64,000 bases of DNA. Origin: Cetobacterium sp. 2A (GTDB lineage: Bacteria; Fusobacteriota; Fusobacteriia; Fusobacteriales; Fusobacteriaceae). Shown in pieces: positions 1-64,000 of this stretch; within the stretch, counting starts at the first letter, position 1, and the number at the start of each line of letters is the position of its first letter. The notes beneath the pieces are model-generated. The model was not told the origin of the DNA and made no database searches. It saw only the letters and a list, made by a program, of their open reading frames with translations. The stretch covers positions 310,001-374,000 of the forward strand of contig NZ_JACFAJ010000006.1 of the NCBI RefSeq assembly GCF_014250685.1, read 5' to 3'. The translations under genes were made by a program, and so were the position numbers.

Positions 1-1624
1 GCTTAACCTGAGTTGGTGCTAACCAAGTTGGGAATGCTCCTGCATAGTGTTCAATTAAGATTCCCATAAATCTCTCAAGAGAACCATAAACAACTCTATG
101 AATCATAACAGGTCTATGCTTTTCTCCATCTTCTCCTATATAACTCATATCGAATCTTTCTGGTAAGTTAAAGTCTAATTGGATAGTTCCACACTGCCAA
201 GTTCTTCCAATCGCATCTTTTATTTTAAAGTCAAGTTTAGGACCATAGAATGCTCCATCTCCCGGATTTAATTTATAATCCATACCTATATTTTTAAGAG
301 CTCCTTCTAAAGCTGCTTCAGCCTTCTCCCAAATTTCTGGAGCACCGATAGCTTTTTCAGGTTTAGTTGAAAGTTCAATATGGTATTCAAATCCAAATAG
401 TCCTCTGTAGAACTTATCTATTAAGTTTATAACTCCGATTATTTCTGATTCAATTTGATCTGGAGTCATAAATATATGAGCATCATCTTGAGTAAAGTTT
501 CTAACTCTCATAAGTCCATGTAAGGCTCCTGAGAATTCATGTCTGTGAACTATTCCTAATTCTCCAGCTCTTATTGGTAAATCTTTATATGAGTGAAGTC
601 CATTTTTGTAAACTAAAACTCCTCCTGGACAGTTCATAGGTTTTACAGCAAATTCTACATTATCAATTTCTGAAGTGTACATATTTTCTCTGTAGTTCAT
701 CCAATGTCCTGAAGTTTCCCAAAGCTCTTTATTTAGCATGATTGGAGTACTTATCATTTCGTATCCAGCTCTCTCATGTTCTTTTCTCCATAAATCAGTT
801 AGAACATTTCTCATATTCATTCCTTTTGGTAAGAAGAATGGGAATCCTGGTCCAAAATCACTTGTAAAGAATAGTTCTAATTCTTTTCCTAATCTTCTAT
901 GATCTCTTTTTTCTGCCTCTTCTAAGAATTTCAGATGAGCTTTTAGTTTAGTTTCATCTGAAAAAGCAAATCCATAAATTCTTTGAAGCATTTTATTGTT
1001 TGAGTCTCCTCTCCAATATGCTCCAGCTACTGATTTTAATTTAAAAGCTTTTAAATATGATGTTGAAGGTACATGAGGTCCTCTGCATAAGTCCATGAAG
1101 TTTCCTTGCTTATAGAAACTTAACATTTCTCCTTCAGGAATAGATTCTATTATCTCAACTTTATAATTTTCTCCAAGATTTCTAAAATGCTCAATAGCAG
1201 CTTCTCTACTCATTATTTCTTTATCTATTTTTATATTTTCTTTAACAATTTTTTTCATTTCAGCTTCTATTTTATCTAAATCTTCATCAGTAAATTGAAG
1301 ATTAGGATCAAAGTCATAATAGAATCCATTTTCAATAGCTGGACCTATAGCAACTTTTGTTCCTGGGAATAATCTAGTTACAGCTTGCGCCATAAGGTGA
1401 GCTGTTGAGTGTCTTATTATCTCTTCTCCCTCTTCTGAATCAGCAGTAATCAGTTCAACTTTTGCATCTCTATCAAGCTTGTAACTCATATCAACAAGCT
1501 CTCCATCAACTTTTGCTCCTAACGCCTTTTTAGCTAAAGAGTTGCTTATACTTTTCGCTATTTCAAACATATTTACAGAGTTTTCAAACTCTTTTATATC
1601 TCCACTTGGTAATATTACTTTCAT
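1..1624 (-). CDS. thrS: Threonyl-tRNA synthetase, 3' end outside the window
   Basis: This class II aminoacyl-tRNA synthetase charges tRNA-Thr in the cytoplasm. About 541 N-terminal residues are present of a family that usually has about 640; the anticodon-binding end runs off the left edge. The order is a TGS domain (about 1-60, starting [17 protein letters not shown]), the editing domain with [10 protein letters not shown], then the catalytic core with MNCPGG, the motif 2 region [11 protein letters not shown] and [12 protein letters not shown]. The ATG at 1624 follows an AGGTGA ribosome site. It lies 30 bp downstream of lptD on the same strand, so the two could be co-transcribed. The identification is secure; only the C-terminus is unseen. 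Confidence 0.97.
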
Positions 1625-1654
1625 CTTTTCACCTCTAAATTTTATCATTATTTT

Positions 1655-4600
1655 TTATTCAATCTCGTCAATACTAATTCCATCAAATAGATATGTATTT
1701 GGAGAGACGTTATTACTTGTATCTGATTTTGCACCAAGACCAAAAATTGGAGTTTCTGGGAAAGTAAGAAGTTTAAATTGAAGTGCAACTTGCCATTCAT
1801 GACCTCTTGTTCCATAGTCATATTCTCTTACATATGCTATAGCCCATTCATAGTATCCAAATTCTTTCCCTATTTCAACACCTACACCATCTAGCGTTTT
1901 CTTTCCGTAATCTGTAGTATCAGTATTTTGTACTCCATTTAATCCATCTAAGAATTTAACGTAAGTTTTTACTCTCCAACCTTCACTTGGTTTTCCTATT
2001 TTAGCATGTAAACTAACTTCATGTTCTTTTTCAGAATCTTGCCAAATATCTCCACCATTCCAGAAAGATTTTTGATTATATATATATCCAATTCCATATC
2101 TGTTATATGAATAGAATAATCTTCCTTCAACTTCTTCTAACGATTTCCAATAATCTCCAGTCATATCATATCTTTTCTCATTTTTTTGAAGCATTATAGA
2201 TGTTGATAGACTTTGCTTATAATCTCCAAAATATATTCTATCATCCATGATGCTATTCAAATTAAATCTTGTAGATTCTCTATCATTGGCTCTATCTTTT
2301 AGTATATTTCTAACTCTATCCAACTCCACTTGTGAGAGCTCATTAGGAGATTTTTTATACTCAGACGCTGCGTATCCAACCAATTCTTGATCTGTGAATC
2401 TTTTATCTCTGTAATCATATCTCAAATATAGTACATCCGAATTCCAACGTTCAACATCTGGATTTTCATCTGTACGTTTATACTCCTCGTAGCTGGCCTT
2501 ATAGAAATGCTCTACATCTCCGCCATCTAAATACGATACTGAGTATATTTTATTTTTAAGATTTATTTCAGATTTATCTTCGGTAATATTATATCTCTTA
2601 TCACTACCTTCAGTATATTCTAAATTAAGTTTATTTTCTCCAAAATTCTTAATATATCCATAAATATCTTCATTGATTTTCTCTCTCGAGTTGTCAGTTG
2701 AATAATTATAGTCATTGTTATAAGGTAAAATATCAAAAATATTAGATTTTATTTGCTGATTTCTATAGTAAAAATTATTTGTATTGTATGTATAATTTAC
2801 ACCATAATTTCTAAATGTCAAATCATTATAATTTTCTCTATTTGTATTTTCATCTGTATATCTTTTATTTTCTTTGTAATCTAAGCTTAAGATATTCTCT
2901 TCGTCAATTTTAAAATCAATTTTATGTTCTATAATTTCTCCAGATTTTTCATCATCGTAAGCTCTTTTTAACTCTGTATAATTTACATTATAAATAGTCT
3001 CTGTATTTCCAAAATCAAAAGTAACAGTATCAAAAAATTCATTTTTATTTTCTTTGTGATATAGTCTAATTGTTTCCGTCATATTCCCTTCATCTGAAGA
3101 GCTATAATCGTAATTTTGATTAAAATATTTAAATTTATTTGTAACGCCTATATCTGCAAATCTATTTCTATTCCAAGTATTATCATATAGAGGAACCTCG
3201 TATGTAACGCCGATTTGGCTTCTAGTTGAAGAATCTCCTGTTGAAACTTTTTTACCATTATCTCCATATTTAAAATCTGTATCTGAATATGTGTATCCTT
3301 TACTATATTCATCAAATCTCAAATTTCCCTCTACTGCTAAAGTTCCTAAAACTCCCATTCTAAATCTATCTTGGGCTAAACCTATTTCATAGAAACTTGA
3401 ATCATTTATATATTTTTTATAAGCATCATTGTTACTGTCATCGTCACTGTTAGGATAATTATAAATTCCTTTTCTATCCCAAATTTCTTCATGAGTTTGT
3501 CCACCAGCTAATGTAAGTCTGGTATAATTTTTTCTAAATTCTACGAATCCTCTTTGTTCATCGTATTTATTATATATAATATTTTCATATCTATTAAACT
3601 GTTTATCTCTTTCATTATTAAAAATTACATCTTCTCTAAAAGGATCATTTTCTAAATCTAATTTTTGTTCTATAAATTTGTAATCAAATCCAACTTTATA
3701 TTTTGAATCTCCAATAAAATCATACTCTCCAGCTACTAAACTTAAGTCTCTGTTATCATATATAGAGTACTGTGATACAGTCCACGGTGTATAATTTAGT
3801 GGAATTCCTGAAATAGTTTGTTCTGATAAATTTTTTAAATTAGGATCTCTTTCCCAAGAATTTAACTTTCTATATTTATCTCCAGATTTATCATCATATT
3901 TTATAGAGTAAGTATATTTTTTATCTACAAAATTAAATCCAAATGCCTCAGATTTTGATTCTAAATCTTCTGGCGTTGAACCAGGATCCATATCGTATAA
4001 ATATTTATAATATCCATTTGCTAAATATCTATCATTCTCTTGTTTTAAAGATACATCGGCAAACAAATCAAAATCTACTGCTGAACCATAACCCAGGTCA
4101 TCTAATTGATCAGCTATTAAAACTCCATAAGCTTTTTTATCAGATATTAATTTAGTTTTAGCCTCAATTGTAATATCCTTACTTTCACCAAGACCTGTAA
4201 GTTTAGTATCTAAAGAATAAAATCCTATGCTATCTCCAAGTTCTGGAATAGGATCATCAGAATCATTATTATTTTTATAGAATTTCCAGTTACTTTCATT
4301 TAATAGTCCTATTCTACTATAATCTTCTATAGCATCTTTTAAAGATGGAATCATATTATATGTAGCATTTCTATAATTAAAGTTTAGCTTTCCATACTCT
4401 CCATCATAATTATGAGAATACTCTCCATCCCATCTATCAAAACTTCTGATTACATCGCTTGAATCAGCTTTTTTTTGAACTAACCAATCTGTAATATTAA
4501 GTCTTGATTCTCCATATTTTTCAGTTTTATACCATGTTTCACTTTTCCCAACTAGAAGTCCCATTCTATCGGCAAACTTTGGAGCAAATCCTCCCTTTAG

Positions 4601-5410
4601 TTTACTATCTCTATCACCATAAAGAGCTCCCCAACTTGTGTACCATCCGTAGTCGTCATCACTTCCCCACATTGGAAATAGTGGAACTGTTGATCCTTGT
4701 CTTATATTAAATCTATACCAAGGTAATTTGAAAGGAATAATATCACTTTCCCCTATGAATAAATCTGAATTGTGAAATGTCACTTGTTTATCAGGTTCAA
4801 TTGTTATCAAATCTGAAGCTAAATGGTATCCTGTTTCAAATGGATTAGCATTAGCTATTATTGCTGGATCTGTTGTAAACCAAGCATTTCTAATAAATAC
4901 TTTACCATTCAAATATTCTGATTTTTCTCCACCAAAATACAATCTGTCATTCGGTTTTTCGGCTCCAGTTACTTGACCTACTTCTAAATATCCAAAACTT
5001 TTTCCAAAACTTCCTTCTGTTCCATCTAAATTAAATTCTCCATCTCTGGCATCTATTTTAAGTTTTCCCGTTGGTTCATCAGCTTCCATAAAAAAAGGTC
5101 CTGTCAAATATGCTCTATTTGCAACTCTATCTCTCCTGGCATTGAAGGCTTTCATTTTTAAAGTTCCATATTTTAAATTAACTCCATCTTTAGAAATTAA
5201 TGTATCATTATTTAAGTCTATCTCAACTTCATTATCATCGTATGCGCTAACAGGAGTACTATCATCAACTTGAATATCAGTGGCATTTTTTCCTGCCTCC
5301 GCTATTGAGTTAAATGTATTTTTTAGCTCTGTCCTTTGACTATTCTCATTAGCCTTTGCTCCCAGCCCTAAGAGTATAAAAGAAGCTACTAAATAGTATC
5401 TTTTTTTCAT
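1655..5410 (-). CDS. lptD: LptD-like LPS-assembly outer membrane protein
   Basis: This is a 1251-residue exported beta-barrel protein, probably the LptD (OstA/Imp) homologue that inserts lipopolysaccharide into the outer leaflet. A signal peptide (KKRYYLVASFILLGLGAKA) is followed by an OstA-like N-terminal region of about 200 residues, for example LISKDGVNLKYGTLKMKAFN. Then comes the conserved transition into the barrel, near residues 225-260 (LPWYRFNIRQGSTVPLFPMW). The rest is repetitive, Tyr/Asn/Asp-rich and strand-like. It is much longer than E. coli LptD (784 aa). I find no cysteine anywhere, so the disulfides that mature E. coli LptD cannot form. No lptE is nearby. A TATAAT box about 40 bp upstream of the ATG suggests its own promoter. 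The family call is good, but function in this organism is inferred. Confidence 0.82.
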   Translation of the reverse strand: MKKRYYLVASFILLGLGAKANENSQRTELKNTFNSIAEAGKNATDIQVDDSTPVSAYDDNEVEIDLNNDTLISKDGVNLKYGTLKMKAFNARRDRVANRAYLTGPFFMEADEPTGKLKIDARDGEFNLDGTEGSFGKSFGYLEVGQVTGAEKPNDRLYFGGEKSEYLNGKVFIRNAWFTTDPAIIANANPFETGYHLASDLITIEPDKQVTFHNSDLFIGESDIIPFKLPWYRFNIRQGSTVPLFPMWGSDDDYGWYTSWGALYGDRDSKLKGGFAPKFADRMGLLVGKSETWYKTEKYGESRLNITDWLVQKKADSSDVIRSFDRWDGEYSHNYDGEYGKLNFNYRNATYNMIPSLKDAIEDYSRIGLLNESNWKFYKNNNDSDDPIPELGDSIGFYSLDTKLTGLGESKDITIEAKTKLISDKKAYGVLIADQLDDLGYGSAVDFDLFADVSLKQENDRYLANGYYKYLYDMDPGSTPEDLESKSEAFGFNFVDKKYTYSIKYDDKSGDKYRKLNSWERDPNLKNLSEQTISGIPLNYTPWTVSQYSIYDNRDLSLVAGEYDFIGDSKYKVGFDYKFIEQKLDLENDPFREDVIFNNERDKQFNRYENIIYNKYDEQRGFVEFRKNYTRLTLAGGQTHEEIWDRKGIYNYPNSDDDSNNDAYKKYINDSSFYEIGLAQDRFRMGVLGTLAVEGNLRFDEYSKGYTYSDTDFKYGDNGKKVSTGDSSTRSQIGVTYEVPLYDNTWNRNRFADIGVTNKFKYFNQNYDYSSSDEGNMTETIRLYHKENKNEFFDTVTFDFGNTETIYNVNYTELKRAYDDEKSGEIIEHKIDFKIDEENILSLDYKENKRYTDENTNRENYNDLTFRNYGVNYTYNTNNFYYRNQQIKSNIFDILPYNNDYNYSTDNSREKINEDIYGYIKNFGENKLNLEYTEGSDKRYNITEDKSEINLKNKIYSVSYLDGGDVEHFYKASYEEYKRTDENPDVERWNSDVLYLRYDYRDKRFTDQELVGYAASEYKKSPNELSQVELDRVRNILKDRANDRESTRFNLNSIMDDRIYFGDYKQSLSTSIMLQKNEKRYDMTGDYWKSLEEVEGRLFYSYNRYGIGYIYNQKSFWNGGDIWQDSEKEHEVSLHAKIGKPSEGWRVKTYVKFLDGLNGVQNTDTTDYGKKTLDGVGVEIGKEFGYYEWAIAYVREYDYGTRGHEWQVALQFKLLTFPETPIFGLGAKSDTSNNVSPNTYLFDGISIDEIE

Positions 5411-5461
5411 CGAAACTCCTCCCCAAGATTTTCTACACTTTTATCAATTATAACATAAAAT

Positions 5462-5490
5462 AAAAAAGGTTGCCAATAGCAACCCTTTTT
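5462..5490 (-). terminator. Rho-independent terminator after trxA
   Basis: The stem GGTTGC/GCAACC with a 5-nt loop is flanked by A-runs and T-runs, and a TTTTTT tract follows on the minus strand. It sits 8 bp past the trxA stop. The minus-strand TATAAT box for lptD comes directly after it, so the terminator separates trxA from lptD. Confidence 0.8.
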
Positions 5491-5497
5491 ATTTTAA

Positions 5498-5818
5498 TTA
5501 GAATGACATTAATTTTTCTACTAATTCTGCTTTCTGTCTTAGACCAACTAATTGCTCTACTTTTTTTCCATCTTTAAAGATTATCATAGTAGGGATACTT
5601 CTAATTCCGTACTCTACTGCTAAATCTCCACTATCATCTACATTTACTTTTGCTATTTTTACAACTTCTCCCATTTCAACTGCAAGCTCTTCTAATATTG
5701 GAGCTAACATCTTACAAGGACCACACCAGTCAGCCCAAAAGTCAACTAATATTAATCCTTTTGAAGCTATAACCTCTTTTTGAAAGTTTGAAGTATCTAA
5801 ACTCATTATTTTACTCAT
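5498..5818 (-). CDS. trxA: Thioredoxin
   Basis: A 106-residue cytoplasmic thioredoxin that reduces protein disulfides with electrons from thioredoxin reductase. The active site WCGPC is at residues 31-35 in the context VDFWADWCGPCKMLAP, and the cis-proline loop is seen in GIRSIPTMIIF. The length is normal for the family. The ATG at 5818 is preceded by AAGGAGG with 8-nt spacing, which supports it over the internal ATG four codons later. The gene stands alone, 77 bp after tsaB, and ends at its own terminator. No reductase gene is in the window. Confidence 0.97.
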   Translation of the reverse strand: MSKIMSLDTSNFQKEVIASKGLILVDFWADWCGPCKMLAPILEELAVEMGEVVKIAKVNVDDSGDLAVEYGIRSIPTMIIFKDGKKVEQLVGLRQKAELVEKLMSF

Positions 5819-5895
5819 TATATATTCCTCCTTGTATGGACAAATTAAAATAATTTCCTATTGTATCTTACTTTAACATAAGGAAATATCCTTTG

Positions 5896-6594
5896 TCAAA
5901 TATAAGTATTTTTTAATTTTTCTTGATTTTCTTTTTCTCTTTCAGCTTGAGTCTTATTTACATAAAATGGTTCCAATGTGAATAAATTGTCCTCTTTATT
6001 TAAGCTCAACTCAGCTAGTATTGAGGATCTTGGGATATTATTTGATTTTAAATTAAAAATAGCTTTTTCTCCCATAAGTTCAGTTATTAAAGTTTTATTA
6101 GCTTCTGCTCCGTCACCTAAAAATAAGATCTCTTCAGAGCTATCTTTTACTATATCTCTAATTTCTCCATCTAAATATTCCGACTCTCTAACTAAATTAG
6201 AATCAAAATATCTATAGATTGCATAAAATACTCTTTCTTTCCTCGCGTCTAACATGGCTATAATTTTCCCAGTTCTTTTACCTGCCAGCTCTGCTAAAAT
6301 ATCTAGTTCATTAATTCCAACTATTGGTTTTTCTAGAGAATAAGCAAGTCCTTTTGCAACAGCAACACCTATTCTTATCCCAGTAAACGATCCAGGTCCT
6401 GAGCTAACAGCAATTTTATCAATATCTTTTATTTCTTTTTTAGAAAGTTTAAAAAGAGTATCAATTACAACCATAATAGTATCTGAATGATTTTGCTTTA
6501 CATTTAAATTTATTTCTCCTATTACTCCTTCAGTAGAATCATATAAAGCTACTGTTCCTATTTTAGTTGAGGTATCAATTGCTAAAACCAACAT
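5896..6594 (-). CDS. tsaB: tRNA threonylcarbamoyladenosine biosynthesis protein TsaB
   Basis: TsaB is the inactive ASKHA-fold partner of TsaD in making the t6A37 modification of ANN-decoding tRNAs. The 232 residues open with MLVLAIDTSTKIGTVALYD and include AVSSGPGSFTGIRIGVAVAKG and MLDARKERVFYAIY, all typical of the family. The length is normal. Its start overlaps the end of tsaE by 20 bp, so the two are translationally coupled. TsaE is the ATPase of the same complex. The other partners, tsaC/tsaC2 and tsaD, are not in this window. Confidence 0.95.
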   Translation of the reverse strand: MLVLAIDTSTKIGTVALYDSTEGVIGEINLNVKQNHSDTIMVVIDTLFKLSKKEIKDIDKIAVSSGPGSFTGIRIGVAVAKGLAYSLEKPIVGINELDILAELAGKRTGKIIAMLDARKERVFYAIYRYFDSNLVRESEYLDGEIRDIVKDSSEEILFLGDGAEANKTLITELMGEKAIFNLKSNNIPRSSILAELSLNKEDNLFTLEPFYVNKTQAEREKENQEKLKNTYI

Positions 6595-7039
6595 ACTCTA
6601 ACATCTCCCTTTCTTTCTCAGCATTTCCAATATAACTCAATGAAACTTTTCTAGTTTCATCTCCATCATATTGAAACTCTATTTTTATAAATTCTTTAGG
6701 CAATTCAGTCTCTATAATATTAGCCCATTCTATTAAACAAACTCCATCGTTATTTATATAATCTTCATATCCAATTTCATATATCTCGTCACCACTTGAT
6801 AATCTATAAACATCAAAATGATAAAGAGGATATTTTCCAGTTAGATATTCAAGTACATAGTTAAACGTAGGACTTTTTAAAATCTCATCTATTCCGAAAG
6901 CTTTTGCAAATTTTTTAACAAAAGTTGTTTTTCCTGTTCCCAAATCTCCAATTAATGCAATCACACTGTTTTTTTCTACATAAGATGCCATTTTTTCAGC
7001 GAGTATATCCAACTGATTAAAAGTTAAAATTTTTTCCAT
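6575..7039 (-). CDS. tsaE: tRNA threonylcarbamoyladenosine biosynthesis ATPase TsaE
   Basis: This 154-residue P-loop ATPase binds the TsaB-TsaD dimer and is needed for multiple rounds of t6A synthesis. The Walker A motif is GDLGTGKTTF (about residues 31-40). Other family marks are SPTFNYVLEY and YHFDVYRL, followed by CLIEWANII. It overlaps tsaB by 20 bp and lies 11 bp after the heptose adenylyltransferase gene, within the glgP-to-tsaB operon. Confidence 0.95.
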   Translation of the reverse strand: MEKILTFNQLDILAEKMASYVEKNSVIALIGDLGTGKTTFVKKFAKAFGIDEILKSPTFNYVLEYLTGKYPLYHFDVYRLSSGDEIYEIGYEDYINNDGVCLIEWANIIETELPKEFIKIEFQYDGDETRKVSLSYIGNAEKEREMLEYVGFSN

Positions 7040-7050
7040 GTCATTACTTC

Positions 7051-7512
7051 CTATCCTTGAATTTTCTTAACTATATTTGTTGTTGACTTTCCGTGAACAA
7101 ATCCCAAAATTCTAACTTCTCCACCATTCTTTTCAACAATTTTAGTTTCCGGTAAATCTTCTTTTTTATAATCTCCACCCTTCACATGAATTGAAGGTTT
7201 AAGATCATCTATTATTTCCATAGGAGTATCCTCTTCAAATATAACTGTATAATCTACAGCTTTTAATCCACAAAGCATCTCTGATCTATCGATTTCATTA
7301 TTGATTGGTCTACTCTCTCCTTTTAATCTTTTTACAGAACTATCTGAATTTACTCCAACAATTAAAATATCCCCTTGTCTTTTCGCTTCATTTAAATAAG
7401 TTAAATGACCCACATGAAGTATATCAAAACATCCATTTGTAAATACTACTTTTTTTCCCTGTTCTTTTAGTTCCTCTATAACTTTTGTTGCCAATTGTCT
7501 GCTTAAAATCAT
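7051..7512 (-). CDS. rfaE2: D-glycero-beta-D-manno-heptose 1-phosphate adenylyltransferase
   Basis: This 153-residue nucleotidyltransferase corresponds to the C-terminal half of E. coli HldE. It transfers AMP to heptose-1-phosphate to give ADP-heptose for the LPS inner core. The signature motifs are FTNGCFDILHVGHLTYL (HxGH), SVKRLKGESRPIN and STTNIVKKI. The kinase half is absent, so this is the split (RfaE2/HldC) form. An ATG at 7512 follows GGAGGG with good spacing. Presence of this enzyme implies heptose-containing LPS or lipooligosaccharide. Confidence 0.92.
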   Translation of the reverse strand: MILSRQLATKVIEELKEQGKKVVFTNGCFDILHVGHLTYLNEAKRQGDILIVGVNSDSSVKRLKGESRPINNEIDRSEMLCGLKAVDYTVIFEEDTPMEIIDDLKPSIHVKGGDYKKEDLPETKIVEKNGGEVRILGFVHGKSTTNIVKKIQG

Positions 7513-7527
7513 TTTTTCCCTCCAAAA

Positions 7528-8169
7528 TTATTCTAACATCTTTAAGGTTTCAAATATCAAATCTGCTGTTATCCCCCATATTATATCATTTTTATAAGAA
7601 TAGATATATACTTTTCTGGGTGGACTTTTCCAAGATTTATGATATTTTTCTGGAAGGTTCAATGCCTCGGCAGGAAACTCATAAACTTTTCCATCTTTTT
7701 CATAATATGGATGTGTCTCTGTTGTTAACATTTCAATTCTTGGTTTTTGATTCAACGCTTCTTCAAGTGGAAAATATATTACCCTTTCTACTTCATCATC
7801 TTGAACTTTAAACTCATTTTTAGATTTTAAATCTATCATTCCAACATAAGATTCTACAATTATTCCTGTAGGTACTATTAAAGTCCCTAATTTCCCAACC
7901 ACTTTTATTCTTTCTCTAGAAATTCCCATCTCTTCTTCAACTTCTCTTAAACTAGTTTCCAAATATGATTTGTCACTTTCATCATAACGTCCACCAGGAA
8001 ATGAAATTTCTCCACCTTGAGTAATATTCTTAGCTCTTTTTTGCAAAACAAAATAATCTTTACCATTTAATTCTGCAATCAAAACCATAACTCCAGCGCT
8101 TTTATATTTCTCTCTTGATATTATATTATCTTTATTTAATAATTTCTCTTTCAATTTATAAAAATCCAT
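7528..8169 (-). CDS. NUDIX hydrolase, CoA pyrophosphatase-like
   Basis: About 213 residues with the NudL/YeaB arrangement: VLQKRAKNITQGGEISFPGG, then a Nudix box ending SLREVEEEMGI with the metal-binding REXXEE core. Such enzymes split CoA or oxidised CoA into phosphopantetheine and adenosine phosphate, though the exact substrate cannot be read from the sequence. I place the start at the ATG at 8169, which overlaps the glgP stop as TAATG and follows a GAGGG ribosome site. A TTG at 8196 would add nine residues but lacks a good site. It is the second gene of the glgP-to-tsaB operon. Confidence 0.85.
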   Translation of the reverse strand: MDFYKLKEKLLNKDNIISREKYKSAGVMVLIAELNGKDYFVLQKRAKNITQGGEISFPGGRYDESDKSYLETSLREVEEEMGISRERIKVVGKLGTLIVPTGIIVESYVGMIDLKSKNEFKVQDDEVERVIYFPLEEALNQKPRIEMLTTETHPYYEKDGKVYEFPAEALNLPEKYHKSWKSPPRKVYIYSYKNDIIWGITADLIFETLKMLE

Positions 8170-10550
8170 TACACCCTCTTTGGTTCTATTTTCCAAATAT
8201 CTTTTGAATATTCTAAAATTGTTCTATCTGATGAAAATTTACCACTATTTGCTATATTTATCCAAGCTTTTTTTGCCCAATTTAACTGATTTAGATAATC
8301 TCTATTTTGAACTTCTCTTATTTTTCTAAACTCTTCAAAATCTTTTAAAATAAAATACTGATCAGAGGTATGCCAGTAAGTTCCATAAAGAATTGAATTA
8401 TAAAGTTCACTAAACATCCCTGTTCCGCCATCTGAGAGCGTTCCATCAATTAAAGAATCCAATGCTTTTTTCAATCCTGGAGTATTCTCATAATAATACT
8501 TTGGATCATACCCATTTTTTTTAAGATTGTCTATCTCTTCAACTCTTAATCCAAAGATATAAGCATTTTCTTCTCCAGCCTCTTTAATTATCTCTACATT
8601 TGCACCATCATAAGTTCCTAAAGTTAAAGCTCCGTTCATCATAAATTTCATATTTCCTGTTCCTGATGCCTCTTTTCCTGCTGTGGATATCTGAACTGAA
8701 ACATCGGTAGCCGGATAAATTTTTTCTCCAACAGATACTTTAAAATCTTCGATAAATACAACTTTTATTTTATCATTTACATCTCCATCATTATTTACAA
8801 GTCTTGCTACCTCATTTATAAGTTTTATAATTCCTTTAGCTCTAAAATATCCAGGAGCTGCTTTTCCTGCAAAAATGAATGTCGTAGGATAAAAATCTCC
8901 ACACTTCCCATCTTTCATTCTGTAATAAAGGTCTAAAATATGTAAAACATTCATAACCTGTCTTTTATATTCATGTATTCTTTTTACATGTACATCAAAA
9001 ATTGAATTTGGATTTATCTCAATCCCTTGTGTTTCCTCAATAAAATCTGCTAACTCTTGTTTTTTCTCTCTTTTTATAGATAAAAATCTATTCAATACAT
9101 CTAAGTCATTTTGAAAATGCTCCAATTTTTTTAATTCATCACAATGAACTATCCATTTATTTCCTATTAAATTATTTATAAGTTTAGTCAGTGGTTTATT
9201 GGAAACAGCCACCCATCTTCTTTGAGTTATTCCGTTAGTTTTATTTTGAATTTTACTTGGAAAAATTTCTTGCCAATCTTTTAATTCCTTATATTTTAAA
9301 ATCTCTGTATGCAGTTCTGCAACTCCATTTACAGCATGACATACACAGATTGCTATCCAAGCCATATTTACAAGATCATTTTGAATAATCATCATTCTAT
9401 TTTGTTTTTCCACATCATCTGGATATAATTTCGCAAGTTCTTCTTTCCATTTTTTATCCATCTCAATCATTATTTCAGCAACTCTTGGGGTCAATTCTTT
9501 ATAAAAGTTTATCCACCATTTCTCTAATGCTTCCGCTAATATAGTATGATTTGTATAGGCAAATACTTTACTACATATATTAAAAGCTTTTTTCCAGCTC
9601 AACGATTCTTCATCCATAAGAATTCTCATAAGTTCTGGAATAGCTACAACTGGATGAGTATCATTTAGTTGTATTGTTACAAAATCTGGAAATTTATCAA
9701 AATTACTACTAATATTCTTCTTGTATTTTCTTACTATATCTTGAAGAGAGGCTGATACAAAGAAATATTGTTGTCTCAATCTTAATTTTTTTCCTTCAGT
9801 TGTTGAATCATTGGGATAAAGTATTCTCGATATATCTTTAACTCTATTTCTAACTCTTACAGACTCATCATATTTTTGATCATTGAAAGCCTGAATATCC
9901 AAATCCTCTATCGGATGAGCTTCCCAAAGACGTAAAGTATTTATATTATCAGTTCCATAACCTATTATTGGCGTATCATAAGGAATAGCTTTTACATCCA
10001 TATCTTGAAAATGAACTATAACTTGATCTGAATATCTTGGTATTGACCAAGCTGCTTGAAATTTTATCCAGTTTATAGGGTGTTCTACTTGAAATCCGTC
10101 ATCTATACTTTGTTTGAATATTCCGTTTCTATATCTAATACCATATCCATGTCCAGGTAAATTTAAAGTTGCCAAAGAATCTAAAAAACAAGCAGCAAGT
10201 CTACCTAAACCACCATTTCCTAATCCCCCGTCTTCTTCGATGCTCTCAACCAAATTGTAATCTAGCCCAATATCTTTAAATAATTCTTCGACTTCATTAA
10301 AAAGACCTAAATTTACAAGATTACTTCCAAGAGATCTCCCCATCAAAAATTCTGCCGAAAAGTAATACATATTTTTTCCCTTTTCATACATTTCATTACT
10401 TCTAGTCCAGTTTTCTGAAAAATATTCTAAAACTGTTTTTGATGCAGCTTGATATATTTCAAAGTTATCTGCTTCATTTAATCTTTTAGCAAAATCAACT
10501 TTCAAATTTTTTAATATTCCTCCTATCATCTTTTCTCTCATCATAATCAT
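8169..10550 (-). CDS. glgP: Glycogen/alpha-glucan phosphorylase
   Basis: A 793-residue GT35 phosphorylase that releases glucose-1-phosphate from alpha-1,4-glucans. Conserved segments include YYFSAEFLMGRSL, EEDGGLGNGGLGRLAACFLDS and QLNDTHPVVAIPELMR. The pyridoxal-phosphate lysine is in EASGTGNMKFMMNGAL. The length matches bacterial enzymes. An AGGGGGAG site precedes the ATG at 10550; ATGs two and three codons on are alternatives. It heads the operon running to tsaB. No glgA, glgB or glgC is present here, so it may degrade maltodextrin as well as stored glycogen. Confidence 0.96.
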   Translation of the reverse strand: MIMMREKMIGGILKNLKVDFAKRLNEADNFEIYQAASKTVLEYFSENWTRSNEMYEKGKNMYYFSAEFLMGRSLGSNLVNLGLFNEVEELFKDIGLDYNLVESIEEDGGLGNGGLGRLAACFLDSLATLNLPGHGYGIRYRNGIFKQSIDDGFQVEHPINWIKFQAAWSIPRYSDQVIVHFQDMDVKAIPYDTPIIGYGTDNINTLRLWEAHPIEDLDIQAFNDQKYDESVRVRNRVKDISRILYPNDSTTEGKKLRLRQQYFFVSASLQDIVRKYKKNISSNFDKFPDFVTIQLNDTHPVVAIPELMRILMDEESLSWKKAFNICSKVFAYTNHTILAEALEKWWINFYKELTPRVAEIMIEMDKKWKEELAKLYPDDVEKQNRMMIIQNDLVNMAWIAICVCHAVNGVAELHTEILKYKELKDWQEIFPSKIQNKTNGITQRRWVAVSNKPLTKLINNLIGNKWIVHCDELKKLEHFQNDLDVLNRFLSIKREKKQELADFIEETQGIEINPNSIFDVHVKRIHEYKRQVMNVLHILDLYYRMKDGKCGDFYPTTFIFAGKAAPGYFRAKGIIKLINEVARLVNNDGDVNDKIKVVFIEDFKVSVGEKIYPATDVSVQISTAGKEASGTGNMKFMMNGALTLGTYDGANVEIIKEAGEENAYIFGLRVEEIDNLKKNGYDPKYYYENTPGLKKALDSLIDGTLSDGGTGMFSELYNSILYGTYWHTSDQYFILKDFEEFRKIREVQNRDYLNQLNWAKKAWINIANSGKFSSDRTILEYSKDIWKIEPKRV

Positions 10551-10589
10551 AAGACTCCCCCTTTATTTTTGTATAAAAGGTTTATATAA

Positions 10590-10618
10590 AAAAAAGCTAG
10601 AGTTTCCTCTAGCTTTTG
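10590..10618 (-). terminator. Terminator after upp
   Basis: An 11-bp perfect stem (AAAAGCTAGAG pairing with CTCTAGCTTTT) with a 4-nt loop is followed on the minus strand by eight T. It lies 8 bp past the upp stop and upstream of glgP. Confidence 0.9.
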
Positions 10619-10625
10619 TAATTAA

Positions 10626-11252
10626 TTATTTTGTTCCGAATATTCTATCTCCACAATCTCCAAGTCCTGGATAAATATATCCATGCTCATCTAGCCCTTG
10701 ATCTATCTTTGCTGTGTATATTGAAACATCTGGATGAGTTTGTAAAACTTTCTGAATTCCTTCAGGAGCTGCAACTAAACACATAAATACAATGTCTTTT
10801 ACTCCAGCATTTTTTAAGTAATCAATAGCATAAATTGCTGATCCACCTGTAGCAAGCATTGGATCTACTAATATTACTTTTCTATCTTTAATATCTACAG
10901 GAAGTTTACAGTAGTAATATACTGGCTCAAATGTTTCTTCATCTCTATAAACACCGATATGACCTATCTTTGCTGTAGGTATAAGAGAAACTATTCCATC
11001 TACCATTCCAAGTCCTGCTCTTAAAATAGGAACAACTGCTACTGCTTTATCCTCAAGTACATACCCAACTGTTTTCATTAGTGGAGTTTCTACTGTTACT
11101 TCCGTAACTGGTAAATTTTTAGTTACTTCATAAGTCATAAGCTTCGCTATTTCATTTAAATTTTCTCTAAATGTTTTAGTATCTGTATCCTTATTTCTTA
11201 GGTAAGTCATTTTATGTTGTATTAATGGATGATTGATTTCTATAACTGCCAT
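10626..11252 (-). CDS. upp: Uracil phosphoribosyltransferase
   Basis: This 208-residue salvage enzyme makes UMP from uracil and PRPP. The PRPP-binding loop is [19 protein letters not shown], and the C-terminal uracil-binding region reads [27 protein letters not shown] is also family-typical. It is a single-gene unit between two terminators. It fits with the nucleoside salvage genes near 44-47 kb. Confidence 0.97.
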
Positions 11253-11283
11253 TTTCCCTCCTGATTATTTATAATTTTTTATA

Positions 11284-11312
11284 GAAAAAAAACAGGACAG
11301 AGTCCCGTTTCT
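11284..11312 (-). terminator. Terminator after rpmE
   Basis: The minus strand reads ACGGGAC-TCT-GTCCTGT (one G-T wobble) followed by a run of eight T. It begins directly after the rpmE stop. Confidence 0.82.
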
Positions 11313-11525
11313 TTATTTTTTCATTCCAAATTTCTTATTGAATTGCTCTACTCTTCCAGCTTGATCAGAGAATCTAGCTTTTCCTGTGTAGAATGGGTGA
11401 CACTTAGAACAGATAGCTATTTTAAGCTCATCTCCCTTTAATAAAGTAGATCTAGTTTCGTATTTTTCTCCACAAGTACACTCTACAGTGATTACCTTGT
11501 AATTAGGATGTATTCCTTTTTTCAT
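11313..11525 (-). CDS. rpmE: 50S ribosomal protein L31, zinc-binding type
   Basis: This 70-residue ribosomal protein has the zinc-binding pattern CTCGEKY ... ICSKCHPF (CxC and CxxC), so it is the zinc-containing form rather than the zinc-free paralogue. The ATG at 11525 ([10 protein letters not shown]) is preceded by AGGAAGG. A longer reading frame begins 17 codons upstream but has no L31 character. It is a single gene with its own terminator, divergent from rnhA. Confidence 0.96.
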
Positions 11526-11671
11526 TATTTTCACCTTCCTAAAATAGTTCTTTAATTTTACAAGAAATTTTACCATATATGATTAATTTTTGCAACTATT
11601 TTTTAAGCATTTAAAGTTTTACTTTTATATTTTTTTGTTTTATAATTAATATTAGAATCTTAGGAGGGAAA

Positions 11672-12292
11672 ATGTCTAATAAATACTACGCTTATATTTT
11701 AGAAAATGAAAATACTACTGAAATTGTTACTACATGGGAGTTATGTAAAAATAGGATAGCTGGAAAAAAAGCTAGATACAAATCATTCAAAACAGAAAAA
11801 GAAGCAAAAGAATGGCTAAATAACGGTGGTATTTACGAAGATAAAGTAGCTAAAAAAAAACTTATGAAACTAAACTTACAAGAGGGAATATATTTTGATG
11901 CTGGAACTGGTCGTGGAATTGGAGTTGAAGTTAGAGTTACCGATATAACTGGAAAATCATTACTTCCAGAATTTATGCCTCCTCATCTAGTTAATCCACA
12001 CGAAAACTATTCGGCTCCTACAGGAAGTACAAATAACTATGGTGAACTAATTGGACTTTATCTTGCAATCGATATATCTTTAAAGAAAAATATTTATAAA
12101 ATATTTGGGGATAGTAATTTAGTTATTCAATACTGGTCTAAAGGTCTCTTTAACAAAAATAATTTAAACGAAAAAACAATATCATTAATTGAGAAAGTAT
12201 CTGAAAAAAGAAAAATATTTGAAAAACTGGGGGGCTCTATCGAACATGTTTCAGGAGATATAAATCCTGCTGACCTTGGTTTTCATAAATAG
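11672..12292 (+). CDS. rnhA: Ribonuclease H with N-terminal viroplasmin (RNA:DNA-binding) domain
   Basis: A 206-residue RNase H of the eukaryotic-RNase-H1-like architecture. Residues 1-50 form a viroplasmin/hybrid-binding domain (YYAYILENEN ... YKSFKTEKEAKEWL). The catalytic domain has the acidic set: D in YFDAGTGRG, E in NNYGELIGL, D in IFGDSNLV and D near the end in NPADLGFHK. It should cut RNA in RNA:DNA hybrids. A GGAGGG site precedes the ATG. It is followed 11 bp later by a membrane protein gene with no obvious functional link. Confidence 0.9.
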   Translation: MSNKYYAYILENENTTEIVTTWELCKNRIAGKKARYKSFKTEKEAKEWLNNGGIYEDKVAKKKLMKLNLQEGIYFDAGTGRGIGVEVRVTDITGKSLLPEFMPPHLVNPHENYSAPTGSTNNYGELIGLYLAIDISLKKNIYKIFGDSNLVIQYWSKGLFNKNNLNEKTISLIEKVSEKRKIFEKLGGSIEHVSGDINPADLGFHK

Positions 12293-12303
12293 GGGGTTAT
12301 TCC

Positions 12304-12987
12304 ATGAAAACTTTTAGTCTTTTTGGTACAGAACATCTTTATACTTTACTAGGATATTTTATTTTTATGATTATCATTTTATTTCTCTCATCTTTTGCTG
12401 ATAGTAAAAAAAGACTTGCACGTAATATATCTATTTTAATTGCTGTCCTTAAAATAGCCGAGTTAAGTTACAGACATTATATTCATGGAGAACAAATGAG
12501 TTCCTTACTTCCACTCCATCTTTGTAATTTAGCTCTGCTTGTTGCAATAATCTCTATGATTTTTCAAAAAAAATTTTTATTTCAATTTGTTTATTTTTGG
12601 TCTGCTGGAGCAATCTTTGCACTTTTAACACCAGAAGTACGATATAGTTTCCCTAATTTTTTAAATATTTCATTTTTTATAACTCATTTTTATCTTATCT
12701 TTTCTGTTTTATATGAATTAATTTATTTTAAATTTAAACCAACTAAAGCTGGATTTATAAATTCTTTTATACTTATAAATATTATTGCTCTATTTGTTTA
12801 TTTTATTAACTCACGTCTTGGAACTAACTATTTATATATTAATTACAAGCCTAACTTTAATTCCCCATTAGATTATTTTGGAGATTGGCCATACTATATT
12901 TTTATTATTGAGGCAATCTACTTATTTATATCTCTACTACTATATCTTCCTTTTAGACAACGTTCATATAAAATCAAAATAAACTAA
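12304..12987 (+). CDS. TIGR02206/YwaF-like integral membrane protein
   Basis: A 227-residue, very hydrophobic protein with about six to seven membrane helices. The pattern HYIHGEQMSSLLPLHLCNLA, with polar and His residues inside a helix pair, and the ending LGTNYLYINYKP resemble the TIGR02206 family of unknown function (B. subtilis YwaF). No catalytic role is established for this family. It is probably co-transcribed with rnhA. The family call comes from remembered motifs and is moderately sure. Confidence 0.6.
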   Translation: MKTFSLFGTEHLYTLLGYFIFMIIILFLSSFADSKKRLARNISILIAVLKIAELSYRHYIHGEQMSSLLPLHLCNLALLVAIISMIFQKKFLFQFVYFWSAGAIFALLTPEVRYSFPNFLNISFFITHFYLIFSVLYELIYFKFKPTKAGFINSFILINIIALFVYFINSRLGTNYLYINYKPNFNSPLDYFGDWPYYIFIIEAIYLFISLLLYLPFRQRSYKIKIN

Positions 12988-13055
12988 TCAGAAAAGGAAA
13001 TTCAAAGCCTCTCTTGAAAAACCCTAATGAAAACTTTTTCAGGAGGAATTACAAA

Positions 13056-13772
13056 ATGAATAATTTAAATCAGATTTTAAATAAAAATATTGATATAAGT
13101 ATAAAAACAAATCTAAATAATCTTAGAATTTTAAGTAATTTTTTAACTGATGAATTTATGTCTGTGTTTGACGCTATAATTGAAGAGGCTAACTCAAAAA
13201 ATAAAATAGAGGTCATTAAATATGAAATCTTAAAAAATGCAATAAAATCTTTTTCCGATAATCTTTATGGAAGTCTTGTTGATTCAGAAAAACAGATAAT
13301 AGAAGAACTAAAAAAAGTCGGAATTTCTGATAATATAATAGTAGAAAAATTATCTGAAACTTCAGAAGATGAAAAAAGAATAAAGTATATTTGCAAAGCT
13401 ATAAACGCGGTTGAAAGGGATGAATTAGAAAAAAATGCAATAATTAATAAACTAGACAAGCACTCTTTGGATAATCTACTAAAATTAGAAAGTGGATCTA
13501 ATGACCTTATTTATGCCCCTGTCCTATATAAGTTTTTTTGGTGCTTATATAGCTCCTTAGATAGGAATGGCGAGATTATATTTACACAAAACTCCCTTGG
13601 TCAATTGCTTGAACTTGGAAAAAGTGATCTTGAAGAATTTTTGGACGCACTTACAGAATTAAAAATTGATATCAAGGGACAAAAAAAACCATTAGTAGAA
13701 TATTTTACATTTTTAAATAAAAACACTCTTAAAATTGAATATAATTTAGATTTTGTAAAAGTATCCAAATAA
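13056..13772 (+). CDS. Unknown soluble protein, mostly helical
   Basis: I do not recognise this 238-residue protein. It has no signal peptide or membrane segment and is rich in Lys, Glu, Ile and Asn. Predicted helices dominate, for example EKQIIEELKKVGISDNII and KSDLEEFLDALTELKID. The C-terminal part (about 150-225) alternates helix and strand in a way that could be a winged-helix fold (FTQNSLGQLLELGKSDLEEF), but this is speculation. The ATG at 13056 has AGGAGG eight bases upstream; a TTG 14 codons earlier lacks one. It ends at a terminator shared with coaX. Confidence 0.6.
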   Translation: MNNLNQILNKNIDISIKTNLNNLRILSNFLTDEFMSVFDAIIEEANSKNKIEVIKYEILKNAIKSFSDNLYGSLVDSEKQIIEELKKVGISDNIIVEKLSETSEDEKRIKYICKAINAVERDELEKNAIINKLDKHSLDNLLKLESGSNDLIYAPVLYKFFWCLYSSLDRNGEIIFTQNSLGQLLELGKSDLEEFLDALTELKIDIKGQKKPLVEYFTFLNKNTLKIEYNLDFVKVSK

Positions 13773-13774
13773 AT

Positions 13775-13816
13775 AAAAACTCCAATCATAATTTAACCTT
13801 GATTGGAGTTTTTGTT
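13775..13816. terminator. Bidirectional terminator between the unknown gene and coaX
   Basis: ACTCCAATCA and TGATTGGAGT form a 10-bp perfect stem, with A-runs on the left and T-runs on the right. It therefore serves the plus-strand gene ending at 13772 and the minus-strand coaX. The coaX stop codon lies in the loop. Confidence 0.85.
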
Positions 13817-14578
13817 TATTTTATAAACAGTATAAAGTCCTTTTATACTTAGTTCTGGTAAATATTCATCAATCTCTTCTATTTCAGCTGATAAAATTTT
13901 TCCTAATCCACCCGTAGCTATAACAAATGGATCTTTAATCTCTTCTTTAATTTTTTTTATAATATGTTTTATTTGTCCCGCATATCCATAAAATATTCCA
14001 GCTTGAATTTGCTCTCCTGTATTTTTACCTAAAATATTTTCTGGTGTACTAAATTTAACTTTTGGTAATCTTGCTGTATTTCCAAATAGTGCATTTATAG
14101 ACATCTCAATTCCAGGAAGTATTCCTCCCCCTATATAGACTGCATTTTCTAATACTTCATACGTAGTTGCCGTTCCAAAATCAAATATAACCAAATTTTT
14201 ATTTGGATATTCCATCACAGCTTGAGATATATCAATTATTCTATCAGGTCCAAATCCTGTGTAGTTTGAAATAGAACTATGAAATTTAAATGGTAATTTA
14301 AGACTCATATCCACAACCAAAGGTTCAATTTTAAAATATTTTCTCCCTAAAAATTGAAATATTGTAATAAGGTTGGGAACTACTGATGAAATTATTATTC
14401 CACTCACATTCTTAATCTCTATTCCATTAAATTCACTAATATTTTTTAAGTACGAAAAAAATTCATCTTCTGTAAGCTTATCATTTGATGAAGCTCTGAA
14501 AGTAAGAAGCACTTTACCGCTCTCATCCATGATTCCAGTTACTATATGTGTGTTCCCTATATCAAACGCCAACAGCAT
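13793..14578 (-). CDS. coaX: Type III pantothenate kinase
   Basis: A 261-residue ASKHA-fold kinase that performs the first step of CoA synthesis. The motifs are AFDIGNTHIVTGI (phosphate 1), GFGPDRIIDISQA, NLVIFDFGTATTYEV (phosphate 2) and YIGGGILPGIEMS. The C-terminal FVIATGGLGKIL is the adenosine region. The length is typical. It is a stand-alone gene between convergent and divergent neighbours. coaD, a later CoA step, is at 52 kb. Confidence 0.96.
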   Translation of the reverse strand: MLLAFDIGNTHIVTGIMDESGKVLLTFRASSNDKLTEDEFFSYLKNISEFNGIEIKNVSGIIISSVVPNLITIFQFLGRKYFKIEPLVVDMSLKLPFKFHSSISNYTGFGPDRIIDISQAVMEYPNKNLVIFDFGTATTYEVLENAVYIGGGILPGIEMSINALFGNTARLPKVKFSTPENILGKNTGEQIQAGIFYGYAGQIKHIIKKIKEEIKDPFVIATGGLGKILSAEIEEIDEYLPELSIKGLYTVYKINKNSNQG

Positions 14579-14688
14579 AATTTACCACCTCTATTAAAAT
14601 TCTTAGGCTATTATAACCTATATTCTAACTTCAATCAACTTGAAAAAAAGTCCTATAGTGTGTACAATGTTTTAGAGGTGATTTTAAA

Positions 14689-15876
14689 ATGAATGCTACA
14701 GGTATAATTGTTGAATATAATCCTTTTCATAATGGGCATAAATATCATTTAGACAAGGCTAAATCCAACGGTGATTTAGTTATAGCTGTTATGAGTGGAG
14801 ATTTTGTCCAAAGAGGAGAGGTAGCCATTATAAATAGATGGAAAAGAGCTGAAATGGCTTTAGAAAATGGAGTTGATATAGTTGTTGAACTTCCTGTTTT
14901 TTATTCAACTCAAAGTGCTGAAATTTTTGCTAGAGGAGCGATTGGTATCCTTGATAAACTTGCAGTAAAAAATATAGTCTTTGGTTCTGAAACAGCCAAT
15001 TTAGAAACTTTAGAAGCCATATCTTCGATTGAAGAAAACAATGAGTTTTCTGAATTATTAAAAAAATTTCTGGATAATGGCGATTCATATCCTACAGCTT
15101 ACTCCAAATCTTTGGATATTATAAGTGGAAGTAATTTAAAATTAAATTCAAACGATATATTAGGACTTGAATATATAAAGGCTATAAAATATTGGAAGTC
15201 AAATATAATACCAGTTCCTATTAAAAGAGAAAAAGCTGGATATCATTCAACTCTTGCTGTTGAAAATATCGCCAGCGCTACTGGAATCAGAAAATTTATT
15301 AAAGAAAATTGTGAATTTGAAAAATTTGTCCCCGAATTCTCTTACTCTATAATAAGAAAAGAACAGGACAAAAATTCCACTACTTATATGGAAAATTTTT
15401 ATCCTCTTATTAAATACATAATCCTAAGAGATAAAATGGAATTAAAAAATATTCAAGATATGGAAGTAGGTTTTGAAAATAGACTTTTTGAATCAGCATT
15501 AAAATCTGACTCATATTTAGAATTCTTTGATAGTATAATTAGCAAAAGGATGACTATTGGAAGAACTCAACGAATCCTTATTCACACCTTACTTGGAATT
15601 ACAAAATCTATGACAGAAGAAGTGAAACAAGAGGTTCCATATATCAGAATTATGGGATTTAACTCAAAAGGTAGAGAATACTTAAAATCTATAAATTCAG
15701 ATGTTCCAATACTTACAAGTCTTAAAAATATTAAAAAAAATCTTTCTGAAAAAAATAGAAAGTTATTGGAGTTTAATGAAAAAAGCAGTAATATATATAA
15801 CATTATAAATCCTTATACAAATAATAAAATACCAATCATGATACAGGAGGAAAAATGTCAAAAAGAATCCCTTTAA
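14689..15876 (+). CDS. tmcAL: tRNA(Met) cytidine acetate ligase TmcAL
   Basis: A 395-residue enzyme (formerly YlbM, DUF795) that uses acetate and ATP to make N4-acetylcytidine at the wobble position of elongator tRNA-Met. The nucleotidyltransferase-like start IIVEYNPFHNGHKYHL, MSGDFVQRGEVAI and VVELPVFYSTQSAEIFA match the family well. The normal length is about 400. An AGAGGTG site precedes the ATG. Its last 22 bp overlap the start of the MFS gene. Confidence 0.93.
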   Translation: MNATGIIVEYNPFHNGHKYHLDKAKSNGDLVIAVMSGDFVQRGEVAIINRWKRAEMALENGVDIVVELPVFYSTQSAEIFARGAIGILDKLAVKNIVFGSETANLETLEAISSIEENNEFSELLKKFLDNGDSYPTAYSKSLDIISGSNLKLNSNDILGLEYIKAIKYWKSNIIPVPIKREKAGYHSTLAVENIASATGIRKFIKENCEFEKFVPEFSYSIIRKEQDKNSTTYMENFYPLIKYIILRDKMELKNIQDMEVGFENRLFESALKSDSYLEFFDSIISKRMTIGRTQRILIHTLLGITKSMTEEVKQEVPYIRIMGFNSKGREYLKSINSDVPILTSLKNIKKNLSEKNRKLLEFNEKSSNIYNIINPYTNNKIPIMIQEEKCQKESL

Positions 15877-17147
15877 ATATCCAAATTTTCTATGGAATAG
15901 GAGTAAGTTATGCCATTGTAGATCAAATTTTTGCCCAATGGATTTTATACTTTTATCTTCCACCTGAAAGTTCAGGACTAAAACCAATTATGGCCCCTGT
16001 TCTAATCTCATTGGCTCTAGCATTTTCTAGAATTACAGATATGATCTCAGATCCCGTAGTTGGATTTTTATCTGATAAATTTAGTAGTAAGTGGGGAAGA
16101 AGAATCCCTTTTATAGCTGTAGGTGCAATTCCTCTATCGCTCTCCACTGTGGCTTTCTTTTATCCGCCTACAAATAGTAATACAGCTACATTTATATATC
16201 TTGCAATCACAGGTACAATATTTTTCACATTCTACACAATAGTTAGTGCTCCTTATAACGCCCTAATTCCTGAGATTGGTCAAACTTCAGATGAGAGACT
16301 AGACCTATCAACTTGGCAATCAGTTTTTAGATTGCTCTATACTGCTATGGCTATGATTTTACCAGGCGCTCTTATTCAGTATTTTGGTAATGGTGACACA
16401 TTAAAAGGTCTTAGATATATGGTTATTTTTCTAAGCGTTATTTCGGCTTTAGGAGCTTTTGTTACTGTATTTAAAGTTCCTGAAAAAAAACTTGCCACTC
16501 CAGTAGAATCATCTCCAAAGATTAGAGAAGTTTTTAAAGATATAATGAGAGACAAACCCTTTCAAAACTATCTCTTTGGTCTTCTTTTCTTCTTTGTAGG
16601 TTTCAATTGTTTAAGAGCTATGATGAACTACTATATTGAAGATGTTATGGGACATAGCAAAGAGATGATTACAGTTGCTTCAGCTATACTCTTTGGAACT
16701 TCTGCTTTATGTTTTTATCCAACTAATAAACTTTCTAAAAAGTATGGATATAGAAAAATTATGCTAATTTCTTTAATAGCTCTATTTTTATTAACAATAG
16801 GACTATTTGGTCTAGGTAAATTTATCCCCGTTGATTATGGATTTTTAATATTTGGACTGCTTGGTATCCCAATATCTGGTGCAGCTTTTATATTTCCACC
16901 AGCTATGATGGCTGATATTAGCAATAGATTAACTATTGAAACTGGAAATAGAATAGAGGGTGTTTGCTTTGGAATCCAGGGATTTTTCCTAAAAATGGCT
17001 TTTCTGATTTCCATAGCTGTTCTTCCAATTATGCTGGTTCTAAAAGGATTTGGCGAAGTTACAAAATATGGAATTTATTGTGTCGCTTTATTTTCAGCAA
17101 TGTCATTTTTAATCTCATTTATATTTTTTTATAAATATAGAGATTAA
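15855..17147 (+). CDS. MFS transporter, GPH sugar:cation symporter-like
   Basis: A 430-residue, 12-helix transporter. The loop after helix 2 reads DMISDPVVGFLSDKFSSKWGRRIPFI, the hallmark of the MFS_2 / glycoside-pentoside-hexuronide family (DPxxGxxSDR and RRxPF). It likely imports a sugar or related compound with Na+ or H+, but the substrate is not readable. The ATG sits inside tmcAL behind AGGAGG. No sugar-catabolic gene is adjacent, which makes the substrate harder to guess. Confidence 0.85.
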   Translation: MSKRIPLNIQIFYGIGVSYAIVDQIFAQWILYFYLPPESSGLKPIMAPVLISLALAFSRITDMISDPVVGFLSDKFSSKWGRRIPFIAVGAIPLSLSTVAFFYPPTNSNTATFIYLAITGTIFFTFYTIVSAPYNALIPEIGQTSDERLDLSTWQSVFRLLYTAMAMILPGALIQYFGNGDTLKGLRYMVIFLSVISALGAFVTVFKVPEKKLATPVESSPKIREVFKDIMRDKPFQNYLFGLLFFFVGFNCLRAMMNYYIEDVMGHSKEMITVASAILFGTSALCFYPTNKLSKKYGYRKIMLISLIALFLLTIGLFGLGKFIPVDYGFLIFGLLGIPISGAAFIFPPAMMADISNRLTIETGNRIEGVCFGIQGFFLKMAFLISIAVLPIMLVLKGFGEVTKYGIYCVALFSAMSFLISFIFFYKYRD

Positions 17148-17165
17148 AAATATAGGAGGATATTT

Positions 17166-18401
17166 ATGGAGACAATATTTGTGATATCATTACAATTTTT
17201 AATTTTAGGATATTGTTTCCATATCTTTCCATTTTATTTTGTGTTACTTGTTGCTTTAACTTGCTCTGGATTTATTATTATTTTCGAACGAAAACTTTTA
17301 AAACTTTTATCAATCTTACCTTTAATTTTCATTCTAAGACTAAATAGTACTGTAAATAATGTCACCTATCATTTAGGAGATAAAATAAATATTGAAGCTT
17401 TAGTTAAAACCGGAAAAGGTAAGATTAATAAAATTGATGGTAAATATGTTATTAACCAACAATATGTTTATGTTGATAAAATTCCTAATGGTATCTCAAA
17501 TATTACTGGAGTTATTACTTCTCTAAATATTAAGGATAACAATATTTATTATAAGTTGGATAAAATTATTCATACTCAAAAAAATCCATCACTATTAAAA
17601 GTTTACTTTCAAAATAAAATTGAAAATTTAACCGAAAATTATAGTCATTCACTTAAGAATTTTTATAGAGCAATTCTATTAGGAGAAGGAAATAGATTAG
17701 AATGGGATGTAATTAAAAACTTTAGATATACTGGAACTGCTCATCTTTTAGTTATTTCAGGCTTACATATCTCTGTTATCATCAGTTTAATTATCTATTT
17801 ATTAAAATTTTCTCCTCTATCAAAAGAGATTCAGTATGTTTTAACTCTAATATTTTTAACAGGTTATATCATTTCTATAGGTTTTTATCCATCTGTTACA
17901 AGAGCTTACATTATGGGAGTAATCTTTATATTAGGTAATATAATATATGAAAAAGTAGATCCAAGAAAATCATTGGCATTAGCCTTTTCTACTTCTTTAT
18001 TGATTTTTCCATATTGGCTGACCTCTGTCTCTTTTATTTTGTCATATTGGGCAGTTGGAACTATATTATTTATTTACCCTTATATTCCAAAACCAAAAAA
18101 AATTAAAAATAAGTGGTTTTTAAAATTTTATAATAATATTTCTCTTATTATAACTATTCAATTATCTATGACCCCTATTTTTATTTACTATTTTAACTCT
18201 TTACCTTTATTAGCTTTTTTAGCAAATCTTGTTATAATACCTATTGGAACAATTTTCATAATACTAGCGTTTGTCTCTCTTCTTTTATCTAATATATATT
18301 TAGGAGGAGCTCTAATGCCACTTACGAATATTTGTTATGAATTTTTAATATTTACAGTAGATTTTTTTTCAATCATTCCCTATTTAACTTTGGAGGTCTA
18401 G
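17166..18401 (+). CDS. Short ComEC/Rec2-family membrane protein
   Basis: This 411-residue protein has N-terminal membrane helices, a soluble OB-like segment (about 60-150) and then the Competence domain. The domain shows FYRAILLGEGNR, TGTAHLLVISGLHISVII and GFYPSVTRAYIMG. ComEC forms the channel that takes up single-stranded DNA. Full-length homologues run to 700 residues or more and end in a metallo-beta-lactamase-like domain, which is missing here. The gene ends cleanly 3 bp before the M50 gene, so this looks like a natural short form. Competence function is unproven. Confidence 0.85.
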   Translation: METIFVISLQFLILGYCFHIFPFYFVLLVALTCSGFIIIFERKLLKLLSILPLIFILRLNSTVNNVTYHLGDKINIEALVKTGKGKINKIDGKYVINQQYVYVDKIPNGISNITGVITSLNIKDNNIYYKLDKIIHTQKNPSLLKVYFQNKIENLTENYSHSLKNFYRAILLGEGNRLEWDVIKNFRYTGTAHLLVISGLHISVIISLIIYLLKFSPLSKEIQYVLTLIFLTGYIISIGFYPSVTRAYIMGVIFILGNIIYEKVDPRKSLALAFSTSLLIFPYWLTSVSFILSYWAVGTILFIYPYIPKPKKIKNKWFLKFYNNISLIITIQLSMTPIFIYYFNSLPLLAFLANLVIIPIGTIFIILAFVSLLLSNIYLGGALMPLTNICYEFLIFTVDFFSIIPYLTLEV

Positions 18402-18404
18402 CTT

Positions 18405-19019
18405 ATGCTTTTAATTTCTAAAATAATAATTCTAATTTTTTCATTAGTTTTTCATGAAATTGCACATGGTTACATGGCTTATTTTTGTGGTGATACCACT
18501 GCAAAAAAATATGGAAGACTATCTCTAAATCCGATTAAACATTTAGATATTGCTGGAACTCTATTTCCAATATTTATGATTCTATCAGGATCATCTTTTA
18601 TAATAGGTTGGGCAAAACCAGTCCCTATAAATTATTATAATCTTAAAAATGGAAGAATAGGAGAATTTTTAGTATCCATAGCTGGTGTTACTGGAAATTT
18701 TATACTTGTTATAGTCGCTACTATTTTATTTAGATATTTCAGAAGTTCTTTAGATGCTTTTACTGCTACAATAATCTCTTATACAATCATAATCAATTTA
18801 ACACTAGCAATATTTAATTTACTACCAATTCCTCCACTAGATGGTTCAAGAGCTGTTAGTAGCTTTTTAAGCAATAAAAATAGAGAATTTATATTTCGTT
18901 ACGATAACTACGGAATGATTCTAATTATAATATTGGCATATTTTGGAATTTTAGGAAAAATTATTAGTCCTATCATCGATACAATTTTAAATTTATTAAA
19001 TTATTATATAGTAATGTAG
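18405..19019 (+). CDS. Site-2-protease-like M50 family membrane metalloprotease
   Basis: A 204-residue membrane protein of the small YwhC/M50B type. The zinc motif HEIAHGYMAY lies in the first helix. The third ligand region NLLPIPPLDGSRA is in a later helix, and LNPIKHLDIAGTLFP is typical of this subgroup. It may cut membrane-embedded substrates, which are unknown. It is tightly coupled to the comEC-like gene upstream (3 bp) and the YigZ gene downstream (13 bp). It has no PDZ domain, unlike RseP. Confidence 0.9.
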   Translation: MLLISKIIILIFSLVFHEIAHGYMAYFCGDTTAKKYGRLSLNPIKHLDIAGTLFPIFMILSGSSFIIGWAKPVPINYYNLKNGRIGEFLVSIAGVTGNFILVIVATILFRYFRSSLDAFTATIISYTIIINLTLAIFNLLPIPPLDGSRAVSSFLSNKNREFIFRYDNYGMILIIILAYFGILGKIISPIIDTILNLLNYYIVM

Positions 19020-19032
19020 AAAGGATATTTTT

Positions 19033-19611
19033 ATGAATACAATAGAAAAAAATGTTGTAATTGAATTTGAAGAAAAAAAATCAAAATTCATAGGATATGC
19101 AAAACCAATTACAACAAAATATGAAGCAGAAGAATTTATAGATATGATTAAAATGAAACATGCAGATGCAAGTCACAATTGCAGCGTTTATAGAGTCATA
19201 GACAGTGGTCAAGAGTATTTTAAAGCCGATGATGACGGTGAACCAAGCGGAACGGCTGGAAAGCCTATGGGAGAGATTTTGACATACATGGACGTTCATA
19301 ACATTGTTGTTGTTGCTACTAGATATTACGGTGGAATTAAACTTGGAGCTGGCGGATTAGTTAGAAATTATGCTAAAACAGCTAAATTAGCTGTTCTTGA
19401 AGGAAATGTAATCGAATATATTGAAAAGAAAAATTATCTTTTAGATTTTTCATATGAAAAAATCGGAGAGATTGACAGTTTATTAGAATCAAAAAAAGAA
19501 TTAGTTTTAGATAAAGAGTATAATGAAAGAGTTACATATAGAGTTACAATTTCAAACCCTACTCTTTCACTTCTAGAAGAAATGAAAGATATTATAATTA
19601 TTGAAATCTAA
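19033..19611 (+). CDS. YigZ/IMPACT family protein
   Basis: 192 residues with the UPF0029/IMPACT core: KKSKFIGYAKPI, ADASHNCSVYRV, DDDGEPSGTAGKPM and VVVATRYYGGIKLGAGGLVR. A small DUF1949-like C-terminal domain follows. Eukaryotic IMPACT inhibits Gcn2, while the bacterial role is not clear. It is the last gene of the tmcAL-to-yigZ run and is followed by the tandem hairpin repeat. Confidence 0.93.
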   Translation: MNTIEKNVVIEFEEKKSKFIGYAKPITTKYEAEEFIDMIKMKHADASHNCSVYRVIDSGQEYFKADDDGEPSGTAGKPMGEILTYMDVHNIVVVATRYYGGIKLGAGGLVRNYAKTAKLAVLEGNVIEYIEKKNYLLDFSYEKIGEIDSLLESKKELVLDKEYNERVTYRVTISNPTLSLLEEMKDIIIIEI

Positions 19612-19625
19612 TTTTCAAAAAATCA

Positions 19626-19680
19626 AAGTAGCCGACTTGTTAGCCGGCTACTTCTATTTCTTGGGAGAGAAATTTATGAA
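19626..19680 (+). repeat. Hairpin-plus-tail repeat, copy 1
   Basis: A 9-bp perfect stem (AAGTAGCCG 19626-19634 with CGGCTACTT 19645-19653) has a loop containing GTTAGC. A short spacer then leads to a 22-bp tail (19659-19680) with core TTGGGAGAGAAATTTATG. The same layout recurs 90 bp on. GGGAGAG followed by ATG resembles a ribosome site and start codon, opening a 17-codon frame. The hairpin may also terminate yigZ transcription, though no T-run follows. Confidence 0.7.
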
Positions 19681-19712
19681 AAATTTTATTAGCACACTTT
19701 TTTTAAATTCTC

Positions 19713-19770
19713 GGAGAAGGCCAGGTTAGCGGCCAGCCTTCTCCTAACTCTTGGGAGAGAAATTTATGAA
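19713..19770 (+). repeat. Hairpin-plus-tail repeat, copy 2
   Basis: The stem GGAGAAGGC (19713-19721) with GCCTTCTCC (19736-19744) is 9 bp and perfect, but its sequence is unrelated to the copy 1 stem. The loop again holds GTTAGC (19725-19730). The tail at 19749-19770 is identical to copy 1 over 22 bp, exactly 90 bp away. The ATG in this tail opens only four codons before TAG. Different stems with the same loop and tail suggest conserved RNA structure. Confidence 0.7.
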
Positions 19771-19804
19771 TTTTTTTTAGCATCTTTACATAATAAGACG
19801 ACAA

Positions 19805-19813
19805 CTCTCCCAA
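19805..19813 (-). repeat. Inverted third copy of the TTGGGAGAG motif
   Basis: CTCTCCCAA on the plus strand is the exact reverse complement of the TTGGGAGAG at the head of both repeat tails (19661, 19751). In a plus-strand transcript it could pair with either tail. On the minus strand it lies just past the stop of the small exported protein gene. Confidence 0.5.
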
Positions 19814-19826
19814 AAAAGTTTTAAAA

Positions 19827-20303
19827 TTATTTATTTTTTTTTAAAAAGTTTATAATAAATTTATAATTTTCTATAGAACTATCAAAATATCTCTTTTGTT
19901 CCGCAGTATTTTTAGGGTAAAGTCTTTCCCCCTCAGCTTTAAATCTTTCCACTATCTCTTTAGGAACTGCTAACTTATCAACTTTTACTACTACTCTATT
20001 TTGTAGTTCTTTACTAAATTTAATCTCTTCTCTCATTTTCTTTAACTGCATAGAATAATTATACGGATACATGCTTTCTACCCTTTTTAAAAAGTAATCA
20101 TACTCTTCTGGCGAAAGTTCTTCCCCCAATTTTTCTAATTTATTATATGCTTTAATTTCTGATTCTATATAATTTTGTTGACTCGAATACGAATCATACT
20201 GTCTTTGCGCTCTATCTCTTAGTTTATCCATAGCTTTTTCACTTATTTGAGAATGTGATATATTTCCTATTACAATCATGAGACATAAAATTTTTTTTAT
20301 CAT
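19827..20303 (-). CDS. Small exported protein, paralogue of the gene at 21453-21944
   Basis: A 158-residue protein with a signal peptide (IKKILCLMIVIGNISHSQIS) and a charged, helical mature part. I do not recognise a named family. It is clearly related to the 163-residue protein at 21453-21944. Both share QNYIE/KDYIQ followed by an AYNKL/AYKNI stretch, a YNY/GNY patch, VP then FK, LYP, and the ending SSIENYKFIINFLKKNK. Each lies directly after a FomA-like porin gene, here by 2 bp, so the two genes are almost certainly co-expressed. A periplasmic or cell-surface role linked to the porin is a guess. Confidence 0.75.
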   Translation of the reverse strand: MIKKILCLMIVIGNISHSQISEKAMDKLRDRAQRQYDSYSSQQNYIESEIKAYNKLEKLGEELSPEEYDYFLKRVESMYPYNYSMQLKKMREEIKFSKELQNRVVVKVDKLAVPKEIVERFKAEGERLYPKNTAEQKRYFDSSIENYKFIINFLKKNK

Positions 20304-20305
20304 AA

Positions 20306-21403
20306 TTAAAACTTAGTCTCCCAACCAATTACAACCTCTGGATTCCATCTCCACTCTTGAGCATCAGAACCAGTTGTATATCTATTTGCATAGACACCTT
20401 TAACTCTTAAATAAGTATTAAATGACTCAGTTGCTTGATAATCTATTCTCAATTCAGGGATAGCTTTTAGATAGTATTGATAATCACTAAATCCTCTACT
20501 TCTTAATCTTTCTGCACCTTCAAGATTTGTATTTCCTCTTGTTCTAAATATATCTTTATTCTTCCAGATATAAGGGTCATATCCTCCTTCAAACGCAAGA
20601 CTAAGCTTTGTATCTTCATTAAATCTATATATTTCATGGTTATAATAAAGAAGAGCTTCCATCGCTATTGTAAAAGTTTTATCAGTTGTCGACGTTGCGG
20701 AGTCTGCAATATTAGCATTTTGCCAAGTATTGAAAGCATAGAAATTAAGTTCAAATGTGAAATCTGCTGGAAAGTTATAATTTGTATATAAATCTACCCC
20801 AAATAAATTAGCTGAATTTGAAGTATTCTTATTTTCCCACTGGTATCCATAGAAAGGTGCTAATGTAAAATTAGTAACTTTTACATATTCAGTTTCTGTG
20901 AAATATTCTTTAAAATTAAATCTTGGTTGATACGAAAGAAGTAAATCAAGACCTATTCCATTACTTGCTAACAGGTTATCCTGCTCAGGATCAACTGCAT
21001 CTCCCGCCAGAAATTTTGTTGTTTTTTCAAATCTTATTCTATGAGTTAGATTAACTTTAGTATCTCCTAAGTAACCCGCATCATAGTACCATCTAGTTCT
21101 AAAATCTGATCCATCTGATCCTGTTTCATTATTATCATGAACATTAAAGTTATATCTTAATCTGAAATCCCCAGACAATCTCTCTGTCATCTGTATAAAT
21201 CCTTCGGCTGCTCTAAATCTTACTGAATCTGAATTTGTTTGCCCTTCTCCATTTCCAAAGTACTCTAACTCTTGCATGAAAGTTCCACTTGGTCTAAAAG
21301 TAGGTATCTCCTCGATAATTATAGGAGTCACAATAGTTTCCTTTGCTTGAACTGCTGTTCCAATCACCATAAGTGACCCAATTAAAAGTGCTAACTTTTT
21401 CAT
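20306..21403 (-). CDS. FomA-like outer membrane porin, second copy
   Basis: A 365-residue beta-barrel protein with a cleavable signal (KKLALLIGSLMVIGTAVQA). A short linker containing IPTFRPSG is followed by alternating amphipathic strands and a C-terminal strand ending WNPEVVIGWETKF with the usual terminal Phe. The signal and the FRPSG/WRWNP marks match the fusobacterial FomA family of major porins. The paralogue at 22001-23113 has the same layout. A minus-strand TATAAT lies at 21446-21441, so this copy probably has its own promoter. Confidence 0.82.
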   Translation of the reverse strand: MKKLALLIGSLMVIGTAVQAKETIVTPIIIEEIPTFRPSGTFMQELEYFGNGEGQTNSDSVRFRAAEGFIQMTERLSGDFRLRYNFNVHDNNETGSDGSDFRTRWYYDAGYLGDTKVNLTHRIRFEKTTKFLAGDAVDPEQDNLLASNGIGLDLLLSYQPRFNFKEYFTETEYVKVTNFTLAPFYGYQWENKNTSNSANLFGVDLYTNYNFPADFTFELNFYAFNTWQNANIADSATSTTDKTFTIAMEALLYYNHEIYRFNEDTKLSLAFEGGYDPYIWKNKDIFRTRGNTNLEGAERLRSRGFSDYQYYLKAIPELRIDYQATESFNTYLRVKGVYANRYTTGSDAQEWRWNPEVVIGWETKF

Positions 21404-21452
21404 AATATTTCCCCTCCGATTTTAAAAATTCCAACGGAGTATTATATACGAC

Positions 21453-21944
21453 TTATTTTTTGTTTTCCTTTAAATATTTTATAATCAAGCTATAGTTCTC
21501 AATTGAACCATCAATATATTTTTTCTGATTTAAAGAGTTATCTGGATATAGTTTTTTAGCTTGTAGTTTAAAACCATTTAAAAGTTCTAACGGAACATTT
21601 TCACTATCTAGTTTAGAAAATATTTCACTTGATTTCTGTTCAACTTTATTGTAACTAAAAATCTCATCTTGAACTACCGAATTTTGTTTTACATAATTCC
21701 CACCATACATTTTTGAAAGTCTATATATAATTTCCTTTTGATCTTTATCAGAAAGTTTAGAATTGTTTAACTTTTGTAAAATATTTTTATATGCTTCTGT
21801 TTGCTCCTGTATATAATCTTTTTGATCTCTCGATTTTTGATAAATTGTTCTTGCATCAGATTCTATTTTATTTTCTACATTTTTATCAATAGATGCCATA
21901 AGATTTATAGATAGTAATAGTAACGTAATTATTAATTTTTTCAT
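21453..21944 (-). CDS. Small exported protein following the first FomA-like porin
   Basis: 163 residues with signal peptide KKLIITLLLLSINLMAS and a mature part rich in Lys, Glu, Gln and Asn that should be helical or coiled-coil. The family is not known to me. It ends SIENYSLIIKYLKENKK, nearly the same as the paralogue at 19827-20303. A GGAGGA site precedes the ATG. It lies 56 bp past the first porin, with the porin terminator between them, so it is read by read-through or by a weak promoter. Confidence 0.75.
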   Translation of the reverse strand: MKKLIITLLLLSINLMASIDKNVENKIESDARTIYQKSRDQKDYIQEQTEAYKNILQKLNNSKLSDKDQKEIIYRLSKMYGGNYVKQNSVVQDEIFSYNKVEQKSSEIFSKLDSENVPLELLNGFKLQAKKLYPDNSLNQKKYIDGSIENYSLIIKYLKENKK

Positions 21945-21966
21945 TTTATCCTCCAGAAAAATAATA

Positions 21967-21990
21967 AAAGTGCCTGAATTTCAGGCACTT
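21967..21990 (-). terminator. Terminator after the first FomA-like porin
   Basis: AAGTGCCTGAA pairs with TTCAGGCACTT in an almost loop-free palindrome. A mixed T-rich tract (TTTTATTATTTTT) follows on the minus strand. Incomplete termination would set a high porin to low small-protein ratio. Confidence 0.8.
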
Positions 21991-22000
21991 CTTTTTTATA

Positions 22001-23113
22001 TTAGAATGTTGTTTTAAATCCAGCGTAAACTTGTGGCTGCCAAGACCAGTCTTTAGCAGTTGACTCGTTTGTATAAGTAAAGTTCTCGTATCTTGCAATT
22101 ACTCCTGCGAATAAGTTTAAAGTATCTGAGTACTTGTAGTTGTTCTTTAAATCAGCTTCGAAGAATGCTGAGTATTGAACTTGATCATCGTTGTAAATAA
22201 CTTCTTTACTCTTCCAAGTCCAAGTATCTACTGCAACCATGAAGTTAAGGTTTGTTGAGAAAGCACCGTTTTGATATAATCCAAATCCTCTAGTAAGTTC
22301 AGCAAGAACGTCTATTTGGAAGTATTTGTCTTCTTTCTCTCCAGTTTTCTTGTTTGTAGCTAACTTTCCATTTCCTAACCAGTTTTGGTAAGCATCTATC
22401 TCTAAGTTAAGATCAAGACCTAATGGTAATTCGAATCCAGCTAAGAATTGTGCTCCAAATTGATTGTCGTATGCTGAGTTATTTTGTAACCAAGTATACT
22501 CATATCTAGGCTCTACGCTTAATCTGTATAGTGAAACTAGAGATGTATCAAATTTAACGTATTCAGTTACATCTAACTTAGCTCTATATTCAACTGATTG
22601 ATTATTTTTTCCAGCTCCGTATGTAAATGGTGACTCAGGAGAAACTATTGTTGCTCTTCCTCTTCCATCACTGTTTTCATATTGAATTCTTGATTTGAAT
22701 CCTACTTTTGTATCTCCGATAGTTCCGTGGTTACGGTAGTATCTAAGTCTAGTTCCAGTGTAGTCAGATCCTACAACTTGATTTGGGTCAAGTTGTTTTG
22801 CGAATGACTCTAGTCCTACATAGTTTCTTACTCTGAACTCAAATGTATCTTGCTCAGTAAAGTTTACTAATCCTTCTGTATGTACTCTTCCGTATTCAGC
22901 TACGTCTTTTCTATCAGTTTCCCCATAATATTTTGTTTCGAATTTTAACCAACCATTTGGTCTAAAAACAGGAGCTTCCTCTACTATTACGATAGGAGCT
23001 ACAATAACTTCCTTTGATTCTTCAATAACTACTGGTGCTGCTACAACCTCTTTAGCTTGAGCTACTGCTCCAACCATCATAAGAGATCCTACTAAAAGTG
23101 CTAACTTTTTCAT
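22001..23113 (-). CDS. FomA-like major outer membrane porin, first copy
   Basis: A 370-residue porin-like barrel. Signal peptide KKLALLVGSLMMVGAVAQA is followed by two near-repeats of a VVAAPVVIEE-like segment, then EAPVFRPNGWLKFETKYYGE and a strand-rich body ending WSWQPQVYAGFKTTF. These match the start and end of Fusobacterium FomA, a voltage-dependent general porin and abundant surface antigen. A strong promoter is visible 70-98 bp upstream and a terminator follows. Codons look more biased to frequent forms than in the second copy, which fits high expression, but I judged this only by eye. Confidence 0.85.
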   Translation of the reverse strand: MKKLALLVGSLMMVGAVAQAKEVVAAPVVIEESKEVIVAPIVIVEEAPVFRPNGWLKFETKYYGETDRKDVAEYGRVHTEGLVNFTEQDTFEFRVRNYVGLESFAKQLDPNQVVGSDYTGTRLRYYRNHGTIGDTKVGFKSRIQYENSDGRGRATIVSPESPFTYGAGKNNQSVEYRAKLDVTEYVKFDTSLVSLYRLSVEPRYEYTWLQNNSAYDNQFGAQFLAGFELPLGLDLNLEIDAYQNWLGNGKLATNKKTGEKEDKYFQIDVLAELTRGFGLYQNGAFSTNLNFMVAVDTWTWKSKEVIYNDDQVQYSAFFEADLKNNYKYSDTLNLFAGVIARYENFTYTNESTAKDWSWQPQVYAGFKTTF

Positions 23114-23182
23114 ACTGTTTCCCTCCAGTTCATTTTGTATTTCATTTAATCTGAAATTCTATTTATTTCTCCCAATAATAAA

Positions 23183-23211
23183 TTTATACAACATTTTGGA
23201 GGCTTTGTAAA
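23183..23211 (-). promoter_or_regulatory. Sigma-70-type promoter of the first FomA-like porin
   Basis: On the minus strand TTTACA (23211-23206) and TATAAA (23188-23183) are 17 bp apart. The 5' leader is then about 65 nt and contains ATTTCA...TGAAAT, which could form a small hairpin. Confidence 0.7.
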
Positions 23212-23239
23212 TAACTTTTTTTAGATTTTTTGTATCTTT

Positions 23240-23701
23240 TTAAAAAATTACTGAAAAAACAATACTATTTTCCCCTAAATTGCTTCCTTTTATTCCAGCA
23301 TTAGATGTATGACGGTAAAATAATTTATATTTTGAATAGTTGAAGCCAATTTCTTCAAAAAATGTTATATGTGAGGAGTTCGCTCTACTTATTTTTGTAA
23401 AAACTGCTCCTCCAAAATTAAAAAAAATGTTTAATTTTGAATATAAAGGTAATTTTAAAATCCTTTTACCGAACAAAATTGAACCATGATTATCTAACTT
23501 TTCGCCTTTTAAATTGTAGGAACTCATATAATTCAAACTCCCCAACCATGGATAATCTTTATTTTCTTGTTCCCACCCTAGTGTTATTCCTATAGGATGT
23601 TTTGAATTTCTAAAATCACTACTGAGAATCCCTAAATCGTATGATGAAAATGTCATTTTAATAAAAAATATATAAAATATAATTAAAAAAAATTTCCTCA
23701 T
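23240..23701 (-). CDS. PagL-like lipid A 3-O-deacylase (acyloxyacyl hydrolase family)
   Basis: A 153-residue outer membrane protein with an N-terminal signal (FFLIIFYIFFIKMTFSS) and a short eight-strand-like barrel. The diagnostic part is FYRHTSNAGIKGSNLGEN. His131 and Ser133 match the catalytic His-x-Ser-Asn of PagL, and Glu144 can be the third member of the triad. PagL removes the 3-position acyl chain of lipid A. It ends in a Phe (VFSVIF) as barrels do. It lies upstream of the porin modules. The call rests on one clear motif plus size. Confidence 0.75.
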   Translation of the reverse strand: MRKFFLIIFYIFFIKMTFSSYDLGILSSDFRNSKHPIGITLGWEQENKDYPWLGSLNYMSSYNLKGEKLDNHGSILFGKRILKLPLYSKLNIFFNFGGAVFTKISRANSSHITFFEEIGFNYSKYKLFYRHTSNAGIKGSNLGENSIVFSVIF

Positions 23702-23784
23702 AAAATCTCCTCCTAGAATAATTTCCTATTAAAAACTATTCTAATCTTACTACTTCCTTCCTTTACGATATTCCAAAAAATAAA

Positions 23785-23817
23785 AAAAAGACAAGTATAA
23801 AATATACTTGTCTTTCC
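23785..23817 (-). terminator. Terminator after rplM-rpsI
   Basis: AAAGACAAGTATA and TATACTTGTCTTT make a 13-bp perfect stem with a 3-nt loop. Eight T follow on the minus strand. It lies 12 bp beyond the rpsI stop. Confidence 0.92.
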
Positions 23818-23828
23818 AAATGCAATAA

Positions 23829-24227
23829 TTATCTCTTTGAGAATTGAGGAGATCTTCTTGCTTTTCTTTTTCCGTATTTCTTTCTTTCTACCATTCTTGA
23901 GTCTCTTGTTAAGAATCCAGCTTCTCTTAAAGCTTTCTTTAAAGTCTCATCTGAAAGAAGTAAAGCTCTTGCAACACCATGTCTGATAGCTCCAGCTTGT
24001 CCTGCATTTCCTCCACCATGTACTGTAACTTTAAGCTCAAACTTATCTAAAGTTTCAGTTAAAGCTAAAGGTTGCTCAACTATTTTAGAAAGAAGTTCTC
24101 TTCCACCAAAATACTCAGCCATAGTCTTTCCATTTATTTCAATACCTTTTCCACCAGGGATAAGTCTTACTCTTGCTACTGAAGTTTTTCTTCTTCCAGT
24201 TCCTCTATATTGAATCATTTCTGCCAC
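23829..24227 (-). CDS. rpsI: 30S ribosomal protein S9
   Basis: 132 residues opening [20 protein letters not shown] and ending [18 protein letters not shown], the basic C-terminal tail that reaches the P-site tRNA. I choose the GTG at 24227: AGGAGGG lies seven bases upstream, whereas the TTG two codons earlier is only two or three bases from the site. It is the second gene of the rplM-rpsI operon, 17 bp after rplM. Confidence 0.97.
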
Positions 24228-24244
24228 TTTCAATCCCTCCTAAA

Positions 24245-24679
24245 TTATAATTCTATAGTTGTTGGTTTTTGTGCTGTATGAGCATGCTCAGCGCCAACAA
24301 ATATTCTTAATCTTGTTAATTGCTCACTTCCTAACTTATTCTTTGGAAGCATTCTCTTAACAGCAAGCATAAGAGCTTCTTTAGGATTCTTAGCTAGAAT
24401 TTCTTCTAATCTTCTTTCTCTTAATCCTCCAGGGAATCCTGAATGGTTGTAGTAAATCTTGTCAGTTAATTTCTTACCAGTTACTGCTACTTTCTCGATG
24501 TTTGTAACTATTACGAAGTCTCCTCCGTCAATATGTGGAGTATAAGATACTTTATCTTTACCCATTAATCTTTTAGCTATTTCAGCAGCTAATCTACCTA
24601 ATATTTTACCTTCTGCGTCGTAGTGGTTCCAGTTTCTTACAACGTCTTCGTTTCTTTGCATTGCAGTGTATTTTTTCAC
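24245..24679 (-). CDS. rplM: 50S ribosomal protein L13
   Basis: A 144-residue large-subunit protein with WNHYDAEGKILGRLAAEIAK, HSGFPGGLRERRLEEI and AVKRMLPKNKLG. The length is normal. The start codon at 24679 follows AGGAGG in the leader. Together with rpsI it forms the usual two-gene operon, driven by a near-perfect promoter and preceded by a candidate regulatory leader. Confidence 0.97.
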   Translation of the reverse strand: MKKYTAMQRNEDVVRNWNHYDAEGKILGRLAAEIAKRLMGKDKVSYTPHIDGGDFVIVTNIEKVAVTGKKLTDKIYYNHSGFPGGLRERRLEEILAKNPKEALMLAVKRMLPKNKLGSEQLTRLRIFVGAEHAHTAQKPTTIEL

Positions 24680-24757
24680 GTTTTTCCTCCTCGAAAATGG
24701 TTATATTTTTTATAATATAACGCAACGGTTGTCCTTGTGGGAAAGGATTATTATACC
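24680..24757 (-). promoter_or_regulatory. Candidate L13-type autoregulatory mRNA leader
   Basis: The minus-strand leader folds as TCCTT/AAGGA (24732-24747), directly followed by the short CAAC-GTTG arm (24723-24731), then an 8-bp stem GTTATATT/AATATAAC (24700-24721) just before the ribosome site. The stretch ACAAGGACAACCGTTGCG resembles what I remember of the low-GC Gram-positive L13 leader (Rfam L13_leader). Binding by L13 itself is an inference. Confidence 0.5.
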
Positions 24758-24762
24758 TAATA

Positions 24763-24791
24763 ATTATATATAATTTTCGGTTTTATGTCAA
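24763..24791 (-). promoter_or_regulatory. Consensus promoter of rplM-rpsI
   Basis: TTGACA (24791-24786) and TATAAT (24768-24763) match the sigma-70 consensus exactly with 17-bp spacing. Transcription should begin about 24756, giving a leader of roughly 75 nt. Confidence 0.9.
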
Positions 24792-24796
24792 TATAA

Positions 24797-25486
24797 TTAT
24801 TTATTAACTTCTTCTTTTACCTCTTCAGTTTGCTCAGTTTTAGGAATAGGATTTCCAAACATCCATTCTATCTGTCTTCTAACTCCTGTCGCTATGTAAA
24901 CTTGTCCGTCTATTTCTATTCTATCTGTTTCAGGTATTGCGATATATCCTTCTTCTATTGGCATATCTTTTGAAACATTATGTTGTAATTTTATAGAATT
25001 TTCTGCCCCAAAAGGTCTAAATTCTGTTTTTACACTTTTAATTACTTCGTCATTTTTTAATATTTCTTCAATCATATCTTCCGAAATTCTTCTTTGCGGA
25101 GGATAGTCAGCTATGAAAAGAGTTTCTGTTTTAATAAATTTAATTTCGTCACCTTTTTTCTCAAATATATCTATAGTATATCTTCCTCTATCTTTTATAA
25201 GGAATTTTTCTATATCAATTATTTTTTTTCCAACACCAAATGGATCTACCATAGGCTGAAATTCTCCTTTAGTTATTAAATCATCTTCTGGACCATTTAG
25301 TCTAACTTCAAAAGTAGTTGGCTCTGTTATACCTTCAAAAGTTAAAACTATTGAAAGATTCATCATTGGAAATGGAAACATTGGTTGAATTAAGTTATCG
25401 AAAGCCCCGTATATATCGACTGCTCCCCCAACTTGAGAATTAATTTGTGCTTTGTGTGCTACTATTACATTTCTTAAATTTGGCAT
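24797..25486 (-). CDS. Conserved-looking protein of unknown function (possibly DUF6941)
   Basis: A 229-residue protein with no signal or membrane segment, starting MPNLRNVIVAHKAQINSQVG. The first 130 residues look like a beta-sandwich: MNLSIVLTFEGITEPTTFEVRL, then RYTIDIFEKKGDEIKFI and LFIADYP. The second part is helical and then mixed, ending in an acidic, Gln-rich tail. The N-terminal phrasing recalls the DUF6941 family, but I am not sure. It lies 49 bp after phoR on the same strand and may be co-transcribed. Its stop is only a few bases from the rplM promoter. Confidence 0.6.
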   Translation of the reverse strand: MPNLRNVIVAHKAQINSQVGGAVDIYGAFDNLIQPMFPFPMMNLSIVLTFEGITEPTTFEVRLNGPEDDLITKGEFQPMVDPFGVGKKIIDIEKFLIKDRGRYTIDIFEKKGDEIKFIKTETLFIADYPPQRRISEDMIEEILKNDEVIKSVKTEFRPFGAENSIKLQHNVSKDMPIEEGYIAIPETDRIEIDGQVYIATGVRRQIEWMFGNPIPKTEQTEEVKEEVNK

Positions 25487-25535
25487 ACTTCCCCCTTATA
25501 ACTTTTCAGCATTTTGTTGGTCGTATTATAACGTA

Positions 25536-27227
25536 TTATTTTAGCAATGTAAATACAAAACTAGTCCCCTCTCCCTCTTTAGAGGTTACTGAGACCTTGC
25601 CACCACACTTTTTAACAAGTTCATTAACTATAGCTAGTCCAAGTCCTGTTCCAGCTATATTACTAGTTCTTGCCTTATCAACTCTATAAAATCTTTCAAA
25701 TATTTTTTCTAAATCTGGAGAAGCTATTCCTATTCCATTGTCTTTTACCACTACTTTATATTTCCCAACTATCTCATAGATAGTGACTTCAATGCGAGGC
25801 ACCAAAGATTTATTATATATAATTGCATTTTCAATTAAATTTTTTAAAATTGTTGTAAATTTTTCAAGATCTATATTCATATACCCATTTGGATCTAAAA
25901 CATTTATTTTATATTCTATTAAAGCATTCTTTTTTTTAACAATTCCAGATAAACTCTCCGAAATATTTTTTTGTATTTTATCAATATGTACTAAATTTAG
26001 ATTTACTATATTTGAACTTTCTATTTTTGAAATATTTAAAAAATCTCCAATTATATTTTCTAATTTCTCTATGTTATTCATTATTGTTTTTGAAAAATTA
26101 GCTCTAAGACTTTCTGGTGCATCCTCTAAAGCTATTGTATAACCCTTTATATTAGTGAGAGGTGTTTTTAATTCATGACTGATATTACTTATAAACTTTC
26201 TTTGAATATCTAGTAGTTCCTTATTTCCAGTTGTATCTTTTATAGTTAAAAGGTACTGTTCGTTCTCTTCTAATTTTTTTATGTTAACAAAAAAATGCTT
26301 ATTCAAACTTGGAATATATATATCCTCCTTTAAATCTTTTCCGCTTTCTATTGCTGTTTTTATAAGCTTTATAATTTCAATATGTTTAATCCCCTCAATA
26401 TAGTTTTTCTTTGTATTTTCAAAGAGATATTCAAGTCTTTCATTTTTCAATATAAAATTTAATTTTTTATCCATAAGAATAATAGAAATATCTACTGAAG
26501 ATATAACTTGGTTAAGTATTCTTTTTTCAATTCCCAATTTCTTTATATTTTTTATGTTTTCCTTTTGCCACTCTTTTACAACACTCCAAAATCTTAAGAG
26601 CCATTGGTCTCCGCCTAAATAAAATCCTTTGTCACTCTCTCCACTTTCTAAAAACTTTTCAATTGTTTCTATTTTTCTATACATATCTCTTTTTAAGTAA
26701 TTTTTATAAAATAAATGAATTATTAGATTTAATAAAATAAAAAATCCAAGTTGATATAAAAGTACTTCTCTTAAATCTGAAAGACTTTTTGAATAACTTT
26801 TAGAAACTCTTACTATAAATTCTTCTCCATCCTTAGCTTTAAAAATCTTTGAGTAATACGCCATCACACTTCCTAATGTGGCACTATCTCTTACTGCAAA
26901 TCCAGCTCCAGTCTCCATGGTTTCTTTAATTTCTTCTCTTTCCGAGTGATTCTCCATACTTCCTTCATCTAAATATTTTTTAGAATCATACAAAACTTTT
27001 CCGTCTGTTCTAATTATGTTAAATCTTGTTTTTGAATCTTTGAAAACTTTTTGATAATCGTCTATCGGATAATTTCTAGCAATTTGCTCTACTAAAAGTG
27101 CATCTTCTTTTAAAATTTGTTTAGCCTGATCTTTATATAAATATGATAAGTTTTTCATATTTAAACCTACAAAAAGTATTTCAAATATGATTATAAAAAA
27201 TATTGTGATTATCTCTTTTCTTCTAAT
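25536..27227 (-). CDS. phoR: PhoR-like sensor histidine kinase, probable AUU start
   Basis: This membrane kinase partners the PhoB/PhoP-like regulator just upstream. Counting from the ATG at 27158 there is a sensor region (1-130), a membrane helix (132-150), a PAS-like region (about 215-310), the phospho-acceptor SNISHELKTPLTN with His328, then the ATPase with KDNGIGI and GTGLGLAIV. The frame stays open for 23 codons before that ATG and encodes RRKEIITIFFIIIFEILFV, the expected first membrane helix. No ATG, GTG or TTG occurs there, but an ATT at 27227 sits ten bases after GGAG. I therefore start the gene at this ATT, inside the end of the regulator gene. A standard annotation would start at 27158. 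Confidence 0.85.
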   Translation of the reverse strand: MRRKEIITIFFIIIFEILFVGLNMKNLSYLYKDQAKQILKEDALLVEQIARNYPIDDYQKVFKDSKTRFNIIRTDGKVLYDSKKYLDEGSMENHSEREEIKETMETGAGFAVRDSATLGSVMAYYSKIFKAKDGEEFIVRVSKSYSKSLSDLREVLLYQLGFFILLNLIIHLFYKNYLKRDMYRKIETIEKFLESGESDKGFYLGGDQWLLRFWSVVKEWQKENIKNIKKLGIEKRILNQVISSVDISIILMDKKLNFILKNERLEYLFENTKKNYIEGIKHIEIIKLIKTAIESGKDLKEDIYIPSLNKHFFVNIKKLEENEQYLLTIKDTTGNKELLDIQRKFISNISHELKTPLTNIKGYTIALEDAPESLRANFSKTIMNNIEKLENIIGDFLNISKIESSNIVNLNLVHIDKIQKNISESLSGIVKKKNALIEYKINVLDPNGYMNIDLEKFTTILKNLIENAIIYNKSLVPRIEVTIYEIVGKYKVVVKDNGIGIASPDLEKIFERFYRVDKARTSNIAGTGLGLAIVNELVKKCGGKVSVTSKEGEGTSFVFTLLK

Positions 27228-27892
27228 CTGTATCCAACTCCTTTTACTGTTTTTATACTATCTGATAAAAACGGGATTTTTTCTCTTATCTTTGATATAT
27301 AGACATCCACTGTTCTATCTCCAGTGTAATAATTACTTCCCCATACCTTATCTAAAATTTTCTCTCTAGTTACAACTAAATTTACATTTTTAACAAGTAA
27401 AAGTAAAAGATCGTATTCTTTTTTTGACAATTCTACTATAGAGCCTTCATTTATAACCTCATGTCTATCTTCATTTATAGTTAAAGTCTTAAATCTATTC
27501 TTTTCATTATCCCTTTGATTACTTTTATTTTTCTCTAGTAATTTTTTACCTCTTAGAATTAGCTCTCTAGGATCAAATGGTTTTTTCATATAATCATCTG
27601 CACCAAGTGCAAGCCCTTCCAGTACATCTTCTATCTCAGTCTTAGCAGTCAACATTATAATATATGGGTTCCCATAATCTTCTGGCATATCTTTTACAAG
27701 TTTTGTAAAATTTTTACCATCTAAATTTGGAAGCATTAAATCCAATATTACAAGGTCATAATTATCTCTTTTCAAAAATTTCAATCCTTCTAATCCATCA
27801 ATAGCTACTGAAACTTCATACCCTTCTTTTTTAAAATAATAGGCTATAAGAGTATTTATTTCAACATCATCTTCTACTATTAAAACTTTCAT
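27209..27892 (-). CDS. phoB: PhoB/PhoP-like response regulator (OmpR family)
   Basis: A 227-residue regulator. Its receiver domain has VEDD at residues 7-9, phospho-acceptor Asp51 in VILDLMLP and Lys in MKKPFDP. A winged-helix DNA-binding domain with DRTVDVYISKIREKI and TVKGVGYRLE follows. The position between pstS and the kinase, beside pstCAB-phoU, marks it as the phosphate regulator. The likely targets are the hexamer arrays at 28862-28945. GGAGGA precedes the ATG, and the gene overlaps the probable phoR start by 19 bp. Confidence 0.92.
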   Translation of the reverse strand: MKVLIVEDDVEINTLIAYYFKKEGYEVSVAIDGLEGLKFLKRDNYDLVILDLMLPNLDGKNFTKLVKDMPEDYGNPYIIMLTAKTEIEDVLEGLALGADDYMKKPFDPRELILRGKKLLEKNKSNQRDNEKNRFKTLTINEDRHEVINEGSIVELSKKEYDLLLLLVKNVNLVVTREKILDKVWGSNYYTGDRTVDVYISKIREKIPFLSDSIKTVKGVGYRLEEKR

Positions 27893-27925
27893 TTTTTCCT
27901 CCAGAGTTTTTTTTAATTATAACAT

Positions 27926-27961
27926 AAAAGCCACTAACATACAGAAATTAGTGGCTTCTTT
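27926..27961 (-). terminator. Terminator or attenuator between pstS and phoB
   Basis: AAGCCACTAA pairs with TTAGTGGCTT (10 bp, 10-nt loop), with TTTTAT on the minus strand. It would let PstS be made in excess of the regulators. A TATAAT motif just beyond could provide basal phoB-phoR transcription. Confidence 0.75.
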
Positions 27962-27970
27962 TACAGTTTA

Positions 27971-28807
27971 TTATTTTACAGGAACAAATCCTTCTTCCTT
28001 GATTATCTTTTGTCCTTCAGGTGAGACTGCATAATCCACTATTCCTTTTATATCGGGATTATTCATATCTCCCACATACCAATAAATAGCTCTTGCTATC
28101 GGGTATTTTTTTTCTGATACATTCTCTAATGATGGTGAAATTTCATCAACAGTTATTCCATTAACAGTATCATCCATATATCCCATTCCTATATAACCTA
28201 TAGCATTTTTGTTTGCTCTTATCTCTTGCTTTATAGATTCATTCGAAGGCATATAAAGAGTTTTCTCTGCGTATTCTTGTGTCCCTTTACTATTCCCTTC
28301 TCTCACTACATGTTCTTTAAAGAATTCATGAGTTCCCGAAGATGAATCTCTTGAAAGAATTACAATCTCTGCGTCATTCCCTCCAAATTCTTTCCAATTT
28401 TTCGCCTCTCCTCTAAATATTCTTCCTAAATCTTTTGAACTTAAATTCTTAACTGGATTATTTGGATTAGATATAACTGTGATTCCATCAAATCCAATAA
28501 CTACTTCTTCTAGTTTCAATCCTTTTGCTGTTGCCGCTTCTTTTTCAGAAGCTTTTATATCTCTTGATGCCATTCCAATATCTGCTGTTCCATTTATTAG
28601 AGATGAAATTCCTACTCCAGACCCTCCACCTGTAACTGCAATTCTTGCACCTTTAGTTTTTCCCATATATTCTTCTGCTATAACTTGCGAGGCATTAACT
28701 ATCGTATCCGAACCTTTTATCTGTACAACTTTTGATGCTAGAGTATCCTTTGATAATCCAATCCCACCCAAAACTAATAATGCTGCCATTAAAATTTTCT
28801 TCGTCAT
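27971..28807 (-). CDS. pstS: Phosphate-binding protein PstS
   Basis: A 278-residue periplasmic phosphate-binding protein. The signal peptide ends near LSKDTLASK; no lipobox cysteine is seen, so it should be soluble in the periplasm. Phosphate-contact motifs include KGSDTIVNASQVIAEEY, VTGGGSGVGISSLINGTADIGMASR (separate stretches) and LSRDSSSGTHEFF. It faces away from pstC across the Pho-box region and leads pstS-phoB-phoR. Confidence 0.95.
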   Translation of the reverse strand: MTKKILMAALLVLGGIGLSKDTLASKVVQIKGSDTIVNASQVIAEEYMGKTKGARIAVTGGGSGVGISSLINGTADIGMASRDIKASEKEAATAKGLKLEEVVIGFDGITVISNPNNPVKNLSSKDLGRIFRGEAKNWKEFGGNDAEIVILSRDSSSGTHEFFKEHVVREGNSKGTQEYAEKTLYMPSNESIKQEIRANKNAIGYIGMGYMDDTVNGITVDEISPSLENVSEKKYPIARAIYWYVGDMNNPDIKGIVDYAVSPEGQKIIKEEGFVPVK

Positions 28808-28846
28808 TATTACTCCTCCTAATTTTTATATTTAACTCTTGAAACC

Positions 28847-28900
28847 ATTATAAATAAAGACTGTTAAAACAATATTAATCCAATGTAAAAAATATGTAAA
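28847..28900 (-). promoter_or_regulatory. Pho-box-like array and -10 box of pstS
   Basis: On the minus strand four hexamers occur every 11 bp: TTTACA (28900), TTTACA (28889), TTAATA (28878) and TTAACA (28867). A TATAAT (28852-28847) follows 9 bp later. TTAACA-type repeats with 5-bp gaps are the known PhoP-box pattern of Bacillus. The array probably binds the phosphorylated regulator and replaces a -35 box. Confidence 0.75.
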
Positions 28901-28906
28901 ATTTTT

Positions 28907-28958
28907 TTTACACGTTTTTAACAAGGAATTAATCTACTTTTAACATACAACTTATAAT
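28907..28958 (+). promoter_or_regulatory. Pho-box-like array and -10 box of pstCAB-phoU
   Basis: On the plus strand the hexamers TTTACA (28907), TTAACA (28918), TTAATC (28929) and TTAACA (28940) recur with an exact 11-bp period. TATAAT (28953-28958) follows 7 bp after the last. It is oriented away from the pstS array, with only 6 bp between the two. Confidence 0.75.
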
Positions 28959-29001
28959 ATACTACTGTAAATAGTAGTAAAATTTTTTTTAGGAGGTACA
29001 T

Positions 29002-29883
29002 ATGTTATTTCTTCGGAAATTGAAAGATACTTTAATGAGAATTTTCCATTCCGTTATTGGAATTTTTAATATAGTAATCGTTCTTTTAATTTTTATCTTT
29101 ATTTTTCTAAACAGTATTAAGTTTTTTGAAGAGTATCCAATGAGCAAATTTTTCTTTGGAACTCAATGGATTTCACTATCAGATAAATATGGGATTTTAC
29201 CTCTACTTGTTGGTTCATTTTGGGTTACAGCTGTTGCTCTTGTTATATCTGTTCCAATTGGTGTATTTTCAGCACTATATCTTTCAGAATATGCAAGTAA
29301 AAAAACTAGAAATTATTTTAAAATTTTAATAGAAACTATGTCTGCTCTGCCATCTGTTGTTTTAGGTTTCATTGGACTTTATGCACTTTCTGGTCCAATA
29401 AAAGAGCTTTTTAATCTACAAAGTGGACTAAATGCCTTAACTGGTGGAATAATGCTTTCTTTTATGGCTATTCCAACAATTGTTAGTTTATCAGATGACG
29501 CACTAAAAGCTCTTGATCATTCATATAAAGAAGCCTCTTTAGCTCTTGGAGCAAATAAACTAGAAACTATTTTTAAGATTCTTTTACCGGCTGCATTTCC
29601 AGGTATCTTTGCTGGAATTATGCTAGGGTTTGGAAGAATTATTGGAGAGACAATGGCAGTTCTTATGATTACAGGTAACGCCCCAATAATGGCTACATCC
29701 CCACTATCTCCAGTTAGAACTTTAACTGCTACAATAGCCGCCGAGATGGGAGAAGTAGTTCAGGGAAGTGTTCATTATCATGCTCTATTTGCTATCGGAC
29801 TTGTTCTTTTCACTATAAGTTTCTTAACAAATAGTATCGCTGATAAATATATACGTAAATCAAGAAAATTAATGGGGAAATAG
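29002..29883 (+). CDS. pstC: Phosphate ABC transporter permease PstC
   Basis: 293 residues with six membrane helices. The ABC-permease EAA loop is in [20 protein letters not shown], and family residues appear in ETMSALPSVVLGFIGLYAL. PstC and PstA together form the inner-membrane channel for phosphate taken from PstS. AGGAGG precedes the ATG. It is the first gene of pstCAB-phoU. Confidence 0.96.
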   Translation: MLFLRKLKDTLMRIFHSVIGIFNIVIVLLIFIFIFLNSIKFFEEYPMSKFFFGTQWISLSDKYGILPLLVGSFWVTAVALVISVPIGVFSALYLSEYASKKTRNYFKILIETMSALPSVVLGFIGLYALSGPIKELFNLQSGLNALTGGIMLSFMAIPTIVSLSDDALKALDHSYKEASLALGANKLETIFKILLPAAFPGIFAGIMLGFGRIIGETMAVLMITGNAPIMATSPLSPVRTLTATIAAEMGEVVQGSVHYHALFAIGLVLFTISFLTNSIADKYIRKSRKLMGK

Positions 29884-29894
29884 GAGGAATACAA

Positions 29895-30734
29895 TTGAGC
29901 ATTTTAAAAGGAAATAGTGGAAAATTTATTGAAATTTTAATAAAATTTGTAGGACTTCTTGCGATTCTTCCTGTTTTTATAATTATGGGTTACATAATAA
30001 TTAAAGGAGTTCCTGCAATTAGTTGGGAGTTTTTAACAGAAATTCCTAGAAAAGGTATGAGAGCTGGTGGAATTTTCCCAGCAATAGTTGGAACAATTTA
30101 TTTAACAATCGGAACAATTTTAGTTTCAGTTCCTTTTGGTATTTTAACTGGTGTTTATTTAATTGAATATGCTAAAGATAATATAATAACTAGAATTATA
30201 AATCTTACAATAATTAATTTGGCTGGAATTCCTAGTATCATTTATGGGTTATTCGGAATGGCTACCTTTGTTATTTTCTTTAAATTTGGTGTGTCTATCT
30301 TGTCAGGGTCTTTAACTCTTGGTATTATGTGTCTGCCAGTTATTATAACAGCTACAAGAGAATCTCTCCTAGCTGTTCCAAACAGTTTAAGGGAAGCTTC
30401 ACTAGCACTTGGTGCTACTAAGTGGGAAACAACGGCTAAAGTGGTTTTACCAGCTGCATCTTCTGGAATTATTACTGGAATTATTTTAAGTATTTCTAGA
30501 GCAGCGGGAGAAACTGCACCGATATTATTTACAGCAGCAGCTTTCTATCTACCATTTTTACCAGAATCAATCTTTGACCAAGCTATGGCGTTACCTTACC
30601 ACCTATATGTAATTTCTACACAAGTTCCAAATATGCCGCCTAATAATATGTACGGTACGTTATTTGTTTTAGTTTTTATAACTGTAGGTTTTAACTTAAT
30701 AGGTGCTTTTATAAGAAGCAGATTCGATAAATAA
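29895..30734 (+). CDS. pstA: Phosphate ABC transporter permease PstA
   Basis: 279 residues with six helices and the EAA loop in [35 protein letters not shown] and [13 protein letters not shown] are typical. The start is a TTG at 29895 (LSILKGNSG) seven bases or so after GGAGG; no nearer ATG is available. It lies 11 bp after pstC. Confidence 0.96.
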
Positions 30735-30750
30735 TTTGGAGGAAAATTTT

Positions 30751-31518
30751 ATGAATAAAATAGATGATATAAGAATTTCAGTTAAAAATTTCGATTTTTA
30801 TTATGGACAATTTAAAGCTTTAAAAAATATAAATATGGATATAAAGAGTAACAAAGTTACTGCACTTATTGGTCCTTCTGGATGTGGAAAATCTACATTT
30901 CTTCGTTCTATAAATAGAATGAATGATCTTATTACAGATATAAAATATGATGGTGAAATCCTACTGGATGGCCTTAATATATTCGATAAAAAATTTGATA
31001 TAGTAGAGCTAAGAAAAAAAGTTGGAATGGTTTTTCAAAAGCCAAATCCATTTCCTAAAACCATTTATGAAAATTTAGTTTATGCTCCTAAACTTCATGG
31101 TGAGAAAAACAAAGATAGATTGGATGAAATAGTTGAAAACTCTCTAAAGTCGGTAGCTCTTTGGGACGAAGTTAAAGATAAGCTTCACCAATCAGCTCTT
31201 GGTATTTCCGGTGGTCAACAACAAAGATTATGTATAGCTAGAGCAATTTCAATAAATCCTGAAATTCTTTTAATGGATGAACCAACTTCTGCACTTGATC
31301 CAATCTCTACTGGAAAAATAGAAGAATTAATTAGAGAATTAGAAGAAAAATATAGTATAGTTATAGTAACTCATAATATGCAACAAGCATCTAGAATATC
31401 AGATTACACTGGTTTCTTCTACCAAGGAGTTTTAGAAGAGTTTGACAAAACAGAAAAAATCTTTACAACTCCATCTGTTAAGAAAACAGAAGATTATATA
31501 ACAGGAAAATTTGGATAA
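30751..31518 (+). CDS. pstB: Phosphate ABC transporter ATPase PstB
   Basis: A 255-residue ATPase that drives phosphate import. Walker A is [13 protein letters not shown], the signature [14 protein letters not shown], and Walker [13 protein letters not shown], followed by the His switch in VTHNMQQA. I start at the ATG at 30751: TTGGAGG just upstream is the ribosome site, so a TTG start at 30736 is unlikely. Confidence 0.97.
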
Positions 31519-31537
31519 AATAAGGAGAGATAAATAT

Positions 31538-32224
31538 ATGAGAAATTTAGAAGATAGCTTAAAGGGATTAGATCATCACTACATAGAAATGCTAAAATAT
31601 TTAAGTAGAAATTTTGATGCTAACTTAGCTATGTTAGAAAATGCTAAATTTGACTCAACTCTTTACGGAGAGTCTAAAATTATGGAAGATTCTATCAATG
31701 CTTTTGAAGTAAAAATAAAAGAAGATTGTATTATAACTATTGCTAGATTTCAGCCTGCTGCTAAAAACCTTAGAAAACTTGTTATGATAATAAACAGTGT
31801 GAGAGTTATAGAAAGAATGGGAGATTTATTAAAAGCAAACCTAAAAATTATTAGAGATATTGAAAAAAAATCTCCAACTCTTGCTATCGAACTTACAAAT
31901 ATGGTTTATCCAGTTGCAAAGAAAATAAAAGATATTTATGATCTATATGTTAAATCATTCATTGAAAACGATACTTCTACTCTTTATGATATACTTTACT
32001 TAGATGAAGAAATTGATACAATAATGAAAAATAATGATATTAAATTCTTAGAGCTTATGAAATTAACTCCAGATAATATAGACGGTGGTTCTTTACTTAT
32101 TCTTTTAGATAAAAAATTCGAAAGACTTTCTGATCACATAGTTCACCTAGTGACAGATTTAATATATATTTTAAAAGGTGAAAATATGAGAAAAATGGAA
32201 TTAATTTCTAGAACAGAAGATTAA
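31538..32224 (+). CDS. phoU: Phosphate signalling protein PhoU
   Basis: A 228-residue all-helical protein with the two PhoU repeats, for example VRVIERMGDLLKANLKII and KKFERLSDHIVHLVTDLI, where Glu/Asp clusters bind metal. PhoU links the Pst transporter to the PhoR kinase and dampens the response when phosphate is plentiful. The ATG at 31538 follows AAGGAGAG. The last gene of the operon, it ends at a strong terminator. Confidence 0.95.
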   Translation: MRNLEDSLKGLDHHYIEMLKYLSRNFDANLAMLENAKFDSTLYGESKIMEDSINAFEVKIKEDCIITIARFQPAAKNLRKLVMIINSVRVIERMGDLLKANLKIIRDIEKKSPTLAIELTNMVYPVAKKIKDIYDLYVKSFIENDTSTLYDILYLDEEIDTIMKNNDIKFLELMKLTPDNIDGGSLLILLDKKFERLSDHIVHLVTDLIYILKGENMRKMELISRTED

Positions 32225-32225
32225 A

Positions 32226-32262
32226 AAAAAGGTCTTTATCACCTGAGTGATAAAGACCTTTT
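32226..32262. terminator. Bidirectional terminator between phoU and ispA
   Basis: GGTCTTTATCAC and GTGATAAAGACC form a 12-bp perfect stem with loop CTGA, flanked by eight A and six T. It serves both convergent operons. Confidence 0.93.
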
Positions 32263-33153
32263 TTAACTTTCTCTACATGCTATATAATCTGTAAGTTCTA
32301 TAAATTTTTCAGATCTTTTTCCTCCAAAACATTCAATTAAAATTTTCTTTGCTTCAACTGTTGTTTTATTTAAAAGTTCTTTACTTTTTGCAAGTCCAAT
32401 TAAAGCTGGATAAGTAGATTTTTCAAGAGCTACGTCACTTCCAATTTTCTTTCCTGTTTTTTCAAAATCCCCTTCGATATCTAAGATATCGTCTTGAATC
32501 TGAAAAGCTAAACCAATTAGTTCAGCATATCTAATAAGAGCTTCTTTTTCCTCTGGTTTTGCATCTCCAATTATAGCTCCAACTTCCACAGGCAACTTTA
32601 TTAATTTCCCTGTTTTATTGGAATGGATATATCTAAGAATTTCGATATCTACCTTTTTTCCTTCACTTTCTATATCTATCATTTGACCACCAATCATTCC
32701 TCTTGCTCCAGAGTAATCAGAGGTCAAAGCAATTATCTTCACAATTTTTTCAAAAGAAATTTTTTCATTCTTTTCAGATATAATTTTAAAAGCTTCTGTT
32801 AAAAGAGAATCTCCAATCAATATCCCTTCAGCTTCACCAAATTTTTTATGAGTTGTTAATTTACCTCTTCTATAATCATCATTATCTAAAGCCGGTAAAT
32901 CATCATGAACTAGGGAGTAAGAGTGTATCATCTCGATAGCTGCTCCTGTGGCAAGTCCAAGTCTTGAATCTTTATTTAATAACTCCAATGTCATAAGTAC
33001 TAAAATAGGTCTAATTCTTTTTCCACCATTTAAAACTGAATATTTCATTCCTTCAGTTATAACTTTTGGAGCAATCAGCTCATCTAAAAACTTTTCAAGT
33101 ACCGAGTCGATTGCTTCTCTTTTGCTATTTAAATAATCTTTTAGCAATATCAT
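32263..33153 (-). CDS. ispA: Polyprenyl synthetase, probably (2E,6E)-farnesyl diphosphate synthase
   Basis: A 296-residue isoprenoid chain elongation enzyme. The first Asp-rich motif is DDLPALDNDDYRRGKLTTH and the second QIQDDILDIEGD, both binding Mg-diphosphate. The length and SYSLVHDD pattern fit IspA, giving C15 or a related short product for quinone and undecaprenyl routes. Its start overlaps xseB by 4 bp (ATGA). ispG of the same pathway lies at 38.6 kb. The exact chain length is inferred. Confidence 0.9.
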   Translation of the reverse strand: MILLKDYLNSKREAIDSVLEKFLDELIAPKVITEGMKYSVLNGGKRIRPILVLMTLELLNKDSRLGLATGAAIEMIHSYSLVHDDLPALDNDDYRRGKLTTHKKFGEAEGILIGDSLLTEAFKIISEKNEKISFEKIVKIIALTSDYSGARGMIGGQMIDIESEGKKVDIEILRYIHSNKTGKLIKLPVEVGAIIGDAKPEEKEALIRYAELIGLAFQIQDDILDIEGDFEKTGKKIGSDVALEKSTYPALIGLAKSKELLNKTTVEAKKILIECFGGKRSEKFIELTDYIACRES

Positions 33154-33368
33154 TCAATCTCCTCCAAGTCAAGTTCTCCGCTCTCATCTTGTGTAACTTT
33201 TATTATTTTACCTTCTGCCTTATTTAAAATATCTGAAGATTTTTTTAAAAGTTTCATAGCTTTTTCATATTCTTTTATTGAATCTGCTAGAGATAACTCT
33301 CCATTTTCAAGCTTTTCTATTACTTCATCAACCAATACTAAATTTTCTTCAAAATTTTCCTTTGCCAT
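33150..33368 (-). CDS. xseB: Exodeoxyribonuclease VII small subunit
   Basis: A 72-residue helical protein with the XseB core: FEENLVLVDEVIEKLENGEL, LADSIKEYEKAMKLLKKS and LNKAEGKI (separate stretches). It binds the large subunit XseA to form the nuclease that degrades single-stranded DNA. xseA is not in this window. It sits between rsmD and ispA, and xseB-ispA linkage is common in bacteria. Confidence 0.93.
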   Translation of the reverse strand: MAKENFEENLVLVDEVIEKLENGELSLADSIKEYEKAMKLLKKSSDILNKAEGKIIKVTQDESGELDLEEIE

Positions 33369-33387
33369 ACTCCACCCCGTTTTTTAA

Positions 33388-33936
33388 TTATCTAGTATAG
33401 AAAGTCATACATTTTTTACCATATTTTCTTTCATCTGCTTTTTTAAATCCATCTATTTCTTCTGGTAAATCTTCAAATACGTGATGCTCACATATAATTA
33501 GACCTCCATCTGCAAGAAGTTCATTCTTTTGGATAGAATTTAAAACTTTTATACACATCTCATTCTTGTAAGGAGGATCCATAAATATTATGTCAAACTT
33601 CTCTCCTTTTCTTCCAAGAATATCAGTTGCTCTTAAAACGTCATTCTTATAAGCTCTTGATTTCCCTTCATATCCTAGAGAGTTTATATTATCTATTATA
33701 ACCTTTAAAGCCTCTGGATCTTGTTCTATCATAACAGCCCTTTTTGATCCTCTACTTAAAGCTTCTAAGGCTATATTTCCAGTTCCACTAAATAAATCTA
33801 AAAATCTTGATTCTGGAACATACGGAGCTATTATAGAAAATAAAGATTCTTTAACACTATCAAGTGTTGGTCTTGTTTCCATACCTTTTCTACTTTTTAT
33901 TCTTTTTCCTTTTGATTCTCCAGCAATTATTCTCAT
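33388..33936 (-). CDS. rsmD: 16S rRNA (guanine966-N2)-methyltransferase
   Basis: 182 residues, with the start MRIIAGESKGKRIKSRKG, the SAM-binding FLDLFSGTGNIALEALSRG and the catalytic IFMDPPYKNEM. The enzyme methylates G966 of 16S rRNA in the assembled small subunit. The length is typical. It is in the middle of the prfA-to-ispA run and next to queA. Confidence 0.94.
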   Translation of the reverse strand: MRIIAGESKGKRIKSRKGMETRPTLDSVKESLFSIIAPYVPESRFLDLFSGTGNIALEALSRGSKRAVMIEQDPEALKVIIDNINSLGYEGKSRAYKNDVLRATDILGRKGEKFDIIFMDPPYKNEMCIKVLNSIQKNELLADGGLIICEHHVFEDLPEEIDGFKKADERKYGKKCMTFYTR

Positions 33937-33948
33937 TTTTCACCTTCC

Positions 33949-34980
33949 TTAGTAAATGAACATTCCATCTCCAAAACTAAAGAAATGGTACTCCTTTTGT
34001 ACTGCTTCTTTATATACTTCCATCATAAATTCACGATTAGAAAAAGCTGAAATAAGCATTAATAAAGTTGATTTTGGTAAATGGAAATTTGTTATTAACG
34101 CATCTACTACTTTAAATTTATATCCTGGATAGATAAAAATTGAAGTAGAATCCGATATGTTTTTTAACTCTCCGTTCTCATCTACCGCTGACTCTAAAGC
34201 CCTTACAGTCGTTGTTCCAACTGCTACCACTCTTCTTTTTTCTTTTTTTGCTAAATTTATAATTTCCACTGCTGAAGCAGGTATTTCAAATCTTTCCTCA
34301 TGCATTTTATGATCTAAAACATCTTCAGTTTGAACAGGTCTAAATGTCCCAAGCCCAACCTCTAAAAATACATCTACAACTTGAATTCCTTTTTGCTCTA
34401 TTCTTTGTAATAATTCTTTTGTAAAATGTAATCCAGCAGTAGGAGCTGCAACTGATTCACCTTTTATTGCATATACTGTTTGGTATCTCTCTTTTTGAGA
34501 TAGAGCTTCAACTATATATGGAGGAAGTGGCATTTTTCCAAGCTTATCTAAAACTTCTTCAAAAGCTCCCTCATAAGAGAATTTTAAAACTCTATTTCCA
34601 TCCTCTTTTATCTCAATAAGTTCTCCAACTAACTCTTCGTTATCTCCGATAGTTAATTTTTGTCCTATTTTTAATTTTTTAGCTGGTTTTAAAAGACATT
34701 CCCAAGTATTTAAATCAATTCTTTTTATTAAAAGAATCTCTAATATTCCACCTGTGTCTTTTTGTCCAAAGAGTCTTGCTGGAATTACTTTTGTTGAATT
34801 TCTAACAAGGACATCTCCTGGATTTAAATAATCTATAATATCATAAAAATGTTTATCTTCTATCTTTTGAGTTTCTTTATTTATCACCATAAGTTTAGAA
34901 TGATCTCTAGGCTCTCTAGGCTTTTGACCAATTAACTCATCTGGTAAGTGATAATCATAATCATTTAATTTTGTTGACAC
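33949..34980 (-). CDS. queA: S-adenosylmethionine:tRNA ribosyltransferase-isomerase QueA
   Basis: A 343-residue enzyme that builds epoxyqueuosine on tRNA by transferring the ribosyl part of SAM. Typical stretches are YDYHLPDELIGQKPREPRD, APTAGLHFTKELL and TNFHLPKSTLLMLISAF. The start is GTG at 34980, two bases after the prmC stop. QueG/QueH and tgt are not in the window. Confidence 0.97.
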   Translation of the reverse strand: MSTKLNDYDYHLPDELIGQKPREPRDHSKLMVINKETQKIEDKHFYDIIDYLNPGDVLVRNSTKVIPARLFGQKDTGGILEILLIKRIDLNTWECLLKPAKKLKIGQKLTIGDNEELVGELIEIKEDGNRVLKFSYEGAFEEVLDKLGKMPLPPYIVEALSQKERYQTVYAIKGESVAAPTAGLHFTKELLQRIEQKGIQVVDVFLEVGLGTFRPVQTEDVLDHKMHEERFEIPASAVEIINLAKKEKRRVVAVGTTTVRALESAVDENGELKNISDSTSIFIYPGYKFKVVDALITNFHLPKSTLLMLISAFSNREFMMEVYKEAVQKEYHFFSFGDGMFIY

Positions 34981-34982
34981 TA

Positions 34983-36101
34983 TTATTCACCATTCTTTCT
35001 TCCTATAACTACTCTTTCTATTCCTCCATAGTCACAAACTCTAGCAACTATTACAAATCCATTTTCTTCCATAAATCCTTGAACTTTATCAGCTTGGTTA
35101 TATCCAACTTCAAAAGCTAAATATCCTCCAACTTTTAAATAGTTTTTAGCTTCTTTAGATATTGTTTTATAAAAATAATATCCATCGCCTTTATCAGTCA
35201 GTGCTCCTGCTGGTTCATGTATTCTTACTTCTGGCTGTAATGTTTCATATTCTGTTTGTGGAATATAAGGTGGGTTAGAAACGATAAGAGAGTAATCTTT
35301 ATCTTTTACACTCGAGAAAATATCTGATTTTTGTAATTTTAAGTTTGATACATTATTTAATTCTCTATTTATCTTAGCAACTTCTAATGCATCCGAACTT
35401 ATATCAAGCCCTAATACACTTGAAGTTGGTACCTCTTTAGCTAAAGTTATGGCTATTGCTCCACTTCCAGTTCCAATATCTAGAACTTTTGGATTTTCCA
35501 TATCTTGTAATAAAAATTTACATTGTTCTACAAGTATCTCTGTATCAGGTCTTGGAATAAGAACCCTCTCATCCACTTTAAATGGGTATCCATAAAATTC
35601 CCATTCTCCAATTAAATACTGAAGTGGTCTTTTATTTTTAGCCCTTTGAATCAATGTATCTTTTATTTTTATTCTGTCTTCTTCACTTATTTTCTTATGA
35701 AAATTAAGTGTTAAAGTTCCTCTAGTTACTCCTAGAATATGTGCAAATATATATTCTGCATCCAGTCTAGCGTCATTTACACCATTGGTCTTCAAATACT
35801 CTATACTCTTATTTAAAAGTTCTCTATTTTCATCTTGATAACTAATAGTATCTTTTTCTTCTGGAGTAACAGTTTTTAAAATTTCATCAAAAGATAATCT
35901 TTTTCTTGCCATCTCTTTTAAAAAATTTTTAACTTTTTCTTTCTGATCTAAACTTAGCTCCATGTCAGAGTAAACATATAAACTTATTCTATCTAGTTTT
36001 AAAACATGGGCAACTATCTTTTGACTTTCTAAACGTGATTTTGAAAAGGAGTATTTTTTCAAATACTCCTCAGAAAAATTAAGTATATCAAGTAACTTCA
36101 T
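34983..36101 (-). CDS. prmC: Release factor glutamine methyltransferase with doubled N-terminal domain
   Basis: PrmC methylates the Gln of the GGQ motif in RF1 and RF2. The catalytic domain has VLDIGTGSGAIAI (206-218) and SNPPYIPQTEYE (NPPY at 276-279). At 372 residues it is about 90 longer than usual. The extra part is a second copy of the helical N-terminal domain: residues 2-68 and 94-158 align, with EYLKKY/EYLKTN, SRLES/ARLDA, AHVL/AHIL and ARKR/KNKR in register. The gene is directly downstream of prfA, its substrate gene, as in many bacteria. Confidence 0.93.
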   Translation of the reverse strand: MKLLDILNFSEEYLKKYSFSKSRLESQKIVAHVLKLDRISLYVYSDMELSLDQKEKVKNFLKEMARKRLSFDEILKTVTPEEKDTISYQDENRELLNKSIEYLKTNGVNDARLDAEYIFAHILGVTRGTLTLNFHKKISEEDRIKIKDTLIQRAKNKRPLQYLIGEWEFYGYPFKVDERVLIPRPDTEILVEQCKFLLQDMENPKVLDIGTGSGAIAITLAKEVPTSSVLGLDISSDALEVAKINRELNNVSNLKLQKSDIFSSVKDKDYSLIVSNPPYIPQTEYETLQPEVRIHEPAGALTDKGDGYYFYKTISKEAKNYLKVGGYLAFEVGYNQADKVQGFMEENGFVIVARVCDYGGIERVVIGRKNGE

Positions 36102-36106
36102 AAAAA

Positions 36107-37183
36107 TTACTCTCCTGCGCTTGTTAACATTTCTGCTTGTGAGAATGTTGTTAGAGCATCTATCATGTCTTCTAAATCTCCATCCATAAACGCATCTAAT
36201 TGGTGAACTGTATATTTAATTCTGTGGTCAGTTACTCTTCCTTGAGGATAGTTATAAGTTCTGATTTTCTCAGATCTATCTCCAGTTCCAACTTGAAGTC
36301 TTCTTTCTCCTTCAACAGCAAGTCTTTGAGTTTCTAATTCCATCTCATAAAGTTTAGAAAGTAAATGTTTCATAGCTTTTTCTCTATTTTTTAACTGTGA
36401 TCTCTCATCTTGACACTGAACTACTACTCCAGTTGGTAAGTGAGTTATTCTAACAGCAGAGTCAGTCATGTTTACGTGCTGACCTCCAGCTCCTCCAGCT
36501 CTATATGTATCTATTTTTAACTCAGATGGATTGATTTTAACAATTTGTTGAACTTCATCAATTTCTGGTAAAACAGCTACAGTTGCAGTTGATGTATGGA
36601 TTCTTCCAGAAGATTCTGTCTCAGGAACTCTTTGAACTCTGTGAACTCCAGACTCAAATTTAAGTCTTGAGTAAGCTCCTTGTCCATTGATTGTAAATAC
36701 AACCTCTTTCATTCCACCTACACCAATCTCTTGCTTTTCGATAACGTCAATTTTCCATTTTCTTCTCTCAGCATATCTACAGTACATTCTAAATAAGTTT
36801 CCAGCAAATAGAGCAGCCTCGTCTCCTCCAGCTCCTCCTCTTATCTCTATGATAACACTTCTATCATCATTAGGATCTTTTGGAAGTAGAAGAACTTTCA
36901 TTTGATTTTCAATCTCAGGTAAGATATCTTCTATTTCTCTCATTTCTTCTTGCATCATATCTTTCATATCTGGATCTTTTTCTGCTCTTATGTTAGTTTT
37001 TATAAAATCTAAATCTTCTTGGTATCTCTTGTATTCCCTATACTTTTCAACGATTTCTGTCATATCATTTAAAGCTTTGTTTAGCTCCATCATTTTCTTA
37101 GGATCAGCTAAAACTTCTGGTGAACCTAATGCTTCTAAAAGTTCATCATGCTTTACTATTACTTCTTCTAATTTAGCGTACAC
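36107..37183 (-). CDS. prfA: Peptide chain release factor 1
   Basis: 358 residues that read UAA and UAG. The codon-recognition PxT motif is seen as RVPETES, and the catalytic GGQ in [14 protein letters not shown]. The [17 protein letters not shown] stretch is typical. The start is GTG at 37183 after a GGGAG site. It heads the prfA-prmC-queA-rsmD-xseB-ispA run; all gaps are 19 bp or less. Confidence 0.97.
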
Positions 37184-37309
37184 TACTAAACCAACTCCCT
37201 TTTTTTTCTATACTTTAACTTATAAATTATATCATACTTACATATAAAAATCAAAAAATCTTCCCCACAGACCTAAGAGAAGACTTTCCACTAATACCAT
37301 TTATTCTTT

Positions 37310-37711
37310 TTAATTTTTACTTTGTAATCTTTTAAGAGCTATTTCTCTTGCCTTTATATATTGTTCAGTTGAAATATATTCTTGAACAGCTATTTGATAT
37401 CTAAACTTATCCTTAATAATTGAAGCTTCAATAGCTCCTAGCTGATCCGCCAATTCATCTAACTTATCTAAATTCTTCTTTGGATTATCCAATATACATT
37501 TATTTACTTCAATCTCTAAAGACTTTCTATCTAAGATTAAAAGCTTATATTTACTACTTGCCTCGCTGATTATCTGTTTAACTTGATTTATATTTTCTTG
37601 AGGTACTCCAACATTTTTAAAATCATCATCTGCTATAATCCCCAAACCTTCGTTTCCAAATGAAGATAATGTTAAAATCAAGAAAAATATGCTTGTAAAT
37701 ATCTTACTCAT
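37310..37711 (-). CDS. Small exported helical protein in the sigma-factor operon (Spy/CpxP-like?)
   Basis: A 133-residue protein with a signal peptide (SKIFTSIFFLILTLSSFG) and a helical mature part. Pairs of helices (NINQVKQIISEASSKYKLLI and RYQIAVQEYISTEQYIKARE) recall the Spy/CpxP/ZraP type of periplasmic stress chaperone, but the LTxxQ hallmark is not present. I treat the family as unknown. It is the third gene after an ECF sigma factor and a short membrane protein, so it may be a periplasmic sensor or target of that system. Confidence 0.6.
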   Translation of the reverse strand: MSKIFTSIFFLILTLSSFGNEGLGIIADDDFKNVGVPQENINQVKQIISEASSKYKLLILDRKSLEIEVNKCILDNPKKNLDKLDELADQLGAIEASIIKDKFRYQIAVQEYISTEQYIKAREIALKRLQSKN

Positions 37712-37723
37712 AAACTTCCTCCA

Positions 37724-38044
37724 CTAAATTTGTAATTCTGAAACAAAAAGTTTTTCTGTACTAAAGTCCTCTGTAACTTTTTTAAAATCACTCTGCTCAA
37801 AGAAATGCTCTATATTCCACTCTATTGATTTTTGAGTTTTTTTATCAACTCTCTCCTCTTTGTTGAAAGCTGTATTTTTTTGTAAAATATCTGGTCCTTT
37901 AAAAATAAGGTCATATGATGTTCCTGTAAAGATGCCCATTACAAAAAGTGAAACTGAAAGAATAGATACTTTCTTATTTTTTTTCTTTTCTTCCTCAAGT
38001 AAATTTTTGTATATATTGGCTCTAACTCTTTCTTTTGGAGTCAT
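37724..38044 (-). CDS. Short single-pass membrane protein, candidate anti-sigma factor
   Basis: 106 residues: a basic cytoplasmic N-terminus of about 28 (TPKERVRANIYKNLLEEEKK), one membrane helix (about 30-48, VSILSVSLFVMGIFTGTSY) and a charged outer part. The position directly after an ECF sigma gene fits an anti-sigma factor, although no zinc-binding HxxxCxxC motif is present. The ATG at 38044 comes one base after the sigma stop (TAGTATG), with GGAGG inside the sigma gene. The start at 38056 (GTG) overlaps that ribosome site and is unlikely. Confidence 0.6.
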   Translation of the reverse strand: MTPKERVRANIYKNLLEEEKKKNKKVSILSVSLFVMGIFTGTSYDLIFKGPDILQKNTAFNKEERVDKKTQKSIEWNIEHFFEQSDFKKVTEDFSTEKLFVSELQI

Positions 38045-38045
38045 A

Positions 38046-38498
38046 CTAAATTGCACCTCCCATATCCTTAATCGCCTTGTAGTATATTGTTTTTATCGTC
38101 GATAGATTCAAATCTTTCATATCTGCTATCTCTCTTAACTTATAACCATAAATATCTTTTAGTACCACTATCTCCCTCTCTTGAAAACTAAGTTTTTTAA
38201 GATTTTCTTCTAATAAAATTGGCCCATGAACATCTGTATAAGATTCTAAATTTAATATCTCATCATTTAACTCCATATTCAATTTTCTTTTCCTAAAGAA
38301 GTCATAAGTTTTATTTATAGCTATCCTATAAATCCAAGTGTAGAGATTGCTGTCCTTTCTAAAGCTCTTCAAATTTTTATATACACTGATAAAAACTTCT
38401 TGAGCGATATCTTCGGCATCCTCAGGATTTTTTACAACACTGAGAATTTTATAATACACTCTATCAAAATATGTGTCGTAGATTTCCTCAAAGTCCAT
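38046..38498 (-). CDS. ECF-type RNA polymerase sigma factor
   Basis: 150 residues. Region 2 runs DFEEIYDTYFDRVYYKIL to AEDIAQEVFISVYKNLKSF, ending with RIAINKTYDFFRKRK. Region 4 is LSFQEREIVVLKDIYGYKLREIADMKDLNLSTI (two adjoining pieces). Region 3 is absent, as in the sigma-70 ECF group. It likely directs RNA polymerase to envelope-stress genes. It leads a three-gene unit with a membrane protein and an exported protein. The stimulus is not readable. Confidence 0.9.
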   Translation of the reverse strand: MDFEEIYDTYFDRVYYKILSVVKNPEDAEDIAQEVFISVYKNLKSFRKDSNLYTWIYRIAINKTYDFFRKRKLNMELNDEILNLESYTDVHGPILLEENLKKLSFQEREIVVLKDIYGYKLREIADMKDLNLSTIKTIYYKAIKDMGGAI

Positions 38499-38570
38499 TT
38501 AATCCCTCACAGTAAAAAGATACTCTTAACATAAATTAGACTCTAAAACTTATTAAAAAGTTTTATTTTT

Positions 38571-39626
38571 TTATTTTATATCAAGGTCTTCTTTTATCAT
38601 TTTTTTTAGTTCCTCTATTATATCTTCTTCATTCACCTTTTTGAAGATTTTTCCTTTTTTAAATAAAACTCCAACACCTTTTCCACCAGCAACTCCGTAA
38701 TCTGCTTCTTTGGCTTCCCCAGGTCCATTTACCACACAGCCCATAACAGCTATTTTTATTTTATTAGATAATCCACCAAATTCTTTTTCTACTTCTTTAG
38801 TTAATCCAATCAAATCTATTTCTGTTCTACCACAAGTAGGACAAGATATAATCTCAACACCTTCATCCCTAAGTCCTAAAACTTTTAATATTTCTCTTGC
38901 CACTTTTATTTCCTCAACAGGATTTTCTGTTAGAGATACCCTTATTGTACTTCCAATTCCATCTACTAGTAAAGACCCAATTCCAATTGCAGATTTTATT
39001 GATCCTTGAAACGCCGTTCCCGCCTCAGTAACTCCTAAATGTAGTGGATAATTAAACTTTTTCGAAATTTTTCTGTATGCTTCAACCATCATTTTCACAT
39101 TACTTGATTTTAAAGAGATTATTATATTATGAAAGTTATACTTTTCCAAAAGATTTACATGATAAATAGCACTTTCAACCATCGCATCAGCTGTTGGACG
39201 TCCATATTTTTCTAATATCTCTTTTTCTATTGATCCTGAATTAACTCCAATTCTTATTGGTATATTCTTTTCTTTTGCCATTTCAACAACTATTTTTACC
39301 TTGTCATCTCCACCTATATTTCCTGGATTTATTCTAAGTTTGTCTATTCCATTTTCCATAGCTTTAAGAGCAAGTCTATAATCAAAATGAATATCAGCAA
39401 CCAATGGAATATTTATTTGTTTTTTTATTTCTGATATCGCTAAAGCTGCTGCCTCACTATTAACGGTAACTCTTACCATCTCACATCCTGCAGCTTCTAA
39501 CTCTTTTATTTGAAGTACTGTCTTTTCTACATTATCAGTAGGAGTATTAGTCATCGATTGTATGATAACTCTATTTTCTCCTCCTAGTTCAATATTTCCA
39601 ACTTTAACAACTCTACTTATGCTCAA
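38571..39626 (-). CDS. ispG: 4-hydroxy-3-methylbut-2-en-1-yl diphosphate synthase
   Basis: A 351-residue iron-sulfur enzyme of the non-mevalonate (MEP) isoprenoid pathway. Cluster ligands are in [12 protein letters not shown] and [16 protein letters not shown]-barrel motifs include IQSMTNTPT and [13 protein letters not shown]. The start is TTG at 39626 with AGGAG nine bases upstream. It presumably belongs to the miaB-rho-M23 transcript, 59 bp after it. Confidence 0.96.
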
Positions 39627-39658
39627 ACTTTTCCACTCCTTCTTTATATTAGTAAAGA

Positions 39659-39688
39659 AGTCCTAGATCCCATCCGGGTCCAGGACTA
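39659..39688 (-). terminator. Hairpin after the M23 peptidase gene
   Basis: AGTCCTGGACCC pairs imperfectly with GGGATCTAGGACT around GGAT. The T-tract is weak (TTCTTTACT), so it may be an attenuator before ispG or an RNA-stability element rather than a full terminator. Confidence 0.5.
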
Positions 39689-40762
39689 TCTTGCTAGGTA
39701 TTTCATTGGATCATAAGGTTTATTATTTTTTCTGATTTCAAAGTGTAAATGAGGTCCTGTTACTCTTCCGCTCATACCTGTTTTACCTATTACATCACCA
39801 GCTTTAACTCTTGTTCCCTTTTTTACATATATATCATTTAAATGAGCTGATCTAGTTTCAAACCCATCATTATGTTTTATTATTATTATTTTACCATATC
39901 CTGACATGTATCCAACAAAACTAACATGTCCATCTTTTGCTGCTTGAAGAGGAATATATCTGGCCTTTAAATCTACACCCGTATGTTGAATATATCTTTT
40001 TAATACTGGATGGAATCTATTTCCAAAAGGACTTGATACTCCAGTCCACTTCACAGGCATATTAAATGAATATTTAGCTAAACTACTTGTAACAGATTTT
40101 TTAGTCTTAGATTGACTAACTTTCGCAGTTTTTACTGTTGTTTCAACTGGTCTTGTTTTTTTAGCCAATATAACTCTATTTACAACCGATAGATCTGGAT
40201 CTTTTATAAAAATTTCCTGACCTGGCTTTAAATTGTTCGCATATTCATTATTATATTTTTTCAGTTCGTCTATTTTAACTTTATATTTTGATGCAATTCT
40301 ATAGAGAGAATCTCCTTTTTTAACCTCATAAAAAATTCCATTCTCAGTTATTATATTTATCTCATCACCAATTTTTAGTGTTTTAGATAATTTTGGATTG
40401 TTGGCTTGAAGTATTTCTAAATCTATATTATACTTTTCAGCTATACCACTTAAAGTATCACCACTTTTAACAGTATAAATCTCTTTTTGAGGTGTTTTAA
40501 ACTCTTCAACTTCTGTTTTTTCAACTATTTCAGTGGTTTTTTCTTCTTCTTTAATTATTTTATACTCTCTTTCAACACTATAGAAATTACTAGTTAATAA
40601 CTCTATACCACCGTTTTCTTCTTCTGATTCTACAGTCTCTGAAACATAAAAATCTGAAAATTTTTCAACATCGATGGGTTCTCCTATAAGAGAGGGATAA
40701 AATTTGAAAATAGCTAATGAAAGACATCCTACCCCAATTAAGCTCTTTAGAAAAAACTTCAT
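39686..40762 (-). CDS. LysM-containing M23 peptidase (murein hydrolase or activator)
   Basis: 358 residues with an N-terminal membrane or signal segment ([17 protein letters not shown]). A low-complexity acidic region precedes two LysM peptidoglycan-binding repeats (about 95-138 and 144-187: [16 protein letters not shown] and [16 protein letters not shown]). The C-terminal M23 domain has HTGVDLKA and GPHLHFEIR, which keep the zinc-ligand pattern, so it may be an active endopeptidase. It resembles NlpD/MepM proteins. Its ATG overlaps the rho stop by 4 bp. Confidence 0.9.
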
Positions 40763-42009
40763 GATTTCCCCCTCTCAACCGACTTCTCATAAATCTCAAG
40801 GAGTTTTTCATTACTTGGTGTTGTTGATATTGAATCTATCAATTTTTTAGCCCCAGTAGCTCTATCAAACTGTGCTAAATATCTTCTGATTTTCCAAATA
40901 GCATCCAAATCTTTTTTCGATATCAATAACTCTTCTTTTCTTGTTCCAGACTTTTGAATATCTATGGCTGGATATATTCTAAGTTCTGCTAAATTTCTAT
41001 CTAAATGAATATCCATATTTCCAGTTCCCTTGAACTCTTCATATATTACATCATCCATTTTACTTCCAGTATCAATTAGTGCAGTAGCTATTATTGTTAA
41101 ACTTCCACCATCTTTGATATTTCTAGCTGAACCAAAGAATTTTTTAGGATAATATAGAGCTGTTGGATCTATTCCTCCGGAAATCAACTTTCCACTTGAT
41201 GGAATAACTATATTATAAGCTCTTGCAAGTCTTGTTAAAGAATCCATTAAAATTACTATATCTTCTCCGTTTTCAAGTTTTCTTTTAGCTCTTTCCAGAA
41301 CCATCTCTGTAACTTTTATATGATTTTTAGGATCCTCATCAAATGTTGATGAAAATACTTGTGCTCCTTTAACTGACTCTTTGATATCCGTTACTTCTTC
41401 TGGTCTTTCATCTATTAGCAGAATCCAAACCTCTACTTCTTTATGATTTTCAATAATTGAATTTGCAATATTACTAATTAAGATAGTTTTTCCTGCTTTT
41501 GGAGGTGCTACAATAAGTCCTCTTTGCCCTTTTCCAATAGGAGCAATTAGGTCAATTATTCTTCCACCTATATTTTTAGGATCGCTCTCTAACTTAATAT
41601 GTTCTGTTGGATATGAAGGTGTTAACTCATCGAACGGCACTCTTGATTCAGCTTTTTGAATAGTTCCACCATTTACAAGTAATACTTTTTTCAAAGCATA
41701 GTTCTTTTCTTCAGGAGCTGGCTCTCTAACTTCTCCAACAACAAAATCCTCTGTTCTTAATTTAAATCTTCTAATTTGGGATGCTGAAACATACACGTCT
41801 TTTTCAACGTTTGTTCCTCTTAAAAATCCATATCCATCTGCTAGGACATCTAAACTACCCCAAGCAATATCTGTTAATTCTTTACTCTCCAAATACTCCT
41901 CTATCAACTGAATTACTTCCGATTTTTTTGTTCTGCTTGAATAATCTATACCTAATTGTTTTGCAATTTCTTGTAGTTCCTTTAACAAAAATTTCTCCAG
42001 TTTCTCCAT
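40759..42009 (-). CDS. rho: Transcription termination factor Rho
   Basis: A 416-residue hexameric RNA helicase. The N-terminal Rho domain ([19 protein letters not shown]) is followed by an RNA-binding cold-shock-like domain ([10 protein letters not shown]) and an ATPase with Walker A ([12 protein letters not shown]), then [27 protein letters not shown] and [14 protein letters not shown]. The length is close to E. coli Rho. It is 12 bp after miaB and overlaps the M23 gene. Confidence 0.97.
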
Positions 42010-42021
42010 CTCGCCCCCAAG

Positions 42022-43344
42022 TTATTTTTTTTCTTTAACCATTTCTCCTGATAATGACCACGATAAAGTGTCTGTTATCTTTACATCTTGGAAAGTCCCG
42101 GCTAAATCATCGGCTCCATCAAATAAAACAATTTTATTGCTAGATGTTCTAGCACTTAAAATATCCTTATTTTTTTTACTTGGTCCTTCAACTAACACTC
42201 TTTCAACTTTACCTATAAAAGAACGGCTGAATTGCTTTGCAATTTCATCCTGTATCTCCATAAGTCTTAAAAGTCTTTCTTTTTTTAGCTCATCTGAAAT
42301 TTGCCCATCCATCTTAGCTGCAACTGTTCCAGATCTTTGGGAATACATATATGTAAATGCTGTCCCAAATTCAACTTTTCTAACAACATCTAAAGTTTCT
42401 AGGAAGTCCTCTTCTGTTTCACCTGGAAAACCGACTATTATATCAGTTGTTAAACATACATCTGGAATTTTATTTTTAATTTTTTTTGCAAGTTCTATAT
42501 AATTTTCCTTATCATAACCTCTATTCATAAGTTTTAAAATTCTAGAAGATCCTGATTGGATAGGCATATGTAGCCATCTTGAAATCTTTTGGTTTTTAGA
42601 TATTACTTCAATTACATCTTCAGTAAAATCTCTAGGATGTGGAGATACAAACCTTACTATAAATTCTCCCTCAATCTTACAAATTTCTCCTAATAATTTT
42701 GCAAACGTATCTTCATTTTTAAAATCTTTACCGTATGAATTAACATTTTGCCCAAGAAGAATTATCTCCTTGTATCCCTTTTCAACAAACACTCTGATCT
42801 CATCTAATATCTGTTCTAATGGAACTGATCTTTCTCTTCCTCTAACATAAGGAACTATACAGTAAGTGCAGAAATTATTACATCCATAAGTTATTGGGAT
42901 TGAAGCTGTCCTTGGTGATTCAAAATCAGCATCCAGTCTCGGCGGAACCTCATCTTCATCACCTGTATAAACTATATATTCTTCTTCTCCCAATTCAATT
43001 TTTTCAATAGCAGAAGGTATTTTTCCTATATTTTGATTTCCCATTACTAAATCAATTATTGGGAATTTTTTGGCTAATTTCTCTCCTTGTTCTTGAGCAA
43101 AACATCCAGTTATACCAATAATACTTCCTCTTTGCTCTTTTATTTGTTTCAACTCTCCCATTTTTCCATATATTTGAGTCGCTGCGCCTTCTCTTACTGT
43201 ACATGTATTTAAAAATATTATATCCGATTCATGTATATCTTCAGTTACCTCATATCCCATATTTTGAAATATTTTTTTTATTTTTGCACTCTCATTAACA
43301 TTCATCTGGCATCCGTAAGTAACTACTGCTGCTTTTTTAGCCAT
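42022..43344 (-). CDS. miaB: tRNA-2-methylthio-N6-dimethylallyladenosine synthase MiaB
   Basis: A 440-residue radical SAM methylthiotransferase acting on i6A37 of tRNA. The N-terminal UPF0004 domain carries cluster ligands in TYGCQMNVNES, FLNTCTVREGA and GITGCFAQEQ. The radical SAM motif is CNNFCTYCIVPYVRGRERS, and a TRAM domain ends the protein (about 375-435). Its normal length and CNNFCTYC distinguish it from MtaB and RimO. It heads the miaB-rho-M23 run. Confidence 0.95.
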   Translation of the reverse strand: MAKKAAVVTYGCQMNVNESAKIKKIFQNMGYEVTEDIHESDIIFLNTCTVREGAATQIYGKMGELKQIKEQRGSIIGITGCFAQEQGEKLAKKFPIIDLVMGNQNIGKIPSAIEKIELGEEEYIVYTGDEDEVPPRLDADFESPRTASIPITYGCNNFCTYCIVPYVRGRERSVPLEQILDEIRVFVEKGYKEIILLGQNVNSYGKDFKNEDTFAKLLGEICKIEGEFIVRFVSPHPRDFTEDVIEVISKNQKISRWLHMPIQSGSSRILKLMNRGYDKENYIELAKKIKNKIPDVCLTTDIIVGFPGETEEDFLETLDVVRKVEFGTAFTYMYSQRSGTVAAKMDGQISDELKKERLLRLMEIQDEIAKQFSRSFIGKVERVLVEGPSKKNKDILSARTSSNKIVLFDGADDLAGTFQDVKITDTLSWSLSGEMVKEKK

Positions 43345-43443
43345 TTTTCCTCCTCATAACTATATATATAAGTGATTATTTTTTCATCAATAATTATGAA
43401 AATTATACCATGGCATATTTTATTTATCAAATAAATTGTTTCT

Positions 43444-44097
43444 CTATTTAAATATCTCCCCAGCCTCTAAATACCATAGGAGTAAGTCTATTTCATCCAT
43501 TGGAATTCCTACCTCGGAACAATATTTCTTTAGTTTCTCTTCAATCTCCAAATATAATCTCGGAGTAATTGTTTTAGGTATCTCATGTATAATTTCTAAT
43601 CTAACTAAATTTCTCAAAATATGTCTATCTAAAATAGCTACTTCTTCTCCAAATCCTACGTTTCTTAGGAAGTGTCCAGCTTCTTTATAAGACATCCCTT
43701 TTATATTTTTTACTATCCACTCTCTCCTCTCTTGAGTATTGGGAAAACTACTAAAAAAATCTTTTGTTATAATATGATGATCTACATTTGTCATCTGTTC
43801 TCTTAACTCTACCAAATACTTGGCCTTATTATTCTTAAATCTCACAATATTTAAATATGGAGTTATCTCCTCTACTGTCCCATTAAATAAAAGTCCATTA
43901 TCTCTTAATTCAGTTATAGCTCTCCAAGCATTTTTAGCTTTTGATTGCGGAGTTAATATACAAAATGACAATTCTGCATGAATGCTTAAATTGTCACCAT
44001 TCGTCCAAGTATCCTTAAATTCTTTCAATCTCTTTTGGATATCTTTTTTCATTTTTATATAAACTTTTTCTATTTCATAAAAATACTCATTTTTCAT
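43444..44097 (-). CDS. N-glycosylase/DNA lyase, Ogg2 type
   Basis: A 217-residue helix-hairpin-helix base-excision enzyme. The hairpin region IKGMSYKEAGHFLRNVGFGE contains the likely catalytic Lys, and ILDRHILRNL the catalytic Asp. LSFCILTPQSKAKNAWRAI matches the N-terminal part of the Ogg2 family, which removes 8-oxoguanine and nicks the strand. Ogg2 is best known from archaea and scattered bacteria. AAGGAGG precedes the ATG. It lies downstream of the nucleoside salvage genes but after a terminator. Confidence 0.85.
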   Translation of the reverse strand: MKNEYFYEIEKVYIKMKKDIQKRLKEFKDTWTNGDNLSIHAELSFCILTPQSKAKNAWRAITELRDNGLLFNGTVEEITPYLNIVRFKNNKAKYLVELREQMTNVDHHIITKDFFSSFPNTQERREWIVKNIKGMSYKEAGHFLRNVGFGEEVAILDRHILRNLVRLEIIHEIPKTITPRLYLEIEEKLKKYCSEVGIPMDEIDLLLWYLEAGEIFK

Positions 44098-44149
44098 TTT
44101 TTCCTCCTTAAATTATCCTCTCTATGATTTTAACTCAAAACTCTGTATA

Positions 44150-44188
44150 AAAAAAGAGAGAGTTGTAACTTTTTTTAGTTACAACCCT
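44150..44188 (-). terminator. Terminator after cdd
   Basis: GTTGTAAC and GTTACAAC pair around a T/A-rich loop, and a TCTCTCTTTTTTT tract follows on the minus strand. It ends the bmp-deoB-deoD-cdd unit. Confidence 0.85.
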
Positions 44189-44195
44189 CCAAATT

Positions 44196-44594
44196 TTATA
44201 ATACAAATCCATAAGGAAGTATTTCTTCCATTGTTTTAATAAGGTAATCTTTCTTTAGATTCCCTAGTATTATAACTGTTTCATTGTCTGCGAATTCACT
44301 TATAACTTGTCTACAAGCTCCACAAGGACTTACTGGTCCTGTAGTATCTGCCACAATAACAATTATTTTTATTTTTTTCATACCTTGACTCACTGCTGAA
44401 AATATTGCACTACGTTCAGCACAATTTGAAAGACCGTACGAAGCATTTTCAACATTTGCTCCAGCATAGTGTTTCCCATTTTCATCTACTACTACTGCTC
44501 CAACTTTAAATCCAGAATATTTAACATAAGCATTCTCTCTGGCTTTTATTGACTCGTCTAGTAGCTCTAATATCTCTTTTTCTGTTAAGTTCAT
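44196..44594 (-). CDS. cdd: Cytidine deaminase
   Basis: A 132-residue homotetramer-type enzyme that converts cytidine and deoxycytidine to uridines. The catalytic and zinc residues are in ASYGLSNCAERSAIFSAVSQ and SPCGACRQVISEF. The length is normal. It lies 22 bp after deoD, the last gene of the salvage operon. Confidence 0.96.
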   Translation of the reverse strand: MNLTEKEILELLDESIKARENAYVKYSGFKVGAVVVDENGKHYAGANVENASYGLSNCAERSAIFSAVSQGMKKIKIIVIVADTTGPVSPCGACRQVISEFADNETVIILGNLKKDYLIKTMEEILPYGFVL

Positions 44595-44616
44595 TGTTCC
44601 TCCAAATCTTATTGGA

Positions 44617-45318
44617 CTATAGAGCTGTTTCTAAAGCTATCTCTATCATTTCCTTTAATGTTGTCTGTCTTTCTTCCGAAGTTGTTTCTTCTCCAGTAAC
44701 TAAAGAGTCAGATATAGTTAAAATACTCAAAGCATTTACATTGTATTTTGCTGCAACTGTGTAAAGAGCTGCAGTTTCCATCTCAACGCAAAGAACTCCA
44801 AACTCTGCCCATTTTTTATATGAATCAAAGTTATCACCATAAAATTCATCAGCGGTTAATACATTTCCACCTTTTAAAGCTATACCTTTTTGAGCTGCTA
44901 GATTAGCTGCTTTCATAAATAAATCAAATGAAGCTGTTGGTGCATAATCTGCTCCACCAAATCTTAAATTATTTATTCCAGAAGTTGTTGATGCAGACAT
45001 AGCTAATATTACGTCTCTTATTTTTACATCTTCTCTATATGAACCTGCAGTTCCAACTCTTATTAAATTTTTAGCTCCATAATCTCTAATTAACTCATTA
45101 GCATATATTGAAATTGATGGAATTCCCATTCCTGTTCCTTGAACAGAAACTTTTTTCCCTTTATAAGTTCCAGTATATCCATACATACCTCTTACTTGAT
45201 TATAACATACTACATCTTCTAAAAATGTTTCTGCTATCCATTTTGCTCTTAAAGGATCTCCTGGTAATAATACTGTTTCCGCTATATCTCCTTTTTTTGC
45301 TCCAATATGTACGCTCAT
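44617..45318 (-). CDS. deoD: Purine nucleoside phosphorylase DeoD
   Basis: 233 residues of the hexameric PNP type, which splits purine (deoxy)nucleosides with phosphate into base and (deoxy)ribose-1-phosphate. Typical stretches are [39 protein letters not shown] and [15 protein letters not shown], plus [13 protein letters not shown] with the catalytic Asp. It lies 24 bp after deoB, whose enzyme uses its sugar-phosphate product. Confidence 0.96.
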
Positions 45319-45342
45319 ATATTCCTCCCTAATTTATATTTA

Positions 45343-46521
45343 TTAAAATATCTCTTTAGCAAAACTAGTTTTTAAATCTGTCTTTCCAAGAAGTAATTCT
45401 TCAACTGTGGCAGCTATATCTGTAAAGCTGGTTCTTGTTCCTAAATTTACCCCAGATTTCATAGTTTTTCCATATACCATGATTGGTATATATTCTCTTG
45501 TATGGTCAGTTCCAGAAAAAGTTGGATCACACCCATGATCTGCAGTTATTATTAAAATCTCATTATCTCCCATATTTTCCATTATTTGTGGAAGATACTC
45601 ATCAAACTCTTCAAGTGCTAACTTGTAACCTTTTGGATCTCTTCTATGTCCATACTTCATATCAAAATCAACTAAATTTGTAAAAATTAATCCTTTTGAT
45701 TTCTCTTGCAAAGCTTTGATAGTTTTTAAAATTCCATCTAAATTATCTTTATTAGTTCCCCTATCATCAGTTACTCCTACCCCTGCAAATATATCAGAAG
45801 TTTTTCCTATTCCGATTACCGATAATCCCGCCTCTTCAATTCTATTTAACATAGTATCTTTAGGAGGTAATACTGAGTAATCATGTCTGTGGGCGGTTCT
45901 TACAAAATGACCTTTTCCACTTCCAACATATGGTCTTGCTATAACTCTTGCAACTGGTGAATATTCTTTACAAACTTCAAGTGCTATTTTACAAGCTTTA
46001 TAAAGTTCGTCTAAAGATATTATATCCTCATGAGCTGCTATTTGTAAAACTGGATCAGCTGAAGTATAAACTATCCAATCTCCCGTTTTCATCTGCTCAT
46101 CTCCATAGTCGTCTAAAACAGCAGTTCCAGAATACGGAAGATTACATAATATTTTTCTACCTGTTCTTTTTTCAATCTCTTTTAAAGTTTCTTCAGGGAA
46201 TCCATTTGGATATGTTGGAAATGGTTTTTCTGGAACTATTCCTGCTATTTCCCAGTGTCCAGTAGTTGTATCTTTTCCTTTTGATTGCTCGTTTGCTTTT
46301 CCGTAAGCTCCAAGAGATTTTTCTACTCTACTAACTCCTAATATCTCAGTTATGTTTCCAAGACCTAAATCTTCCATATTGCTTACATTTAATCCTCCAC
46401 AAGCCAAGGCAATATTTCCTAAAGTATTAGATCCAACATCTCCAAATTCTGCTGCATCAGGCATAAATCCAACACCAGCACTATCTAAAACTATTATTGT
46501 TGCTCTTTCTATTTTATTCAC
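45343..46521 (-). CDS. deoB: Phosphopentomutase DeoB
   Basis: A 392-residue alkaline-phosphatase-superfamily enzyme that interconverts (deoxy)ribose-1- and 5-phosphate. Metal-site motifs are VLDSAGVGFMPDAAEF, TTTGHWEIAG and TADHGCDPTFSGTDHTREY. I choose the GTG at 46521: GGAG lies nine bases upstream, while the ATG at 46530 directly abuts the ribosome site. It is the second gene of the nucleoside operon. Confidence 0.96.
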   Translation of the reverse strand: MNKIERATIIVLDSAGVGFMPDAAEFGDVGSNTLGNIALACGGLNVSNMEDLGLGNITEILGVSRVEKSLGAYGKANEQSKGKDTTTGHWEIAGIVPEKPFPTYPNGFPEETLKEIEKRTGRKILCNLPYSGTAVLDDYGDEQMKTGDWIVYTSADPVLQIAAHEDIISLDELYKACKIALEVCKEYSPVARVIARPYVGSGKGHFVRTAHRHDYSVLPPKDTMLNRIEEAGLSVIGIGKTSDIFAGVGVTDDRGTNKDNLDGILKTIKALQEKSKGLIFTNLVDFDMKYGHRRDPKGYKLALEEFDEYLPQIMENMGDNEILIITADHGCDPTFSGTDHTREYIPIMVYGKTMKSGVNLGTRTSFTDIAATVEELLLGKTDLKTSFAKEIF

Positions 46522-46548
46522 TAATATCATCTCCTTTACATGGACAAT

Positions 46549-46580
46549 AAAGGGCCGATTTAGAATACTAAACCAGCCCC
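46549..46580 (-). terminator. Hairpin between the nucleoside-binding protein gene and deoB
   Basis: GGGCTGGTTTAG pairs with CTAAATCGGCCC (two G-T wobbles, loop TATT), followed by TTTATTG on the minus strand. The weak T-tract suggests partial termination, so that more binding protein than enzyme is made. Confidence 0.65.
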
Positions 46581-46591
46581 CTATTTATTCA

Positions 46592-47557
46592 TTATTTGCT
46601 TTTAACAATAATTTCCTTGTTTTTAATTTTATCAGCAATTTCTTTTAACTTAGTAATTTTTTCTGCTCCGATTTTATCTTTTGTAAACTCTAGATCTGTA
46701 ACTCCAACACCGTTTTCAGCAACACCGTAAATTGTTACTCCAGTTTTGAATTCTCCATCTTTTACAGCTTTTACAGTATCAAATACTGCTACATCAACAT
46801 TTTTTATCATTGAAGTTAATACTGTTCCTGGTGCAACTCCATCTTGGTTTGAATCTACACCAATTGCGTAAACTCCTTTTTCTTTAGCTGCATCAATAAC
46901 ACCCATTCCTGTTCCACCAGCTGCATGATAAACTACATCTGCACCTTGGTTTATTTCAGAAATTGCATTTTCTTTACCTCTAACTGGGTCGTTAAAAGGA
47001 TTTGGTCCAGTTGTGTAAACTGAAAGAACTTTGATAGCTGGATTTACATATTTTGCTCCATCCTCATATCCAATTTCGAATTTTTTAATTAAAGGATTTT
47101 CTACTCCTCCAACAAATCCAATTGTTCCTGTCTTAGACATCATAGCTGCTAAAGCTCCAACTAAGAATGATCCTTCCTCTTCTTTAAAAGTTAAAGATTT
47201 TACGTTTGGTAAATCAATTACATCATCAATTATTGCAAATTTTGAATTTGGATAATCTGCTGCAACTGCTTTTGCCGATTCCGTCATTTGGAATCCTGTA
47301 GCAATTATCAAATCATAATCTGCTTCAGCATATTCTCTTAAAAATTCTTCATCTTCTGCTGGAGAAGCTGGTTCAACGTATTTGAACTCAATTCCTAAAT
47401 CTTTCTTAGCTTTTTCCAATCCTCTGTAAGCTGAATCGTTGAAAGATTTATCTCCTAATCCTCCTGTTGAAAGAACTATTCCAACTTTTAACGGGTTTGC
47501 TGCAAATGCATTTATGGCAAGCATTAAACCTAAAGTAAGAGTTACTAATTTTTTCAT
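46592..47557 (-). CDS. BMP-family ABC transporter substrate-binding protein (nucleoside-binding)
   Basis: A 321-residue periplasmic protein of the Bmp/Med/PnrA family, which bind purine nucleosides for ABC import. The signal peptide ends AINAFAAN with no lipobox, so it should be free in the periplasm. VGIVLSTGGLGDKSFNDSAYRG, split by residues typical of the family, and AAGGTGMGVIDAAKE are diagnostic. The transporter ATPase and permease genes are not here. The three genes after it catabolise nucleosides, which supports the substrate. Confidence 0.92.
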   Translation of the reverse strand: MKKLVTLTLGLMLAINAFAANPLKVGIVLSTGGLGDKSFNDSAYRGLEKAKKDLGIEFKYVEPASPAEDEEFLREYAEADYDLIIATGFQMTESAKAVAADYPNSKFAIIDDVIDLPNVKSLTFKEEEGSFLVGALAAMMSKTGTIGFVGGVENPLIKKFEIGYEDGAKYVNPAIKVLSVYTTGPNPFNDPVRGKENAISEINQGADVVYHAAGGTGMGVIDAAKEKGVYAIGVDSNQDGVAPGTVLTSMIKNVDVAVFDTVKAVKDGEFKTGVTIYGVAENGVGVTDLEFTKDKIGAEKITKLKEIADKIKNKEIIVKSK

Positions 47558-47577
47558 TTCATTCCCCCCTCAATTCG

Positions 47578-47606
47578 ATTATATTAACAAAGTTAATCCT
47601 GTAGAA
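47578..47606 (-). promoter_or_regulatory. Promoter and palindromic operator of the nucleoside operon
   Basis: TATAAT on the minus strand (47583-47578) is followed upstream by the perfect palindrome ATTAACAAAGTTAAT (47583-47597) in the -10/-35 spacer. The -35 is weak (TTCTAC). A palindrome in this place would suit a repressor, perhaps one responding to nucleosides. Confidence 0.5.
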
Positions 47607-47621
47607 TTTTACCATATATTT

Positions 47622-48875
47622 TTAGTAAAAAAAAGTTTTTTTTGGTAATTCAAACCATATTCTCAACTTTTCCTTCGCTATATCTACACCAAATTTACTT
47701 TTGTGCTGTTGCAAAATTCCCTTCACTATAGCAAGACCCAACCCATGACCTTCTCTATTTCTATTTTTATTCATCCTATAAAACGGTGTCCATATATTTT
47801 TAAGATCCTCTTTTTTCACTTGAGTTGTCCTATTTTCTATATATATCTGATATACATCACTTTTTTCTTCCACACCAATTTTTATAGATTTTGATTCCTC
47901 CGAATACTTAAAAGCATTCTCTATTAAATTTTGTAAAACTCTACTTATATAGGTTTCATCACCATATACATAAGCTTCTCCACTTGGAAGTTCAACTTTA
48001 AAATCATGATATTTCACAATAATTCTTTCCACAATTTCTTCAATTAGGAGGATTATATCAAATCTTTCAGTTGTAAGTTTTAACTGTCCACTTTCTATAT
48101 GTGAAATTAATAAAAGTTCACGAACTAATCCATCCATTTTTTTACTTTCTTCTATTATAGTCTCAGCATAAAATTCTTTATCTTCATCACTGGCTATATT
48201 TTCAAATAATCCTTGGGCATATCCTTGGATAATAGCAATTGGCGTTTTTAATTCATGACTTACATTTGCAATAAATTCTTTTCTAAGAGTTTCTATTTGT
48301 CTTTCTCTTTCTATTTCTTCTTTTAATCTTTCATTCGTTTCATTTAATTCTTCTATTCCTCTTTCCAAACTAAATGCCAGAAATATTCCTAAAACAAGTG
48401 TTAAAGCTAATAACTTTAAATGATACTCAGTTGATATTTTCATTCCCTCTTGAATAAAACTTAAAGGAGTTGAAATTTCTATATATTTCCCTCTCAAATA
48501 TGGATAGAAAAGATATATACTCTCTCCTCTGTAGTCTTTCATATTTATATTCATAAATATTTTATTTCCAGATTCTAAAACTTCTCTTATATGCTCAACT
48601 TGTTCTTTAGTTAAACTTCCCTCTGAAGAAAAGCTATTTAAATTTTGAAATTTTTCTATACTTATCAAAACATTATATTCTCTCTCTAGCTGTTGAAAAT
48701 CAATAGTTGTATTAGGATCTACAACTTTAGCTCCTATTTCTAAAAGAGTGTCCTCTTTATTTTCCAGATAAAATTTCTCAAGAAAAAATTTGTTCGTCAC
48801 TAGAAGTCCTGAAATCATTATAAATACGACTAAAAATATCAGTAAAATTACTTTCCCTTTTATCTTCATTTTCAT
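47622..48875 (-). CDS. Sensor histidine kinase
   Basis: A 417-residue kinase with two membrane helices (about 8-28 and 153-170) around an extracytoplasmic sensor of about 120 residues. A dimerisation helix carries His207 in ANVSHELKTPIAI, followed by the ATPase domain with LIENAFKYSEESK and GHGLGLAIVKG. The D-box is divergent (YIENRTT in place of DxGxG). It forms a pair with the regulator 2 bp upstream. The signal is unknown. Confidence 0.9.
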   Translation of the reverse strand: MKMKIKGKVILLIFLVVFIMISGLLVTNKFFLEKFYLENKEDTLLEIGAKVVDPNTTIDFQQLEREYNVLISIEKFQNLNSFSSEGSLTKEQVEHIREVLESGNKIFMNINMKDYRGESIYLFYPYLRGKYIEISTPLSFIQEGMKISTEYHLKLLALTLVLGIFLAFSLERGIEELNETNERLKEEIERERQIETLRKEFIANVSHELKTPIAIIQGYAQGLFENIASDEDKEFYAETIIEESKKMDGLVRELLLISHIESGQLKLTTERFDIILLIEEIVERIIVKYHDFKVELPSGEAYVYGDETYISRVLQNLIENAFKYSEESKSIKIGVEEKSDVYQIYIENRTTQVKKEDLKNIWTPFYRMNKNRNREGHGLGLAIVKGILQQHKSKFGVDIAKEKLRIWFELPKKTFFY

Positions 48876-48877
48876 AA

Positions 48878-49543
48878 TTACACTTCCATTTTATATCCAA
48901 AACCTCTTACAGTTTGAATATAATTTTCTCCAATTTTTTTTCTGAGTCTTTTAACATGAGTATCTACGGTTCTTTCATCTCCAAAATAATCCCAACCCCA
49001 AACACTATTTAAAATCTTTTCTCTAGACAGAGGATTTTTATTATTTTCTATAAAAAAGTTTAAAAGATCCAGCTCTTTCGGTGTCAATTCAATCAATACA
49101 CCATCTAACTTGACCTCACGTTTATCCATATTTATAGATATACTTCCAAGTATGACTTCCCCATCTTTTCCATCATTTCCACTTGAATCTCTTCTTAAAA
49201 TTGCCTTTATTTTTGCCACTAAAAGTTTAGGATTAAATGGTTTAATCATATATTCATCTATTCCTAATTCATATCCAAATAACTGGTCACTTTCTTCAGA
49301 TCTTGCTGTTAACATTATTATAGGTATATTAGATCTTTCTCTGATTTCCTTAGCTACTTCCCAGCCATCTTTTACTGGCATCATTACATCTAATAATATG
49401 AGATCAAATTCTTTTTGAGAAAATTTAACAAGCCCCTCTTCACCGTTTGACGCTTCATCAACTTCATATTCCTCTTTTACTAAATAATCCTTCATAAGCC
49501 TTCTAATTTTCCATTCATCTTCAACAATCAAAATCTTTTTCAT
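48878..49543 (-). CDS. OmpR-family response regulator
   Basis: About 221 residues. The receiver domain has VEDE, phospho-acceptor Asp52 in LILLDVMMPVKDG and Lys in MIKPFNP. The winged helix has ELTPKELDLLNFF, DERTVDTHVKRLRKKI and TVRGFGYKMEV. I use the ATG at 49543; two GTG codons just before it form part of the ribosome site. It follows disA by 13 bp, so this two-component system seems to be the tail of the radA-disA transcript. Confidence 0.9.
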   Translation of the reverse strand: MKKILIVEDEWKIRRLMKDYLVKEEYEVDEASNGEEGLVKFSQKEFDLILLDVMMPVKDGWEVAKEIRERSNIPIIMLTARSEESDQLFGYELGIDEYMIKPFNPKLLVAKIKAILRRDSSGNDGKDGEVILGSISINMDKREVKLDGVLIELTPKELDLLNFFIENNKNPLSREKILNSVWGWDYFGDERTVDTHVKRLRKKIGENYIQTVRGFGYKMEV

Positions 49544-49556
49544 AATCACCACTATT

Positions 49557-50630
49557 CTATTTTTCTAATTCAACAGTTAATTTCAATCTCTTCAGACCAG
49601 TCTGAATAGCTTTAACTTTAAATTTACTTATTCCTTTTACTTCTATCAAATCCTCCATAGAAGTTACTTGGATAGTTGAAAGATCTTTATAAATAGATAT
49701 CAATTTTTCTATATCTTTCTTATTAAGTTTTGTAATCTTATCTAAAACTCTATACCCTTTAGGAGATACTCTTTTATCTAGAACAGAATATGTTTTTCCA
49801 TATCCCAAAATATATGAAAGTTTCTCTAACTCCAATAATTCGCTATCACTTAATTTTTCTAATTCGTCATTTATAATAGAGATTTCTAATTCTCCTTTTT
49901 CTCCATTACTATCTCCGTTGTAATAATCCCTTATAAAATTATGTTTTTCTTCTTTTACTCCTTGTATTAAATCTTCAACTTGAAGATTTATAAGTCTTCC
50001 TTCTGTTCCTAATTCTATAACATAATTTTCTAGTTCTCTCATTATTCTTCTTACCATTTCAAATCTTTGAAGTACAGAAGTCACCTCATAAAGAGTAACT
50101 AAATCATCAAGTTCAAGTATAGTAAGATTTCCTAAAGATTTATCAAGAACATATCTGTATCTTTCTAAAGTTTTTAGAGCTTGTGAAGCCTCAGTCATGA
50201 CTTCATACATATTTTTAAGTCTATATCTCATTTCACCTTTATACAAAGTTACTACTTTTTTTCTCTCAGATATAGCTATAACTAATAAATCACTTTGTTT
50301 TGCAACTCTTTGAGCTGTTCTATGTCTAGTCCCACTCTCATTTGTAGTATATTCCATTCCGGGTTGAAGATGAACATTAGCATATAAAATATTTTCTATT
50401 TTATTATCAACTATTATTGCTCCATCCATTTTCCCTAACTCATATATTTTTTCAGGGGTATAGCTACAATTTATTTGAAATCCCCCATCAATCATTTTGC
50501 TAACCTCTTCACCCATACCTACAACTATAAGAGCACCCATACCTGCATCTAGAATATTATATATTCCCTCTCTTAATCTAGTTCCTGGAGTAACTTGGGA
50601 AAGAATGCTTAATAAATCGTTATTATCCAT
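49557..50630 (-). CDS. disA: Diadenylate cyclase and DNA-scanning protein DisA
   Basis: A 357-residue octameric protein that makes c-di-AMP from ATP and scans DNA for damage. The cyclase domain has DGA (69-71) and RHR (102-104, in ESGTRHRTAQR). The linker is followed by a RuvA-like helix-hairpin-helix domain with LIEVKGISKFKVKAIQTGL. It overlaps radA by 8 bp, and RadA is a known partner and inhibitor of DisA in Bacillus. c-di-AMP is mostly studied in Gram-positives, so its presence here is notable. Confidence 0.95.
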   Translation of the reverse strand: MDNNDLLSILSQVTPGTRLREGIYNILDAGMGALIVVGMGEEVSKMIDGGFQINCSYTPEKIYELGKMDGAIIVDNKIENILYANVHLQPGMEYTTNESGTRHRTAQRVAKQSDLLVIAISERKKVVTLYKGEMRYRLKNMYEVMTEASQALKTLERYRYVLDKSLGNLTILELDDLVTLYEVTSVLQRFEMVRRIMRELENYVIELGTEGRLINLQVEDLIQGVKEEKHNFIRDYYNGDSNGEKGELEISIINDELEKLSDSELLELEKLSYILGYGKTYSVLDKRVSPKGYRVLDKITKLNKKDIEKLISIYKDLSTIQVTSMEDLIEVKGISKFKVKAIQTGLKRLKLTVELEK

Positions 50631-51996
50631 CTTTACTCACCCTCTCTAGAAATTCATCTAAATTTTTTAAAAATATCAGCTTTAATTTGTAACTATTTTT
50701 TTCTACTTCTTTTCTATTTGCTTCAGGTATGTAAACACCTTTGAATCCTAATTTTTCAAGCTCTCTTAATCTTCTGTCTATAAAGAAAACCTTTCTTATT
50801 TCTCCTCTAAGTCCTAACTCTCCAATTGCCGCAATCTTTTGACTTATCTCTACATTTTTATAAATTGAAACTATAGATATAAGTACTCCTAAGTCTGCCG
50901 CTGGATCATTTATAGAAAGTCCACCTGGTACATTTATGAAAACATCTTTCATTCCAAGTTGCATTCCCATTCTTTTTTCTGCAATAGATATTAAAATTTG
51001 AACTCTATTTCTATCAAATCCTTGTACTATCCTCTTTGGAATTCCAATTGTTACGTCTGTAATTAAAGTCTGTATTTCTAATAGGAATACTTTTGTTCCT
51101 TCAAGAACTGGTACTACCATGCTTCCAATATTTTTTTCCTCTCTTTCACAAAGGAAAAACTCCGAAGAATTTATTATCTCTTTTATTCCATCTTCTTCCA
51201 TACTGAAAACTGCTAATTCATTTGTTGACCCATATCTATTTTTTTGACTTCTTAATATTCTATAAAATAGTCCCTCTTCACCTTCAAATTGAAAAACTGC
51301 ATCTACCATATGTTCCAAAAGCTTTGGTCCAGCCACTTTTCCATCTTTAGTTATATGACCTACTATAAAAAAAGACACATCTTGCTTTTTTGCCATTTCA
51401 ACTATTTTTAAAGTACACTCTCTTATCTGAGTTGGTGTTCCTGGAATAGAATCAAAAGCTGAGTTGTAAAGAGTTTGTATTGAATCAACTATAACTACCT
51501 TTGGTTTTTTTATAGTCACATATTCATATATATTTTGAATATCTGTTTCAGACATAAGGTAAAGATTAGAACTGTTTATTCCTAATCTCTCTCCTCTTGA
51601 CTTTATTTGTGCTGGAGATTCTTCCCCAGATATATAAAGTACGTCTCCATATTTTGTATATTCTTTTGCAGTTTGAAGAAGAAGTGTCGATTTTCCAATA
51701 CCTGGATTTCCAGTTATTAGAACTACTTGTCCTTTAACCAATCCACCACCAAGGATTCTATCAAATTCAGAAATTGTAGTTTTATATCTAAAGTCCTTTT
51801 CCAATTGAATATCTGAAAAAGATACCACTTTATTTGAAAGCTCTACCATGGATAAATTATTTTTTACAGCATTTTTAGAAGTTGAACTTATCTCTTCATC
51901 AAAAGTTCCCCATTCTCCACAGTTGCTACATTTACCTACCCATTTTATCGACTTAAAACCACATTCATTACATATATAAAATCCATTTTTCGACAT
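50623..51996 (-). CDS. radA: DNA repair protein RadA
   Basis: A 457-residue RecA-like helicase promoting branch migration. It opens with a zinc finger (Cys9, Cys12, Cys23, Cys26). The Walker A is ITGNPGIGKSTLLLQ, the KNRFG-like motif reads SQKNRYGSTNE, and the end is a Lon-like domain with DVFINVPGGLSINDPAADL. It overlaps disA, an arrangement seen in Firmicutes. Confidence 0.96.
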   Translation of the reverse strand: MSKNGFYICNECGFKSIKWVGKCSNCGEWGTFDEEISSTSKNAVKNNLSMVELSNKVVSFSDIQLEKDFRYKTTISEFDRILGGGLVKGQVVLITGNPGIGKSTLLLQTAKEYTKYGDVLYISGEESPAQIKSRGERLGINSSNLYLMSETDIQNIYEYVTIKKPKVVIVDSIQTLYNSAFDSIPGTPTQIRECTLKIVEMAKKQDVSFFIVGHITKDGKVAGPKLLEHMVDAVFQFEGEEGLFYRILRSQKNRYGSTNELAVFSMEEDGIKEIINSSEFFLCEREEKNIGSMVVPVLEGTKVFLLEIQTLITDVTIGIPKRIVQGFDRNRVQILISIAEKRMGMQLGMKDVFINVPGGLSINDPAADLGVLISIVSIYKNVEISQKIAAIGELGLRGEIRKVFFIDRRLRELEKLGFKGVYIPEANRKEVEKNSYKLKLIFLKNLDEFLERVSKDG

Positions 51997-52008
51997 TCTT
52001 TCTCCTTC

Positions 52009-52500
52009 TTAGCCTTTCAACTCTCCCGCACGTTTTCTAATATCATCGATTATTCTCTCATCAATAAATTTATCCAATTTACCGTTATATGTAGCAATTT
52101 CCCTAACTACACTTGAACTTAAATATAAATATTCTTTTGCTGCTGGAATAAGAATCGTTTCTATTTCACCATCTGAAATGTCATAATTTCCGTAAGCTAG
52201 TGTCAGTTCATATTCATAATCTGAAACAGCTCTTAACCCTCTTATTATAACTTCGATTGAATTTTCTACCATAAAATCTACAAGTAATCCACTAAAATCA
52301 ACTACTTCTATGTTTGGTAAATCTGCTAAAAGTTTCTTTACCATAGTTTTTCTTTCTTCCAAATTAAACCAGTATTTTTTTGAACTATTGTTTAAAACAG
52401 CCACTATCAATTTATCACAAATCTTTGAAGCTCTTCTAATTATGTCCTGATGTCCTTTTGTTATTGGATCAAAACTTCCAGCATAAACTGCAACTTTCAT
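52009..52500 (-). CDS. coaD: Phosphopantetheine adenylyltransferase
   Basis: A 163-residue enzyme for the penultimate step of CoA synthesis. AVYAGSFDPITKGHQDIIRRA holds the TxGH nucleotidyltransferase motif and LSSSVVREIATYNG the second ATP site. The length is typical. It lies 9 bp after rng and 12 bp before radA. Confidence 0.96.
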   Translation of the reverse strand: MKVAVYAGSFDPITKGHQDIIRRASKICDKLIVAVLNNSSKKYWFNLEERKTMVKKLLADLPNIEVVDFSGLLVDFMVENSIEVIIRGLRAVSDYEYELTLAYGNYDISDGEIETILIPAAKEYLYLSSSVVREIATYNGKLDKFIDERIIDDIRKRAGELKG

Positions 52501-52509
52501 GTTCTCCTC

Positions 52510-53976
52510 CTACTTCTCTAGAAGAATATTATAATCATTTTTCTCACCATGAATACTTTCTACAAGTTCTAAAATTTTTCCTTTTTTTGCTAAATATGAA
52601 TTTATAAAATCTAGATAAATTTCCTCTAACTTATGGCAGATATCCTTAGTAGTAACTACTTTAATTTTTCTTATATCCTCTTCTGTAGATAGTTCTTTAA
52701 TTTCTTTTATTATAGATTCTACAATAGATTTTTTAGATTTTATTCTTCCTGTTCCATTACATTTTGGACATTCCTCTTGGAAATAATAAAATAATGGATT
52801 TCCAGTTCTTTTTCTAGTCATCTCTACAAGACCTAAATCTGTGAAATGAATTATATTATTTTTTATTCTATCTTTGCTTAAACTTTTTTCTAAAGCTTCT
52901 GTCACTTTAATCTTATCTGCTTCAAGTTTCATATCAATAAAATCTATTATTATTATTCCGCTCAAATTTCTAAGTCTTAGCTGTCTTGCAATCTCAACTG
53001 CAGCCTCAACGTTTGTATTCACAACCGTTTCTTCTAAATTTAAAGTTCCAGTATTTTTTCCAGTATTTACATCTATACTTATTAAGGCTTCTGTTTTTTG
53101 GATAACTAAATATCCTCCGCATTCAAGCCAAACTACTTCTTTTAAGGCATTTTCTATTTCCTTATTGATGTTATATACTTCAAATATATCTTTGCTATCT
53201 CTATAAAGTTTAATTTTTGTCTTCAGATTATTTTCACTAAATGCATTGATATAATCTATTATTTCCCAATAAGCTTCCTCATTATCTACAATTAACTCAT
53301 CTATTTGATTACTGAAAATATCTCTCAATATTTTTGTAACTATATCATTATCTCTGTAAAGAGTATCTCCAATTTTTGCTTTTGAAATTTTTCTGTCTGT
53401 CTCTTCCCATTTTTTTGAAAGATACTGAATCTCTCTTTCAAAATGGTAAATAGATTTTCCTTCCGCAGCAGTTCTAATAATTACTCCCATTCCATCAGGT
53501 TTTATCTCTTTGAATAATTCCTCAAGTCTAGCTCTTTCTTTTTCATTTTTTATTTTTTTAGAAATAGCTATGTGATCATTATTTGGCATAAGCACTAAGT
53601 ATTTTCCAGGAACAGTAAAATGTGTTGTAACTCTAGCTCCTTTACTTCCTCTTGGCTCGCTTAAAACCTGAACAACTACATCATCACCAACAGTTAGTAT
53701 ATCTTCAATAGGTCTATTACTATTTTCAATTCCATCTAAATATTTTTCTTCAAATTCTCTTAGATCATTTACGTAAAGAAATCCATTTTTTTCAAGTCCA
53801 ATATTTACAAAAGCTGACTCCATTCCCGGAAGAACATTAGCAACTTTTCCCTTATAAATATTTCCATTTATGGTTCCTTCCCCATATCTTTCTATAAAAA
53901 ATTCCAAAACTTTACCGTTTTCTAAAATAGCAGCACGAGTTTGAAATTTATCTATGTTTATTATTATCTGGTTCAT
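52510..53976 (-). CDS. rng: Ribonuclease E/G family protein (RNase G-like)
   Basis: A 488-residue endoribonuclease involved in rRNA maturation and mRNA decay. An S1 domain (about 35-120: GNIYKGKVANVLPGMESAFV) is followed by the catalytic DNase I-like part, with Asp in LISIDVNTGKNTG and IIIIDFIDMK. The zinc-link is CPKCNGTGRI. It lacks the long C-terminal scaffold of RNase E, so it is the G type. It overlaps the radical SAM gene by 29 bp. Confidence 0.93.
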   Translation of the reverse strand: MNQIIINIDKFQTRAAILENGKVLEFFIERYGEGTINGNIYKGKVANVLPGMESAFVNIGLEKNGFLYVNDLREFEEKYLDGIENSNRPIEDILTVGDDVVVQVLSEPRGSKGARVTTHFTVPGKYLVLMPNNDHIAISKKIKNEKERARLEELFKEIKPDGMGVIIRTAAEGKSIYHFEREIQYLSKKWEETDRKISKAKIGDTLYRDNDIVTKILRDIFSNQIDELIVDNEEAYWEIIDYINAFSENNLKTKIKLYRDSKDIFEVYNINKEIENALKEVVWLECGGYLVIQKTEALISIDVNTGKNTGTLNLEETVVNTNVEAAVEIARQLRLRNLSGIIIIDFIDMKLEADKIKVTEALEKSLSKDRIKNNIIHFTDLGLVEMTRKRTGNPLFYYFQEECPKCNGTGRIKSKKSIVESIIKEIKELSTEEDIRKIKVVTTKDICHKLEEIYLDFINSYLAKKGKILELVESIHGEKNDYNILLEK

Positions 53977-54997
53977 TTAACTCCCCTTCAAGAATCTCTT
54001 TTCTAAAATAGGTCTTTTCATTTACTTGAATTTCATTCAATTCAAAAGAGTTATCTATTTTAATCTCAAAAATTCTACCCAGCCTAACTCTATTTATCTT
54101 ATTTATTCCAACTATTCTAGACACATTTTTTTCATTGACTCTAACTTCTAATTTTCCTTCTGATTCTAATATTCTCTTTAGGAAACTATAGTAAATTTCT
54201 CCTTCTATAATTTCTCTAAAAGCTGGATGAAAAGGTCCTGCGATTACATTACCATCTTCTCTCAAATCATCCGAAGGTTGAAGACCAACCCTTATGACAT
54301 TTATGCCCTCTATTTCAAATAAAGAATATATTTTCCTACATCTCTCAACAGCTTCATCCAAGCTTAGAGCCTTATAAGTACCTCTACGATACATATCTGC
54401 CATCTCTGTTTCTTTAATTACTAGTGTTGGATATATTCTTGCTATTTCAGGCTTTAAACTCACAACTTTTTTAGCTGTTTCAAAATCACTCTCGAAAGTT
54501 GATTCAGGAAGTCCAATCATAACTTGAATGCCTAATTCTATTCCAGCTTCTTTTATAAGTTTAGACGCATATTCAACTTTTTCAACGGGATAATATCTTG
54601 CCGTTGCTTTTAAAACTTTGGGATCTATAGATTGAACTCCTAATTCTACTGTAGTTACTCCATACTCTTTCAACATATCTACTATCTCTTTAGTTATATA
54701 ATCTGGTCTTGTAGATATTCTTATTCCTTCTACATCTCCATTTTTTATATAATCTTGAACTACTTCCAAATATTCTTTTTGTAGTGCTAAAGAGATTCCA
54801 GTAAAAGTTCCACCAAAAAAAGCCACCTCTTTTTTGGATTTTTTTGGAAGAGTTTTTAAATAGGACTCTATAATATCCTTCAAGTCATCTAAACTAACAT
54901 CTGTTTCTCTCCCGTTTATCTTCTTTTGATTACAAAATACGCAATCATTAGGACACCCGAAGTGACTTATAAAAACTGGAATATTATAATGTTTCAT
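53948..54997 (-). CDS. Elp3-like radical SAM protein
   Basis: 349 residues. The cluster motif is HFGCPNDCVFCNQKKING (CxxxCxxC), and later VAFFGGTFTGI, STRPDYITKEI and VELGVQSIDPKVL are as in the Elp3/oxygen-independent-coproporphyrinogen-like families. The GNAT acetyltransferase domain of Elp3 is missing. The bacterial subgroup has no settled role that I know. It sits between rnc and rng, overlapping both, which suggests an RNA-related task, but that is an inference. Confidence 0.85.
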   Translation of the reverse strand: MKHYNIPVFISHFGCPNDCVFCNQKKINGRETDVSLDDLKDIIESYLKTLPKKSKKEVAFFGGTFTGISLALQKEYLEVVQDYIKNGDVEGIRISTRPDYITKEIVDMLKEYGVTTVELGVQSIDPKVLKATARYYPVEKVEYASKLIKEAGIELGIQVMIGLPESTFESDFETAKKVVSLKPEIARIYPTLVIKETEMADMYRRGTYKALSLDEAVERCRKIYSLFEIEGINVIRVGLQPSDDLREDGNVIAGPFHPAFREIIEGEIYYSFLKRILESEGKLEVRVNEKNVSRIVGINKINRVRLGRIFEIKIDNSFELNEIQVNEKTYFRKEILEGELNEPDNNKHR

Positions 54998-55694
54998 TTA
55001 ATTTTACTCCTAACTTTTTGCAGAGTTCTTTTGCTGCTGCTTGTTCTGCACTTTTCTTATTTCTACCAGTTCCATGACCAAAAATATTATCTCCTATCTT
55101 TACAAATATTTCAAATATCTTTTGATGATCTGGTCCAACTTCTTTTGCAACTTCATATATAGGTATTGCTCTATATTCTTTTTGACTATATTCTTGAAGA
55201 ATCGTTTTAAAATCTAAAATATCCTCATTTTCATTTATATGGTCAATTGAATGTTTTATCTGTTTTAATGCAACCTCTTTTGCTGTTTCAAAATCTGAAT
55301 CCATGTATATGGCACCAAGTATAGCTTCAAATACGTCTCCTAATATTGAACTACGCTCTCTACCACCAGTTATCTCTTCTCCCTTACTTAAAAGAAGATA
55401 GTTTCCAAAATCTAATTCCTTTGATATTTTTGCAAGAATCGGTTCACTTACAACCATAGATTTAATTTTTGCTAAATCTCCCTCTGTTGAATTACGAAAA
55501 TTTTTATATAAATATTCTGTAACAACAAGATCTAGAACTGCATCTCCCAGCAGTTCTAGTCTCTCATTGTTTATCTTTTTATACTTACGATTTTCATTTC
55601 CAAAGGATCTATGTACAAGTGAATTTTTTAGGAGCTCTTTATTTTTAAAATTATATCCTAACTTCTCTTCAAGCTCTAAAAAGTTTTTTTTCAC
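54984..55694 (-). CDS. rnc: Ribonuclease III
   Basis: A 236-residue double-strand-specific RNase. The signature is NERLELLGDAVLDLVVTEYL, and the second acidic helix has ILGDVFEAILGAIYMD. A double-stranded RNA-binding domain ends it (GRNKKSAEQAAAKELCKKLG). The start is GTG at 55694 after AGAGGTAGATGAA. It overlaps the radical SAM gene by 14 bp. Confidence 0.96.
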   Translation of the reverse strand: MKKNFLELEEKLGYNFKNKELLKNSLVHRSFGNENRKYKKINNERLELLGDAVLDLVVTEYLYKNFRNSTEGDLAKIKSMVVSEPILAKISKELDFGNYLLLSKGEEITGGRERSSILGDVFEAILGAIYMDSDFETAKEVALKQIKHSIDHINENEDILDFKTILQEYSQKEYRAIPIYEVAKEVGPDHQKIFEIFVKIGDNIFGHGTGRNKKSAEQAAAKELCKKLGVKLNETL

Positions 55695-55719
55695 TTCATC
55701 TACCTCTTTTTTAATTTTA

Positions 55720-56961
55720 TTAGTCCTTGAACTTCTTCATAGCTATTACAGCGTTATGCCCACCAAATCCTAAAGAACTTGACATAGCTACTCTAATATC
55801 TTTTTTAACCATTTCATTTGGAGTGTAATTTAAATCTAAATCTGGATCAGGCATATCATAGTTTATTGTTGGAGGTATAACTCCTTCAGCTATTGATAAT
55901 GCTAATATTGCTCCTTCTATTCCACCAGCTGCTCCAAGACCATGTCCTGTTGCACCTTTTGTAGAACTAACATTTAAGTTATAAGCGTGCTCTCCAAATA
56001 CTTCTTTTATAGCAGCAGTTTCATTTCTATCATTTGCAGGAGTTGATGTTCCATGAGCATTGATATAATCAACTTCATCTAAAGTGATATTTCCTTCTTC
56101 TAATGCCATTCTAAAAGCTCTTACAGCTCCTTCTCCACCTTCTGATGGTGAAGTTATATGATAAGCATCACAAGTTTCTCCATATCCAACTACCTCAGCA
56201 TAAATTTTTGCTCCTCTTGCTTTTGCTGATTCTAACTCTTCTAAAATTAAAATTCCAGCACCTTCACCCATTACAAATCCATCTCTATCAGCAGTAAATG
56301 GTCTAGAAGATTTTCCAGGCTCATCATTTCTTGTAGAAAGAGCTTTCATATTTGCAAATGAATTGATAGCAAATTTAGTTATACAAGCTTCTGTTCCACC
56401 TGTAATCATTGCATCTGTTCTTCCTGATTTTATCATCTCATAAGAATCTCCTATTGAGTGAGTTCCTGCAGCACAAGCTGTAACAACAGCTTTGTTTGGT
56501 CCTTTAGCTCCAAAATATATTCCTACATTTCCAGAAGCCATATTACATATCATAGCTGGTATTGTAAATGGAGATATTCTTCTTACTCCCTTTTCAATCA
56601 TAGTCGCATGTTGATCTTCGAAAACTTCTATTCCTCCGATACCTGATGAAACTATAACTCCAACTTTATTTTCATTTTTCTCATCTATAACTAAACCTGA
56701 ATCTTCTATAGCCATTTTAGTAGCTGCTATAGCAAACTGAGTATTTCTCGCTAATTTTTTAAGTTCCTTTTTTTCCATTCCAAATTCTGTAGGTTCAAAA
56801 TCTCTAACTTCTCCTGCTATTTTAACAGGATTATCAGTAGTATCAAAAGATTCAATCAATTTTATTCCTGTTTTTCCCTCTTTTATTGCTTTCCAAGATT
56901 TCTCAACACCTGTTCCTAGGGAAGTTATCATTCCTAACCCTGTTACGACTACTCTTCTCAC
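55720..56961 (-). CDS. fabF: 3-oxoacyl-[ACP] synthase II
   Basis: A 413-residue condensing enzyme for fatty acid elongation. The Cys-His-His triad is seen in VTACAAGTHSIGD, NAHGTSTPANDRNE and GATGHGLGAAGG. The start MRRVVVTGLGMITSLG is standard. It follows acpP with a hairpin in between, and rnc follows 25 bp later, a gene order found widely in bacteria. Confidence 0.97.
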   Translation of the reverse strand: MRRVVVTGLGMITSLGTGVEKSWKAIKEGKTGIKLIESFDTTDNPVKIAGEVRDFEPTEFGMEKKELKKLARNTQFAIAATKMAIEDSGLVIDEKNENKVGVIVSSGIGGIEVFEDQHATMIEKGVRRISPFTIPAMICNMASGNVGIYFGAKGPNKAVVTACAAGTHSIGDSYEMIKSGRTDAMITGGTEACITKFAINSFANMKALSTRNDEPGKSSRPFTADRDGFVMGEGAGILILEELESAKARGAKIYAEVVGYGETCDAYHITSPSEGGEGAVRAFRMALEEGNITLDEVDYINAHGTSTPANDRNETAAIKEVFGEHAYNLNVSSTKGATGHGLGAAGGIEGAILALSIAEGVIPPTINYDMPDPDLDLNYTPNEMVKKDIRVAMSSSLGFGGHNAVIAMKKFKD

Positions 56962-57002
56962 TTATTTTTCACCTCTGAATTAATTTTTCAAAAAATATAA
57001 TT

Positions 57003-57027
57003 AAGGGGTATTAAATCATACCCCTTT
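57003..57027 (-). terminator. Hairpin after acpP
   Basis: AAGGGGTAT and ATACCCCTT form a 9-bp perfect stem with a 7-nt loop; the minus-strand tail is AATTATATTTTTT rather than a clean T-run. Partial termination would let acyl carrier protein exceed FabF. Confidence 0.6.
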
Positions 57028-57033
57028 AAGTTC

Positions 57034-57258
57034 TTATTTATGTGAATCGATATAATTTACAACATCTTGTACAGTTTTAATTTTTTCTGCATCTGTATCA
57101 GGAATTTCTACGTCAAATTCTTCTTCGAAAGCCATTATTAACTCAACTGTATCTAGTGAATCTGCTCCTAAATCCTCAACAAAGTTTGCTTCTAAAGTAA
57201 CTTGATCCGCGTCTACACCTAATTGCTCTACTACTATTTCTCTTATTTTATCTAACAT
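57034..57258 (-). CDS. acpP: Acyl carrier protein
   Basis: A 74-residue acidic protein carrying growing acyl chains. The phosphopantetheine Ser is in [20 protein letters not shown] start at the ATG at 57258 (MLDKIREIV), which has AGGAGG just upstream; the frame extends 21 codons further but that part is untypical. A separate promoter is visible in front. Confidence 0.97.
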
Positions 57259-57292
57259 TTTTTTCCTCCTTAAATTCTGTGTTATATATATA

Positions 57293-57321
57293 ATATTAAC
57301 AAATTTACTAACTCTTTTCAA
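57293..57321 (-). promoter_or_regulatory. Probable acpP promoter
   Basis: TTGAAA (57321-57316) and TAATAT (57298-57293) on the minus strand are 17 bp apart, in the 69-bp gap between fabD and acpP. Separate transcription would explain the high ACP level cells need. Confidence 0.6.
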
Positions 57322-57327
57322 GCTTTA

Positions 57328-58242
57328 TTAATTTAGATTCTCTAAATCTTCCAACTTCTCTATGTTTCTAACAACTATATCTTTATCTATTTTTTTTATA
57401 AGACCTGAAAGAACTTTTCCTGGCCCAATTTCGTATATTTCAGTAACTCCTAAATCTTTTAATTTCTTTATAGTTTCAACCCATTTAACTGGTCCGAAGC
57501 TCTGAGAATATATCTCATTTTTAATTTCTTCTGGAGTAGTTATTACTTCAGCTGTTGTATTGGCTACTAATCCAATTTCTGAATTTTTAAAGTTATACTT
57601 TTCAGCTTCTTCTTTTAATTTTTCACCAGCTGGTTTCATAAGCGATGAATGAAAAGGTCCTGATACAGCAAGAGGCATAGCTCTTCTAGCTCCAGCATCT
57701 TTTAAAGCTGAGCAAGCTAAATCGATAGAAGATTTTTCTCCAGCGATTACAGTCTGATTAGGTTCATTGAAATTTACAGCCTCTACAATTCCATCTACAT
57801 CTAATAAAACTTCTTTTATTTTTTCTGAATCTAAACCTATTATAGCTGCCATTCCACCATCGATAGATACAGCAACTTCATTCATAAATTGTCCTCTAGC
57901 CGAAGTAAGTTTAACCACTTCATCAGTTGTTAAAAATCCTGCAGCTCCTATAGCAGCGTACTCTCCAACAGAATGTCCAGCAACATAATCAGCTTTAATT
58001 CCCTTTGATTTCAATAGTTTTTCAAGTACTAAACTCATAGCAACTATTGCTGGTTGAGTATTTTTAGTTTCTTTTAAAGCAGATTCTGGTCCATTAAACA
58101 TAATGTCTTTTAAATCGAAATTTATATTTTCAAAAATATTATCAAACTCTTTTTTAGCTAATTCGCTATTTTCATAGAGTTCTTTTCCCATTCCCACATA
58201 CTGTGTTCCCTGTCCAGGAAAAACAAAAGCTATTTTAGACAT
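57328..58242 (-). CDS. fabD: Malonyl-CoA:ACP transacylase
   Basis: A 304-residue enzyme that loads malonyl units on ACP. The active-site Ser is in AGHSVGEYAAIGAAG. FPGQGTQYVGMGKELYE opens the protein and the catalytic His is in SGPFHSSLM. AGGAGG precedes the ATG. It has its own promoter in the gap after fabH. Confidence 0.96.
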   Translation of the reverse strand: MSKIAFVFPGQGTQYVGMGKELYENSELAKKEFDNIFENINFDLKDIMFNGPESALKETKNTQPAIVAMSLVLEKLLKSKGIKADYVAGHSVGEYAAIGAAGFLTTDEVVKLTSARGQFMNEVAVSIDGGMAAIIGLDSEKIKEVLLDVDGIVEAVNFNEPNQTVIAGEKSSIDLACSALKDAGARRAMPLAVSGPFHSSLMKPAGEKLKEEAEKYNFKNSEIGLVANTTAEVITTPEEIKNEIYSQSFGPVKWVETIKKLKDLGVTEIYEIGPGKVLSGLIKKIDKDIVVRNIEKLEDLENLN

Positions 58243-58278
58243 TAAAATGCCTCCTTTTATTAATTACATGTGTTTTTT

Positions 58279-58307
58279 AATATATCATGAACTTTTTTTT
58301 ATGTCAA
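58279..58307 (-). promoter_or_regulatory. Promoter of fabD
   Basis: TTGACA (58307-58302) and TATATT (58284-58279) on the minus strand are separated by 17 bp that include a run of eight A. It starts only 9 bp past the fabH stop, and I saw no terminator for fabH. Confidence 0.75.
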
Positions 58308-58315
58308 TAACTATA

Positions 58316-59308
58316 TTAATATGCCCACTTTATTATCATAGATCCGTAAGTTAATCCAGCACCAAAACCTGTAAGTGCAATTACGTCTCCTTTTTTTACA
58401 AGACCTTTATCTAATGCCTCTCCTAGAGCTAACCCTATTGAAGCAGATGATGTATTTCCAAATTTATTTAAGTTCATATAAAATTTTTCTACAGGAATTC
58501 CAATTCTTTTTGAAGCTGCTTCAATTATTCTTAGATTTGCCTGATGAGGAAATACCATAGAAATATCTTCTACAGATACATTTCCTGATTCCATCGCAGA
58601 AATTGTTGCTTTAGGAAGTGCTTTTACTGCAAACTTAAATACTTCTGGTCCCTTCATTTTTAAGAAGTTACTTCTTTCTTCTAAAACTTCTGGTGTAATT
58701 GGCTTTCTAGTTCCACCCGCTGGGACTCTTAGAGTCTCTTGGTCTTCCCCTTCTGCTCCTAAATATTGTGAGATTATACCATATCCAGGTTCAACTTCCG
58801 CAAGAACTGCTGCAGCTGCTCCATCTCCAAATAGAACACAAGTATTTCTATCTTGCATGTCTACAACTCTTGACAGAACCTCTGTACCTATTACAAGAAC
58901 TCTTTTGTACATATTACTCTTTATAAGCGCCGTACCCATTGTTAACGCGTATACGAATCCACTGCATGCAGCATTTAAATCAAAAGCCGCTGCATTTTTA
59001 GCTCCTAGTTTTTCTTGAACTATACAAGCAGTACTTTGAATTAAATAATCTGGTGTTCCTGTAGCTAAAATTATAAAGTCTATATCTTCAGCAGTAAGTC
59101 CCGCTTTTTCTAAAGCTTTTTTAGATGCTTCAACAGCAAGATCAGATGTCGCTTGATCTTCAGCAGCAAATCTTCTCTCTTCTATTCCTGTTCTTGACTT
59201 TATCCATTCATCTGATGTGTCCACCATCTTTTCAAGATCAAAATTAGTTACAATTCTTTCTGGAACATACGATCCAAGACCTACAATTCCTACGTTTTTA
59301 AAGTTCAT
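58316..59308 (-). CDS. fabH: 3-oxoacyl-[ACP] synthase III
   Basis: A 330-residue enzyme that starts fatty acid synthesis from acetyl-CoA (or another short acyl-CoA) and malonyl-ACP. The catalytic Cys is in FDLNAACSGFVYAL, His in VFPHQANLRIIEA and Asn in NKFGNTSSASI. The ATG at 59308 (MNFKNVGIVG) follows AGGAGG; seven codons upstream of it are open but lack a site. It overlaps plsX by 11 bp. Confidence 0.97.
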   Translation of the reverse strand: MNFKNVGIVGLGSYVPERIVTNFDLEKMVDTSDEWIKSRTGIEERRFAAEDQATSDLAVEASKKALEKAGLTAEDIDFIILATGTPDYLIQSTACIVQEKLGAKNAAAFDLNAACSGFVYALTMGTALIKSNMYKRVLVIGTEVLSRVVDMQDRNTCVLFGDGAAAAVLAEVEPGYGIISQYLGAEGEDQETLRVPAGGTRKPITPEVLEERSNFLKMKGPEVFKFAVKALPKATISAMESGNVSVEDISMVFPHQANLRIIEAASKRIGIPVEKFYMNLNKFGNTSSASIGLALGEALDKGLVKKGDVIALTGFGAGLTYGSMIIKWAY

Positions 59309-60314
59309 TTTTTTCCTCCTTACTAACATCTACAGCCTCTTTTAATTTCTCTAAGAAACCATTCTCAACAAATTTATTTGCAACTCTGATAGCATTTTTT
59401 ATACCTTTTGCGTCAGAGTTTCCATGTGCTTTTATAGATATTCCATTAAGTCCTAAAAATATTGCTCCTCCATATTCAGAAGAATCCATTTCATTTTTCA
59501 ATTTTTTAAAAACTGGTTTAAGAAGCATAGCTCCAATTTTTCCAAAATTTGTCTTAGAAATTTCCTCTTTCAAAGTATCGAAAATAAACTTAACAACTCC
59601 TTCTGCTGTTTTTAAAACCATATTTCCTGTAAATCCATCCGTGACAACTACATCTACACTTCCATCCATCATTTCTCTACTCTCTATATTTCCAATAAAA
59701 TCTATCATTTTATTTTCTTTTAAAAGTTCATATGAATTTCTTGTAATTTCATTTCCTTTTCCTTCTTCTGTTCCAATGTTTAATAATCCAACTTTTGGTT
59801 TAGTAACATCTAGTAGTGACTCTGCATATATAGTTCCCATTACAGCAAATTGCTCTATAAATTCTGGTCTACAATCTGAATTTGCTCCAACATCCATAAG
59901 TACTATATGTTTTCCTTTAGCAGGAAATATTGTTGCAATAGCAGGTCTTAAAACCCCTTTTATTCTTTTTAACTTAAGTTGACTTGCAGTTATAAGAGCT
60001 CCAGTATTTCCTGCTGAAACAGACGCATCTGCTTCTCCATTCTTTACTAGATCCAAAGTTATACTCATAGATGATTTAGGTTTATTTCTAACAGCTTGAA
60101 TTGGATCTTCATCCATTCCAACCACATCATAAGCTTCTCTTATTTCGACATTTTCTTTATTGTAAGTGTGTTCTGCTAACTCTTTTTCTATGGCATCTTT
60201 ATCACCAACAAGTATAAGTGATAAGCCTTTTATTTCTTTAAGAGCTAAGACTGCTCCACTTATAGTTTCCCTAGGTGCATTGTCTCCACCCATAACATCT
60301 AAAGCTATTTTCAA
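59298..60314 (-). CDS. plsX: Phosphate acyltransferase PlsX
   Basis: A 338-residue enzyme that turns acyl-ACP into acyl-phosphate for phospholipid synthesis. KIALDVMGGDNAPRETISGA and VSAGNTGALITASQL are characteristic. I start at TTG 60314, which lies six bases after AGAGGTG; upstream codons are open but carry no PlsX homology that I recognise. plsY is not in the window. Confidence 0.95.
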   Translation of the reverse strand: MKIALDVMGGDNAPRETISGAVLALKEIKGLSLILVGDKDAIEKELAEHTYNKENVEIREAYDVVGMDEDPIQAVRNKPKSSMSITLDLVKNGEADASVSAGNTGALITASQLKLKRIKGVLRPAIATIFPAKGKHIVLMDVGANSDCRPEFIEQFAVMGTIYAESLLDVTKPKVGLLNIGTEEGKGNEITRNSYELLKENKMIDFIGNIESREMMDGSVDVVVTDGFTGNMVLKTAEGVVKFIFDTLKEEISKTNFGKIGAMLLKPVFKKLKNEMDSSEYGGAIFLGLNGISIKAHGNSDAKGIKNAIRVANKFVENGFLEKLKEAVDVSKEEKNEL

Positions 60315-60372
60315 AAAATTCACCTCTTTATTGTATACACTTCTAGTTAATATTATACAATAATCTTGAAAT

Positions 60373-60410
60373 AAAAAAAAGCAAGATTTTATCATCTTGC
60401 TTTTTTTTAA
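60373..60410 (-). terminator. Terminator between rpmF and plsX
   Basis: AAAGCAAGAT and ATCTTGCTTT form a strong stem, with eight T on the minus strand. plsX therefore needs read-through or a promoter in the following gap (GTATACAATAAAG region). Confidence 0.85.
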
Positions 60411-60416
60411 TAACTA

Positions 60417-60599
60417 TTACTCAGCTGCTACAGCTAAAACTTGCTTACCGTTGTAATCTCCACATGCAAGACAAATTCTGTGTGGTCTTCTTGGAGCTCC
60501 ACACTTGTCACAAGTTGCAAGAGCCGAAGCAGTTATTGCGTCATGAGATCTTCTCATATTTTTTTTAGCTTTTGAAGTCTTTTTCTTAGGTACTGCCAT
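60417..60599 (-). CDS. rpmF: 50S ribosomal protein L32
   Basis: 60 residues starting [19 protein letters not shown] after Met. Zinc-binding cysteines are seen in TCDKCGAP and CLACGDY, so it is the zinc form, as with L31. It follows yceD by 36 bp, the usual yceD-rpmF-plsX order. Confidence 0.97.
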
Positions 60600-60635
60600 C
60601 TTAGTTTCCCTCCTACTACATAAATATTTTAATTT

Positions 60636-61118
60636 TTAATTTTTTATCTGTAATAATTGCTGCCATCTAGGATCTATCCCGTCGTCACTATACTTTTCAA
60701 GAGCCGAAGCATCTTTACACATAGGTACACAAGCAGGATATAGAGGCAAATCAAGTATTATATACTGTCTAACCAACTCTAAAATGTCTATTTCTCCATT
60801 TACAGCTTCATCGAGAGATTCTTCTCCCAATTCACTATCAGAAGCCAAAGATTTCAGGTACTCTTTATAGCTTTTAGAATCTAAAAACTTTCCTTCAAAG
60901 CTTCCTTCCATCGTTTCCAAAATATTCTCTAAACATTTTACACATTGAGTTGTTACTGTTGTTTTGTATTCTCCAGTCACAATGTACTGTGTTCCATTGT
61001 TATAAGCTATTCCAGTTACATGAACATCACCTTTAAGATCAATTCCATCGATACTGTCAGCAGTAAAGTCGAACTCTATCTTTGAATGTCCCATTAATTC
61101 ATTAATTTTTATCTTCAA
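60636..61118 (-). CDS. yceD: YceD/DUF177 family protein
   Basis: A 160-residue protein of the widely conserved DUF177 family linked to ribosome assembly (23S rRNA accumulation in some species). TTQCVKCLENILETMEGSFEGKF is interrupted here only for brevity: residues around CVKC and the later CVPMCKD pair may bind zinc. DILELVRQYIILDLPLYPAC is typical. It leads the rpmF operon behind a near-consensus promoter. Confidence 0.88.
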   Translation of the reverse strand: MKIKINELMGHSKIEFDFTADSIDGIDLKGDVHVTGIAYNNGTQYIVTGEYKTTVTTQCVKCLENILETMEGSFEGKFLDSKSYKEYLKSLASDSELGEESLDEAVNGEIDILELVRQYIILDLPLYPACVPMCKDASALEKYSDDGIDPRWQQLLQIKN

Positions 61119-61151
61119 AGATAACCTCCTTCATAAATACAATACCTAGTT

Positions 61152-61180
61152 ATTTTACTAGTTTTTTTAGATGTTGTCAA
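61152..61180 (-). promoter_or_regulatory. Promoter of yceD-rpmF
   Basis: TTGACA (61180-61175) and TAAAAT (61157-61152) on the minus strand are 17 bp apart, 34 bp before the yceD start, behind which AAGGAGG is clear. Confidence 0.8.
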
Positions 61181-61212
61181 GTAAATTTTCTTAACAAAAT
61201 TTTTGAATAAAA

Positions 61213-62307
61213 CTATACATTAAATAGGAACTCCATTAAATCTCCATCTTTAACAATATAATCTTTTCCTTCAAGTCTTAGAGATCCAGCCTCTTGAGAA
61301 CCCTTCCAACCAGAGTACTTTATAAAGTCCTCATATGAAACAACTTTAGCTCTAATAAACCCTCTTTCAAAGTCAGTATGAATCTCTCCAGCTGCCTTTG
61401 GTGCTGTATCTCCAATTCTTATTGTCCACGATCTAACTTCTTTAACTCCAGCAGTAAAATACGTTTGAAGTCCTAGTAAATTAAATCCAGCTCTAATAAG
61501 TCTGTTAAGTCCTGGTTCGTCAACTCCTAATGATTCTAAAAATTCTTTTTTATCTTCATCTTCCATCTCTTGAAGTTCAGATTCAACTCTTGCAGAAACA
61601 ACTACAACTTCAGATCCAAGATCTTTAGCATATTCTCTAACTTTCTCAACGTACTCATTTCCAGTTGCTAAATCATCTTCTGATACATTAGCAGCAAATA
61701 TCATAGGTTTAAGAGTTAATAACTGATAAACTCTAATTTGCTCAAATTCATCTGGAGTTAATTGTAACGTTTTAAGAAGCTTATATTCTTCCAAGTGAAC
61801 TTTACACTTTTCTAAAACAGGAACTATTTGCATAGCCTCTTTTTGTTTTGCTTTAAATAATTTTGATTGTTTTTCTAGAGCTTTCTCAACTGTCTCTATA
61901 TCCGACAAGATAAGTTCTCCATTGATTATTTCAATATCTCTTATTGGATTAACAGAACCACTTACGTGTATTATGTTCTCATCCTCAAAACATCTAACAA
62001 CTTGACATAAAGCGGCTGTGTTTCTTATGTTAGAAAGAAATTTATTTCCTAACCCTTCTCCTTTTGCAGCTCCTTCTACAAGTCCTGCAATATCCACAAA
62101 TTCAACAGTAGAATGTACAACTCTCTCTGGATTTATTATCTTTGAAAGTGCTTCAAGTCTTGAATCTGGAACAGTTACCATTCCAACGTTTGGTTCTATT
62201 GTACAAAATGGGTAGTTAGCAGCTTCAGCAGCTCCTGCTTTAGTTATTGCATTAAACAAAGTAGATTTACCAACATTTGGAAGTCCTACAATTCCTATAC
62301 CTATCAT
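61213..62307 (-). CDS. ychF: Redox-regulated ATPase YchF (OLA1 family)
   Basis: A 364-residue Obg-like P-loop protein that prefers ATP and binds ribosomes. Walker A is [18 protein letters not shown], followed by [16 protein letters not shown]. The G3-like motif is [19 protein letters not shown] and the C-terminal TGS domain ends [13 protein letters not shown]. The length is normal. A GGAGG precedes the ATG. Confidence 0.97.
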
Positions 62308-62341
62308 GGGGTTCCTCCTAAAATTTATTTTACTCTAAATT

Positions 62342-63832
62342 TTAACATATATGAGAATTTTTGTAAACACTCTCTTGCGCGGTCCCTCTTAATTTTACAC
62401 GTGGTTCACTTGGTATAGCAAAATTAGGTACAAGTCTATCAAGTCCTGTGATTGTTAAAATTAAAATACTCGACACAGCTCCAAATGCCATGAAATTATA
62501 TTTTATTATATCCATAGCTACAAAGTGATGAAGAGGGTAAACTGCATTAGCTATCCCTACATAAAACCCTATATATACATGCCAAGGAATTAATTGAGAT
62601 CCAAATACTCCTAACGCGTCACTAAATGTAGCATTTCTTAATTTTAAAGTTTCCATATCTTCTGGTGAAGCAATTACATTATTTTCTACAACGTTTCTTA
62701 TAATTGGTCCTATAGTAACTATCTGAGCCATCTCATCTGCAAGTCCTGCATTTCCCAAGATAGAAAGAATTCCATTATAAAACATAAGTTGTCTAACATT
62801 TTTAGAAATTTTTACAACTAAATCCGATAAAGGTTTAAACGCATTCATAAGTTTCATTATTCCACCAAATGCAGCTACCCACATCATCATAACTATTACC
62901 CAAGAACCTGCTCCTGAAAACCCTGACATTAAAAGATTTAAAAAGTCTATTACATTTTTTACCGTTCCTGCAAAAATCCCTAAGATAAAAGCTGATAATA
63001 TTCCAACGAATAAACAAGCCAAAGTTGAAACACCTCTAAAGGCAGCTATCAATACTAAAACTAATGGAATTATCATATATTTTGGAACTCCAGTTTTTAC
63101 CTGATTTAATAAAATTACTGCTGATTCTCTCTCCTCTGCAAGTTTTGTCCAAACTTCTTGAGGAATTTTATCTATAGCTGATGCTGCGTCTCCAACCATA
63201 GTTGGTAATCCCATAACAACTCCTGCTACATAAAAAGATACTACTCCTATTATAAGCACAAGTCCTGACCAGTAACCTTGATGCTTTATTCTTTTAACAA
63301 CTTCTACCCCTTGTATTCCTGAACTAACTATAGTTGTATCAGAAATAAGACCTATATTGTCTCCAAAACAAGCGCCACCAGCAATTGCAGCTGTAGTTAA
63401 AAGTACATCTCCTCCAACTATATGATTAAGCCATAAGAAAATTGGTGCACAAGCTGCAAATGTTCCCCAGCTAGTCCCTGTCGCAATAGATAATATAGAT
63501 GTAACTATTATTCCAACGACAGCTATTGTTCTACCTGTAAGTCCAACATTTAATGATAGATTTATAATAGAAGCTCCAACTCCAGTTGCCATGAAAACTT
63601 CAGCCATTGCATATGCCATCATTAGTATAAAAAATACTAATTGCATCTCTCTTGCATTATTGATAGCAGAGTCCATAATTTCATTCATGGTTCTTTTCTC
63701 ACATACAACAGCTACAAGTGCTGCATAAATTGTTGCAATAGGTGCAGCTACAAGTGCATCTACGCCTAGAATCATAAGCATTGCCAACAAGGCAACAGGA
63801 CTAAGTTTTAGTAAAGAAATAATATTTTGCAT
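62342..63832 (-). CDS. NhaC-type Na+/H+ antiporter
   Basis: A 496-residue protein with about 12 helices. SIATGTSWGTFAACAPIF and GGACFGDNIGLISDTTIVSS match the NhaC superfamily, where the Asp residues of GDN and SDT lie in the ion path. Members exchange sodium for protons or organic ions (for example malate-lactate), so the substrate pair is uncertain. The ATG at 63832 follows TTGGAGG; a start five codons earlier would overlap that site. Confidence 0.87.
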   Translation of the reverse strand: MQNIISLLKLSPVALLAMLMILGVDALVAAPIATIYAALVAVVCEKRTMNEIMDSAINNAREMQLVFFILMMAYAMAEVFMATGVGASIINLSLNVGLTGRTIAVVGIIVTSILSIATGTSWGTFAACAPIFLWLNHIVGGDVLLTTAAIAGGACFGDNIGLISDTTIVSSGIQGVEVVKRIKHQGYWSGLVLIIGVVSFYVAGVVMGLPTMVGDAASAIDKIPQEVWTKLAEERESAVILLNQVKTGVPKYMIIPLVLVLIAAFRGVSTLACLFVGILSAFILGIFAGTVKNVIDFLNLLMSGFSGAGSWVIVMMMWVAAFGGIMKLMNAFKPLSDLVVKISKNVRQLMFYNGILSILGNAGLADEMAQIVTIGPIIRNVVENNVIASPEDMETLKLRNATFSDALGVFGSQLIPWHVYIGFYVGIANAVYPLHHFVAMDIIKYNFMAFGAVSSILILTITGLDRLVPNFAIPSEPRVKLRGTAQESVYKNSHIC

Positions 63833-63878
63833 AAGAAATACCTCCAAGTTATTTTATTAGCTCCAGGTATTTTTAGGT

Positions 63879-63916
63879 AAAAAAAAACTACCGTGAGAAA
63901 AACAAATCACGGTAGT
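63879..63916 (-). terminator. Terminator of an upstream minus-strand gene outside the window
   Basis: ACTACCGTGA and TCACGGTAGT form a 10-bp perfect stem, with nine or more T on the minus strand. The gene it serves should lie to the right. Any part of it within 63917-64000 is too short to identify. Confidence 0.85.
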
Positions 63917-63960
63917 GTAAGTACAATATAAAATATATAGTAATTACTTTGATAGCTCAA

Positions 63961-63978
63961 CATTGAATAAATTCAATG
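63961..63978. repeat. 18-bp palindrome at the right edge
   Basis: CATTGAATAAATTCAATG has perfect 8-bp arms around AA. It could be an operator or a small RNA hairpin. The context is cut off by the window edge. Confidence 0.45.
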
Positions 63979-64000
63979 ACAGTTATATAGATATTCTCTA

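What the first reader, a model, noticed from the sequence alone, without database searches (positions are those of the whole stretch)
19620..19815. Tandem hairpin-plus-tail repeat with a ribosome-site-like core
Two units 90 bp apart share a 22-bp identical tail and a GTTAGC loop, while their 9-bp stems differ in sequence yet are both perfect. That pattern points to selection for RNA structure rather than simple duplication. The tail reads GGGAGAG, six bases, then ATG, which looks like a translation start. It opens 17 codons (MKNFISTLFLNSRRRPG) in copy 1 and 4 codons in copy 2. A reverse complement of TTGGGAGAG follows at 19805-19813 and could pair with either start. A small RNA, a leader-peptide device, a mobile miniature repeat or a terminator pair are all possible.
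Basis: seen in the sequence. Interest (0 to 1): 0.6.

Follow-up and report, generated by a model that had tools for sequence, protein, structure and literature searches.

The report
Double-seeded porin-silencing small RNA (predicted)
The repeat is best read on the opposite strand as a small regulatory RNA gene of the FoxI type, probably switched on by an envelope-stress sigma factor, which carries the same mRNA-blocking sequence twice and is predicted to shut down the two outer-membrane porin genes beside it.

Summary
The repeat is real, but the functional strand is the minus strand. Read there, 19821-19617 is a small-RNA gene. It has an ECF/sigmaE-type promoter (AAACTTTTTT-N11-CGTC), then seed A, a hairpin without a U-tract, seed B, and an intrinsic terminator. 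The next genes on that strand include two FomA-family porins. Among 68 translation starts tested, these two pair best with seed B (-29.8 and -28.8 kcal/mol; 0 of 1000 shuffles). GCUAA, the complement of fomA codons 4-5, occurs four times (0.52 expected). An ECF sigma gene in the window has the same promoter motif. A sister species has the orthologous locus, in the same order after fomA, with one seed. Related promoter+C-seed units occur across Fusobacteriaceae, several of them right upstream of fomA. In mode of action this matches the published sigmaE sRNAs FoxI/FoxJ of Fusobacterium nucleatum, which repress FomA. The doubled seed recalls Listeria LhrC. Nothing was measured. Verdict: a new variant (tandem double seed) of a known kind.

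The parts
19797..19821 (-). ECF/sigmaE-type promoter: -35 AAACTTTTTT (19821-19812), -10 CGTC (19800-19797)
   Evidence: Motif AAACTTTTTN10-13GTC is at 3 places in the window against 0.17 expected. It is conserved in 17 aligned units from 5 genera and also precedes the ECF sigma gene.
19617..19789 (-). Inferred sRNA transcript, about 173 nt (start inferred, plus or minus a few nt)
   Evidence: Minimum free energy -52.8 kcal/mol, z = -5.5; lies between promoter and terminator.
19750..19770 (-). Seed A: UUCAUAAAUUUCUCUCCCAAG, complementary to Shine-Dalgarno plus AUGAA
   Evidence: duplex with fomA starts -24.9 and -24.8 kcal/mol.
19777..19782 (-). UGCUAA motif 5' of seed A (complement of fomA UUAGCA)
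19713..19744 (-). Spacer hairpin, 12 bp, no U-tract; loop shows GCUAAC (19730-19725), complement of fomA GUUAGC
19689..19694 (-). UGCUAA motif 5' of seed B
19660..19680 (-). Seed B, identical 21-mer
   Evidence: Duplex with fomA1 -29.8 and fomA2 -28.8 kcal/mol, ranks 1 and 2 of 68 starts; 0 of 1000 shuffles.
19616..19654 (-). Intrinsic terminator: 13-bp stem, loop region with GCUAAC (19644-19639), tail GATTTTTTG
   Evidence: terminator-like site on the minus strand; the spacer hairpin does not qualify.
20306..21403 (-). FomA-family porin 1, predicted target
   Evidence: NF049910 E = 2.4e-90.
22001..23113 (-). FomA-family porin 2, predicted target
   Evidence: NF049910 E = 2.7e-83.
19827..20303 (-). 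158-aa secreted helical protein gene between fomA and the sRNA; no terminator before the sRNA
   Evidence: no Pfam or NCBIfam match. Same place in sister species.
38046..38498 (-). ECF sigma factor gene, candidate activator
   Evidence: Sigma70_r2 E = 2.6e-17.
38539..38563 (-). Promoter of the ECF sigma gene with the same motif (AAACTTTTTAATAAGTTTTAGAGTC)
   Evidence: the same motif in the sister's sigma gene.

Best explanation
The feature is a trans-acting small RNA gene on the minus strand (19821-19617). An ECF (sigmaE-like) sigma factor, probably the one encoded at 38046-38498, is inferred to transcribe it under envelope stress. The RNA contains two near-identical modules (UGCUAA...UUCAUAAAUUUCUCUCCCAAG) separated by a hairpin, and ends at an intrinsic terminator. 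Each module is antisense to the ribosome-binding site, start codon and codons 4-5 of fomA porin mRNAs, including the two fomA genes beside it. Base pairing should block translation initiation and lower porin synthesis, as FoxI and FoxJ do in F. nucleatum. The duplicated seed should raise potency or let one RNA hold two mRNAs. Shown by sequence: anatomy, conservation, synteny, complementarity and the shared promoter motif. Inferred: transcription, sigma dependence, repression, and what the second seed does.
For: Fold stronger on the minus strand and terminator on the minus strand. Promoter motif is rare in the window and shared with the ECF sigma gene, also in the sister. The two adjacent FomA-family porins are the two best of 68 translation starts for seed B, with 0 of 1000 seed or start shuffles as good. 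GCUAA occurs 4 times against 0.52 in shuffles, 0 of 500. Sister species G001 has fomA - helical gene - fomA - helical gene - sRNA in the same order, and its sRNA pairs with its own fomA1 at -36.3 kcal/mol (0 of 100 shuffles). Homologous units occur across the family and lie directly upstream of fomA in G014, G016 and G036. FoxI and FoxJ: sigmaE-dependent, C-rich seed, repress FomA (PMC11005410); FoxI pairs around the fomA start codon (PMC12153356).
Against: No RNA-seq or expression data. C-rich seeds favour any strong Shine-Dalgarno, so non-porin starts also rank high (1655-5410 third, 37310-37711 fourth for seed B; 1655-5410 is first for seed A). Energies from duplexfold ignore accessibility, and about half of CUCUCCC is predicted paired in the isolated RNA. 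Within g12, fomA pairing is no better than shuffles for G050 and for one G049 fomA. That the 150-aa ECF factor is the sigmaE orthologue rests on its shared promoter motif.
Confidence: 0.85

Rival explanations
1. The RNA is mainly the processed 3' UTR of the fomA operon mRNA, which has no terminator before 19654, so that porin mRNA itself releases the repressor (autogenous feedback); the ECF-like promoter is minor.
For: The sRNA starts right after the stop codon of the last operon gene, and no terminator lies between them. The operon order is kept in the sister species.
Against: A strongly conserved ECF-type promoter sits directly upstream of every unit, including units far from fomA (L091, L080-L096) and units upstream of fomA.
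Confidence: 0.1
2. Two ordinary terminators between convergent genes, with a duplicated intergenic stretch of no regulatory role.
For: Convergent gene order (YigZ-family gene plus strand, fomA operon minus strand); the distal hairpin is a good terminator.
Against: The spacer hairpin has no U-tract. The seed and promoter, not the hairpins, are what is conserved between species. Complementarity to the adjacent porins is far above shuffles.
Confidence: 0.04
3. Plus-strand leader peptide or ribosome-binding device that starts at the ATGs.
For: Good Shine-Dalgarno spacing; the first codons are alike in three copies (MKNFIS, MKKFIS, MKNFIS).
Against: Peptides end at different places (17, 4, 10 and at least 30 codons); copy 2 stops after 4 codons; no downstream plus-strand gene is controlled; several other genera lack the ATG altogether.
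Confidence: 0.02
4. Mobile miniature repeat.
For: Two copies in tandem and two more loci in the sister species.
Against: Only these two copies in the whole genome; hairpins unrelated in sequence; no target-site duplication or terminal repeat seen; locus is syntenic with the sister.
Confidence: 0.01

Closest known systems
FoxI (Fusobacterium nucleatum sigmaE-dependent sRNA)
   Same: ECF/sigmaE-type promoter shared with the sigma gene; C-rich seed in an AU-rich stretch; fomA start region as target.
   Different: Here two identical seed modules with a hairpin between them in one RNA, encoded right behind the fomA operon.
FoxJ (F. nucleatum, about 156 nt)
   Same: sigmaE-dependent, C-stretch, represses fomA.
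   Different: FoxJ lies between der and ylmH and has its C-stretch in a hairpin loop; the present locus is beside fomA.
LhrC1-5 (Listeria monocytogenes)
   Same: Envelope-stress induced; one RNA carries several redundant CU-rich (UCCC) sites that bind the mRNA start region (PMC4132741).
   Different: Other phylum, LisRK two-component control, different target (lapB), UCCC partly in loops; no sequence relation claimed.
MicA / RybB / MicL (enterobacterial sigmaE sRNAs)
   Same: Envelope-stress sigma factor plus sRNA arm that represses outer-membrane proteins.
   Different: Hfq-dependent (own knowledge) and unrelated in sequence; F. nucleatum is reported to lack Hfq and ProQ (PMC11005410).

Membership tests
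FoxI/FoxJ-type sigmaE-dependent porin-repressing sRNA | Promoter shared with the ECF sigma gene | tested here: met
   AAACTTTTT-N-GTC at 19821 and at 38563, 3 places in 64 kb against 0.17 expected; also before the sister's sigma gene. Sigma dependence itself not tested.
FoxI/FoxJ-type sigmaE-dependent porin-repressing sRNA | C-rich seed complementary to the fomA start region | tested here: met
FoxI/FoxJ-type sigmaE-dependent porin-repressing sRNA | Short discrete RNA with intrinsic terminator | tested here: inconclusive
   Terminator found; transcript not observed.
FoxI/FoxJ-type sigmaE-dependent porin-repressing sRNA | Represses FomA translation in the cell | not testable with these tools
   Needs a reporter or Western blot.
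FoxI orthologue in the strict sense | Sequence and synteny match with F. nucleatum foxI | not tested
   FoxI sequence is in papers not held; the one named-genome scan returned no F. nucleatum match.
FoxJ orthologue | Location between der and ylmH | tested here: not met
   Neighbours are a YigZ-family gene and the fomA operon.
LhrC-like multivalent CU-rich sRNA (mode of action only) | Several redundant CU-rich pairing sites in one RNA | tested here: met
   Two identical seeds 90 nt apart.
Any Rfam RNA family | Covariance-model match at gathering score | tested here: not met
   No match reaches its gathering score.

The most novel reading that the evidence does not exclude
Fusobacteriaceae carry a large, fast-evolving family of ECF-sigma-driven, multivalent C-seed sRNAs: several loci per genome, tandem promoter-seed units, GCUAA motifs that track the fomA codons. 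In the window the duplicated module lets a single RNA silence two porin mRNAs at once, and the gene sits where read-through of the porin operon could also produce it.
Probability: 0.35. Interest if true: 0.65.

Novelty: new variant of a known kind. Interest (0 to 1): 0.52.

Why it matters
The sigmaE-sRNA-porin circuit was described in F. nucleatum and argued to parallel that of Proteobacteria. This locus and its relatives suggest that the circuit spans Fusobacteriaceae, is often encoded beside its fomA target, and changes by duplicating its seed. That makes a clean, testable natural case of seed multivalency in bacteria reported to lack Hfq and ProQ, and a seed set from which to build an RNA family model.

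Tried and rejected
(1) Plus-strand reading: no conserved peptide, no downstream gene. (3) Rfam at permissive E-value: chance hits only. (4) A direct test against F. nucleatum FoxI: papers not held; the single named-genome pattern scan gave F. gastrosuis, two Fusobacterium MAGs and one Fusobacteriaceae MAG among many evident chance hits. (5) FadA (PF09403) as a marker to find an F. nucleatum genome among the unnamed ones: inconclusive. (6) Third promoter-motif match (52880-52903 plus) lies inside a coding sequence on the opposite strand and was dismissed. (7) Several pattern hits in other genomes (L075-L077, L086, L090) look like coding sequence and were dropped. (8) Covariation test of the two hairpins: not meaningful, because they are not homologous positions (spacer and terminator).

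Full report
OBSERVATION. The two 22-bp copies (19659-19680, 19749-19770), the perfect stems, the shared GTTAGC and the CTCTCCCAA at 19805-19813 are all present. The 21-bp core occurs nowhere else in the 2.59-Mb genome, even with three mismatches.

STRAND. Folding favours the minus strand (z = -7.56 against -3.87). Restricted to the inferred transcript the values are -5.5 against -3.2. The only terminator-like site in the repeat is on the minus strand: GAAGUAGCCGGCUAACAAGUCGGCUACUUU followed by GAUUUUUUG. The other hairpin (GGAGAAGGCUGG-loop-CUGGCCUUCUCC) has no U-tract, so transcription should read through it.

PROMOTER. Just upstream on the minus strand is AAACTTTTTTGGGAGAGTTGTCGTC. The motif AAACTTTTTN10-13GTC is at three places in the 64-kb window (0.17 expected): here, directly before an ECF sigma factor gene (38046-38498), and once inside a coding sequence. 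The sister species' sigma gene has a near-identical motif. An ECF gene and an sRNA that share one promoter motif is what is published for rpoE, foxI and foxJ in F. nucleatum (PMC11005410).

RELATIVES. The sister species G001 has two single-seed versions, each with the same promoter and its own, sequence-unrelated terminator hairpin. One of them is the syntenic orthologue: fomA, helical gene, fomA, helical gene, sRNA, as in the window. A pattern of promoter plus C-rich seed finds further units in other genera. Seventeen units align with invariant AAACTTTTT, GTC and CTC-C cores. A sequence model from them finds 15 loci at E < 1e-12 and some match at E <= 0.01 in 55 of 61 genomes of the family; outside it only 5 of 35 genomes match, weakly (E >= 0.0016). 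The model was trained on some of these loci, so the strong hits are partly by construction. In G014, G016 and G036 the unit lies directly upstream of fomA. F. gastrosuis (L105) carries the same unit as G014.

TARGETS. The genes next to the sRNA on the same strand are two FomA-family porins (NF049910, E = 2.4e-90 and 2.7e-83), each paired with a gene for a small secreted helical protein. Of 68 translation starts (66 in the window plus two porin genes elsewhere), seed B pairs best with exactly these two porins (-29.8, -28.8 kcal/mol); for seed A they rank second and third. No shuffle out of 1000, of seed B or of start region, does as well. The pairing joins CUCUCC to the Shine-Dalgarno, UUUUUCAU to AUGAAAAA, and GUGCUAA-like sequence to UUAGCAC. 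The third-ranked start for seed B is a 1251-aa protein with an N-terminal signal-like sequence, and the fourth is the 133-aa gene of the sigma operon. FoxI is reported to lower rpoE expression, so the fourth may be meaningful, but this is speculation. GCUAA, the complement of fomA codons 4-5, occurs four times in the RNA (0.52 expected, 0 of 500 shuffles): twice beside the seeds and twice in the hairpin loop regions. Genera whose fomA reads TTAGC (g3, g6) also have one GCUAA in the sRNA, and g5 and g12 have none. In those genera the single counts are not individually significant.

MECHANISM. Most likely the ECF sigma factor transcribes the RNA under envelope stress, the RNA base-pairs over the ribosome-binding site and start codon of fomA mRNAs, and porin synthesis falls. 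The repeated seed adds avidity or allows two targets per RNA. Only the anatomy, conservation and complementarity are shown; expression and effect are inferred. Because no terminator separates the operon from the sRNA, some RNA may also come from the operon's 3' end.

MULTIVALENCY ELSEWHERE. In genus g4 (L202, L205, L207, L208) two or three promoter+C-seed units stand in tandem, apparently before a single terminator. In g2 each RNA has one C-stretch in the open part and one in the terminator loop. LhrC of Listeria is the documented precedent for redundant CU-rich sites in one RNA (PMC4132741). I found no report of such a duplication in Fusobacteriota, but the library held is limited.

MEMBERSHIP. 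It works like FoxI. Whether it is FoxI by descent could not be tested. It is not at the FoxJ locus.

Noticed in passing
L211 (G000:C1:449235-449312, minus strand): A second candidate ECF-promoter, C-rich sRNA in the same genome: AAAACTTTTTTGAGGGTAACTGCGTC, then CCCCC and CCCCCC stretches and a terminator with CCCCCC in its loop, between a methyltransferase-like gene and a GltD-like gene.
   Followed up: partly
G002-G010 (genus g2); L196, L198, L200, L203, L204, L206: Some genomes of this genus have 10-19 matches of the sRNA model each, with a C-stretch both in the open part and in the terminator loop; looks like a multicopy sRNA family.
   Followed up: partly
L202, L205, L207, L208 (genus g4): Tandem ECF promoter plus C-seed units, two or three in a row about 90-136 bp apart, with hairpins that lack U-tracts between them and a terminator only at the end.
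   Followed up: partly
window 37310-38498, minus strand: Apparent ECF sigma operon: sigma factor, 110-aa protein overlapping it (possible anti-sigma factor), 133-aa secreted protein; the last ranks fourth as sRNA target.
   Followed up: no
window 19827-20303 and 21453-21944, minus strand: Two related small secreted helical proteins, each next to a fomA porin, with no Pfam or NCBIfam match; FadA-like in size but not matching FadA.
   Followed up: no
window 1655-5410, minus strand: 1251-aa protein with N-terminal signal-like sequence and no Pfam match whose start pairs strongly with the seed (-28.6 kcal/mol); possibly a large outer-membrane protein.
   Followed up: no
window 19805-19813: CTCTCCCAA (plus strand) inside the spacer of the sRNA promoter, complementary to the repeat tail; absent in sister copies, probably chance.
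   Followed up: yes
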